From positions 1-45,128 of the forward strand of contig JAOZHB010000012.1 of assembly GCA_026015035.1 (NCBI GenBank): a stretch of DNA of 45,128 nucleotides, in the 5' to 3' direction. Each line of letters opens with the position of its first letter. Position 1 is the stretch's first letter. The notes beneath the pieces are model-generated. The model was given only the letters and a program-made list of their open reading frames with translations. It was not told the origin of the DNA and ran no database searches. A program made the position numbers and the translations under genes. This DNA is from Candidatus Bathyarchaeota archaeon. Lineage in GTDB: Archaea; Thermoproteota; Bathyarchaeia; RBG-16-48-13; GCA-020355125. This document shows positions 1 through 45,128 of this stretch, piece by piece.

Positions 1-1197
1 AACATAGGCACCCTGGGGCATGTGGACAACGGAAAGTCCACGCTCGTACAGGCTTTAACGAGTCAGTGGACTGCGAGGCACAGCGAAGAATTGAAAAGAG
101 GCATCACCATTCGAATCGGGTACGCAGACGCTGCCTTCTATAAATGCGAAGCCTGCGGAGTCTACGGGACGGAAGAGACATGTTCGCGGTGTGGATCTCC
201 CGCCCAGTATTTACGGTCAGTGAGCTTCGTCGACTGCCCAGGCCACCACAGCCTAATGGTCACAATGCTGTCTGGGGCCACCTTGATGGACGGAGCGTTG
301 CTAATCCTCTCCGCAACGGAGCCGTGTCCCCAAGCTCAGGACCGAGAGCACTTGGCTGCAGCGGAAATCGTTGGCATTGACAAGTTGGTAGTGATTCAAA
401 ACAAAATTGACGTCGTTGAAAGACAGCAAAGCTTGGAAAACTTTCGCGATATTCAAGCCTTTGTCAAAGGAACCGTAGCGGAGGAGGCGCCCATCATCCC
501 AGTCAGCGCTCAACGAGGCGTCAACACAGACCTGGTAATAGAGATGATTGAAAAAGTGATCCCTACGCCGAAGCGGGAGCTAGATAAGCCCCCCTTGATG
601 CCGATTTTACGGTCCTTCGACGTGAATAAGCCCGGAACTCCCGCCGACGAAATTCGGGGAGGAGTGATCGGAGGATCGATTTCCCAAGGCGTCTTCGAAG
701 TAGGAACCGAGGTGGAGATCTGCCCCGGAATTCGTGTTGAAAGGGGTGGGAGAACCTATTATGAGCCTCTCGTCACAGAGATTGTGAGCCTTAATGCAGC
801 TGGAAGATCCGTTGAGAAGGTCACGTGTGGCGGATTGATTGGCGTCGGCACCCTTCTGGACCCGGCGCTTACTAAAGCCGACAGTCTCGTGGGAAACATT
901 ATTGGCAGGCCAGACAACCTCCCTCCAGTTCTTAATCAGTTAAGCATTGAAGTTGAACTCTTTGAAAGGGCGATTGGGACGAAGGACCTTCAGGAGGTCC
1001 AGAAAATTCGGACAAACGAAGCTTTAGTCTTAAACGCAGGCACCGCCGTCACAGCTGGCGTCGTAACATCGGCTCGAAACGATGTCGCAGACATCTCCTT
1101 AAGGCGGCCTATTTGCACTGAAGCAAACACGAGGGTCGCAGTAAGCCGAAGGATTGGAGAAGGATGGAGGCTCATCGGCTTCGGTAAAATCAGATAA
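1..1197 (+). CDS. Translation initiation factor aIF2 subunit gamma (5'-truncated by window edge)
   Basis: Frame is open from base 1 (NIGTLGHVDNGKST...). It has the GTPase motifs, the zinc knuckle CEACGVYGTEETCSRCG, DCPGHHSLMVTMLSGA and NKIDVV, characteristic of aIF2-gamma. Confidence 0.95.
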   Translation, partial: NIGTLGHVDNGKSTLVQALTSQWTARHSEELKRGITIRIGYADAAFYKCEACGVYGTEETCSRCGSPAQYLRSVSFVDCPGHHSLMVTMLSGATLMDGALLILSATEPCPQAQDREHLAAAEIVGIDKLVVIQNKIDVVERQQSLENFRDIQAFVKGTVAEEAPIIPVSAQRGVNTDLVIEMIEKVIPTPKRELDKPPLMPILRSFDVNKPGTPADEIRGGVIGGSISQGVFEVGTEVEICPGIRVERGGRTYYEPLVTEIVSLNAAGRSVEKVTCGGLIGVGTLLDPALTKADSLVGNIIGRPDNLPPVLNQLSIEVELFERAIGTKDLQEVQKIRTNEALVLNAGTAVTAGVVTSARNDVADISLRRPICTEANTRVAVSRRIGEGWRLIGFGKIR

Positions 1198-1471
1198 GGG
1201 ACGATAAACCATGGAGAAGTTAACCTCCAGCTAGTCTGCTACAGGTTTGAATCACATTTAAAAATACTCGTCTATTGGTAGCGTAGAGGGGAAGTGTCTG
1301 AGAGTGTCTCACATACCTATGAGTATAGTATCTCCCGCACATGAGACATGAAGGCGACCGCAGAACCTGTTCTGATTCTTGAAAAAGGGGGAAAGGACGA
1401 GGAAAGTCCACGTACAGCGCAGTCCAGCCCTAAGGATCGACTCCTTCGAACTAGAACATCGGGAAGAAGGG

Positions 1472-2224
1472 TCACTCGTGTTGACTGAGTTGCTGAAGTA
1501 TCTTGTCTGCGCCAGATCGAAAGAATTGGAGGTCACTGCCAACAGTTATGAAGGTATACCCCTTCTCCACTCGGTCCATGATCGTCTTTCCTGCGCCCAT
1601 GTGCACGCCTGTTGCGACGCCTGCTGCCTCTGATGCGTCAAACACTTGATCTATGGCGTGCTGAACCTCTGGATGAGACATATTTCCGAGGTGGCCGAAG
1701 GAAGCGGAAAGATCCGCGGGGCCGATGTAGCTCACGTCAATTCCGTCCACAGACAGGATCTCATCGATGTTCTCAACCGCCGTCTTCGTCTCGATTTGCG
1801 CGATGACGAGAAGCTCTTCATCCGCTGTCTTCAGATACTCAGAGTCGAACATGGCGGCCCGCCGAGGTCCGCATCCTCTCAGCCCCCTTGGCGCGTATCG
1901 ACAGGCCTTAACAGCCATCTCAGCCTCCTGTCGAGTATTCACCCAGGGAACGACGACGCCGTAGGCGCCGACGTCTAAAGCACGCTTAATCGGCACCAGG
2001 TCATTCCACACCACGCGAACGAGGGGCGTTGTCTGGTTACCACGCATCGCCTGCATCAAGGTTTGAACTTGGTAGATGTCTAAGGGGTTGTGCTCGGTAT
2101 CGAAAACAAACCAGTCGAATCCCAAGGCTGATAGAAGCTCAGTGACAATAGGGCTTTCCACACTCATCCAGACACCATATGTCTGTTCCCCCGCCTTCAA
2201 CCTACTCTTTAATTTGTTTTTCAA
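1472..2224 (-). CDS. HpcH/HpaI aldolase / citrate lyase family protein
   Basis: FVFDTEHNPLDIYQVQTLMQAMRG, VVPWVNTRQEAEMAV, CRYAPRGLRGCGPRR and IAQIETKTAVENIDEI are typical of the family. The ORF extends to 2338, but a TTG at 2222-2224 fits the domain start better. Confidence 0.88.
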   Translation of the reverse strand: MKNKLKSRLKAGEQTYGVWMSVESPIVTELLSALGFDWFVFDTEHNPLDIYQVQTLMQAMRGNQTTPLVRVVWNDLVPIKRALDVGAYGVVVPWVNTRQEAEMAVKACRYAPRGLRGCGPRRAAMFDSEYLKTADEELLVIAQIETKTAVENIDEILSVDGIDVSYIGPADLSASFGHLGNMSHPEVQHAIDQVFDASEAAGVATGVHMGAGKTIMDRVEKGYTFITVGSDLQFFRSGADKILQQLSQHE

Positions 2225-2556
2225 TTCAAATCCTCTAAAATTGCAGTGTTCTAGTTGAAGTTGCTTTAGAAGCTCTTTAAAGTTTCTGTAAAATGAATAG
2301 CGAATGAAGACAGCATCCGAAAATGGGAGTAGGGTCAAAGAGACAGAAACAAGCTTTAGGAAAAGGTAAACAACGGCTTGCAGGCTCGTTCAATAAAAGG
2401 TATGGCAGTGAAGAGAATGATGTTGAAACGGAACAGGATCCGAACAATTCACTGTTCACCCGCTACAGTAGTGGACAGCGCACGACGTTATTATCAAAAG
2501 GTAAATATACGAAAAGGATTTTTCATATACGTATCAAAACGAAAGGGTGAAGTTAC

Positions 2557-3039
2557 TTGAAGATAGTGGAATGGAATGAATACACAAGCCTTTTAGATAA
2601 ATTATATGACAGCATTCAACTTCGAAGCTTTGATGGCATAGTGGCTATAGGCCGAGGAGGCTGCATCATTGGCGCGTACTTAGCCTCAAAGCTTGGACTA
2701 CCAACATTTTATCCAGTTTTTGTGAGGCATGTTGGGAGAGGAGACAACGTGCGTATTGTGGCCGAAGACACAATATCCCTGTGGGTGGGGAGACTGGCCC
2801 AGGCAATGTCCGTACAGGCGGCGCGCGCACGCGTTCATGGTAATTTTTTAGTTGTTGATGACTGGCTTTGTGAGGGAAGAGCGATGAAATACGTCCTCGA
2901 TCATATACCGAAAGAGGCCTCAGTAACGACCATGGTCATGTACAACCGCAAAGGCTCAGAGTTTAAGCCAGACTACGTGGGAGCGTATGTGGAAGAGGAA
3001 GAACGGGACATCATGTTTCCGTACGACGCACTGGGATGA
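2557..3039 (+). CDS. Phosphoribosyltransferase-fold protein with divergent PRPP loop
   Basis: Type I PRTase layout: GIVAIGRGGCIIGAYLASKLGLP and FLVVDDWLCEGRAM at the PRPP-loop position. Confidence 0.75.
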   Translation: MKIVEWNEYTSLLDKLYDSIQLRSFDGIVAIGRGGCIIGAYLASKLGLPTFYPVFVRHVGRGDNVRIVAEDTISLWVGRLAQAMSVQAARARVHGNFLVVDDWLCEGRAMKYVLDHIPKEASVTTMVMYNRKGSEFKPDYVGAYVEEEERDIMFPYDALG

Positions 3040-3196
3040 GACAGGCTTCGACAATTTACTAAACCTGGTGGGACGATCACGGACACGTGGGCTAACTAGC
3101 TACGAGGACTTATCCCAGTCTTTTAGGCCGATAGGACTTCAGTTACTGCTCCCTGCTAGATGGCCCTGATTTTTCCTACAAGTTCTTTGCAACTGT

Positions 3197-4372
3197 TTAT
3201 CGCACTACCCGTCCAGCCTTAATTACGTTAACGGGTACTAACAGTTTGTTGATTGTTCGCTGCGCGCGTATCGAACTAAGGTTGTCCCACAACGTGTGCT
3301 TTTCCTCGTCAAGCCGAAAGATCGCGACGTCTCCTTCAGCGCCAGGTTTCAAGGTTCCGATGCTCTCACTCAAACCCAGCACCGCTGCCGGATTGATGGT
3401 GCTCCGCTCGATCGCCTCGGATAGTGAAAGGCCTACGTGAAGAAATTTTGAAAGGACCGTGGGCAGATCGTACACGATTGTATCAACGGAGTACTTGGTT
3501 AGGTCGGAGCTGATGGTGTCTGGTAGAAACCATTGCCGTATGGCCTTCTCAGCTGTATCCCAGCTAAACTGGTATCGTCCATGACCGATGTCAAAGAGGA
3601 TTCCTCTCTTTCTAGCCTCCATGACCTCGCTGAGAAGGCTATCACTTCGGTCAAGGATACTGCTTGGTGAGTGAAAAGAGGGGTGAGGCGGATGAAAACT
3701 GTGGGTGATGATGTCGCCTCCCTCTAAAACCTTTAAAACTTCTGGAAACGGGAGGAAATCGGGTAGAGGATCCGGGCCAAAAATGTGAAGCATCAGGGGA
3801 ACTCTGGCGGTTCGAGCCACTTCTTTGGCTAATCGGAGGTAGTGAGAGCTGTAGCTCCCTGTCCGCCTCTCTCCTAATCGGAGTTTGATGCCCATGATGA
3901 CATCTTTATTTTCCTTCGCCACTTGAACCGCAGTACTAAAATCGAGGTGTCGAAGATCCCCCAGCTCCACCCCCAATTTGCAGGCGCTGAGAAAGCATAG
4001 AATTCGCGTCTGAGAGTCACTCATGATAAATCGTCTGAGGCCTAGAAAGTTCATGGAGCCCGACGAACCGCCATCCACCACGGTTGTAACTCCTTTCAAG
4101 AGGCAGTGAACATCCGCGTTTGCGCCACTATCCGAAGCGTCTCAGTACACATGTGCGTGAAGATCGATCAGTCCCGGCGTCACAATCATACCAGTGGCAT
4201 CAAGTACCTCCTTTGCGCTTCCATTGATCCGAGACGAAACCAACATCACCTTCCCATTCGATATCGCGATATCCTGGATGTCTTCGATTCCTTGAGAAGG
4301 ATCCACCAAGAATCCATGTTTCACGAGTAGATCGTAGGTCACTTTCAATCTCCTCGAAAATCTTGTTACCAA
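3197..4372 (-). pseudogene. Dihydroorotase-like amidohydrolase/deacetylase (COG3964-like) interrupted by one in-frame TGA at 4142-4144
   Basis: N-terminal piece ends PGLIDLHAHVY. The same frame continues after TGA as DASDSGANADVHCLLKGVTTVVDGGSSGSMNFLGLRRFIM to a normal C-terminus. 4372 and 4099 are in the same frame (difference 273). Confidence 0.8.
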
Positions 4373-4601
4373 TAAATGTGTTACAGGCTTTTATTCTTCT
4401 CCACAACGTGGAAAACAGCTAGCTATAGTGTATTGACGCGAGCAATAGGGAGTCCTCCATGTCCCATCCAACGAGCTAGCTAGCTGAAGGCTGAAGTCGT
4501 TATAAACAGCTGGTACGTGATACTCCAGCTGAAGATGTATACGCAGGGAGGCATATAGTGAAGCGGGATAAGCTGAATAATCGATGAAACGGTGCTATTC
4601 C

Positions 4602-4621
4602 ACGGCAGGCTAAGCTGCCGT
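4602..4621. other. Perfect 7-bp hairpin ACGGCAG-GCTAAG-CTGCCGT beyond the MFS stop codon
   Basis: Inverted repeat read directly, about 34 nt downstream of the minus-strand MFS stop. Confidence 0.5.
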
Positions 4622-4654
4622 CGCTCTAGCCAGTGTCTTGGCGAGACGTCTCTG

Positions 4655-5851
4655 TTACTCCGTTCTCTCTTGTTTAATCGTTAACAGCAGCACTGCCATA
4701 AGAAGCAGCATCACTGTTCCACCAGAGAAGGCCGTTCGAGTATTGATGCCTTCTGCCAATGCCATAAAAAAGATCGGGCCGACGATCCCACCCACGTCCA
4801 TAAAGGTGCGAAATAACCCGATGGAAATGCCTCGAAACTCGGATTTTACGATGTACGAGAGCAGAACTGTAAGAGTCACTGATACGAGTCCCGCGCCCAG
4901 CCCATCAATGATACCGAGAGGGATAATGAAGCCCAACGCGTCTACCACGGCATAACCATAGATGCAGAGTGCTTCGATGACGAGGCCCAGCAAGATCGTC
5001 TTTTTCCGCCCAATTCGATTCGATAGGTAGCCTGAAAGAATTGTGGCAGCAGTAAATCCCCCAGTTCTTGCCGCTGTTACAAGTCCAATGATACTGACGT
5101 CAAACCCCAAGTTTTCATGCAAGTAGAGGGGAAACACGGTGGACATCACCCCGTTCATGACAAACATCCGTGTAAAACTGATGACACAGACCACGAGAAG
5201 CCCCCACTGCATGAGGCTTTTCAAGGAGTCACCGAGGGACGGCCTGCTGGTTGCATCAACTCCCGTCGCTTTCCCTATCACCCGCAATTCCTTGGATAAA
5301 AAGGCGAGGAGACAGCTGATGCTGATGAGGCCAAACGTGATGTAGAAGACGAAGAAGTAACCCGTGAGCTCCGCTAACAAGGCTCCAATGGGTGCGCCGA
5401 TGAGGCTTCCGATGAATTCAATGCCCTGAAATGTGCCGACTGCTCGACCTCGCTGTTCCGAGTCAAAGAGATCGATCAGCATCGCCGTGTTATTCGAGAA
5501 AAAGAGCGCCGCTCCAAACCCCCAGAGGGCTCGACCCGCAATCAGGAAGTATATGGAGGACGCGAGGGCACACATCAACGAGCCGACGGCTGATAACCCA
5601 ATCCCCAGCATGAATAACCGGCGACGACCGATTCGATCAGAGATCAACCCGGAAGGTAACTCAATGAAGACTCGCGCAAGAAACCAAGCAGACACCACGT
5701 ACCCAACGAGAGCCCCAGACGGATCCAAATCCTTTGCAAGGATCGGTAAAAAGGCCCCAGACAGCCGCATCCCTAAAAAGATCGAGAACCCGATGAACAG
5801 CAACTCAAAGTAGATCCGGGGGTAAGTACGTAGACTCTTCATAGGCATCAA
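4655..5851 (-). CDS. Major facilitator superfamily transporter
   Basis: About 12 hydrophobic segments and the MFS loop motif ELPSGLISDRIGRRRLFMLG, repeated as GYLSNRIGRKKTILLG. Confidence 0.9.
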   Translation of the reverse strand: MMPMKSLRTYPRIYFELLFIGFSIFLGMRLSGAFLPILAKDLDPSGALVGYVVSAWFLARVFIELPSGLISDRIGRRRLFMLGIGLSAVGSLMCALASSIYFLIAGRALWGFGAALFFSNNTAMLIDLFDSEQRGRAVGTFQGIEFIGSLIGAPIGALLAELTGYFFVFYITFGLISISCLLAFLSKELRVIGKATGVDATSRPSLGDSLKSLMQWGLLVVCVISFTRMFVMNGVMSTVFPLYLHENLGFDVSIIGLVTAARTGGFTAATILSGYLSNRIGRKKTILLGLVIEALCIYGYAVVDALGFIIPLGIIDGLGAGLVSVTLTVLLSYIVKSEFRGISIGLFRTFMDVGGIVGPIFFMALAEGINTRTAFSGGTVMLLLMAVLLLTIKQERTE

Positions 5852-6148
5852 CCTTCTTCTCGTGGGTAACTCATGTATGACCTAGCTAGCTAAGCCACAG
5901 GGATAAGGCGCAAAACAAAACATCACTGACATATAAGCATCACCACAGAATCCCCTCATCAACGATGTGCCAGAGACGGCGGGGCTCAGACTGAACAAAA
6001 AAATGCCTGACGAGCACGTTCACATTTTATGTCTTGTTGTTTCATGTGCTTGGGTCGTCCTGCATTTTCATTTCTAACGCATTTTACCATACTATATTGG
6101 CAGTGGGCTTCATTTCAGGTTCTATCGCCCAAAAGAAGGTTAGCTAGC

Positions 6149-7378
6149 TCACAGATACTGGAGTGTAACAAAAGTGTAGCCGGCTTCTTCAAGACTCTTG
6201 GTCAGGTCATGCAAATACTGTTTCTCAGGAAGCTCCAAGGTCAGAGTGATCCTTGCTTTTCCAAGACTTATCCGAGGATCGGTTCGGTCATGGTCTATGG
6301 TCACCACGTTGGCTTTAAAATTTGCAATGATTGCCAAGACATTCTGCAGGACTCCCGGTCTCTCAGATAATAAGCCAGAAATCTTTACAAGTCGAGACTC
6401 CTTGTAGAGAGATCTCTCCACTATCCTGACGAGCAGCGACATATCGATGTTTCCGCCACTGATTATCACGCCCACGATCTTTCCAGTAACATCTATTTTC
6501 CCGCTCAGCAAGGCAGCGAGGCCCACGGTTCCAGCGGGTTCAACAACCTGCTTCGTTCGTTCCAGCAACAGGAAGGTGGTATCAGCGATTTCGTCATCGG
6601 TCACCACGACGACGTCATCAACTAACCGCTCAGTTACATCGAACGTGAGTTGACTGGGCCGTCTTATCGCTATTCCATCAGCAATAGTGTCAACGTATTG
6701 AACATCCACGGGACCACCCTTTTTCAGAGAGGCCACCATGGACGCAGCGCCCGATGCTTGAACGCCATAAATCGCAACCGCTGGATTGAGACTCTTAACG
6801 GCGACGCTAACTCCCGAGATCAATCCGCCGCCACCCACCGGTACAACTATGACATCGAGGTCGGGCAGGTCTTCCATCATCTCCAGGCCGATGGTGCCCT
6901 GTCCAGCGATGACAGCGGGATTATCGAAGGAGTGGATGAAGACAGCATTCCGCTCGTCACATATTCGGGAGGCTTCCGCAACGGCTTCATCATACGTATC
7001 GCCATGCAGAATAACCTCCGCGCCATAGCCCACAGTCGCTTGTACTTTAGCAGTTGGCGAAAACCGGGGCATGACGATGATTGCTCGGACGTCGAGAGAC
7101 GAGGCAGCCAACGCAACGCCTTGAGCGTGGTTCCCCGCCGATGCGGCAACGCATCCCCTCGACGTTATCGCATCCTTCATTTTTGAGATCGCATAATACG
7201 CTCCACGTATCTTGAAGGACCCTGTCCGCTGAAGACACTCCAGCTTCAGATAAATATCTCCACCCAGTAACCGGCTAAAGGTTCGCGAATGGACTAACGG
7301 CGTACGATGGGCAACCTTGTGAACAAGAGAATAGGCTTCACTAATATCGGCAAAAATGTCTTGTAACTGCTTTTCCAA
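6149..7378 (-). CDS. ilvA: Threonine ammonia-lyase (biosynthetic/catabolic type) with C-terminal ACT domain
   Basis: PLP motif GSFKIRGAY, SAGNHAQGVA, VPVGGGGLISG, C-terminal ACT-like segment (VKISGLLSERPGVLQNVLAIIA). TTG start. Confidence 0.92.
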   Translation of the reverse strand: MEKQLQDIFADISEAYSLVHKVAHRTPLVHSRTFSRLLGGDIYLKLECLQRTGSFKIRGAYYAISKMKDAITSRGCVAASAGNHAQGVALAASSLDVRAIIVMPRFSPTAKVQATVGYGAEVILHGDTYDEAVAEASRICDERNAVFIHSFDNPAVIAGQGTIGLEMMEDLPDLDVIVVPVGGGGLISGVSVAVKSLNPAVAIYGVQASGAASMVASLKKGGPVDVQYVDTIADGIAIRRPSQLTFDVTERLVDDVVVVTDDEIADTTFLLLERTKQVVEPAGTVGLAALLSGKIDVTGKIVGVIISGGNIDMSLLVRIVERSLYKESRLVKISGLLSERPGVLQNVLAIIANFKANVVTIDHDRTDPRISLGKARITLTLELPEKQYLHDLTKSLEEAGYTFVTLQYL

Positions 7379-7421
7379 TGCCCTCGAAAATAGCTAGGAT
7401 CATAGTCTTATTAAAGCTTCC

Positions 7422-7453
7422 CAGCCCAAATATCTACTAAGTAGCTTGGGCTG
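7422..7453. other. Long stem-loop upstream of the threonine ammonia-lyase gene
   Basis: CAGCCCAA (7422-7429) is exactly complementary to TTGGGCTG (7446-7453), with inner CTAC/GTAG pairing. Confidence 0.55.
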
Positions 7454-7673
7454 AAAAAAGTCTTAAAAATAATTACAAAGTAGATCGCTAGATTCTCTAT
7501 TTCGCACTGTTCTATAGGTTTCAAGAGAAATTCGTTTAATCATAATCCCCCTTCAACATCCCAAACACCTCTAGGATAAACAAAAATTTTCGTGAATCAA
7601 GATAGCTATAATATATAACTTTTATAGCTTTTATAAAACAACGTAATTTAATTCGAAATAGCTAGCTGATTTT

Positions 7674-8633
7674 ATGATTTCAAAAAATATTGTAAAGTGG
7701 TTGGTTGAACCAGAGCACCCTTCAGTTAGGTATCGAACATTAGTGGAGCTACTGGGTAACTCTCCTACTGATTCTGAAGTGAAAGAATGCAAGAATCAAA
7801 TTGCAGAGTCTACTCCCGTTAAAATATTGTTGGATAAAATGCATCCCGATGGTTACTGGCTTCAAAAGAATCCGAGAACAGGCGAGATTATTGGTAAGGG
7901 AGTTGAGTATGGTGCCTATGGAACCACTCACTATTGTCTCTCATACTTGGCTGAACTCGGGATGGATCGAAGCCATCCGCAAATAGCCAAAGCAGCAGAA
8001 AGATACCTCAGTCTTCAGAAAAACGGTGGTGACTTCTATCGCCACTTTTCCTGTCTGCTAGGCTATAACATCAGGACGTTCACTATGCTCGGGTACAGAG
8101 ATGATCCACGCGTCAAAAGAAGCATAAACATATTATTGAACACGGAAAGGCTGGATGGGGGCTATCTCTGTGATATGCATGAGGGAAAATACAAAACCAA
8201 ATCGGTGAAAAGCTGTATTCGAGGGAGTGTGAAAGCCCTTCTTGCGTTTTCACATCTCCCAGAATACTGGAAACATGGCAGAATCAAGAAACTCGTACCC
8301 TATTTTCTATCTCGGGATGGCATTTTCAAGAGCACTAACTTGAAGAAGTTAGTTAATAAGGATATGGAACGAGTTTCTTTTCCAATAACGTGGAGAGCGA
8401 ACGTGTTTGAAGTATTATTGGCCTTGGGTAAAATGGGGTATGGAAAGGATAGTAGACTTGAAAGAGCGTGGAACGTTCTAGAGGTTAATCGGGATGATGA
8501 AGGAAGATATCTGTTGGATTGGACGCCAAGCCAATCTCCCTGGAAGGTTGGAAAGAGAAATGAACCGAATAAATGGGTCACATTCTATGCGTATCTCGCG
8601 CGCACGCTATATAACTTAGAGCATAAGGCATGA
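7674..8633 (+). CDS. Prenyltransferase/squalene-cyclase-like alpha-alpha toroid repeat protein
   Basis: Repeats such as HPQIAKAAERYLSLQKNGGDFYRHFSCLLGYNIRTF and DPRVKRSINILLNTERLDGGYLC resemble terpenoid-cyclase toroid repeats. Confidence 0.6.
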   Translation: MISKNIVKWLVEPEHPSVRYRTLVELLGNSPTDSEVKECKNQIAESTPVKILLDKMHPDGYWLQKNPRTGEIIGKGVEYGAYGTTHYCLSYLAELGMDRSHPQIAKAAERYLSLQKNGGDFYRHFSCLLGYNIRTFTMLGYRDDPRVKRSINILLNTERLDGGYLCDMHEGKYKTKSVKSCIRGSVKALLAFSHLPEYWKHGRIKKLVPYFLSRDGIFKSTNLKKLVNKDMERVSFPITWRANVFEVLLALGKMGYGKDSRLERAWNVLEVNRDDEGRYLLDWTPSQSPWKVGKRNEPNKWVTFYAYLARTLYNLEHKA

Positions 8634-8818
8634 TTTAGCTAACGGAGGCTTTGTATGGGAAAGAAGCATGGAATGTTGATAGATTTCGAGAAGATTCCCT
8701 TAGCGCGCGCGCTAGCTTCTTTAAACATTCATTAATAAGTCTGGTACCTATATCAGCTATCTAACTCACTAGATGAAAGAGTGTACGAGTCCCAGGCCTT
8801 TAACTTTTTACCTATAGG

Positions 8819-9346
8819 TCATTCGCCAACCAATAACTTCTCCCACAAATTGTCACGTTGTGTAATAAGCAACATGACAAATAGGGCTATTAATGGTGTA
8901 GAGATAATCCAAAATGAGGGAACTAAACCTCCAAGAGCTACACATATAGGACTGAGGGACGACTGTGATAAGGGCCAGAACAGAGGATTATAGAGATGGT
9001 TTAGAAAATCCAATACAACATGAGACAGATTTCCTAAAAGACATGAAACGATTAGGTTGAGGGATAACCCAGTCTTCTCTTTTACTTTTTCTTCATCGAT
9101 TCCGAATACATAACTGATTAGAATCGGATATATCGAAACCGTAAACACGACCGACAGCATAGTTCCAAAAGTAGCAGCTCCTAGCAAACTGTGAAGTACT
9201 AGCCTGTCAGTTCCTAATAACGAGAATAAGATTGGGACCTCAAGATCGGGGAACATGGAACCAACCGTCAACCCGGGAAGCGTGAGTTTCTTATGGAGTT
9301 TGTATAGCATATAAGCCACAGGATAATGGAGTGGAGTAATAGTCAA
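8819..9346 (-). CDS. Membrane protein, DUF4184/YdjM-like
   Basis: Several hydrophobic segments, N-terminal TPLHYPVAYMLYKL..LPGLTVGSMFPDLE and a later LLGNLSHVVLDFLNH motif. Confidence 0.6.
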   Translation of the reverse strand: MTITPLHYPVAYMLYKLHKKLTLPGLTVGSMFPDLEVPILFSLLGTDRLVLHSLLGAATFGTMLSVVFTVSIYPILISYVFGIDEEKVKEKTGLSLNLIVSCLLGNLSHVVLDFLNHLYNPLFWPLSQSSLSPICVALGGLVPSFWIISTPLIALFVMLLITQRDNLWEKLLVGE

Positions 9347-9368
9347 ACATTCACCTCTCGTATACCTG

Positions 9369-9704
9369 TTAGCTAGCTAACTCCACAATCTTGGCAGCTA
9401 TCCGAAGAAGAATAAAAATAAGAATGATTATAAGAGCGTACTTCATCCAACTTTTCAGTATCAATCCTCTAGGCTGATTTATTAGGGGGGTCTGGCAGTG
9501 GGGGCAGAGAGGGACGGTTTTCCCTCGGCGGGTAACCCACTTGATTTCGCTACGTAGCCACCAAATATACCTCGTTGTCTTTCCAATCCGTCTCAGGCAG
9601 CTCCAGCACCAGTAATTATCCCTGTGGAGAGAGAACCCGCACTCAGAACACTCTTTAGAATCTTCTACATAAACTCCGCACTTCGGACATCTGACTATCT
9701 CAGT
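9369..9704 (-). pseudogene. Zinc-ribbon plus C-terminal TM protein reading frame without a standard start codon (absent from the ORF track)
   Basis: Minus-strand frame TEIVRCPKCGVYVEDSKECSECGFSLHRDNYWCWSCLRRIGKTTRYIWWLRSEIKWVTRRGKTVPLCPHCQTPLINQPRGLILKSWMKYALIIILIFILLRIAAKIVELAS*. Upstream it runs into TGA (9705-9707). Confidence 0.6.
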
Positions 9705-9732
9705 TCACCATGACTCAGAACATTCTACGTAG

Positions 9733-10047
9733 CTAGCTAGCTACCGGTATAAAAATAAGTGGAATACCGAAGAATATGAGAAAGAATAGAAAAAAAATAG
9801 AAACAAACCCTATGATAAGTAAATTATTTGCCATTTGCTGATCGTCGTCTTTAACTGCAAAATATCCTATTAAGCCACCAAATATGTTAAAAACAAAGGC
9901 TATTACGTACCAGAATCTCGTAGGTTTTGATATAGGTGCAGATTCAATGTGCTTTATAATATGAACATTTAGCTGTGCTCCACAATTGAGACAGAACTTG
10001 TCTTGGTCAGATATTTGCTTTCCACATTTTCGACAATAAGGCATCAA
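9733..10047 (-). CDS. Zinc-ribbon membrane protein
   Basis: N-terminal YCRKCGKQISDQDKFCLNCG followed by two hydrophobic segments. Confidence 0.75.
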   Translation of the reverse strand: MMPYCRKCGKQISDQDKFCLNCGAQLNVHIIKHIESAPISKPTRFWYVIAFVFNIFGGLIGYFAVKDDDQQMANNLLIIGFVSIFFLFFLIFFGIPLIFIPVAS

Positions 10048-10380
10048 TTATGCACTCTTTAGGAATAATTGATATACATTCTTTTAATATACTAACATAA
10101 CAGGTATTAAAGACTTGTTAGTGCTTGAAAAAAGGGACTGATTAGATACACCACAGAATAAAAATCTCTCTACTGCCTTAAACGACATCGGTGATGTGTG
10201 CGGATTAAACTTTAAACCCCATACCCAAACGTTTATCATACAAAACGCGCTGAACGTAAAGAGATTTAGCGTTCTAGGGCACGCTCTAGCTTACTTCTTT
10301 TTTCAAATATTTTTCTTATTCCTGATTGGTCTAGCGCGCGCCCCACTTCAATGCGCGACATATTTTAAAGTTATCCAAAT

Positions 10381-10535
10381 ATTAATGCGTAGTATAACCG
10401 CGTCATTTCCCTGTCAAACGGGCCGTTTTCTGGGCTCTTTTAAGGAAATACGCCGCGATTTACGTTCCTTCCCAGAAAATTATTTTCAATTGAACCCCCT
10501 TTTACACGACGAAAAATGAGAGAGCCCCGTCCCCT
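10381..10535 (+). repeat. Intergenic repeat element, copy A (candidate ncRNA or MITE-like element)
   Basis: Shares GTCATTTCCC, GCCGTTTT, AATACGCCGC, ATTTACG, TTTTCAATT and TTTTACACGA-N-GAAAAATG, in the same order, with the minus strand of 24483-24632. Confidence 0.75.
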
Positions 10536-10622
10536 GTATATATTGTAAAGGTCGCCCACGTTGTGGACGGCCATGCCGTGTATACCGCTTGCGATGCATC
10601 CCCCTACGATGGTGATTGAATC

Positions 10623-10637
10623 GATCGCGCGCGCGCG
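10623..10637. repeat. Alternating (CG)n tract
   Basis: atcgcgcgcgcgcgaga in intergenic DNA. Confidence 0.8.
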
Positions 10638-10818
10638 AGACCGTGTTTGACGACTGTGAGGTTCACTCATTATGAACATAGGATGTTGATCGTTTTATGA
10701 TAGGGCCTTGTGACCGTATACAGCCACCTGCTCCTGTCAATCCACGAGCATTGAACGTCGCGAAAAAGATGTTGTATGCAATCCATAGGACAACTGTTTT
10801 TAATTACATGATAATACA

Positions 10819-12096
10819 ATGATAGATAGAGGCGAGAATGAAGTGCCCTCGGTAAACATGAAAGTGGATGAACACTACGATCGAACGATTCAAATCAATT
10901 TTCCAAAGACCTGGGACGTCAGCGTGGTGAGGATGGCTGGACACAGCGCGCCCGCTCTAACCGATGAGCAGATCCAAGACGCATTAGACCACCCCATCGG
11001 AAGCCCAAGCATACAGGAGCTAGCGAAGGGAAAAACGGGGAAGATCGTCGTTACCTGCGATGATCTTGAGAGGCCGACGCCCGCCTACAGGGTCTTCCCT
11101 TTCATCATGAAGGAACTGAATAAGGCTGGTATCTCGGACAGTCAAATCTTCATTATGGGAGCCTATGGACTTCATGCGGCTATGACTGCAGATTCCTATG
11201 GAAGAAAGGTCGGCTGGGACATGGTTCGAAGGTTCGACTGCGTCAACCACAACGCGTTCAAGAATCACCAGAACCTGGGGAAGACAAGCCGTGGGACACC
11301 TCTCCTGGTGGATTCGGAATTTGCGAAAGCTGACCTGAGAATAGTCGTATGCGGTATTAAAAAACACCCCTTAGCTGGTGCTGGAGGCGCGGGAAAACAT
11401 GTAGTTCCCGGAGTAGCGTCCTTTGACACCATAGCTTATAACCACCAGGTAATAGGAAGGACGGCAGAGAGAGGGATTTGGAAGATCAAGGGGAACGCCG
11501 CGAGAGAGGACATGCAAGAGGCTGGGAGGATGGCGGATGTCAATATAGTCGTGAACTGCTGCTATAATGACAACCGGGATGTGGTGGGTCTTTTTGTCGG
11601 TGACTTGGACGATGCTTGGCATGAGGCCGTGAAATATAGTTATGACCTTCATTCAACTAAAGTCAGCAACAAGAAGGCGGATGTTGTCGTAGTGAACGGC
11701 TATCTACAGGCCCAACAGGGGATTGATTGGTGGCCTGCAAGTAGCACGCTAGGAGAGGGGGGTACAGCGGTAGGGATACACCAGTACACTCCAGGGTGGC
11801 GTTTAACTCACTACTCAGTCGAAAGTTTCGGTTCAGGATCGGACGGTTACTGGGCTAGGATGGAGGGGTATCCACGAAGATTGTGGCCCGTTAAGCAGGC
11901 TGGAAAAATCATGGTTTGGAGCGAGAAGATAGTAAAAAGGAACATGCTGAGACTCGCTGAGAAGGTGGAATGGATACCTGAGTGGCAGGGAATAATGAAA
12001 CAACTCAAAGCAGTCCACGGAGAAAACGCAACAGCCATGGTGTTCCCCTGTTCCAGGGTACAATTCGACCCGAGTAAAACACCTCTAGTTCTCTAG
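10819..12096 (+). CDS. LarA-like (DUF2088) nickel-pincer racemase/epimerase family protein
   Basis: VVTCDDLERPTP, MGAYGLHAAMT and VVCGIKKHPLAGAGGAGKHVVPGV match the LarA fold, including His and Lys at the expected positions. Confidence 0.8.
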   Translation: MIDRGENEVPSVNMKVDEHYDRTIQINFPKTWDVSVVRMAGHSAPALTDEQIQDALDHPIGSPSIQELAKGKTGKIVVTCDDLERPTPAYRVFPFIMKELNKAGISDSQIFIMGAYGLHAAMTADSYGRKVGWDMVRRFDCVNHNAFKNHQNLGKTSRGTPLLVDSEFAKADLRIVVCGIKKHPLAGAGGAGKHVVPGVASFDTIAYNHQVIGRTAERGIWKIKGNAAREDMQEAGRMADVNIVVNCCYNDNRDVVGLFVGDLDDAWHEAVKYSYDLHSTKVSNKKADVVVVNGYLQAQQGIDWWPASSTLGEGGTAVGIHQYTPGWRLTHYSVESFGSGSDGYWARMEGYPRRLWPVKQAGKIMVWSEKIVKRNMLRLAEKVEWIPEWQGIMKQLKAVHGENATAMVFPCSRVQFDPSKTPLVL

Positions 12097-12213
12097 AACA
12101 ATGTGTAGTGGGCGGCTAGCTAGACATGGAAGCGATGAAGCTAGCTAGAAGCCTAAACCTAAACCTTAGTCGAAATTCGGAAAGAAAACGCCATATGATC
12201 ACTTGGGAGAGAT

Positions 12214-12696
12214 ATGGGTAGGATGGTTGAGGTGGTTAAGCTCCTTGAGTATAATAGGGATGTACGCCATCGATATTTTGACGCTCTCGCGAAGGTACCG
12301 TGGGAGGAACTGGTCAAGAATCGAGAAGCCAGTTTTCACTCCATTCGTAACATATTCATTCATACGCTGAATGCTACAGACTTCTGGCTGGACTTCCTAT
12401 TGAAGGAAAAGCTTTACGTTCATCGAAGATTTGACACCTATGAAAGCATGGAGTACATTGAAAACTATATGACGCAGGTGGAAGCCCGTTTGGAGCTGTA
12501 TACCAGCAGGCTTGACCTCCAAGGCCTTAATGCAGAGTATTCGGTGAAGAACGATGCGGGAGAAACCTTTACAGTGACTGCGGAAGACGTGCTCATCCAC
12601 ATCTTCGAGGAGGAAGTCCATCACAGAGGGGAGTTAATCGGCCTTCTCTGGCAGATGGGAGTCGAACCCCCGTTAATGGGTTGGAAAGACCTATAA
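12214..12696 (+). CDS. DinB family protein
   Basis: Four-helix layout with HTLNATDFW and EEEVHHRGELIGLLWQMGVEPP, typical of DinB/YfiT-like proteins. Confidence 0.8.
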   Translation: MGRMVEVVKLLEYNRDVRHRYFDALAKVPWEELVKNREASFHSIRNIFIHTLNATDFWLDFLLKEKLYVHRRFDTYESMEYIENYMTQVEARLELYTSRLDLQGLNAEYSVKNDAGETFTVTAEDVLIHIFEEEVHHRGELIGLLWQMGVEPPLMGWKDL

Positions 12697-12782
12697 AACC
12701 GCTACCCCATTGAGGTTCCAGCGAAGGATTAGGCGTAGCCTTCAGGCCTTCAACCCAAAGCTCTTAAAGGCATTGTGTATTA

Positions 12783-13271
12783 TCAAGCTTTTATTTGAAC
12801 CCAGAGATCGAAGACCCATTCGGTCACCGGCTTCTCCTCTGCTTGCCAATTGATGTGTTCTTCAAAGCCATCGACCCAGCCATGACTACCTTTCGTCCAG
12901 CCTACAGGCTCATACGCTGATTCTTCAAGCCAGGTCCACAGCTTCTTCCAAGCAGCGCCTATTCTGTTCAGATTCGTGAACCTGAGAACCGCGTACAATC
13001 CGCCTGAAATCGCCCCCATCTCGATGTCGCCTTCAGACTCAATTGCATCGTTGATGGTTAAGTAGAGCTCGTAGCCGTGGGGTTCAGGTTTATCCGTCGG
13101 ATACGTGTTCCGACCAAATAGTCGGCAACCGTTTTTTGCTGTGAGGCCTTTGGATATTGCCCACGCCCGTATCTTCTTTCCCGCATCTTCTTCAGGGGTG
13201 TCACTCAATGCATGAGTGTGAACTGCACGCATCGTCGTCAATCGCTCCAATCTGACATCCATTTCTTTCAA
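12783..13271 (-). CDS. GyrI-like / effector-binding domain protein
   Basis: YELYLTINDAIESEGDIEMGAISGGLYAVLRF...WKKLWTWLEESAYEP resembles GyrI-like small-molecule binding domains. Confidence 0.6.
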   Translation of the reverse strand: MKEMDVRLERLTTMRAVHTHALSDTPEEDAGKKIRAWAISKGLTAKNGCRLFGRNTYPTDKPEPHGYELYLTINDAIESEGDIEMGAISGGLYAVLRFTNLNRIGAAWKKLWTWLEESAYEPVGWTKGSHGWVDGFEEHINWQAEEKPVTEWVFDLWVQIKA

Positions 13272-13499
13272 AACGGTTCGCCTCCTAAGAGTAAATGGCG
13301 TCCCTGATCATTTATGTGTGTAGGTTACCGATGCGTATCACAGTCACCTTTCCTCAACTTCACCAAGGCTATGGATTATGTGAGTGATGCATGCAAAATG
13401 TAACCATAAGGAGAATGGGTTTTCAGTTACCTTTTTCGTCGCTAGAGGGTTAACAGAATCGCGATAACGCCAGATTTATAGAAGGTGTAAGTCAATTGA

Positions 13500-14324
13500 T
13501 TGAGGGATGAACGAATGAACATCGATTCGATTACACTTGTTTATTTTTCTCCTACGAGGACAACAAAACAGATTATCGAAGGCATCGCCAAGGGAATTCG
13601 AAACGGATCAATTACTCATCTTGATCTAACGCCGCCTATTGTGAAGGATCAGGAAGTTGTGGAGTTCAATGAAGAATTAGTGATCATCGGAGCACCCGTA
13701 TACGGAGGACGCATCCCTGTCGACGCCGTTTCCCGATTGCAGAGACTGAAAGCCAATAATACTCTGGCGGTCGTCGTGGTCGTATACGGAAATAGAGCGT
13801 ACGAAGATGCGCTGGTAGAGCTTCGAGACCTCGCTTTAAAAGGCGGTTTCAAGCCGGTGGCGGGTGGAGCATTCATCGCCGAACACTCATTCAACACAGA
13901 AGACACTCCGATAGCAAAGGAGCGCCCCGACGAAAGGGATCTGAAAAAAGCACTGGAGTTTGGAGAAACGATCCAAGCAACGATGGAAGAGTACCGTGGA
14001 TCTGAGGACGTACCATGCTTACAGGTGCCTGGAAATCACCCCTATAAGGAACGAGGCCAAAGCTCGGAGGCCATTTCTCCCATAACGAAAGAAGAGCAAT
14101 GTATTCTGTGTGGACAATGCGCAGAGGTATGCCCGACCGCTGCAATTACTATAAACACAGAGATAGTGACGAAGCAGGAGGCCTGCATCCATTGTTGTGC
14201 ATGCGTCAAAAACTGTCCATCAAACGCAAGGGTCATGGAGCATCCACGGATCAGGAAAATCGCGATGTGGTTATCCACGAACTACAGTGAAAGACGAGAG
14301 CCAGAAACATATCTAGCGAGTTAA
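13500..14324 (+). CDS. EFR1 family ferrodoxin (flavodoxin-like domain plus two 4Fe-4S motifs)
   Basis: YFSPTRTTKQIIEGIAKGI, VIIGAPVYGGRIP, CILCGQCAEVCPTAAI, CIHCCACVKNCPSNA. Confidence 0.9.
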   Translation: MRDERMNIDSITLVYFSPTRTTKQIIEGIAKGIRNGSITHLDLTPPIVKDQEVVEFNEELVIIGAPVYGGRIPVDAVSRLQRLKANNTLAVVVVVYGNRAYEDALVELRDLALKGGFKPVAGGAFIAEHSFNTEDTPIAKERPDERDLKKALEFGETIQATMEEYRGSEDVPCLQVPGNHPYKERGQSSEAISPITKEEQCILCGQCAEVCPTAAITINTEIVTKQEACIHCCACVKNCPSNARVMEHPRIRKIAMWLSTNYSERREPETYLAS

Positions 14325-14472
14325 CATAGCAATGCCTTTCTCTTCGCAAGCTAGCTAGCAAGTCTTATTATACAAAAGCAAAAGCGTGAGTGAGCCATCG
14401 AAAAGCGTGAGATCTACAATAATAACCTAAAAATACAGGTTTACGATAAAATATTTTCGAGAAGGTATTGTC

Positions 14473-15269
14473 TTGAAGTATCGGGTTTTAGGTAAAACAG
14501 GCTTGAAAGTCTCAATTTTAGGATTTGGTGGGATACCAATACGGCGGGTAAGCGAGAGAGAGGCTGTTGCAGTGGTGAATCGTGCTTTAGACCTTGGGTA
14601 AACGTCATTCATACCTCTGTTACATACGGCGATAGTGCTAATAAGATCGGTCTCGTAATGAAGGAGCGACGGGATGACTGTTTTCTCGCAGTGAAAATTG
14701 GCGGTCGTACCAAAGTAGAAGCGGAAGATAGATTGAAGAGGAGTTTGGAAGCCCTCCATACGTCTCACATTGAAATCGCTGAGCTTCCGATAAACGCCTT
14801 CGAGTTCCCTACCGTGATGGCTCCTAATGGCGCATACGAGGCGTTTGAGAGGGCAAAGGACGACGGTGTCATCGATTTTATCGGTATAACCAGCCACGAT
14901 GTAAATTTCCTTATCGATGTTGTCCCCACCAAGAGCTTCTCTAACCTCATCGCACCGTTCAACTTCGTAGCCTCTACTGGAAGAGAAAAACTTCTATCCT
15001 TAGCAGCCGAGTTCAACATGGGTGTCATAGCTATGAAAACCCTAGGGAAAGGCGGTCTATCCAACGTGTCTCAGGCCTTACGATACGTGTGGAATCAGGA
15101 TATAGACACTGCAATAGTGGGCATGAACAAAAAGACGGAAGTTGAACAAAACTTTGCTACAGCTGAAGATCTTCACCCACTGACAGAAGAGGATAAACAA
15201 TCTCTACAACAGAGAGCAGCAGAAATCATTAAGGCAAACCGCCTTTCCAGTTCAGGAGCGGTTATATAG
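14473..15269 (+). pseudogene. Aldo-keto reductase family gene with a -1 frameshift near 14597
   Basis: TTG at 14473 encodes LKYRVLGKTGLKVSILGFGGIPIRRVSEREAVAVVNRALDLG then TAA (14599-14601). Frame 14598 onward gives VNVIHTSVTYGDSANKIGLVMKERRDDCFLAVKIG, the expected continuation. Confidence 0.85.
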
Positions 15270-15335
15270 AGTTAACTATTTTATAGGGCCAAATATAGGT
15301 AATTAACTAGATAGAAAAATCAGGGGAAAAAACGT

Positions 15336-15713
15336 ATGTCTGCAAATCAAGATGAAGTATTGGAAGAGCTGAGGAAGATCAGGCAGCTTCTTGAGCCGAA
15401 GCCCGCTCCACCGACACCTGCTCCGCCGAAAGGATTCGTGAACGAGTTCAAAGACTTCCTTTCAAAGTACCGGGTCATGGGGATGGCGGTGGCCTTCATT
15501 CTCGGGCTTTATCTGGGATCTTTGGTGAATGCCCTTGTAAACGATTTAATTATGCCGATCATCGAGTTAGCGATGCCGGGCGTGGAATGGGAAGCCATCA
15601 CGGCAGGTCCCTTTCGCATCGGACACTTCATCGGTGCATTGATAACGTTCCTCATCGTGGCCCTAGTCATCTTCATTCTGGTGAAAATTACGAAACGAAT
15701 GGGCATCGAATAA
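15336..15713 (+). CDS. mscL: Large-conductance mechanosensitive channel (MscL) family protein
   Basis: MAVAFILGLYLGSLVNALVNDLIMPIIELAMPG and a second TM segment, after a Pro-rich N-terminal linker. Confidence 0.85.
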   Translation: MSANQDEVLEELRKIRQLLEPKPAPPTPAPPKGFVNEFKDFLSKYRVMGMAVAFILGLYLGSLVNALVNDLIMPIIELAMPGVEWEAITAGPFRIGHFIGALITFLIVALVIFILVKITKRMGIE

Positions 15714-15886
15714 TCTCTTTACCCCCCTTTTTTCAATTAGCGATAATATGCGATTTATTGGTATCATTCTTTAATTATCGACGCAGTAATAGCACGCTCG
15801 CTAACACTAACTTAGGGGGTCTTTTATCAAGTAGGTCAGGCAGCATCCTCGCTACTCACCTCAATACAAAATGCTTGCTGGGATGG

Positions 15887-16273
15887 TTACGCCTTTTTTA
15901 TGCTTAATCCAAGAGTTTCCAGCTTCCGTAGTGTTTTGAGCAGATCATGCTCCTTTACTAAAATATGATCCGTGGAATACGTTGAAAGGGCACAAACGCT
16001 AATGTGTTCGTCTGCCAAGACGGTGGTGACTTTTGCTAAAAACCCTATCGTCTGAAGCGGTAACACCATGTCAAAGGTAATCAGTTTCCAATTGTTGTCC
16101 ATTTGGATTACGTCGTCCTCATGAATTTTTTCTTGATCCATGATGACCGTGATTTCCTTCTTGTCTTGAATCACGGCAAAAGCGTTAATGAGTGTTTTCT
16201 CGGTTTGGGCGATTGCAAAAGTTTCGTCCCAAACATACACCTTTCCTCCCTCAAAGTATTCAGATGATTCCAT
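15887..16273 (-). CDS. ACT domain-containing protein
   Basis: WKLITFDMVLPLQTIGFLAKVTTVLADEHISVCALSTYSTDHILV is ACT-like. ATG at 16271-16273 is preferred over the ORF start at 16354. Confidence 0.75.
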   Translation of the reverse strand: MESSEYFEGGKVYVWDETFAIAQTEKTLINAFAVIQDKKEITVIMDQEKIHEDDVIQMDNNWKLITFDMVLPLQTIGFLAKVTTVLADEHISVCALSTYSTDHILVKEHDLLKTLRKLETLGLSIKKA

Positions 16274-16448
16274 AAACCCACCCCTGTACTTGGATCGATT
16301 TGTATGTTTAGTATCGACAACGTCTATTTGAAACCATAGAGAATATGTTGACACGTGGGTTATGACTTAAAACAATTGGTGGCTGAGACGCATCTTCACC
16401 TTAAAAAAATTTAAATGCTGACGCTTATTTCTTTTTCTGAGTGATATT

Positions 16449-18269
16449 ATGTTTGGTTATGCTGGAAGGATCCTTCGTGTGGATCTCACACGAAGCCATA
16501 TTCAATACGATCCGTTGAAAGAGGACATGATTCACAACTTCCTCGGTGGAGCTGGCTTTTCCACGAGCATCGTTTACGATGAAGTACCACCATTAACGCC
16601 TCCTTTAAGCCCAGAGAATAAAGCTGTCTTTGCAATCGGACCTGTCTCTGGAACCACGTGGTTTGGTTCGAGTAGGTGGGTTGTCGCGGGGAAAAGTCCC
16701 TTAACGGGCATCTGGGGTGAAGGCGATGCCGGCGGCTTCTGGGGAGCTGAGCTGAAACACGCTGGATTCGATGCGATTATCGTTGAAGGAGCTTCGGAGC
16801 AACCGGTCTATCTGTGGGTTTCTGAAGGGAAGGCTGAGATACGGGACGCGAAAGACCTTTGGGGCCTGACAACCACGGAGACGGAAAAGGCAATAGCGAA
16901 TGCTACCGATCGAAGAACTAGAGTAGCAAGCATCGGCCCTGGAGGCGAGAACCTAGTCCGATTTGCCTGCGTCATGGAGTACGGTCACGCAGCCGGTCGT
17001 AGCGGATTGGGCTGCGTGATGGGAGTGAAGAAGCTGAAGGCCATCGCTGCACGAGGCGATGCACGACCTGAAGTGGCGGATCCAGACGGGCTTCGGAAGC
17101 TCAGAGACCAGATGGTTGAACAAAGATTGGAGAGGATAAAGACTCGAACGGGTAGAACCACACTAGCCGCTCAGTATGCCCGTGGCGCCCATCTGGAGAA
17201 CGGTCTTGCGAGACGCGATCTGCCGCTTGGCAATTGGGGCGTAGACGATTGGGACCACGATTCGGTGCGGGCCATCTCCGCCGACACGATGGCGGAGACG
17301 GTGCAAACGACAATGCGCACGCCAACCTGCTGGAACTGTCCCATGCACACGGACGCCATGGTGAAGATCGAGTCAGGACCCTTCGCTGTGGAGGAGTGTG
17401 TGGGACCCGAATACGAGACGTTAGCGTCTTACGGTTCCCTCCTGCTGAATAATAATCTTGCGTCTATCTGTAAGGCCAATCACTTGTGCAATGAGTACAG
17501 TATCGACACGATTGAGGCGGGAACCGTCATCGCGATGGCGATTGAAGCCTATGAGAACGGTATCCTGACGAAGGAGGACACCGGTGGCTTAGAACTCACG
17601 TGGGGGAACGCCGAGGCCATCGTGGAGGTCACGGAGAAGATGGCGCGGCGGAAGGGATTTGGCATGGTGTTGGCTGAAGGCGTTAAGAAGGCTTCCGAGA
17701 TCATTGGGAAGGGCGCTGAGAAGTACGCGATGCACGTGAAGGGCGGCTCCTTCTGTGAGCATGACCCGCGTATACGACCTTCCCTAGCCTTGAAGTACGT
17801 CACCCTTTCCATTGGCGCGTATCACGGCAAGGGCTGTCCCGACGTCCCGGCAGACGCGACGGCGACCCAGGTCATTGACCGACAGAACATCGCGGAAGTC
17901 ATCGACAGCTTATCAGTATGTGGCTCGACGTCTGGAGCGGGTAGAGGACCTGACAGGTCAATGAATGTTGGTCTGATGCCTCAGTTGCTTAAGGCGGTTA
18001 CGGGGATCGACTTCGACGCGGAGAAACTCACGGCGATTGGAGACAGAATCTTCACGATGAAGCGGGCTTACATTACCAAGATTGGGATCAGCCGGAAAGA
18101 TGACCGACTTCCGGATCGATGTATGGAGATTCCGCGGGTTGTGGAAGGCGTTGAACTCCTAGCCGACGTAGAGTCCTTGCTCCCTTCCTACTATGCGTTG
18201 AGGGGCTGGAACGAGAATGGCATACCCACAGCAGAAAAGCTGAAACAACTGGGAATCCGACCCCTATAA
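16449..18269 (+). CDS. Aldehyde ferredoxin oxidoreductase (tungsten enzyme family)
   Basis: GYAGRILRVDLT, FLGGAGFSTSIVYDEVPPL, GPVSGTTWFGSSRWVVAGKSPLTGIWGEGDAGGFWGAELKHAGFDAIIVEG, CWNCPMH. Confidence 0.95.
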   Translation: MFGYAGRILRVDLTRSHIQYDPLKEDMIHNFLGGAGFSTSIVYDEVPPLTPPLSPENKAVFAIGPVSGTTWFGSSRWVVAGKSPLTGIWGEGDAGGFWGAELKHAGFDAIIVEGASEQPVYLWVSEGKAEIRDAKDLWGLTTTETEKAIANATDRRTRVASIGPGGENLVRFACVMEYGHAAGRSGLGCVMGVKKLKAIAARGDARPEVADPDGLRKLRDQMVEQRLERIKTRTGRTTLAAQYARGAHLENGLARRDLPLGNWGVDDWDHDSVRAISADTMAETVQTTMRTPTCWNCPMHTDAMVKIESGPFAVEECVGPEYETLASYGSLLLNNNLASICKANHLCNEYSIDTIEAGTVIAMAIEAYENGILTKEDTGGLELTWGNAEAIVEVTEKMARRKGFGMVLAEGVKKASEIIGKGAEKYAMHVKGGSFCEHDPRIRPSLALKYVTLSIGAYHGKGCPDVPADATATQVIDRQNIAEVIDSLSVCGSTSGAGRGPDRSMNVGLMPQLLKAVTGIDFDAEKLTAIGDRIFTMKRAYITKIGISRKDDRLPDRCMEIPRVVEGVELLADVESLLPSYYALRGWNENGIPTAEKLKQLGIRPL

Positions 18270-18426
18270 TCCCCTCCCTCCCCTTTTTTCGTCACTGTGA
18301 TCAGGAGTATTCGAGTACGAAACGGGTGTATACTAGCGTATCCAGTCACCCATCGTTTCAATGGTGAGACTGTCCCGAAAGGTTAATTGGATTCCCACGT
18401 CAATAACATTGGTGAATGGGAACATG

Positions 18427-18717
18427 ATGATCACTGTCAAATTCACTCCAAACGTACGTATTTTAACCAAGACAGCCCAAACTACCATTGATCTGGGTGA
18501 GAACGCCCGCTTGAGCACTCTTCTGCAGGTTCTAGCCACGCAGTATGGTGAGCGCCTCATCGACAACTTATATGCTTCAAATCTGGATTCTATTGACGCC
18601 TGGTCTGCGGTTATAGTCGATGGGAAAGCTGTGCCCCTTCCCTTAACACCCCACTCGGATGTTATACTCCAGGAAGGCTCCGTGGTCGTTCTCATGAATG
18701 CGGTGGGCGGCGGCTAA
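18427..18717 (+). CDS. MoaD/ThiS family ubiquitin-like protein downstream of AOR
   Basis: VKFTPNVRILT..TTIDLGENARLSTLLQVLATQYG...VIVDGKAVPLPLTPHSDVILQEGSVVVLMNAVGGG, with C-terminal GGG. The ORF opens at 18361; an internal ATG is the likelier start. Confidence 0.85.
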   Translation: MITVKFTPNVRILTKTAQTTIDLGENARLSTLLQVLATQYGERLIDNLYASNLDSIDAWSAVIVDGKAVPLPLTPHSDVILQEGSVVVLMNAVGGG

Positions 18718-19195
18718 ACCCCTTAATCACCTTTCACGCCATATTCGATTGAGACTGTAAAAAATCCTCACTGGCTCAAACGCTTAGTTTGTTATCTATG
18801 TAATACGATGCGTTTATCCTTTTTCCTAACCGGTATCCCCTGACATAATTATCCTTGCAATGCTTCTAGAGTTCCGTCCCCACTTTGATAGAGTCTCAAG
18901 GACTATAGAGATAATTCTCTCTACAATTGACTGCATTGGGTATCGTGATCTAGCTAGTTATGTGTTGTCTATTCCATAGTCAGTCATGGTTTTACCTTTT
19001 ACTTTAAACGTATTGCAGTCGGAATCGTAGTCTGAGCTGAAGGTCAATGCGTTTTGCGAGGTTATGTCTTCGACGTTACAATGTTTCATGTTTAACACTA
19101 GTAACCCGTTGAGTCATCATCTCTAGCTGTAAACCGTATGGAAAGCTTTAAAAGCGAAAAACTTGAGAACGCTATTTCAGACGGAGATCTTTGTC

Positions 19196-19507
19196 ATGGT
19201 TTATTGTGCTAACTGTGGAAAACAGAATGAGGATTCTGCAGAGTTTTGCGTCGATTGTGGTACGTCCCTCTATCCTAAGATAAACAAAAGACGATGGCCT
19301 GCGCAAGAAAGACGAAGAGACGACGGATGTTTCGGGCTTCCCCACGGAGGCGCAATCTTCGGCCTTTTAATTGGCGTCCTCATCATTTTCGCTGGGCTGC
19401 AGCAGCTTTACGGGTGGAGTGTTGATGTGGGGCCCTTTGCAGTCATCCTCTTCGGGCTGCTTATCATAGCAGGCGCCCTCTATGGATTGACTCGCAGACG
19501 AAGCTGA
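19196..19507 (+). CDS. Zinc-ribbon membrane protein
   Basis: MVYCANCGKQNEDSAEFCVDCG then two hydrophobic segments. The ORF opens at 19163, but ATG 19196 precedes the ribbon. Confidence 0.75.
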   Translation: MVYCANCGKQNEDSAEFCVDCGTSLYPKINKRRWPAQERRRDDGCFGLPHGGAIFGLLIGVLIIFAGLQQLYGWSVDVGPFAVILFGLLIIAGALYGLTRRRS

Positions 19508-19665
19508 CGTCCCTTTATCCACCCTTGCAAGGAGGTCTCTCGGGTGCAACAGCGACCTCCATCCGTAGTTATCTATTTGACACAGAGGTCTCCGCGATTG
19601 TATTTCGAAGAACTTCAAATAAACCTAATTAAGGACACGATCATTTTCCCTTAGTCGTACCGCTG

Positions 19666-21096
19666 ATGAAAGTTCTTTTTGTGGAGCCACCAAAAGACAT
19701 CTGGTTCGTTATGGGGGAGTACCTACCCCCACCCTACGGGATTATCCAGCTTGCAGCATACTTGGAACGTGAAGTGAACGATGTTGAGATCAAAGTGTTG
19801 GACTGTACGGCTGAACAAATGGATTGGACTATGCTGGAGCAGCGAGTGCAATCCTTCAACCCAGACATCGTGGCTTCAAGTGCGTTAGCCACATGTAACA
19901 CGTACTTAGTCGTCCGAGCCCTTGAACTTGCAAAAAAAGTCGACCCGGACATCTTGACAATTGCTGGTGGTCAACACTTTACCGCAACCGCCCGGGAAAG
20001 CCTGGAAACTTATCCCGAAATCGATGTCATCGTTCGAGGTGAAGGCGAACTAACCTTAACCGAACTCGTTGAAGCAGCCAGAGCACACTCTTCTTTTTCT
20101 CAAGTGAAGGGCATATCCTTCAGAAATAAGGGGCAAATCAAACACACGCCTCCTCGACCGCTGATTGAAAATCTCGACGATCTGCCCTTCCCCGGATACC
20201 ACTTTGTTAAACATTTGGTTCATAAGTATCACTTTAAGGCGAGTGTGGGCACCGACGCGCCTTACGCCTTGATCGAGGGTTCCCGAGGCTGCCAGCATCG
20301 ATGCACCTTTTGTTCGCAGTGGTGCCACTGGCTAGGAACGTGGAGAGCAAAGTCTCCTCAACGCATTGCAGACGAAATGGCTTTTTGCTATAACAACTAC
20401 GGCAGCCGATTTCTTTGGTTGACCGATGACAACTTCGGCTTCGGTGAACGCGCGAGTCAACTTGCTGACGCTCTCATCCAAAGCGGGGTTTCGGATGACT
20501 TGATGTGGTTCACTCAAGCGCGATGCGACGACGTTATCCAACATAAAGAAGTGTTGCCCAAACTACGGAAGTCGGGTCTTCGCTGGATCCTGTTAGGAGT
20601 GGAAAACTCGAAAGAGTCAACGCTGAACACGTTCCGGAAGAACTTGAGTCCGGAAGATGCTAATGAGGCCGTTAAGCTCTTGCAGGCGAACGACATTTTC
20701 GCCCAAGCCATGTTCATAATAGGCGAACGCAAGGATACCGCTGACTCCATTGCGAGTTTACGAGTTTATGCAAACGACTTGGATCCCGACTTCGTCATAT
20801 TCGCGGTTCTCACACCCTTCCCCGGAACGGAACTGTACGAGGAAGCCAAACGGAGTGGTTGGATCGAGGACTGGAATTGGGCTCATTACGACATGATACA
20901 CGCTATCATGGCTACAGAAACCATGTCACGGAAGAACGTGCAGGAAGAACTCTACAAATGCTATCAAAGCTTTTATGGGTCTTGGCAGAGGCGCTTTCGA
21001 GGCCTGTTTTCCCGAAACGAATTGAAGCGACGCATTTACTGGTACATGACGGGGCAAGGCATCATCAGCCAACTTAAAACGCTTTTTGAAGAGTAG
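19666..21096 (+). CDS. B12-binding domain radical SAM protein
   Basis: N-terminal PPPYGIIQLAAYLE and cobalamin-binding-like domain, radical SAM motif GSRGCQHRCTFCSQW, then TDDNFGFG and FPGTELYEEA. Confidence 0.92.
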   Translation: MKVLFVEPPKDIWFVMGEYLPPPYGIIQLAAYLEREVNDVEIKVLDCTAEQMDWTMLEQRVQSFNPDIVASSALATCNTYLVVRALELAKKVDPDILTIAGGQHFTATARESLETYPEIDVIVRGEGELTLTELVEAARAHSSFSQVKGISFRNKGQIKHTPPRPLIENLDDLPFPGYHFVKHLVHKYHFKASVGTDAPYALIEGSRGCQHRCTFCSQWCHWLGTWRAKSPQRIADEMAFCYNNYGSRFLWLTDDNFGFGERASQLADALIQSGVSDDLMWFTQARCDDVIQHKEVLPKLRKSGLRWILLGVENSKESTLNTFRKNLSPEDANEAVKLLQANDIFAQAMFIIGERKDTADSIASLRVYANDLDPDFVIFAVLTPFPGTELYEEAKRSGWIEDWNWAHYDMIHAIMATETMSRKNVQEELYKCYQSFYGSWQRRFRGLFSRNELKRRIYWYMTGQGIISQLKTLFEE

Positions 21097-21107
21097 ATCA
21101 CCTTCTC

Positions 21108-21872
21108 CTACCAGTAGCTACACGATTGGAATCCGCACGTGGCACATACCTTTGTATGCTCGCGTTGAGAAAGCGTCATGCGCGTGAAGATCCAGAAAAC
21201 CATCAAGGCGATGAGATATGCCTCGAGCACAAAGTTGTCTTTCAACGCATTCACTCCCACAAGAAGGAGAAACGCTCCCGCCACAAATACGACATTCAAC
21301 AAGAAGTGGGCTGTGCTGTTGCTTCCTTTGAAAAGATGATATTGAAGTAACCCCGCCACGACCCCCCCGACGCCAATTCCAAACGCATGCCCCCCCGCTT
21401 CACCCACACCGAAACCGAGGAAAAAGTATGAGAAACAGCCGACGAGAGAAATCACCGCGCCCGTGACGAGGCCCATACAGCCCGCACAATATGTGGCACC
21501 CTCGACCTGTAAAACGTGTGTCGAAAAACCTCCACACGTAGGATGGTGCCCTCTAAACGTGACCGTTGCTCTCCGGGGACTGGCTGACTCCATCTTATCC
21601 ACAGCCTTATCCTGGCTTCGAAAATGAAGTATTCGTGAACAGCGAGAAGGAAAGACGCCGACCATTATGCCTAGCAGGCAGATACCAGTAAATATTAAAC
21701 TCGTCACCTGTGTTTGCATTGGGAACGTTATCCTTGAAGCTGTGGTGTTGAAGGTCATTACTACGAGGAGGCCTAAACCAAGCAGGGAAACACCGATATA
21801 TCCTATTGAAAGAGTGTCAGGGGAGGTTAGGGACGGCTTGTTCAAGATAGTTCCCTTCGAAGACTGACTCAC
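21108..21872 (-). CDS. DUF2085-like multi-pass membrane protein
   Basis: HHPTCGGFSTHVLQVEGATYCAGCMGLVTGAVISL plus several TM segments. Confidence 0.55.
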   Translation of the reverse strand: MSQSSKGTILNKPSLTSPDTLSIGYIGVSLLGLGLLVVMTFNTTASRITFPMQTQVTSLIFTGICLLGIMVGVFPSRCSRILHFRSQDKAVDKMESASPRRATVTFRGHHPTCGGFSTHVLQVEGATYCAGCMGLVTGAVISLVGCFSYFFLGFGVGEAGGHAFGIGVGGVVAGLLQYHLFKGSNSTAHFLLNVVFVAGAFLLLVGVNALKDNFVLEAYLIALMVFWIFTRMTLSQREHTKVCATCGFQSCSYW

Positions 21873-22348
21873 TAAGTATCTGGAGGCTCTTCTCTTAAGA
21901 GTCTTTACGGAGAGCCGTCTTTCTCACGCCTCCTGCACTACGAATTGTGGGTGATCACACAGTAGACTTATACCCTCTTGAGTGGACGCGGTTCGAGGAA
22001 GCGAGGAACAGAGGCGGGTGAGTGGAAGACTCTGTATTTACATCGAGTACAGAGGATTATTGAGTGAAATCTCCATACTATCTAGCTAAGTAGGCTCCGA
22101 CTGTCGTGAATCTCCTCGAAAACGAGAGAAGTCGATAAATACGTCACCTCTTTTCCATCCCACTCTCAGATGAGGAACGCAGAAGGCGTCCACAGCCATA
22201 AAAAAAGCTTGATAACCTCTCTCCCTGGCTTAAGAACAAACCCTAATAATGGTACTACTCCAAGTGGAGAACCCCCTCTTCGGAAAAGAGGTTAAATGCA
22301 ACGCTTCTGTACTACCTTTATTCTACAGCTAAAACGTGGTGGTGTCCT

Positions 22349-23254
22349 TTGGAGGATAATCATCGACCGTTCCGGCATCTGCAGACAGCTGCCTTATTCG
22401 CGGTCATACTCGTCAGTATTTCGTCGTCCTCACTGCTCGTCGTATTGTCTGGGGCGACAGCGGTCTCCTGTGCGTTCTGGAGAGTCTTCTTGGCGAGTTT
22501 GATTCTCGGGTTGACGAAGCTTCTACGTCGAAGGGAAACAGGCCTCCAACTTGACCAGAGGCTTTTCATGTACTCGATTGTTTCCGGCATCCTACTCGCT
22601 GTCCACTTCCTTCTTTGGATGGAATCCTTGTTCCTCATCCCTATCGCGGTCAGTACTACCGTCGTGGTGACATATCCTCTCTTTTCCCTTCTCATCGATC
22701 ATTTTATCTTTAAGGAAGACATCGGGACATTTCAAGTCCTTGGACTCACAGCTGGCTTCATAGGCGTTCTCCTATTCCTACACCCGCAGATCCTGACGAG
22801 CTACGAGTATCATGGTGTCTTGTTGGCTTTTGGTGGAGCGTTGGGTGCAACAGGCTATTTTAGTATCGGTCGGTTTGTGAGACGGAAAACCGATGTACTG
22901 AGTTATACCTTTTTCACGTATGCGAGTGCTTCCATTTCCCTTCTCTTGTATGCTTTACTCCGCAATGAAGACCTTTGGACTTATCCCCCGCAAACGTATA
23001 CATTCTTCCTCTTGCTCGCGGTTGTGCCGATGATCGGGGGGCATACTCTGATCAACTACCTTCTGCGATACGTGAAGACGAGTGTCGCAACATCCATTGC
23101 GCTGGGTGAGCCTGTAGGCGCCTCCATCCTCGCCCACCTCCTTTTACAGCAACAGATAGACGTGCCTCAAGCATTGGTCATGACGCTGGTTCTATCTTCA
23201 ATAGCGTTAACAATCTCTCAGGAGATAAAGAAGGGCGCTTCCGTGACACGTTAA
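22349..23254 (+). CDS. EamA/DMT family transporter
   Basis: About 10 TM segments; VSCAFWRVFLASLILG, TYPLFSLLIDHFIFKE, GVLLAFGGALGATGYFSIGR, ALGEPVGASILAHLLL. Confidence 0.9.
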   Translation: MEDNHRPFRHLQTAALFAVILVSISSSSLLVVLSGATAVSCAFWRVFLASLILGLTKLLRRRETGLQLDQRLFMYSIVSGILLAVHFLLWMESLFLIPIAVSTTVVVTYPLFSLLIDHFIFKEDIGTFQVLGLTAGFIGVLLFLHPQILTSYEYHGVLLAFGGALGATGYFSIGRFVRRKTDVLSYTFFTYASASISLLLYALLRNEDLWTYPPQTYTFFLLLAVVPMIGGHTLINYLLRYVKTSVATSIALGEPVGASILAHLLLQQQIDVPQALVMTLVLSSIALTISQEIKKGASVTR

Positions 23255-23422
23255 TCCCAAGTGTATGCTATCGATCTGAAAACATTAATTGAAGATAGCC
23301 ATCAGAAAAGCGTGGCTAACTCGTGGTTCGTAGCTAGCTAGGTCAGATCCCCCTGAACCGATAGATGTCCTCAATGAGAAGTATTTTATACCCAGCAATC
23401 CAATCTGTATTGACGTCTCTGA

Positions 23423-24337
23423 ATGTTGGAGTTTAACGAAATGGAGTTTCCTCAACAAGACAAAGACCTTCTGCATGGCGTTATTGACCTCCACATCCAC
23501 ACGATGCCCAGCGTCTACGACAGGCCCTTCGATGCTTTAGCGTTGTCCCGGCAGGGGCGGGCTGTAGGATACCGGGCGATCCTCTTCAAGTGCCATCACG
23601 CCATCAACGCTGACTGCATGTACATCGTTCGGAAGACCTTTCCCGGTATCAAGGCTTTCGGCGGGGTCGTCCTCAACTACGCAGTGGGTGGCCTCAACCC
23701 TGCAGCAGTCGACGCAGCCATCGGCTTGGGCGCCAAGGAGGTGTGGATGCCCACGATGAACGCGGCGAATCACGTCAAGGTCTTCGGGAAGGCGGAGTAC
23801 CTCTGGCATAAGCGGGTGATAGAGTCCACGAGGACGCCTGTACCCACTTCGGGACTCACTATACTGGTCGACGGCGAAGTCAGAGCCGAGGTTCACGAGA
23901 TCTTGGGGCTGATCGCTGACGCAGATGTCGTTTTGGGGACCGGTCACATCTCGTTAAAAGAGGTTTACGCCCTCCTCAAGGCAGCGAAGGACGAAGGCGT
24001 TAAGAAGATTCTGGTAACCCACCCCGAGTGGGAGGCGACGACTTGGCCTGTAGAGGATCAGATAAAGATGGCTGAGATGGGCGCCGTAATGGAACACTGC
24101 TTCAACGCTCTGATGCCGTTCAGGAAAAGCTACAATCCCTCTCTCATGGTGGAGGCGATACGACGGGTGGGCGCTGACCGGTGTGTCATGGCCACTGACT
24201 TCGGCCAGTGGCGGAGCCCCCACCCCATTGAGGGCATGCGGCACTTCATTCACTTGATGATGCAGCTGGGCATTAGTGAACGGGAGATCGAAGTGATGAC
24301 GAAAGAGAACCCCGCCCGACTTCTGGGGCTCACCTAG
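23423..24337 (+). CDS. DUF6282-like metal-dependent (amidohydrolase-type) protein
   Basis: GVIDLHIHTMPSVYDRPFDA, LFKCHHAINAD, GTGHISLKEVYAL, ILVTHPEWEATTW, MATDFGQWRSPHPIEGMRHFI. Confidence 0.75.
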   Translation: MLEFNEMEFPQQDKDLLHGVIDLHIHTMPSVYDRPFDALALSRQGRAVGYRAILFKCHHAINADCMYIVRKTFPGIKAFGGVVLNYAVGGLNPAAVDAAIGLGAKEVWMPTMNAANHVKVFGKAEYLWHKRVIESTRTPVPTSGLTILVDGEVRAEVHEILGLIADADVVLGTGHISLKEVYALLKAAKDEGVKKILVTHPEWEATTWPVEDQIKMAEMGAVMEHCFNALMPFRKSYNPSLMVEAIRRVGADRCVMATDFGQWRSPHPIEGMRHFIHLMMQLGISEREIEVMTKENPARLLGLT

Positions 24338-24373
24338 CCCTTCAAGTCGACTGAGGATCTAGCTAGCTATTTT

Positions 24374-24417
24374 GAATTTACACATTACTATAAAAAATGC
24401 CTAAAAAGTGTAAATTC
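24374..24417. promoter_or_regulatory. 10-bp perfect inverted repeat GAATTTACAC / GTGTAAATTC with 24-nt spacer
   Basis: Read directly at 24374-24383 and 24408-24417. Confidence 0.6.
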
Positions 24418-24482
24418 TAGGGCCTTACAGTGTAAGTTCCCGAAATTTGTTGTTATCTAGCTAGGCCACTGCTGTAAGCACC

Positions 24483-24632
24483 GGTGGACCGGGCCTCTCC
24501 CATTTTTCCTCGTGTAAAAAGCGATAAATTGAAAAAAAAATTCCAGGAATGAGCGTAAATTGCGGCGTATTGCGTCAAAGGAGCCTATAAAACGGCTCAT
24601 GGCAGGGGAAATGACACGGATAATGCATGCAT
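24483..24632 (-). repeat. Intergenic repeat element, copy B (candidate ncRNA or MITE-like element)
   Basis: Reverse complement aligns along its length with 10381-10535 (see copy A). Confidence 0.75.
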
Positions 24633-24645
24633 TATGCCATGTAAA

Positions 24646-24659
24646 AGCGCGCGCGCGCC
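24646..24659. repeat. Alternating (CG)n tract flanking copy B
   Basis: aagcgcgcgcgcgcctg in intergenic DNA. Confidence 0.8.
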
Positions 24660-24947
24660 TGAAATGCCGGGAGCGTCCGAGGAGCAGCGGGTCCAAGTCG
24701 TCGACCTGTTGAATACAGTGATGAGACGGGTCGACGCAGGCTTCATCAGCTCCCAGCCCATGACCCTCTCAGCGGCTTCGAGTCATGCCGATCGCATCCC
24801 AACGCATTCGAAGCTAGCTAGCTTTAGCTATAAAACTCATAGAAAAAGTGTAAAATGAAATGTTTAGCTAGCTAAGCTCGAAGCTCGTGTAGACTCGCGG
24901 ACTTCCTGCTTTCACGTCCTTTTATGTGTCACTGAAGCTACCTCACC

Positions 24948-25991
24948 TCAAAGGACTGGTTTAACGTAGTCTTCTCCACGCGCCTCTAGGGATCCCACTA
25001 CAATTCGGTGATAAACGTGCCTACGTCGCCGATCACGGACTTGTTCCAGCTTTCCCCTCACCCTGACCACGTCTCCACAATCATAGATTCCTCCGTAGAA
25101 CCCGTCGTAGGTGACGACGTTTTCTACGGTTACGCCTCCTTCCAAGACTTCAAGAAAGTCTACGCCGTACGTGCATGGGAGGACCAGGGAGTTTTTCACC
25201 TCCGTTATTCTCGCTTTCCCCTCCACGAGCATGAGGGGCGTATACCGTTTATCCCCGTAAATCTCTCTTACTTCTTCTCTCGTTTTCACAATGTGAATGG
25301 AGAAGGGGGTATCCTTGAAGAACCCGTAGTTCCATCGCCTTCTAAAGACGTCCGCGGCCTCGTTCAAGGTGAGAGGGTACTTGTTCAGCCACTTCTCTAG
25401 CAGCTTCGCTACTGCTTTTCCACGATGCTTTGTCAGTACGCTATCACCGGCTTCCAACTCTCGTTGGAGAAACCGTTTGATCTTCCACCCCTCGTCACGT
25501 CCGTACACGACGAGGTCTATGTCGGAGAAGGTGGGTTGATGGATGTTGGTCAGGATTGACCCCGTTACGCCGAAACGGTCTTTGGGAATGGACGTCTCTT
25601 GGGAGAGATAGGACGCCAGTTGTATCGCGGTTTCTTGGAGAGGATCTACCTCCTCCGCTTCGAAGAGGTGTTGAAGCTGTTTTTCCGGGGCATAGCGCTC
25701 TGCTACGAATCGTTTGGGAACCGCCGACATTGTAACGTTGAGGATTCGAGAGTGAAAGATGTACTGGGGATACTGTTGGGTTAGCATCTGTATGTTAGCT
25801 GCAAGGCTGGGTATAGTGTAGTTCGGCATCGTTCGCGAGTAGCTCTCTCCTCGTCGTCCCCAGCGGCCTTCGTGGGACGTAACGTACTTCAGATATGATA
25901 TTACGCGGTTCCTAGGATGAGTGCCTCCAACCACGCAGAAGAGGAAGCCTTCCACCGTTTTCAGGAAATCCCGGTCCAAGAAGCCTCTCAT
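24948..25991 (-). CDS. Nucleotidyltransferase-domain protein (COG1665-like), paralog 2
   Basis: FGVTGSILTNIHQPTFSDIDLVVYGRDE is a minimal NTase GS..D.D signature. It is collinear with the upstream paralog. Confidence 0.8.
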   Translation of the reverse strand: MRGFLDRDFLKTVEGFLFCVVGGTHPRNRVISYLKYVTSHEGRWGRRGESYSRTMPNYTIPSLAANIQMLTQQYPQYIFHSRILNVTMSAVPKRFVAERYAPEKQLQHLFEAEEVDPLQETAIQLASYLSQETSIPKDRFGVTGSILTNIHQPTFSDIDLVVYGRDEGWKIKRFLQRELEAGDSVLTKHRGKAVAKLLEKWLNKYPLTLNEAADVFRRRWNYGFFKDTPFSIHIVKTREEVREIYGDKRYTPLMLVEGKARITEVKNSLVLPCTYGVDFLEVLEGGVTVENVVTYDGFYGGIYDCGDVVRVRGKLEQVRDRRRRHVYHRIVVGSLEARGEDYVKPVL

Positions 25992-27037
25992 GGAACCCCC
26001 GGCTCCAACTCATCACGTCTCTCGTGAAGGGTAACCATGTAGTCCCCAGGATTACCGCCCAGCAACAATCGATAGTGCGTTTGCCCCTGCGTTGTAACTC
26101 GTTCCAGTTTACCCCGGGCTACAACCCACTCACCTCTTACAGCTTGGTCACAGAATCGTCCGCGGAAGGAAGAGACCTCGGTTACAAGCGCCGTTTCTCC
26201 CGCCATCACTTCTACATCAGCCAGAGCATAGGTGCAAGGTGTAAAGAGGCCTTCAGAGGCATCGACGACCCGTCCTTTAACAGTGGCGTATCCCGCATTC
26301 CGGTACACCGTGTCTCCATACCGTTCCGTCACTTCCCGCCACTCCTTTACGTAACGAATGAAAAACTCCCGTCCCCCGAAGAAGCCTTGAAAGGTTTTTC
26401 TCGCTTCGTGGAATACGTAGTCGTTAAAGGAGACGGGCGTGCTTCTCTGTCTCTCGTCATATCGACGGCGTAACTCCTCTCTCCCGTAAGGCGTAACCGC
26501 CTCTTCCTCTTGGAGGAGTTTCTTCAACGCGGCGCGAACGGCCACGCTGTTCTCCCGTCCATAAACGACGAGGTCTATATCCGATTGGGTTGAGTGTAAC
26601 CCAACCAGGACCGAGCCGGAGACGCCGAAGTGCTTCAACGAGGTGTGAGTGACCTCGTTTAACAGCTTGACGAAGTCCAGGGTCTGCGTCTCCACCGCAT
26701 CCAGATGGGTATTACCGAGAAGGTGACGTGTTTTTTGTTGGGGTTTATAGTGGTGAGCCACGTCATTCACGGGCACTTCATTTAGCCACGCATCTAACAC
26801 CTTATCGTAACGGAGGTATTGAGGACGATGTTTTCTGAGGAAGTCATAGCGTTCCGATAAATCGTAGATTTTTCGGTATTTCACACCTCTCCGCGCTCGG
26901 TCTCCCTGTTCATCGGGAACGTACCTTACGAAGGCGATGACGCCGTCGAGGGGGTGAACCAAGCCTTTAACGTCGAAGACCCAGCCGTCCTTGGATTCCA
27001 CGAAGTCGCCTTCCCTTACCCTCAACGCCCTCCCCAT
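25988..27037 (-). CDS. Nucleotidyltransferase-domain protein (COG1665-like), paralog 1
   Basis: FGVSGSVLVGLHSTQSDIDLVVYGREN, and N-terminal DFVESKDGWVFDVKGLVHPLDGVIAFVRYVPDEQGDRARRGVKYRKIYDL. Overlaps the next gene by 4 nt (ATGA). Confidence 0.82.
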   Translation of the reverse strand: MGRALRVREGDFVESKDGWVFDVKGLVHPLDGVIAFVRYVPDEQGDRARRGVKYRKIYDLSERYDFLRKHRPQYLRYDKVLDAWLNEVPVNDVAHHYKPQQKTRHLLGNTHLDAVETQTLDFVKLLNEVTHTSLKHFGVSGSVLVGLHSTQSDIDLVVYGRENSVAVRAALKKLLQEEEAVTPYGREELRRRYDERQRSTPVSFNDYVFHEARKTFQGFFGGREFFIRYVKEWREVTERYGDTVYRNAGYATVKGRVVDASEGLFTPCTYALADVEVMAGETALVTEVSSFRGRFCDQAVRGEWVVARGKLERVTTQGQTHYRLLLGGNPGDYMVTLHERRDELEPGVP

Positions 27038-27229
27038 TCACCGTAATTAGGGCTCCACCTTTAAAACCCTCTTGATTCTGTTTGTGTTTCGACGCTGTTA
27101 CGTGGGTGCCTAATCAAGAAGGGAATGTCTTCTTTTACAAGGATATAATTCATAAATGTTTTTAGAGAGGAACCTTAAAGACTGATGTGAGTCATATTTT
27201 ACGTGAAATTTACTGAGGAGAGATGGCTG

Positions 27230-29053
27230 GTGTGTGGCATCTTTGGCTGCGTGCTTCGAGAGGGGAAGGCAGCGCCGATCATCCATCAGGCTCTTAAACG
27301 CCTTGAGTACAGAGGGTATGACTCCGTCGGCGTGGCGACAATTTACGATGGCCGGTTACAGATTAAAAAGGATAGTGGATGCGTCGACGACGTTCATAAA
27401 AAACTGGATTTAAACGACCTCAATGGAATGATTGGCATCGGCCACACGCGGTGGGCCACCCACGGGGCGCCCTTGATGATTAATGCCCATCCTCATACCG
27501 ACTGCGAAGGAAAAATTGCCGTGGTACACAACGGGATCCTCGAGAATTACAGTGACTTGAAGGCCGAGTTACTCGTCAGGGGACACCTGTTCGCTTCTCG
27601 AACCGATACGGAGGTCGTCCCCCACCTCATCGAAGACTACATGAAGCAGGGATTCGCTTTCTTGGACGGGGTGCGTGAAACCGTGAAACGGCTTGAGGGC
27701 TCTTATGCCCTCGCTATTATCTACGCCAATGAGCCCGATAAGATCGTCTGCGCTCGAAGTCAAAGCCCCATCGTCATCGGCGCTTCGGATATTGACTCCT
27801 GTGTCTCATCGGACATTCCAACGGTTCTCCCCTTAACGAACAAGATTTTAGACGTTCAAAACGGGGAACTGGGCATCCTCACCGCGAACACTCTTAACCT
27901 CGTGCGAATCAGCGACGGGACTCCGATTCAAAGAGATCTCAGAACCATAACCTGGGACGTGGAGCTGGCGCAGAAGCAGGGCTATCCCCACTTTATGTTG
28001 AAGGAGATTCATGAGCAACCGCGATGCCTGGAAGACGCCATGAGGCTGCAGCGGAGATACATTGACTTGATCACTACCTTTCTAGACCGATCTAGGGAGA
28101 TCTACCTCCTTGCTTGCGGAACGTCCTACAACGCCTGCCTCGCCGCTGCCTACATGTTCTCCAACCTCTGTAACCTCTCCACTCACCCCATCATCGCTTC
28201 CGAATTCATTGAACAATATGGTAATGCCGTAAACATCGAGAGCACCATCCTCGCGGTCAGTCAGTCAGGGGAGACCGCAGACATCCTCCACGCCATAGAC
28301 CACGCCAGGTTTAAGGCAGCCACCATCCTAGGGTTAACGAACACCATTGGCTCCACCTTGACACGGGTTTCCCGCGCCTATGTCTGTCAACAATCAGGGC
28401 CAGAGATAGGCGTGGCCGCCACCAAAACCTTTACGTCCCAGTTACTGGTGCTGGCTCAACTGGCTCTATCCCTAGCTGAAGTCAGGGGTAAAGTGTCACA
28501 AGAACGAATCGACGAGTTCGAAGTCAAACTAAATGAAATCACGCACATCTCTGAAACAGTAATCAACACTCAAGAGGAAAAAGTGAAGGCCGTCGTGGAG
28601 AAGTATAGAACAGCGAAGTGCTTCTACTTCCTGGGCAGAGGCATCAACACGGCAACGGCCTTAGAAGGCAGGTTAAAGCTTTTAGAGCTTGCCTACGTAC
28701 CTTCAATCGCGTATCCCGCAGGGGAGAGTAAACACGGACCCATCAGTCTGATTCAAGAAGGCTTTCCAGCCATATTCGTCTGTCCCAAGAACGAAACGAG
28801 GAAAGCCCTAATCGGGAACATCATGGAAATGAAAGCTCGAGGAGCGAAGATAATCGCCGTCTTAGACGAAGAAGACCAAGAAGTGAAGAATTTAGTCGAT
28901 GACTATTTTGAAATCCCAACAGGCATCCCTGAAATTCTGTCACCGATTCCCTATGTTATCCCTCTGCAACTATTTGCATACTACATGGCGTTGGCCCGGA
29001 ACTGTGATCCTGATAAGCCGAAAAACCTAGCCAAATCCGTAACCGTTCTATAA
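27230..29053 (+). CDS. glmS: Glutamine--fructose-6-phosphate aminotransferase (isomerizing)
   Basis: CGIFGC...LKRLEYRGYDSVGVA, GIGHTRWATHG, HNGILENY and two SIS domains. GTG at 27230 places the catalytic Cys at position 2; the ORF-track start at 27203 is probably too early. Confidence 0.95.
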   Translation: MCGIFGCVLREGKAAPIIHQALKRLEYRGYDSVGVATIYDGRLQIKKDSGCVDDVHKKLDLNDLNGMIGIGHTRWATHGAPLMINAHPHTDCEGKIAVVHNGILENYSDLKAELLVRGHLFASRTDTEVVPHLIEDYMKQGFAFLDGVRETVKRLEGSYALAIIYANEPDKIVCARSQSPIVIGASDIDSCVSSDIPTVLPLTNKILDVQNGELGILTANTLNLVRISDGTPIQRDLRTITWDVELAQKQGYPHFMLKEIHEQPRCLEDAMRLQRRYIDLITTFLDRSREIYLLACGTSYNACLAAAYMFSNLCNLSTHPIIASEFIEQYGNAVNIESTILAVSQSGETADILHAIDHARFKAATILGLTNTIGSTLTRVSRAYVCQQSGPEIGVAATKTFTSQLLVLAQLALSLAEVRGKVSQERIDEFEVKLNEITHISETVINTQEEKVKAVVEKYRTAKCFYFLGRGINTATALEGRLKLLELAYVPSIAYPAGESKHGPISLIQEGFPAIFVCPKNETRKALIGNIMEMKARGAKIIAVLDEEDQEVKNLVDDYFEIPTGIPEILSPIPYVIPLQLFAYYMALARNCDPDKPKNLAKSVTVL

Positions 29054-29433
29054 TAATCAAAAACCTCTCAACCACTCACCGTTTACATATCCCACGTACG
29101 GTATAAAGAGGTCATGAGCATAGAACACCTCTATAAGAGTTAAACGTCCAAAAGCGTTTCTTCACACCTCGCTCTTCCCTGAAGAGTACGACTTTCCGCT
29201 TCAAACATCCTTTATTTTAAGGGGGTGTGAAACCGAGTGTTTCCCATCGTCTAAACTGTCAAGTACCCGTTCTGACCTTTTTCACGGACAACAGAGCATA
29301 AAACTTAGATTCCAAGGCTTTTTTTCGAATACGTTAAAAAAGGTTTTTAAACACATGGTAATAACATATGCCCTACCAATGCTTACGCGTTTAGTTTCAG
29401 AGACGAAATCAGGGATGTAGAGGAATAGGGAAA

Positions 29434-29652
29434 TTGGGGAAATCTCGAAGAGTGAAGACGAAGAGGCTTGCTGACGAAATATTAAAGAAATATCCCAATA
29501 GGTTTACCACGGATTTTGATGAAAACAAGAATCTCCTTGAAGAGGTCGTGATTATTTCATCCAAGACCCTTAGAAATAAACTCGCGGGGTACATAACGGG
29601 ATTCCGTATTAGGATCGAGGGTGAGGTAACGCAACCTGAAGTGGAGACGTAA
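29434..29652 (+). CDS. rps17e: Ribosomal protein S17e
   Basis: MGKSRRVKTKRLADEILKKYPNRFTTDFDENKNLLEEVVIISSKTLRNKLAGYITGF. Confidence 0.93.
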   Translation: MGKSRRVKTKRLADEILKKYPNRFTTDFDENKNLLEEVVIISSKTLRNKLAGYITGFRIRIEGEVTQPEVET

Positions 29653-29655
29653 CGC

Positions 29656-30045
29656 TTGCGTTTTCTAGTCGATGAATACCGGAAGAACTGGGCTCTTCGC
29701 TACATGAGAGAAGCCGAATCCGATCTTTCAACAGCCGAGACCACCCCCATACCCTCTCTGAGTGTTAACCTCACCGTCCTCGCGATGAGAAAAATGCAAC
29801 TGGCGATCTATTATAGCCTTGGAGACCCCTCCTACGTGGCTTTTCTAGTTGGAAACGCCTTACGAGAGGGCTTCCGTGATGGAGATGCGTTCCTGCGTTT
29901 TTTAGCTCATCTCGAATGGCTCATTCAAATCCGAAGCGTAAAAACCAGTGATTCAGATAAGGAGGACGCGTTAAGGGAAGCAAAGCACGTGATGAAAATG
30001 GCTTTAACAGTTGTTACAGATATCGTTGGAGAAGAATTCGCTTAA
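29656..30045 (+). CDS. Uncharacterised helical protein (possibly HEPN-like)
   Basis: Intact ORF 3 nt after S17e stop. EAESDLSTAETTP...LAMRKMQLAIYYSLGDP is weakly HEPN-like. Confidence 0.55.
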   Translation: MRFLVDEYRKNWALRYMREAESDLSTAETTPIPSLSVNLTVLAMRKMQLAIYYSLGDPSYVAFLVGNALREGFRDGDAFLRFLAHLEWLIQIRSVKTSDSDKEDALREAKHVMKMALTVVTDIVGEEFA

Positions 30046-30064
30046 CGGTTAGCGGAGGGAAGTC

Positions 30065-30346
30065 ATGAAGATAACGCTTGAATTCGTTGGGGTCATGTTA
30101 AGCGACGCCTTTGAGAAAAAACGTGATGTCGAAGTTGACGAAGACATAACGGTGCTGGGTTTCCTCCAGAACCTAATGAAAGCTCATGGAGGCCTCGCCA
30201 ACATCTTATCGGGTGATCCCCCCCGTCCGACTTCTAATTTCATTATTCTTGTAAACGGACGGGAGATCAGCGTGTTATCAGGGGTCGAAACTAAATTACA
30301 TGGAGGCGACGAAGTCGCCATCATCCCCGTTTCCCACGGCGGATGA
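30065..30346 (+). CDS. MoaD/ThiS/SAMP-like ubiquitin-fold protein ending in GG
   Basis: FIILVNGREISVLSGVETKLHGGDEVAIIPVSHGG C-terminus. Confidence 0.85.
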   Translation: MKITLEFVGVMLSDAFEKKRDVEVDEDITVLGFLQNLMKAHGGLANILSGDPPRPTSNFIILVNGREISVLSGVETKLHGGDEVAIIPVSHGG

Positions 30347-30530
30347 GGGACACACGCTCCTTTCGTAACAGCCTTTAAACAAGTAAAAATTTTGGGTGAT
30401 ACGGCCTAATGCTTGATTCAGAGTTCCTGTGCGTACTATCCTACTCTTAAAACCGACTCATCGATGTTCTCTAAAAAAAGAGGGGCAGAGAAGCGTCCTA
30501 CTGAGGTGTCGAGAAAAAAGGGGGCAATCG

Positions 30531-31145
30531 TTAGTCTATTGTTATTGACTCGCCCTTTAGCTTCTTCTTTGTAACCTTGGTTAAAATCACTTCTAGGACG
30601 CCGTTCTTGTAGGTTGCTTTGGAAACTTTTGGATCGACTTCTGCGGGAAGATCTATCTCTTTGAAGTACTTTCTCTCCTCCGCGTCGACCGCGATGGTTA
30701 ACACTTTTTCTGAGCAATTCAGCTTTATGTCCGACCTTTCGACTCCAGGCACTTCGGCCACCACCCGGATTTTTCCGTCTTCGGGTATGACGTCGACAAG
30801 GGGATCCCGTTCCTCTTTAATCTCTAAAGACGGTCTCCTGAATCCCAGTGGGGACGCTCTTGTCGAAGGCTTGACATTGCCGAACTCCCGTACGACTGGT
30901 TTGCCGTCTGGACCGATGGTCATGGAGTATCCGTACATGAAGGGCCCAACCTCCCGTACAGTGCCGCCTCCCGGAAGTCTGCGTTCTCGGTAGAGCTCTT
31001 TTGGCACGTTGTTAAGCATCTCTTTGAACATTTCATCGAATATTCGATCCAAGTCTTCAAAGGCTTCGCGTCCAAAGAAGGGCATGCTTCTCCATCTTCG
31101 CATCCAACGTTCGGTATCTTCGTCCCAAGACATGTTTTTCTTCAC
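30531..31145 (-). CDS. Hsp20/alpha-crystallin family small heat shock protein
   Basis: LVDVIPEDGKIRVVAEVPGVERSDIKLNCSEKVLTIAVD...KYFKEIDLPAEVDPKVSKATYKNGVLEVILTK. Confidence 0.92.
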   Translation of the reverse strand: MKKNMSWDEDTERWMRRWRSMPFFGREAFEDLDRIFDEMFKEMLNNVPKELYRERRLPGGGTVREVGPFMYGYSMTIGPDGKPVVREFGNVKPSTRASPLGFRRPSLEIKEERDPLVDVIPEDGKIRVVAEVPGVERSDIKLNCSEKVLTIAVDAEERKYFKEIDLPAEVDPKVSKATYKNGVLEVILTKVTKKKLKGESITID

Positions 31146-31894
31146 CTCTCAAATTCTCGTAACGTTTTTTTTATTCTTTGCATGAAGGTCAGATACTCTC
31201 CAAGTATCTGCTTTCCGATGGGAGTCAATGTGTATTCGTTGCTTGAGAGCTCGTGCAGGACGTTGTGTTCCATCAGGTTTGCGATGTTTTCGTAAACCAG
31301 TTTGGGATTTATCCGTACGCGATACTCTCTCTTCCTCCTAGTCTGTTTTAGCAGCGGCAGGAGCATTTTCACCCTCGTTTCGTTGCAGAGTAGGTTGATG
31401 ACATCCATGGCTTCTTGAAAGGCGTTTTCCAAAGTATCATCGAGCCAAGGGACCTGTTCTATCGAGCACCTACCTGCGGTCTCCGGTGGAAGATAGTCCA
31501 AGATGGTGCTGGCGTCTATTGTGAATGGGTAAAGCAGAAGTATTTGCACTTCTTTACTCGCAGCCAACCGATTCAGTTTGTTTCTGAGGGTGATGGTGGG
31601 TTGAGTTGTTTCGCAGAAGGCCAGGGTGACACCGGTGTCATGGATCCCACACACGTCCACTTTTACACTGTTTCGTTTGTCGGTTGGTGATAGGGTTGCA
31701 AGGGTGGCGTTCACGTATATTTTGTTACACCCTCTCTCGATCAGCAATCGTGTTGCATAGAATTTTTCGAGGAAGCGGAGTTCACTTTCTCCTCGTTCGC
31801 TTAGTTCTTCCTTGAATAGTCGATAGTTTAGGATGTGCCGGAATTGAACCTCGTTTGTAGCCTTTGTCTTCAGTTGTAGTTGTGGTTCTCCCAT
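31142..31894 (-). CDS. HTH-type transcriptional regulator overlapping the Hsp20 gene
   Basis: C-terminal winged-helix-like region NLLCNETRVKMLLPLLKQTRRKREYRVRINPKLVYENIANLMEHNVLHELSSNEYTLTPIGKQILGEY. 4-nt overlap (31142-31145) with hsp20. Confidence 0.7.
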   Translation of the reverse strand: MGEPQLQLKTKATNEVQFRHILNYRLFKEELSERGESELRFLEKFYATRLLIERGCNKIYVNATLATLSPTDKRNSVKVDVCGIHDTGVTLAFCETTQPTITLRNKLNRLAASKEVQILLLYPFTIDASTILDYLPPETAGRCSIEQVPWLDDTLENAFQEAMDVINLLCNETRVKMLLPLLKQTRRKREYRVRINPKLVYENIANLMEHNVLHELSSNEYTLTPIGKQILGEYLTFMQRIKKTLREFER

Positions 31895-31896
31895 CT

Positions 31897-31913
31897 TGTT
31901 ACCTATAGTAACA
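31897..31913. promoter_or_regulatory. Operator-like palindrome 1: TGTTACCTATAGTAACA
   Basis: Inverted repeat immediately upstream of the regulator start codon at 31894. Confidence 0.65.
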
Positions 31914-31927
31914 TTCCCCGCTAATAA

Positions 31928-31947
31928 ATGTTACCTAAAGGTAACAT
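31928..31947. promoter_or_regulatory. Operator-like palindrome 2: ATGTTACCTAAAGGTAACAT
   Basis: 8-bp perfect arms, same TGTTAC half-site as palindrome 1; the two flank a TATA-like TTTATTA on the minus strand. Confidence 0.7.
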
Positions 31948-32088
31948 GGCTCGCGGCGGCTTTGACGTCCTTGTCCCAAATCACGAGGACGCGATGAAGA
32001 AGCCCACCTCAAACTCTGCACAGACATGATAAAAAAAGGGTTACCGCCTCCGCAAGTCTTCCGTGCTTTTCAAGCGGATAGCCGCCCA

Positions 32089-33540
32089 CTAAACGGTCTC
32101 GGACGCCGTTATTTTCTTCCTGTACTCGCTGTATGTCACTAATGCTGTGGCAGCCTTCGCAACTCTCGCCGGAGATGAATAGACTGGGATTCCCCCTCTC
32201 CTCAAGATCTTAACACCGTCCATTACGCTATTTCCCCCCATCCAAAAGGCTAGCATTGGTTTTCCGCTTTTCCTCCACTCTTCAACCACAGCTCTAGCAG
32301 GTCCATCCGAGGTTGTTAAGCCTTGAGAAACAAAAATTGGAATGATCAGATCGATTATCTCGAGCTTTGAAACCACGTCGAGTACTCGTTTGTAGCAGTC
32401 ATACTCAGCGCTTCCAGTTACGTCGATTGGGTTATACGTGGATGCTATGGGGAGGAGGAAGGACTTAAGCTCCTCCCTTGTTTGAGCCGGGAGCTGGGGG
32501 ACCTTTAAACCCAGTCTGTGGCACCAGTCGGTAGTTATCACACCCAACCCACCGGCATTGGATAACACGGCGACGTTCTTCCCTGCTGCTTGGGGTTGAC
32601 TTAGGACTTGGGCAGCGTCAAACAGCTCCTCTATATCGTCTACCACCACGGCTCCAGACTGCTTTAACGCTGCTTTCACGATCTCCGCTGATCCCGCGAT
32701 TGAGGCGGTGTGTGAGAGAGCTGCTCTTGCCCCTGGCTCAGTGATTCCTGCCTTCAAAACGACGATGGGTTTTCTTCTTGAGACCAGCTTCATGGTTTCG
32801 AAGAGCCTCCTACCATCCGTTACCCCCTCTACATACATGGCTATGATCCTCGTTTGCTGGTCTTCCATCAGGTACACAAGGGAGTCGGACTCGTCTACGT
32901 CACACTTATTCCCAAGATTTATGAACTTGGAGAAGCCGATCTCCTCCTTATAGGCCCAGTCCAGGGTTCCACAGCACATGGCTCCGCTCTGGGATACGAA
33001 GGCGATGGATCCCTTCAAAGCCTTGCTGAAGGTGAAGGAGAGGTCTAAGCCTATTTCGGTGTTTATGATGCCGAAGCAGTTTGGGCCGATCACTCGGATT
33101 CCCCCCGCCTCAGCTGCTCGTACAACCTGAGCCTGCAAGCTCGTTTTACCTACCTCTGCAAACCCCGCGGAGACGATCACGGCTCCTTTCACGCCTTTTC
33201 TAGCCGCCTCCTCCATGACGGTGGGCACGATGGGCGCTGGGACAACGATTTCAGCAAGATCGACCTCGCCAGGAACCTCTTCCAAGCTTGGATAGACTTT
33301 TCTCCCAAAAATTTGAGTCGTGTTCGGGTTAACAAGATATATCTTACCAAGGTAGTCGCTCTCTAGGGCGTTTCGTGTTACGGCGCCACCCACTTTTTCG
33401 ATCTTGCCAGAGGCTCCGACGATGGCTACGGAGCGGGGCTCCATAATTCTCTTCATCTGAAGAAGGATTTCGCTGTAACCCCTGTTTCTCATTTGCATCT
33501 CCAACCGCCGGGAAGCACATATACACTTATTTACCTTCAC
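32089..33540 (-). CDS. CoA-binding / acetate-CoA ligase (ADP-forming) alpha-subunit-like protein
   Basis: RIMEPRSVAIVGASGKIEKVGGAV, VIGPNCFGIINTE, FVSQSGAMC, ALSHTASIAGS. Confidence 0.88.
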   Translation of the reverse strand: MKVNKCICASRRLEMQMRNRGYSEILLQMKRIMEPRSVAIVGASGKIEKVGGAVTRNALESDYLGKIYLVNPNTTQIFGRKVYPSLEEVPGEVDLAEIVVPAPIVPTVMEEAARKGVKGAVIVSAGFAEVGKTSLQAQVVRAAEAGGIRVIGPNCFGIINTEIGLDLSFTFSKALKGSIAFVSQSGAMCCGTLDWAYKEEIGFSKFINLGNKCDVDESDSLVYLMEDQQTRIIAMYVEGVTDGRRLFETMKLVSRRKPIVVLKAGITEPGARAALSHTASIAGSAEIVKAALKQSGAVVVDDIEELFDAAQVLSQPQAAGKNVAVLSNAGGLGVITTDWCHRLGLKVPQLPAQTREELKSFLLPIASTYNPIDVTGSAEYDCYKRVLDVVSKLEIIDLIIPIFVSQGLTTSDGPARAVVEEWRKSGKPMLAFWMGGNSVMDGVKILRRGGIPVYSSPARVAKAATALVTYSEYRKKITASETV

Positions 33541-33565
33541 AATATCTTATCAGTACTATTATTTG

Positions 33566-33834
33566 AGGTGATTGAATTGCTATTTCTCACGTTTGCGAAA
33601 GTCGAGGCGGCGAGGGAGAGGGAGGCATACCTCGCCGTGGCGAGGGGCGATGTGGCTAAGCTTCCAAATGTTAAAGGCGTCTACCTCATCTTTGGAGAAC
33701 AGGACATCGTTGTCATCCACGAAGCTCCAAGCCTTCGAGAAGCGGTTCAAACGGCTGTCAAGCTCAGGAACATCCCGGGCATAATTGACACCCAGACCCA
33801 GATCTGCATGGACATCGAAGAAGTCTTTGGGTAA
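33566..33834 (+). CDS. Stand-alone Lrp/AsnC ligand-binding (RAM) domain protein
   Basis: FLTFAKVEAAREREAYLAVARGDVAKLPNVKGVYLIFGEQDIVVIHEAPSLREAVQTAVKLRNIPGIIDTQTQICM. No N-terminal HTH; start approximate. Confidence 0.7.
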
Positions 33835-34026
33835 CCCATGCAGCCAGTACCGAAAGGTGTGCAAATCGAGTTTATGCCTTCATCTAGGACTGCTTCCCAA
33901 GCTAGCCAATAATATTTTACGCTAAAACTGTTGCTACATTTTCACGGTTGGGGCTTAAAGTATAGATTCATCTGTTAGTGGAAGTTTATGTTTGCTCTTT
34001 AAGGAGAGTCGCAGATAGGGTTAGCT

Positions 34027-34902
34027 TTATTTGAGATATATTGGGGTTCCTGTCCGCCGTATCCTCTTGAATTTTTCAATCAGCTTCGATGTTATTGATC
34101 CGACGTTTCCGTTGCCAATCTTTTTTCCGTCGACTTCAACGAGGGGCACGATTTCGGCGGCGGTGCCCGATAAGAAGGCTTCGTCGGCGTTATACACCTC
34201 GTGGACCGTGAAGTCTTTCTCTAAAACCTGTATCCTCTCTTCCCTAGCCAAGGTGATGACTGCGTCCCGTGTCACTCCAAGGAGTATGCCGGCTGTGGGT
34301 GGCGGAGTTATGACGACTTCATCTTTCACGATGAAGACGTTGTCGCCGGTGCCTTCAGCAACCGTTCCATTCTGGTTCAGCATGATTGCCTCGTCCACCT
34401 TTGCTTTAATTGCTTCGATGCGTGCGAGAATGTTATTCAGGTAGTTTAAGGATTTGATCATGGGGTTCAAAGCCGTCACGGCGTTTCTTCTTGTGGAAGC
34501 GACGACAGCCTTGACATTAACGCCTTCGAAGAGGGGTTTTAAGTGGTCTGCTATGATTATTATGGTCGGTTTAGGGCATGTAGCAGGGGTGAGGCCTAGG
34601 GTTCCAATCCCCCTCGTCACGACCACTCGAACGTAGGCGTCAGTTAACTTGTTTGTTCGAAGGGTTTCTAGGATTGCTTCTTTGAATTCCTCATAGCTCA
34701 GGGGTATCTGAAGGTCGATGGACTTCGCTGATTCGAAGAGACGGGTGAGGTGCTGGTCTAATCGAAAAACCGCGCCTTCATAAGATCGTATTCCTTCGAA
34801 CACTCCGTCGCCGTAGAGGAGACCGTGGTCGAAGACCGATATTTTGGCTTCGCTTTTTGGGACGTATTTTCCGTCAATGTATACCATGTATTCTTGCGAC
34901 AT
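34027..34902 (-). CDS. ilvE: Branched-chain amino acid aminotransferase
   Basis: VYIDGKYVPKSEAKISVFDHGLLYGDGVFEGIRSY, SLNYLNNILARIEA, YNADEAFLSGTAAEIVPL. Confidence 0.93.
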   Translation of the reverse strand: MSQEYMVYIDGKYVPKSEAKISVFDHGLLYGDGVFEGIRSYEGAVFRLDQHLTRLFESAKSIDLQIPLSYEEFKEAILETLRTNKLTDAYVRVVVTRGIGTLGLTPATCPKPTIIIIADHLKPLFEGVNVKAVVASTRRNAVTALNPMIKSLNYLNNILARIEAIKAKVDEAIMLNQNGTVAEGTGDNVFIVKDEVVITPPPTAGILLGVTRDAVITLAREERIQVLEKDFTVHEVYNADEAFLSGTAAEIVPLVEVDGKKIGNGNVGSITSKLIEKFKRIRRTGTPIYLK

Positions 34903-35156
34903 GAGGCCACTCCCATTTTGGGGTTAGCTATTGACTTTTTTCTTTGTCTTTAAAAAAGGTTTGGGCGACGCCGTATAAACGTGTTTTTCGTGAAATCAAT
35001 TTACTGTCTCCACAACCTTGTAGATCTAACGGATGTTGTACCGAACTCAAGCCTACGGTTCCTGTAATTCAACGGCCTCCCTCACTCGGAAACAGTAATC
35101 TTAAAACACCGCAACGGAATAAGTCTTTTGAAGGCAGTCGAGGCTTCAAAGCGGGC

Positions 35157-35459
35157 ATGGATGTAAAGCTCATGAAGATCAACGTCAGATACTTTACCAC
35201 CCTGCATGAGTTAGCAGGAACACGAGACGACGGGCTGGAGTTGAGAGAGGGAAGCAGCCTCTCTGAGCTCATTGAGACCGTGTCCGTAAAATATGGGGTC
35301 ACAGCCTTTGCGTATCTCCATGTGACGGAAAGTGGAAAAATCGATCCTTCCATTAAGTTTCTAGTTAATGGTGTAGCGGCTCAGAATCTTCGTGGCTTGG
35401 AGACCGAATTAAAGGACGGGGACATCGTGGCCATAATTCCTCCCATTGGTGGCGGCTGA
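35157..35459 (+). CDS. MoaD/ThiS/SAMP-like ubiquitin-fold protein ending in GGG
   Basis: INVRYFTTLHELAGTRDDGLELREGSSLSELIETV...FLVNGVAAQNLRGLETELKDGDIVAIIPPIGGG. ATG 35157 preferred over the ORF start at 34944. Confidence 0.87.
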   Translation: MDVKLMKINVRYFTTLHELAGTRDDGLELREGSSLSELIETVSVKYGVTAFAYLHVTESGKIDPSIKFLVNGVAAQNLRGLETELKDGDIVAIIPPIGGG

Positions 35460-36383
35460 TCAGGTTAAGGTCTCTCTGGTTTCCAGCATTACATCCACGG
35501 CGTTTCTGGCTAACGCCATGATTTGTGGAGGGACCGTCACCTCATACCGCATGTGTTTCAGTGAGAGATACACCTTTTCAAGGGTATGGAGCTTCATGTG
35601 GGCGCAGACGGCTTCCTCGTAGGCTGGAATGAACGTAACGTCGCCTCGACCCTTCTTCAACCGGTGGATGAGTCCCACCTCGGTGGCTATGATGAATTTG
35701 CGGGCCTTTGACACGAGTGCTTGCCTGTAGATCTTGGAGGTGCTGCCCACGAAGTCAGCTACCTCACATACCTCAGGGGGACATTCTGGATGGGCTAGCA
35801 CCTCTGCATCTGGATGCAGCTTCTTCAGTGCTAGAATAGCCTCTTGGTTGAAAAGAATGTGGACCGGGCAGAAGCCGAACTTGGGTATAGGTACCAAGGT
35901 TTTATCTGTGTGGTCTTTGGCGTACTGGGCGAGGTTCCAGTCCGGGCCAAACAAAACGGTTTCAGAGTCCATCCTGTTCACGATTTCAGCTGAGTTCGCG
36001 GATGTGCAGACTGCGTCGCAGTGAGCCTTAGCTTCTGCTAAAGTATTAATATAGAGAACAACTTTACTGTTAGGGTACTTCTCTCGATAGAGCTGCACCA
36101 GCTCAGCGGGCAGCATGGCGGCCATGGGGCATATGGCATTCCTATCGGGAATCAACACCGTCTTGTCATTGTTAAGGATGGCTGCTGTCTCCGCCATGAA
36201 GTCGACGCCACAGAAAAGGATCACTTTCGCGTCTGTTTGGGCGGCGCAAAGGGAGAGCTCAAGGCTGTCCCCCACGAAGTCAGCGATGTCCTGAACTTCA
36301 GGTCGCTGATAGTTGTGGGCCAGAATGACTGCCTTCCTCTTCACCTTCAATCGTTGAATGTCCTCGACGAGGTTTCCACTCAT
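35460..36383 (-). CDS. nadA: Quinolinate synthase
   Basis: KAVILAHNYQRPEVQDIADFVGDSLELS, VLIPDRNAICPMAAM, AHPECPPEVCEVADFVGSTS. Confidence 0.95.
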   Translation of the reverse strand: MSGNLVEDIQRLKVKRKAVILAHNYQRPEVQDIADFVGDSLELSLCAAQTDAKVILFCGVDFMAETAAILNNDKTVLIPDRNAICPMAAMLPAELVQLYREKYPNSKVVLYINTLAEAKAHCDAVCTSANSAEIVNRMDSETVLFGPDWNLAQYAKDHTDKTLVPIPKFGFCPVHILFNQEAILALKKLHPDAEVLAHPECPPEVCEVADFVGSTSKIYRQALVSKARKFIIATEVGLIHRLKKGRGDVTFIPAYEEAVCAHMKLHTLEKVYLSLKHMRYEVTVPPQIMALARNAVDVMLETRETLT

Positions 36384-36581
36384 AGATTCTTGACCTCCCT
36401 AGCTGTCGACGCTATCACGAACCATCGTTTGATTCTCGAGCAAACATATCCACGCAGTCACTTTGAAGATTCTTTAAAGACTAATCTCAAGCTCAGTCAT
36501 ATGGAACTTAGATATTAACTTAATCTTTTCAACCCCACCGAACGCCTTCACGTCTCTCCTTTCCGTCAGAAAATACTTTTA

Positions 36582-38213
36582 CTAGCTAGAGATCATTTGT
36601 TGATAATTTCTGAGGACACCGGGGGGCAGTTGCTTTACTTTCGCTTTAAAACCTCTGCGTCTTCTAGTCAATTCTCTCTCGTCAACCAGTAGGTCAACCC
36701 GCTTTCTCTCCAAGTCGATCTGGATCGCATCTCCATCTTTAACTAACGCGATGGTTCCGCCTAAAGCGGCTTCGGGTTGAATGTGACCGATACATGGTCC
36801 TTTGGATGCCCCAGAGAATCTTCCGTCGGTGATGAGGGCCACGTCTTCATCCAAGCCCAAGCCGCTGACGGCTGACGTTGGATAGAGCATTTCACGCATA
36901 CCTGGCCCCCCGACTTTTCCCTCATATCGAATGACTAAGACGATGCCTTTCTCCACTTCCTCCCTCGAAAGGAAGTCGTTGACCTCTTCCTCGCTGTCGA
37001 AGACCCTCGCTTTACCCGTGAAGACGCGAGGAAAATTCGGAGACAGAGCAGCCTCCTTGATCACTGCTCCCTCCTCCGCTAAATTACCGTAGAGCACGGC
37101 CAATCCACCCGTTTGGGAGTAGGGCTTCTCTATCGGTCGAATCACGTCGCTATTGCTCGTTTGCTCGCCAACTAGTCTGTTGAAGAGCTTTCCGTCGACG
37201 GTTGTGGTGTCGTGCAGAAGGGCTTTTTTCTGGAGTTCACCCATAACGGCAGGGACCCCACCCGCCTGGTGGAAGTCTATCATGTAGAGTTCAGTGGCCG
37301 GGTTCAGCCGCACGAGGTTGGGGGTACTGGCATTTATCCCGTCTATCATCGAGAGATCAAACTCGAAGCCTAGTTCCTCGGCTAAAGCGGGAACATGGAG
37401 GAGGGTGTTCGTTGAGGCTCCGATGGCCATGTCCACTCTTAAAGCATTTTCAATGGCCTTCTCGGTAACCACGTCTTTGACCGTAACGCCTTCTCGAACG
37501 AGCTCGACAATTCTCTTTCCCGATTCGAAGGCGATCACCTCCTTCGCAGGATCGAGAGCGTGGATTGAGGCACACATTTTGAGGCTCAATCCTAAGGCCT
37601 CCGTCACACACGCCATGCTGTTGGCTGTGTAGAGGCCGGAGCAGCTCCCCGCGCCAGGGCACGCATTGGACATCAACTCCTCATAAACTTCTCTAGAGAA
37701 TCGTCCCCGCTCGTATTGGGATCGGGCTTCGAAGGCAGCCTTCACTCCCAGCCGCCTACTGCCATACTTTCCCGGCATCATAGGACCCCCAGTCACGAAG
37801 ATACTGGGGAGGTTTATGCGGGCGGAGGCATTAAGGTGGCCTGGTAGGTTCTTATCGCATGAGGCGATATAGACTGCCCCCTCAAAGATGCCGTGTCCTC
37901 GAATCATTTCTTCTATGGAGTCCGCAATAGTCTCTCTACTCGGGAGAGAGTACTTCATGCCCTCATGGCCCATAGCAATGCCGTCGCAGATGGCTATCGT
38001 ATGAAACTCAAGGGGAACCCCTCCTGCAGCGCGAATCCCCTCCTTCACTTTCAGTCCTAAGGTTTGGAGGTGAATGTGGCCTGGCGTTATCTCGTTAAAG
38101 GAGTTGACAACGGCTATGAAAGGCCGATCGATGTCCTTCTCGTCGATCCCATCAGCATAGAGTAAACATCGTGCTGCGGGTAGCTCTTTCACTTCAGTGG
38201 CTTTCATTTTCAA
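36582..38213 (-). CDS. ilvD: Dihydroxy-acid dehydratase
   Basis: [71 protein letters not shown]-type region ([25 protein letters not shown]). Confidence 0.95.
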   Translation of the reverse strand: [543 protein letters not shown]

Positions 38214-39990
38214 CCTTCTCCTTTCCCATTTTAATTGTAGATCTATTTTCGTTGGGGTTATTGTTATTATTGGTACGCGCCATTAAGACGTTCATGCCGT
38301 TTAACATGGCTTCAACGCTTGCCATCACTATGTCCCCGTGGACGCCCATGGAGGAAACTCTTTTATCGTCTTTCTTGATCCTGACGGAAACCTCGACTAC
38401 GGCGTCGGTTCCACCGGTTATAGCTTTTACCTGGTATTCGTCGAGTGTGATGTCCGTCGCTTTCCCGACAGCCTTATTGATTGCGTTTATAGCAGCGTCG
38501 ACGGGACCTATGCCCACCGCGGCTTCAGTCAACACGTTTCCTTCCAAGTTGATTCGTACGGCTGCCGTAGGCGTGATCTTGTTACCCGTCATCACCGTCA
38601 CCTCTTCCAGCGTGAGAGGTCGGACATGGGGCAACCCCATGACGACTTCAGCGATCGTGTACAAGTCGACGTCGGAGACCGTTTTCCCCTTATCGCCGAG
38701 GGCTTTCACTCTGTTGAAGACTTCTTGTAGCTGTTCCTTGGTGGGGTTTAATTCCATGGCTTTCATGAAGGCTTGTATGCCGTGGATCCCTGAGAGCTTT
38801 CCCGTCGTAAACCGTCTTGTCACTCCTACCTGTTCGGGTGTCATGGGTTCATAGGTGCTGGGAAAGGCTAGGATGGCGTGGGTGTGTATGCCGGCTTCGT
38901 GGGTGAAGGCGTTCTCGCCCACGACTGCCTTATTGGGTGGAACGGGAAATCTGGTCAGCTTCGAAACGAGGCGGGATGTACTGTAGAAGAGTTGGGTGTT
39001 GATTGGGAGCTGAACCTTGTGCAAGGACATCAGCGCCATGACAATCTCTTCCAGGGACGCGTTGCCCGCCCGCTCCCCCAACCCGTTAATGGTGGCATGA
39101 ACTTCCCTGGCTCCTCCAGAGAGGCCTGCAATAGAGTTGGCGACGGCCATGCCGAAGTCGTCGTGGCAGTGGACGCTGACAGGAACGTTGAATGCAGAGC
39201 TCAGTTCTGAGTAGAAGCGCTTCGCCCGCTCTGGCGTGAGAACTCCCACCGTATCGCAGGCGCATAGCCGGTCCGCTCCCGCATTCACTCCAGCCTCAAA
39301 GACACGCTTTAGGAAGGTCATATCGCTTCGGGTGGAGTCTTCAGCGGAGAACTCCACGATCAGACCGTGGTCTTTGGCGTATTGAACTGTGTCGACGGTC
39401 ATCGCCAACACCTCTTCGTCGGAGCTCTTGAGCTTGTATTTGATGTGCATGGGTGACGTGGGGACGACGAGGTGGATGCTCTGGGCTTCACTTTGTACGA
39501 CGGCGTCCACATCTCGCTTTAAGGCTCGGGCGAAACTGCATATTTCCGCGTTTAGTTTTTCCTTGACGATGAGACGAATGGCCTCAACTTCACCTTCGGA
39601 GGCAATGGCAGACCCGGCTTCTATGATGTGGACTCCCAACTCGTCTAATCGTTTAGCGATCAGAAGCTTCTCGTCAGGGGTCAGTGAAATACCCGGGGTC
39701 TGTTCACCATCGCGAAGCGTCGTGTCTAAGAACAGCGTTCGTTCGAGTTGATGGCTAGATAAAACGATACCCCATTTATAATTCCTCAACAGGAAGCTCC
39801 ATTTGCACTTCAAATATAAAAGATTTTTGGAATATGACTCTGCAATGCCTGTTTTTCTGAAGGGTTTTAAAGCAAAATCCTTGATTTCAACCTCAAGATA
39901 CGACCATTTACGACGCCCTTTCTCCGGTTGAACCTCGATTTCTCTCTCTACCTCAGTTCTCTGATAAAACCTCTGCGTCTCTTTCAACAC
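38194..39990 (-). CDS. 2-isopropylmalate synthase / (R)-citramalate synthase family
   Basis: LFLDTTLRDGEQTPGISLTPDEKLLIAKRLDELGV, HCHDDFGMAVANSIAGL, NGLGERAGNASLEE and a LeuA-dimer C-terminal domain. N-terminal ~85 residues of the ORF are probably untranslated. Confidence 0.9.
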   Translation of the reverse strand: MLKETQRFYQRTEVEREIEVQPEKGRRKWSYLEVEIKDFALKPFRKTGIAESYSKNLLYLKCKWSFLLRNYKWGIVLSSHQLERTLFLDTTLRDGEQTPGISLTPDEKLLIAKRLDELGVHIIEAGSAIASEGEVEAIRLIVKEKLNAEICSFARALKRDVDAVVQSEAQSIHLVVPTSPMHIKYKLKSSDEEVLAMTVDTVQYAKDHGLIVEFSAEDSTRSDMTFLKRVFEAGVNAGADRLCACDTVGVLTPERAKRFYSELSSAFNVPVSVHCHDDFGMAVANSIAGLSGGAREVHATINGLGERAGNASLEEIVMALMSLHKVQLPINTQLFYSTSRLVSKLTRFPVPPNKAVVGENAFTHEAGIHTHAILAFPSTYEPMTPEQVGVTRRFTTGKLSGIHGIQAFMKAMELNPTKEQLQEVFNRVKALGDKGKTVSDVDLYTIAEVVMGLPHVRPLTLEEVTVMTGNKITPTAAVRINLEGNVLTEAAVGIGPVDAAINAINKAVGKATDITLDEYQVKAITGGTDAVVEVSVRIKKDDKRVSSMGVHGDIVMASVEAMLNGMNVLMARTNNNNNPNENRSTIKMGKEKVENESH

Positions 39991-40178
39991 AGGTTGCTTT
40001 AGTACATCTCTTTAAGGGTCGTAAAGGGATGGATCAGGAGTGGAAACCTCTGCGCTGCTTCGAAAGGATGTGGGCTTCCGCTTATTCAGAGTTAGGGAAA
40101 CGCTCCTTGTTGATTTTGTCACCCAGACCGGATTCCCGTTGTAGAGATTTCCTTGGATTTGCGAAGCACACATGCTTT

Positions 40179-40700
40179 TTACGCGATGGTCACTCTCGTC
40201 ACAGTCGGAATCTTCAAGAATTTTGGCAGTAATTCCCCGGGAACCGGCTTCTCGGTGATGAGCGTCAGCTTTGGATCGGGATAGATCTCAGCATCTTCAG
40301 CCAGTATTTGCCTTATACTGATGCCTTCTCCAGCGATGAGGGCGGATGCTTCTGCGATTATTCCAATATACTCGGGCTTCGCCCTTATCTCCACTACGCC
40401 GTAACCTAGGTATTGGGCTATGTCCCTCAAGAGGGGTCCCGCGGGCCTTAGATGCATGAATAGCCGTCGAAGTTCCTTTGTTTGGAGGATGGACTTCGCC
40501 GTTTCCTTGACGACGCGGCGGTCGACTCTCACGGCTGCCGCTATCTTCGTCGCTGGAATTTCGATTTCATCGCAGTATATCTTTCCCTCGTTATCTATGC
40601 GTAGGCCTATTTCAACCATGAGTCTTGCAACTTTCAGCTTCGATGGAGAGTCTTCAAAAAATGTGTTGATGTTCTTCCACAAGGCCTTCACTGAACACAT
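40179..40700 (-). CDS. ACT-domain regulator (COG2061-like, associated with amino-acid metabolism in archaea)
   Basis: [35 protein letters not shown]...[20 protein letters not shown]...[23 protein letters not shown]. Start set at the ATG at 40698-40700; the track ORF start at 40964 overlaps trpB. Confidence 0.78.
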
Positions 40701-40770
40701 ATGTACAATAACTCTTAAATATGTCTTTCCAAAGACAACTTTGAACAGAGTATTCTTGTGTGTGAAGAAA

Positions 40771-42156
40771 ATGTCGTCAGAGAAAATAATTTTAGATGAA
40801 GAGGATATTCCCAAGCAATGGTACTGCATTCTTTCCGATCTCCCGAAGCCACTTCCGCCACCCTTGGATCCCGCACAAAAGGCGCCAGGCCCAGGAATCG
40901 CGCCCCTAATCTTTGCTAAAGAGGTTCTAGGCCAAGAGTTCAGCAAGGATCGGTGGATAAACATCCCTGAAGAGGTAAGGGACGTATATCGGCTTTGGAG
41001 ACCAACCCCTATGTTCAGGGCAGTTCGACTGGAGAAAGCTCTGAAGACCCCCGCAAAAATCTACTACAAGTACGAAGGTGTGAGTCCTTCCGGAAGTCAT
41101 AAGCCAAACACCGCTGTCGCACAGGCTTACTACAACCTGAAGGAGGGTAAGGAACGCCTAACCACCGAGACGGGTGCAGGTCAATGGGGGTCCGCTCTAG
41201 CTTTTGGCTGCCAAGCCTTTGACCTTAAATCCACGGTCTTCATGGTGAGAGTGAGCTACGAACAAAAGCCTTACAGACGGGTTATGATGGAGACATGGGG
41301 TGCTGATGTGTACCCGAGTCCAAGCACCCAGACCGAGGCAGGCAGGAAAATTCTTAGCGAGGATCCTGAAAGCTCTGGTAGCCTAGGCATCGCCATCAGC
41401 GAAGCTGCTGAAGACGCGCTCACCAACGACGATGCCAACTACGCAATAGGAAGCGTCTTCAACCACGTTCTGACCCATCAAAGTGTGATAGGACTAGAGG
41501 CACAAAAGCAGTTCGAAGCAGTAGATGACTATCCTGACGTAATTTATGGATGTATAGGCGGAGGAAGCAGCTTCTCAGGCCTCTTCTGGCCCTTCTACTA
41601 CGATAAGGTATCCAAGAAGGCGCCGAAAGATGTACGATTTGTGGCAACTGAAGCCACCGCTTGTCCTTCTGTTACCCGCGGAGAATACCGGTACGACCAC
41701 GGAGACACCGCGCGGTTAACCCCCTTATTCAAGATGCATACCCTCGGCCACCAGTTTATACCACCCCCGATCCACGCAGGAGGCCTACGCTATCACGGCA
41801 TGGCCCCAACGCTCTCCTTATTGACCGCCGAGGACCAGGTGGAGACTAGGGCCTACAACCAATTAGAGGTCTTTGATGCAGCGATACTGTTCGCAAAAGC
41901 GGAAGGCATTGTTCCCGCCCCCGAGCCCTCACACGCCATCAAGGGAGCCATCGATGAAGCATTAAAATGTAAGGAGACAGGCGAGGAGAAGACCATCTTG
42001 TTTCTCCTATGTGGCCACGGCTACTTCGATATGCAGGCCTACGACGACTATCTCAGCGGAAAACTGCTGCCCTACGAGTATCCTGAGGAAAAAGTTCAAC
42101 AAGCCATGAACCAGTTACGAGAACTCTACCCGTGGGTTGATAAACTACCCTTCTAA
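40771..42156 (+). CDS. trpB: Tryptophan synthase beta-like protein (TrpB2 type)
   Basis: [64 protein letters not shown]. TrpB2-like N-terminal extension. ATG 40771 preferred over the track start 40420. Confidence 0.93.
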
Positions 42157-42345
42157 CCTCACTCTTCAATCCCCCCTTTTTCTATATATTACCACGACTT
42201 TATTCAACGGCTCCCGTCCTTGCCTTGCAGTGTAGCCAGTATGGGATGTCAAAGCTTCACCTTCCTTTTCTTCGTGTGAATTAGCGGTTGAAAAAGATTT
42301 TTATACGAGAAGTGTATACGGATATGCACTCTTGTAAGGAGGAGC

Positions 42346-42525
42346 ATGAGGTGCACTGGAGGAATCGTACCCTCTCAACATGATGCTGCTGATGAGGAAC
42401 GTCTTTTTATCAGTTGTCAGAACACCTCGTGGATGAACTCTTCTCACATGGATCATAGAAGTATTTTGAACTTGTTTGGAACAGGTCATTCTAGACCATA
42501 CAGACAGGAGATACCTTATGACTGA
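42346..42525 (+). CDS. Possible 59-aa leader ORF overlapping the ilvB start codon
   Basis: AAGGAGG precedes ATG 42346; open to TGA 42523-42525, overlapping ilvB ATG 42518 in another frame. Just below the 60-aa track cutoff. Confidence 0.35.
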   Translation: MRCTGGIVPSQHDAADEERLFISCQNTSWMNSSHMDHRSILNLFGTGHSRPYRQEIPYD

Positions 42526-44203
42526 AATGACTGGCGCTCAAGCCATAGTCGAAGCTTTGAAAAAAGAAAAGGTAAACCACATCTTTGGGATATCTGGAGG
42601 AGCCGTCCTACCCATCTACGATGTCCTCTACGACGCAGAGATGCGTAACATTCTAGCGAGACATGAACAATGTGTAGGACACATGGCGGACGGTTATGCG
42701 CGAGTGAGTAGGTGTCCGGGCGTGTGCATTACCACATCGGGGCCTGGTGCGACCAACCTCGTCACCGGCATCGCCAACGCGTACATGGATTCGTCACCCG
42801 TAGTCGCCATAACCGGACAGGTTTCGAGAGCCGCGATAGGGAAAGACGCTTTTCAAGAAGCAGACATCGTGGGAATCACGACGCCCATCACCAAGTACGT
42901 CACGCAGGTTGAGCGGACGGAGGACATTCCCGAAGCTATCGGAACCGCCTTTTACATCGCCACCACCGGAAGGCCTGGACCTGTGTTAGTGGACGTTCCT
43001 AAGGACGTACAAGAACACTCCACTGACATTGAATTTCAAGATTCAATTAGCCTCAGGGGTTACAAGCCAAGAGACGACCCACACCCGATCCAGGTAAAAA
43101 GGGCGGTGGATATGCTGGTTCAGGCTGAACACCCCATGATTTTAGCGGGAGGCGGGGTCATTATTTCAAATGCTTCCCACGACTTGCTGAAACTCGCGGA
43201 GTTCATGACGCTTCCCGTGGCAACGACCCTGATGGGGAAAGGAAGCATTCCTGAAAACCATCCCTTGTCCTTGGGAATGGTTGGGATGCATGGGAAGGTC
43301 GAAGCAAACAAGTTGATTCTTGAAGCCGACGTTTTGCTGACTGTGGGAGCCCGTTTTTCAGACAGAACCACCGCGCGAGTAGATGGATTCTGTCCCGACG
43401 CCCAGATCATACACATAGACATCGACTCGGCTGAGATTGGGAAGAACGTTAAAATTGATCTTCCCATTGTGGCAGACGCAGGAAAGGCCCTCCGAGGAAT
43501 CTATAAACTCATAGTCAAGAAGGTGGTGAAAAACGAGAAGTCTACCTGGCTTTCCCGAATAAAACAGGTCCGAGATCACTATACAAATGAGCAGGAGAAG
43601 GATAACCAATCAATCACCGCTCCAGCGATCGTGCGAGGCCTCAGGGCTCTCTTACCCAACAACGCCGTTATTGCAACGGAGGTGGGGCAGAACCAGATAT
43701 GGGCAGCCCTGCACTTTCAATCCTTGGAGCCACGCACCTTCCTCAGTTCTGGAGGCTTGGGCACCATGGGCTTCGGCTTTCCAGCGGCCCTTGGCGCGAA
43801 AGTAGCCAAACCCGACGTGCCCGTCGTGGATATTGCGGGTGATGGGAGCTTCATCATGAGTGAGCAGGAATTAGCTACATCTGTCATCGAGGAAATCCCC
43901 GTCATAGTCGTGGTCTTGAATAACTCGATGCTAGGGATGGTGGCTCAGTGGCAACGATTTTTCTATCACCGACGGTACTCTGGCTCCATGCTTCGGGACT
44001 CACCTGACTTCGTGAAACTGGCAGAAGCCTATGGCGCCCAAGGAATACGCGTTGGTTCCCTAGAGGAGTTCTCTCAAGCGGTGAAAAACGGGTTAACCAG
44101 CGAAGTGACTACTGTTATTGACGTCCCCATATCTCCGGAAGAAAATGTTTATCCCATGATTCCTTCAGGTAAGACGTTGAAGGACATGATCTTGGGGGAT
44201 TAA
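42518..44203 (+). CDS. ilvB: Acetolactate synthase large subunit
   Basis: MTGAQAIVEALKKEKVNHIFGISGGAVLPIYD, RHEQCVGHMADGYARVS, GPGATNLVTGIANAYMDSSPVVAITGQV, GDGSFIMSEQELATSV. Confidence 0.95.
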   Translation: MTEMTGAQAIVEALKKEKVNHIFGISGGAVLPIYDVLYDAEMRNILARHEQCVGHMADGYARVSRCPGVCITTSGPGATNLVTGIANAYMDSSPVVAITGQVSRAAIGKDAFQEADIVGITTPITKYVTQVERTEDIPEAIGTAFYIATTGRPGPVLVDVPKDVQEHSTDIEFQDSISLRGYKPRDDPHPIQVKRAVDMLVQAEHPMILAGGGVIISNASHDLLKLAEFMTLPVATTLMGKGSIPENHPLSLGMVGMHGKVEANKLILEADVLLTVGARFSDRTTARVDGFCPDAQIIHIDIDSAEIGKNVKIDLPIVADAGKALRGIYKLIVKKVVKNEKSTWLSRIKQVRDHYTNEQEKDNQSITAPAIVRGLRALLPNNAVIATEVGQNQIWAALHFQSLEPRTFLSSGGLGTMGFGFPAALGAKVAKPDVPVVDIAGDGSFIMSEQELATSVIEEIPVIVVVLNNSMLGMVAQWQRFFYHRRYSGSMLRDSPDFVKLAEAYGAQGIRVGSLEEFSQAVKNGLTSEVTTVIDVPISPEENVYPMIPSGKTLKDMILGD

Positions 44204-44204
44204 A

Positions 44205-44717
44205 ATGGAACAAGACATACTTCAGACCCACGCGATAGCGGTCCTCGTTGAACACAAACCCGGTGTCCTCTACGAGGTGGCAAACTTGTTTCGGCGAAGA
44301 GGCTTCAACATCGAAAGCATTACCGTTGGCAAGACGGAGCACAAGGAACAGGCCCGGATGACCATCACAGTTAACGGAGACGAGTACACGGTGGAACAGA
44401 TCATTAAACAGTTGAACAAGCTGATCAACGTGATCAAAGTCTCCATTCTAGAACCTGGAAACATGGTTTCACGGGAGTTAGTCCTCATAAAGATTCACAC
44501 GGCTGACTCCAAAGCTAGATCTGACCTCATCCAATACACCAACATCTTTCGCGGCCGCGTGATCGACGTCGCCCCCGACTCAATGATCATAGAAGTCACG
44601 GGTGACTCAGAAAAGGTCGATGCCTTCATCGAACTAAGTCGTTCCTTCGGCATTAAAGAAATCGCTCGCACGGGAGCTACGGCCTTGAATCGAGGGGGAA
44701 AAGTGATAAGGGAATGA
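44205..44717 (+). CDS. ilvN: Acetolactate synthase small subunit
   Basis: HAIAVLVEHKPGVLYEVANLFRRRGFNIESITVGKTE (ACT) and IEVTGDSEKVDAFIELSRSFGIKEIARTGATALNRG. Confidence 0.95.
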   Translation: MEQDILQTHAIAVLVEHKPGVLYEVANLFRRRGFNIESITVGKTEHKEQARMTITVNGDEYTVEQIIKQLNKLINVIKVSILEPGNMVSRELVLIKIHTADSKARSDLIQYTNIFRGRVIDVAPDSMIIEVTGDSEKVDAFIELSRSFGIKEIARTGATALNRGGKVIRE

Positions 44718-44751
44718 AGAAAGATAGCAAGCTACGATAGGAGATGAAAGT

Positions 44752-45128
44752 TTGAACATCGTCGAGAAGATATTGGCTAAGGCCTCCAATCGAACTCAGG
44801 TGAGTCCCGGCGAGATCGTGGAGGCACGGATTGACAAAGCTATGATGAACGACATCACCGGGCCCTTGGCCATCGAGGCCTTCAAGAATATGGGCGGCGA
44901 ATGGGTTTGGGATACGACGCGAGCGATTATTATCCTCGACCACCTAGTCCCAGCTAACGACGATCAATCAGCGTATCTCCACAGACTCCTCCGCACCTTC
45001 GCCTACGAGCAAGGGCTGAAGTATTTTTATGACGTGGGACGGGGTGGAGTCTGCCATCAAGTGATGATGGAAAAACACGTGAGGCCGGGAGAAGTCATCG
45101 TAGGCGCTGACTCCCACACCTGCACCTA
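44752..45128 (+). CDS. leuC: 3-isopropylmalate/homoaconitate dehydratase large subunit (3'-truncated by window edge)
   Basis: TTG start: [48 protein letters not shown]...[30 protein letters not shown]. Confidence 0.9.

Follow-up and report, generated by a model that had tools for sequence, protein, structure and literature searches.

The two similar intergenic sequences found in the 45,128-nt stretch of Bathyarchaeia DNA analysed here (the window) belong to a dispersed repeat that we take, with a probability of about 0.7, to be a non-coding, non-autonomous, MITE-like mobile DNA element confined to one Bathyarchaeia genus. It is a new family of an already known kind of element. The dispersal of its copies, their modular anatomy, their truncation and the presence of an ancestral copy at the same site in two species are all directly visible in the genomes compared; no RNA fold, no conserved reading frame and no preferred orientation was seen.

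Copies A and B belong to a dispersed repeat family

The likeness between a plus-strand sequence (copy A) and a minus-strand one (copy B), to which an earlier note on this DNA had drawn attention, is borne out: copy A aligns with the reverse strand at copy B with 76% identity over 148 bp (E 2.6e-25), and the ordered blocks and single-base indels described there are both seen in the sequences. The block common to both, which forms the ~143-bp core of the repeat, lies at window positions 10383-10524 (+) and 24494-24634 (-). Copy A had been placed from 10333 onwards, which is too far upstream: homology begins at 10383, and 10333-10382, including a GCGCGCGC-type run, is unshared. The repeat at copy A has lost its left arm and runs on to about 10639, within an alternative 3' arm. 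Copy B is the fuller of the two, the module map showing a nearly full element at 24359-24874 on the minus strand. The parts of the two copies are as follows.

10383..10524, + strand: copy A, core (positions 1-142 of the model), its left arm missing (118.6 bits with cmsearch model R1; module map)
10525..10561, + strand: diverged 3' arm joint of copy A, CCCCGTCCCCTGTATATATTG... (alignment with other copies)
10562..10639, + strand: alternative 3' arm "RY" of copy A, common to six further copies (module map)
24865..24874, - strand: 5' terminal TAGCTAGCTA tract of copy B (sequence and tract scan)
24817..24873, - strand: 5' terminal module "TIRb" of copy B (module map)
24637..24812, - strand: copy B, 5' arm (ARM5), which includes a GCGCGCGCGCGC run at around 24647-24658 (module map; tract scan)
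24494..24634, - strand: core of copy B (cmsearch model R1, 104.8 bits)
24460..24492, - strand: 3' arm (ARM3) of copy B (module map)
24359..24452, - strand: 3' terminal module "R1" of copy B, with a GCTAGCTA tract at its end (right-end query match, 86 bits; module map)

Beyond copy A, positions 10819-12096 hold a gene for a nickel-pincer racemase-like protein (Lar_N), whose best NCBIfam matches, to the malate racemase LarAH6 and to LarAH5, are both far below the cut-offs.

The earlier note had proposed a search for further copies in the genome and its relatives, and these proved numerous at home. With copies A and B as BLASTN queries the block recurs far above chance, giving 34 strong matches in the genome to which the window belongs, a Bathyarchaeia MAG of 146 contigs and 2.06 Mb (88% complete, 7% contaminated), and profile search raises the number to about 38, dispersed singly at roughly one per 54 kb. 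Several contigs start or stop inside copies, as repeats cause assemblies to do. The one sister species of the same genus that was examined holds about 17 copies by profile search, and when one genome from each species was scanned with a degenerate pattern, it was the only positive (Candidatus Bathyarchaeota isolate CSMAG_1002) besides the window's own genome. A DNA search of 59 other relatives found nothing except one 21-base chance match, and a sequence-profile search of up to 119 gave only matches with E of 0.001-0.006 per genome, none of them convincing and none placing the core family in other genera of the same family. The weak model matches in G002, G006, G010, G012, G014, G016 and G085 were taken as chance, dozens of genomes having been searched; four of them were aligned, and none resembled a copy. 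Nor was the core matched in viral contigs, searched with the exact pattern only, or in the phages and plasmids searched. The family is, as far as is visible, genus-restricted, and a literature search found no description of such a repeat in Bathyarchaeia.

The full element is modular

Full copies measure 460-690 bp and follow a fixed order of modules, established from alignments with flanks and the module map: an end, a 5' arm of ~170 bp, the ~143-bp core, a 3' arm and a second end. The left end is one of three modules, TIRa (AGCTAGCTAGACTCCTCCTTTTACCATTTTTCTA...), TIRb or TIR0, and the right end is R1; some copies have instead an alternative 3' arm, RY, which in one copy precedes an inverted TIRa. 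Conservation is highest in the core, with 80% mean column identity. Truncation is heavy, most copies being fragments.

Inverted terminal repeats of ~120 bp are present on some copies only. The right ends of two copies (L004 and L011) are the inverted left ends of eight others, with 73-80% identity over 112-130 bp; among the copies none was found with both long inverted repeats. In copies ending in R1 the inverted similarity of the two ends lies mostly in the GCTAGCTAG tract, is weak beyond it and, once the tract is masked, remains significant in few. Most ends of the element are in fact GCTAGCTAG tracts; since both ends abut the same palindromic sequence, a target-site duplication cannot be told apart from the tract itself.

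Class II cores and copies at shared sites

A core model also recovered, initially in the sister species, a second set of copies (class II), which consist of a diverged core with neither arms nor ends. With a model of these, about six more were recovered in the window's own genome, with E down to 7e-24. The first part of the class II core comprises three 11-bp direct repeats, GTTATNCGTAG: self-identity is 57% at a spacing of 11, against ~28% at other spacings. The same period persists as a weaker trace in the cores of the other copies (class I), and two hybrids join a class II core to a class I 3' part. Class II copies lie beside unrelated genes, in all arrangements and both orientations.

At some sites the two species can be compared directly. 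One class I copy (L008/L062) occupies the same site in both, between flanks that are 89-92% identical, with identities of 77% in the 5' arm, 83% in the core and 85% in the 3' arm; its core is thus more diverged than the surrounding DNA. In the core tree the copies cluster mostly by species, and a tree that joins the L008/L062 pair is mildly disfavoured (AU p 0.044). This could reflect conversion between copies, at which it hints weakly. Two class II pairs also occupy the same sites in both species. In one the core is 86% identical and the 3' flank 72%; in the other the core, at 79% against 74-77%, is no better conserved than its flank. Beside a class II core (L216 compared with L213), the sister species lacks ~520 bp directly adjoining it, a segment in which the 5' part of a zinc-ribbon-like gene lies. 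Synteny with the sister species yielded no clean empty site, contigs having ended or synteny having broken at the sites tested.

What the core may be

Copies A and B had been described as non-coding and as either a structured RNA or a small mobile repeat, matching no known family. Their non-coding character and lack of a known family hold within the searches done: any given frame of the core is open in fewer than half of the copies, the 5' arm is open in almost none, and no frame is conserved. A 107-aa ORF at 10196-10519 was considered as a possible protein-coding gene and rejected, having no Pfam match and lying over core frames that are not kept; overlaps of copies with short called ORFs are no evidence of coding, the gene calls being simple longest-ORF calls. 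Between the two natures proposed, the results favour the mobile repeat, with its many genus-restricted intergenic copies, inverted ends on some of them, truncations and lack of an ORF. A structured non-coding RNA gene duplicated around the genome would account for the core being the part best conserved and occurring alone as class II, and for its ending near a run of T. The 5-bp stem reported for copies A and B can indeed form in both, but it is not a feature of the family: no pair has changed on both sides in compensation, and the second pair is absent in 25 of the 37 copies. RNAalifold predicts no consensus pairs on either strand, whether for class I cores (36-37 copies) or for the 13 of class II, and shuffled alignments do equally well; folds of single copies on both strands are no better than those of shuffled sequence (z -1.3 to +0.75), and there is no Rfam match in the window at the gathering threshold. 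Set beside these results, the divergence of the L008/L062 core beyond that of its flanks leaves an RNA gene very unlikely, and a conserved fold is already largely refuted.

Other explanations leave the core as DNA. It might be a site selected by the host, such as an array for a regulator or a replication or chromosome protein, to which arms and ends were added later as a mobile carrier. The solitary, armless class II cores with their triple repeats, their persistence at two shared sites and the surplus conservation of one of these pairs speak for such a site; the lack of extra conservation in the other pair, the diversity of neighbouring genes and mixed orientations in both classes, and the absence of the core from other genera of the family make it unlikely on balance. 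The copies might instead be remnants of a virus or plasmid family that had integrated, for example of its origin or attachment region. Iterated 11-bp repeats beside an A/T run, reminiscent of iterons, and the genus-restricted distribution suggest this, but with the core unmatched in viral contigs (exact pattern only), phages and plasmids, and copies that stand singly and have no viral genes noticed adjoining them, we give it little credence, as little as the RNA gene. Least probable of all, and close to excluded, is that the copies are ordinary 3' or 5' gene-flanking signals (promoters or terminators) common to many genes. They are intergenic, as such signals would be, but class I copies occur in convergent, divergent and co-directional gaps alike, in both orientations and at varied distances from genes, and the long arms and ends that they have in common extend well past the length of any signal.

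How the repeat might have spread

The mobile-element reading implies a mobilising enzyme. Copies would have spread by means of a transposase supplied in trans and acting on the element ends, and the element now appears largely decayed, mostly to fragments. Since the core, with 11-bp direct repeats in its 5' part, keeps its sequence but no pairing, it is probably as double-stranded DNA that it works; most likely the mobilising protein, or a protein of the host, would bind there at an array of sites. Recognition of ends does not explain the class II cores as they stand, having neither arms nor ends.

Queries with the ends in the two MAGs, both incomplete, matched only copies or fragments and no autonomous relative. 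Each MAG has a single DDE_Tnp_1 gene, the surroundings of which show no convincing match to the repeat. In the window's own MAG the only match to this family belongs to a complete insertion sequence, L237:1051-2066, with a transposase and 24-bp perfect inverted ends TTAATTAATGCTTTGTGGAGTAAC. It was rejected as the partner of the repeat, its ends being unrelated to those of the latter.

Palindromic tracts in intergenic DNA

Runs of (GCTA)n or (GC)n are found at the ends of the element and at several joints within it. Within the window GCTAGCTA is counted 25 times against 1.35 expected (~19-fold) and GCGCGCGC 18 times against 0.43 (~40-fold), and over 352 kb of the same genome the density of the tracts between genes is 22-37 times that within called genes (22-30 times for (GCTA)n). 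Intergenic (GCTA)n tracts lie at window positions 4418, 4475, 5885, 6143, 7661, 8711, 9372, 9732, 12115, 12140, 14350, 23333, 24362, 24813, 24867 and others, and intergenic GCGCGC runs at 8703, 10334, 10627 and 24647; some of the latter coincide with joints inside repeat copies at which sequence was lost or replaced. On both strands together AGCTAGCTAG is counted 349 times in the genome that holds the window, 162 times in the sister species (G001), 146 times in G003, which belongs to another genus of the family, and 51 times in G017, from another family; most other Bathyarchaeia compared are near control levels. An exclusive association of the tracts with the repeat element was rejected on the count for G003, which lacks the element.

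Three breaks in synteny with the sister species fall at tracts. Breaks at CTAGCTAG tracts were observed at L131:13986, at L130:18945 and at 4224 and 4873 of L197 (G001:C49); between two such tracts G001 carries ~620 bp, including a small reading frame, in place of the 6 kb of G000, the window's own genome. That every GCTAGCTAG tract is a rearrangement joint was considered and not borne out, tracts in conserved intergenic DNA being seen to come and go by point changes. A speculative combination, which we think quite unlikely though a little less so than an RNA gene, would make the core with its three 11-bp repeats a host-maintained site (for chromosome organisation or replication, for instance) spread by a mobile carrier of its own, and would make the GCTAGCTAG tracts bounding that carrier the intergenic break and rejoin sites of the genus. 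More puzzling is the modular breakage at GCTAGCTAG and GCGCGCGC tracts, which merits a separate study.

Significance and comparison with known systems

Bathyarchaeia are a large uncultured group, in one genus of which the repeat family marks the turnover of intergenic DNA. Its core model and ends give a sequence handle with which, in closed genomes, the mobilising enzyme might be traced.

Iteron arrays of plasmid and viral origins consist of short direct repeats, one helical turn apart, beside an A/T-rich run. The class II core resembles them by description in its short 11-bp direct repeats next to such a run; it differs in that just three units are clear, no replication gene lies next to it, and its copies are many and scattered.

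Closer counterparts are the MITEs of prokaryotes, among them QMITE1 and QMITE2 of Coxiella and Chunjie of Geobacter (reviewed in PMC10969869). Among the features that mark MITEs, small size, lack of coding capacity, multiple copies and dispersal are found in the present repeat, with its ~38 copies and no conserved frame, and the likeness extends to tens of intergenic copies per lineage, a length of a few hundred bp, many truncated copies without ends, and diverged copies of the same family. The longest Bathyarchaeia copies, however, exceed the 50-500 bp given for MITEs (PMC10969869), and the repeat is unlike them in having two alternative 3' arms and in being best conserved in its interior core, not at its ends. 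Archaeal MITEs have been listed for Sulfolobus, Haloquadratum and Halobacterium (PMC10969869), and the Bathyarchaeia repeat is like these in kind, by description and not by sequence, as a small non-autonomous repeat of archaeal genomes.
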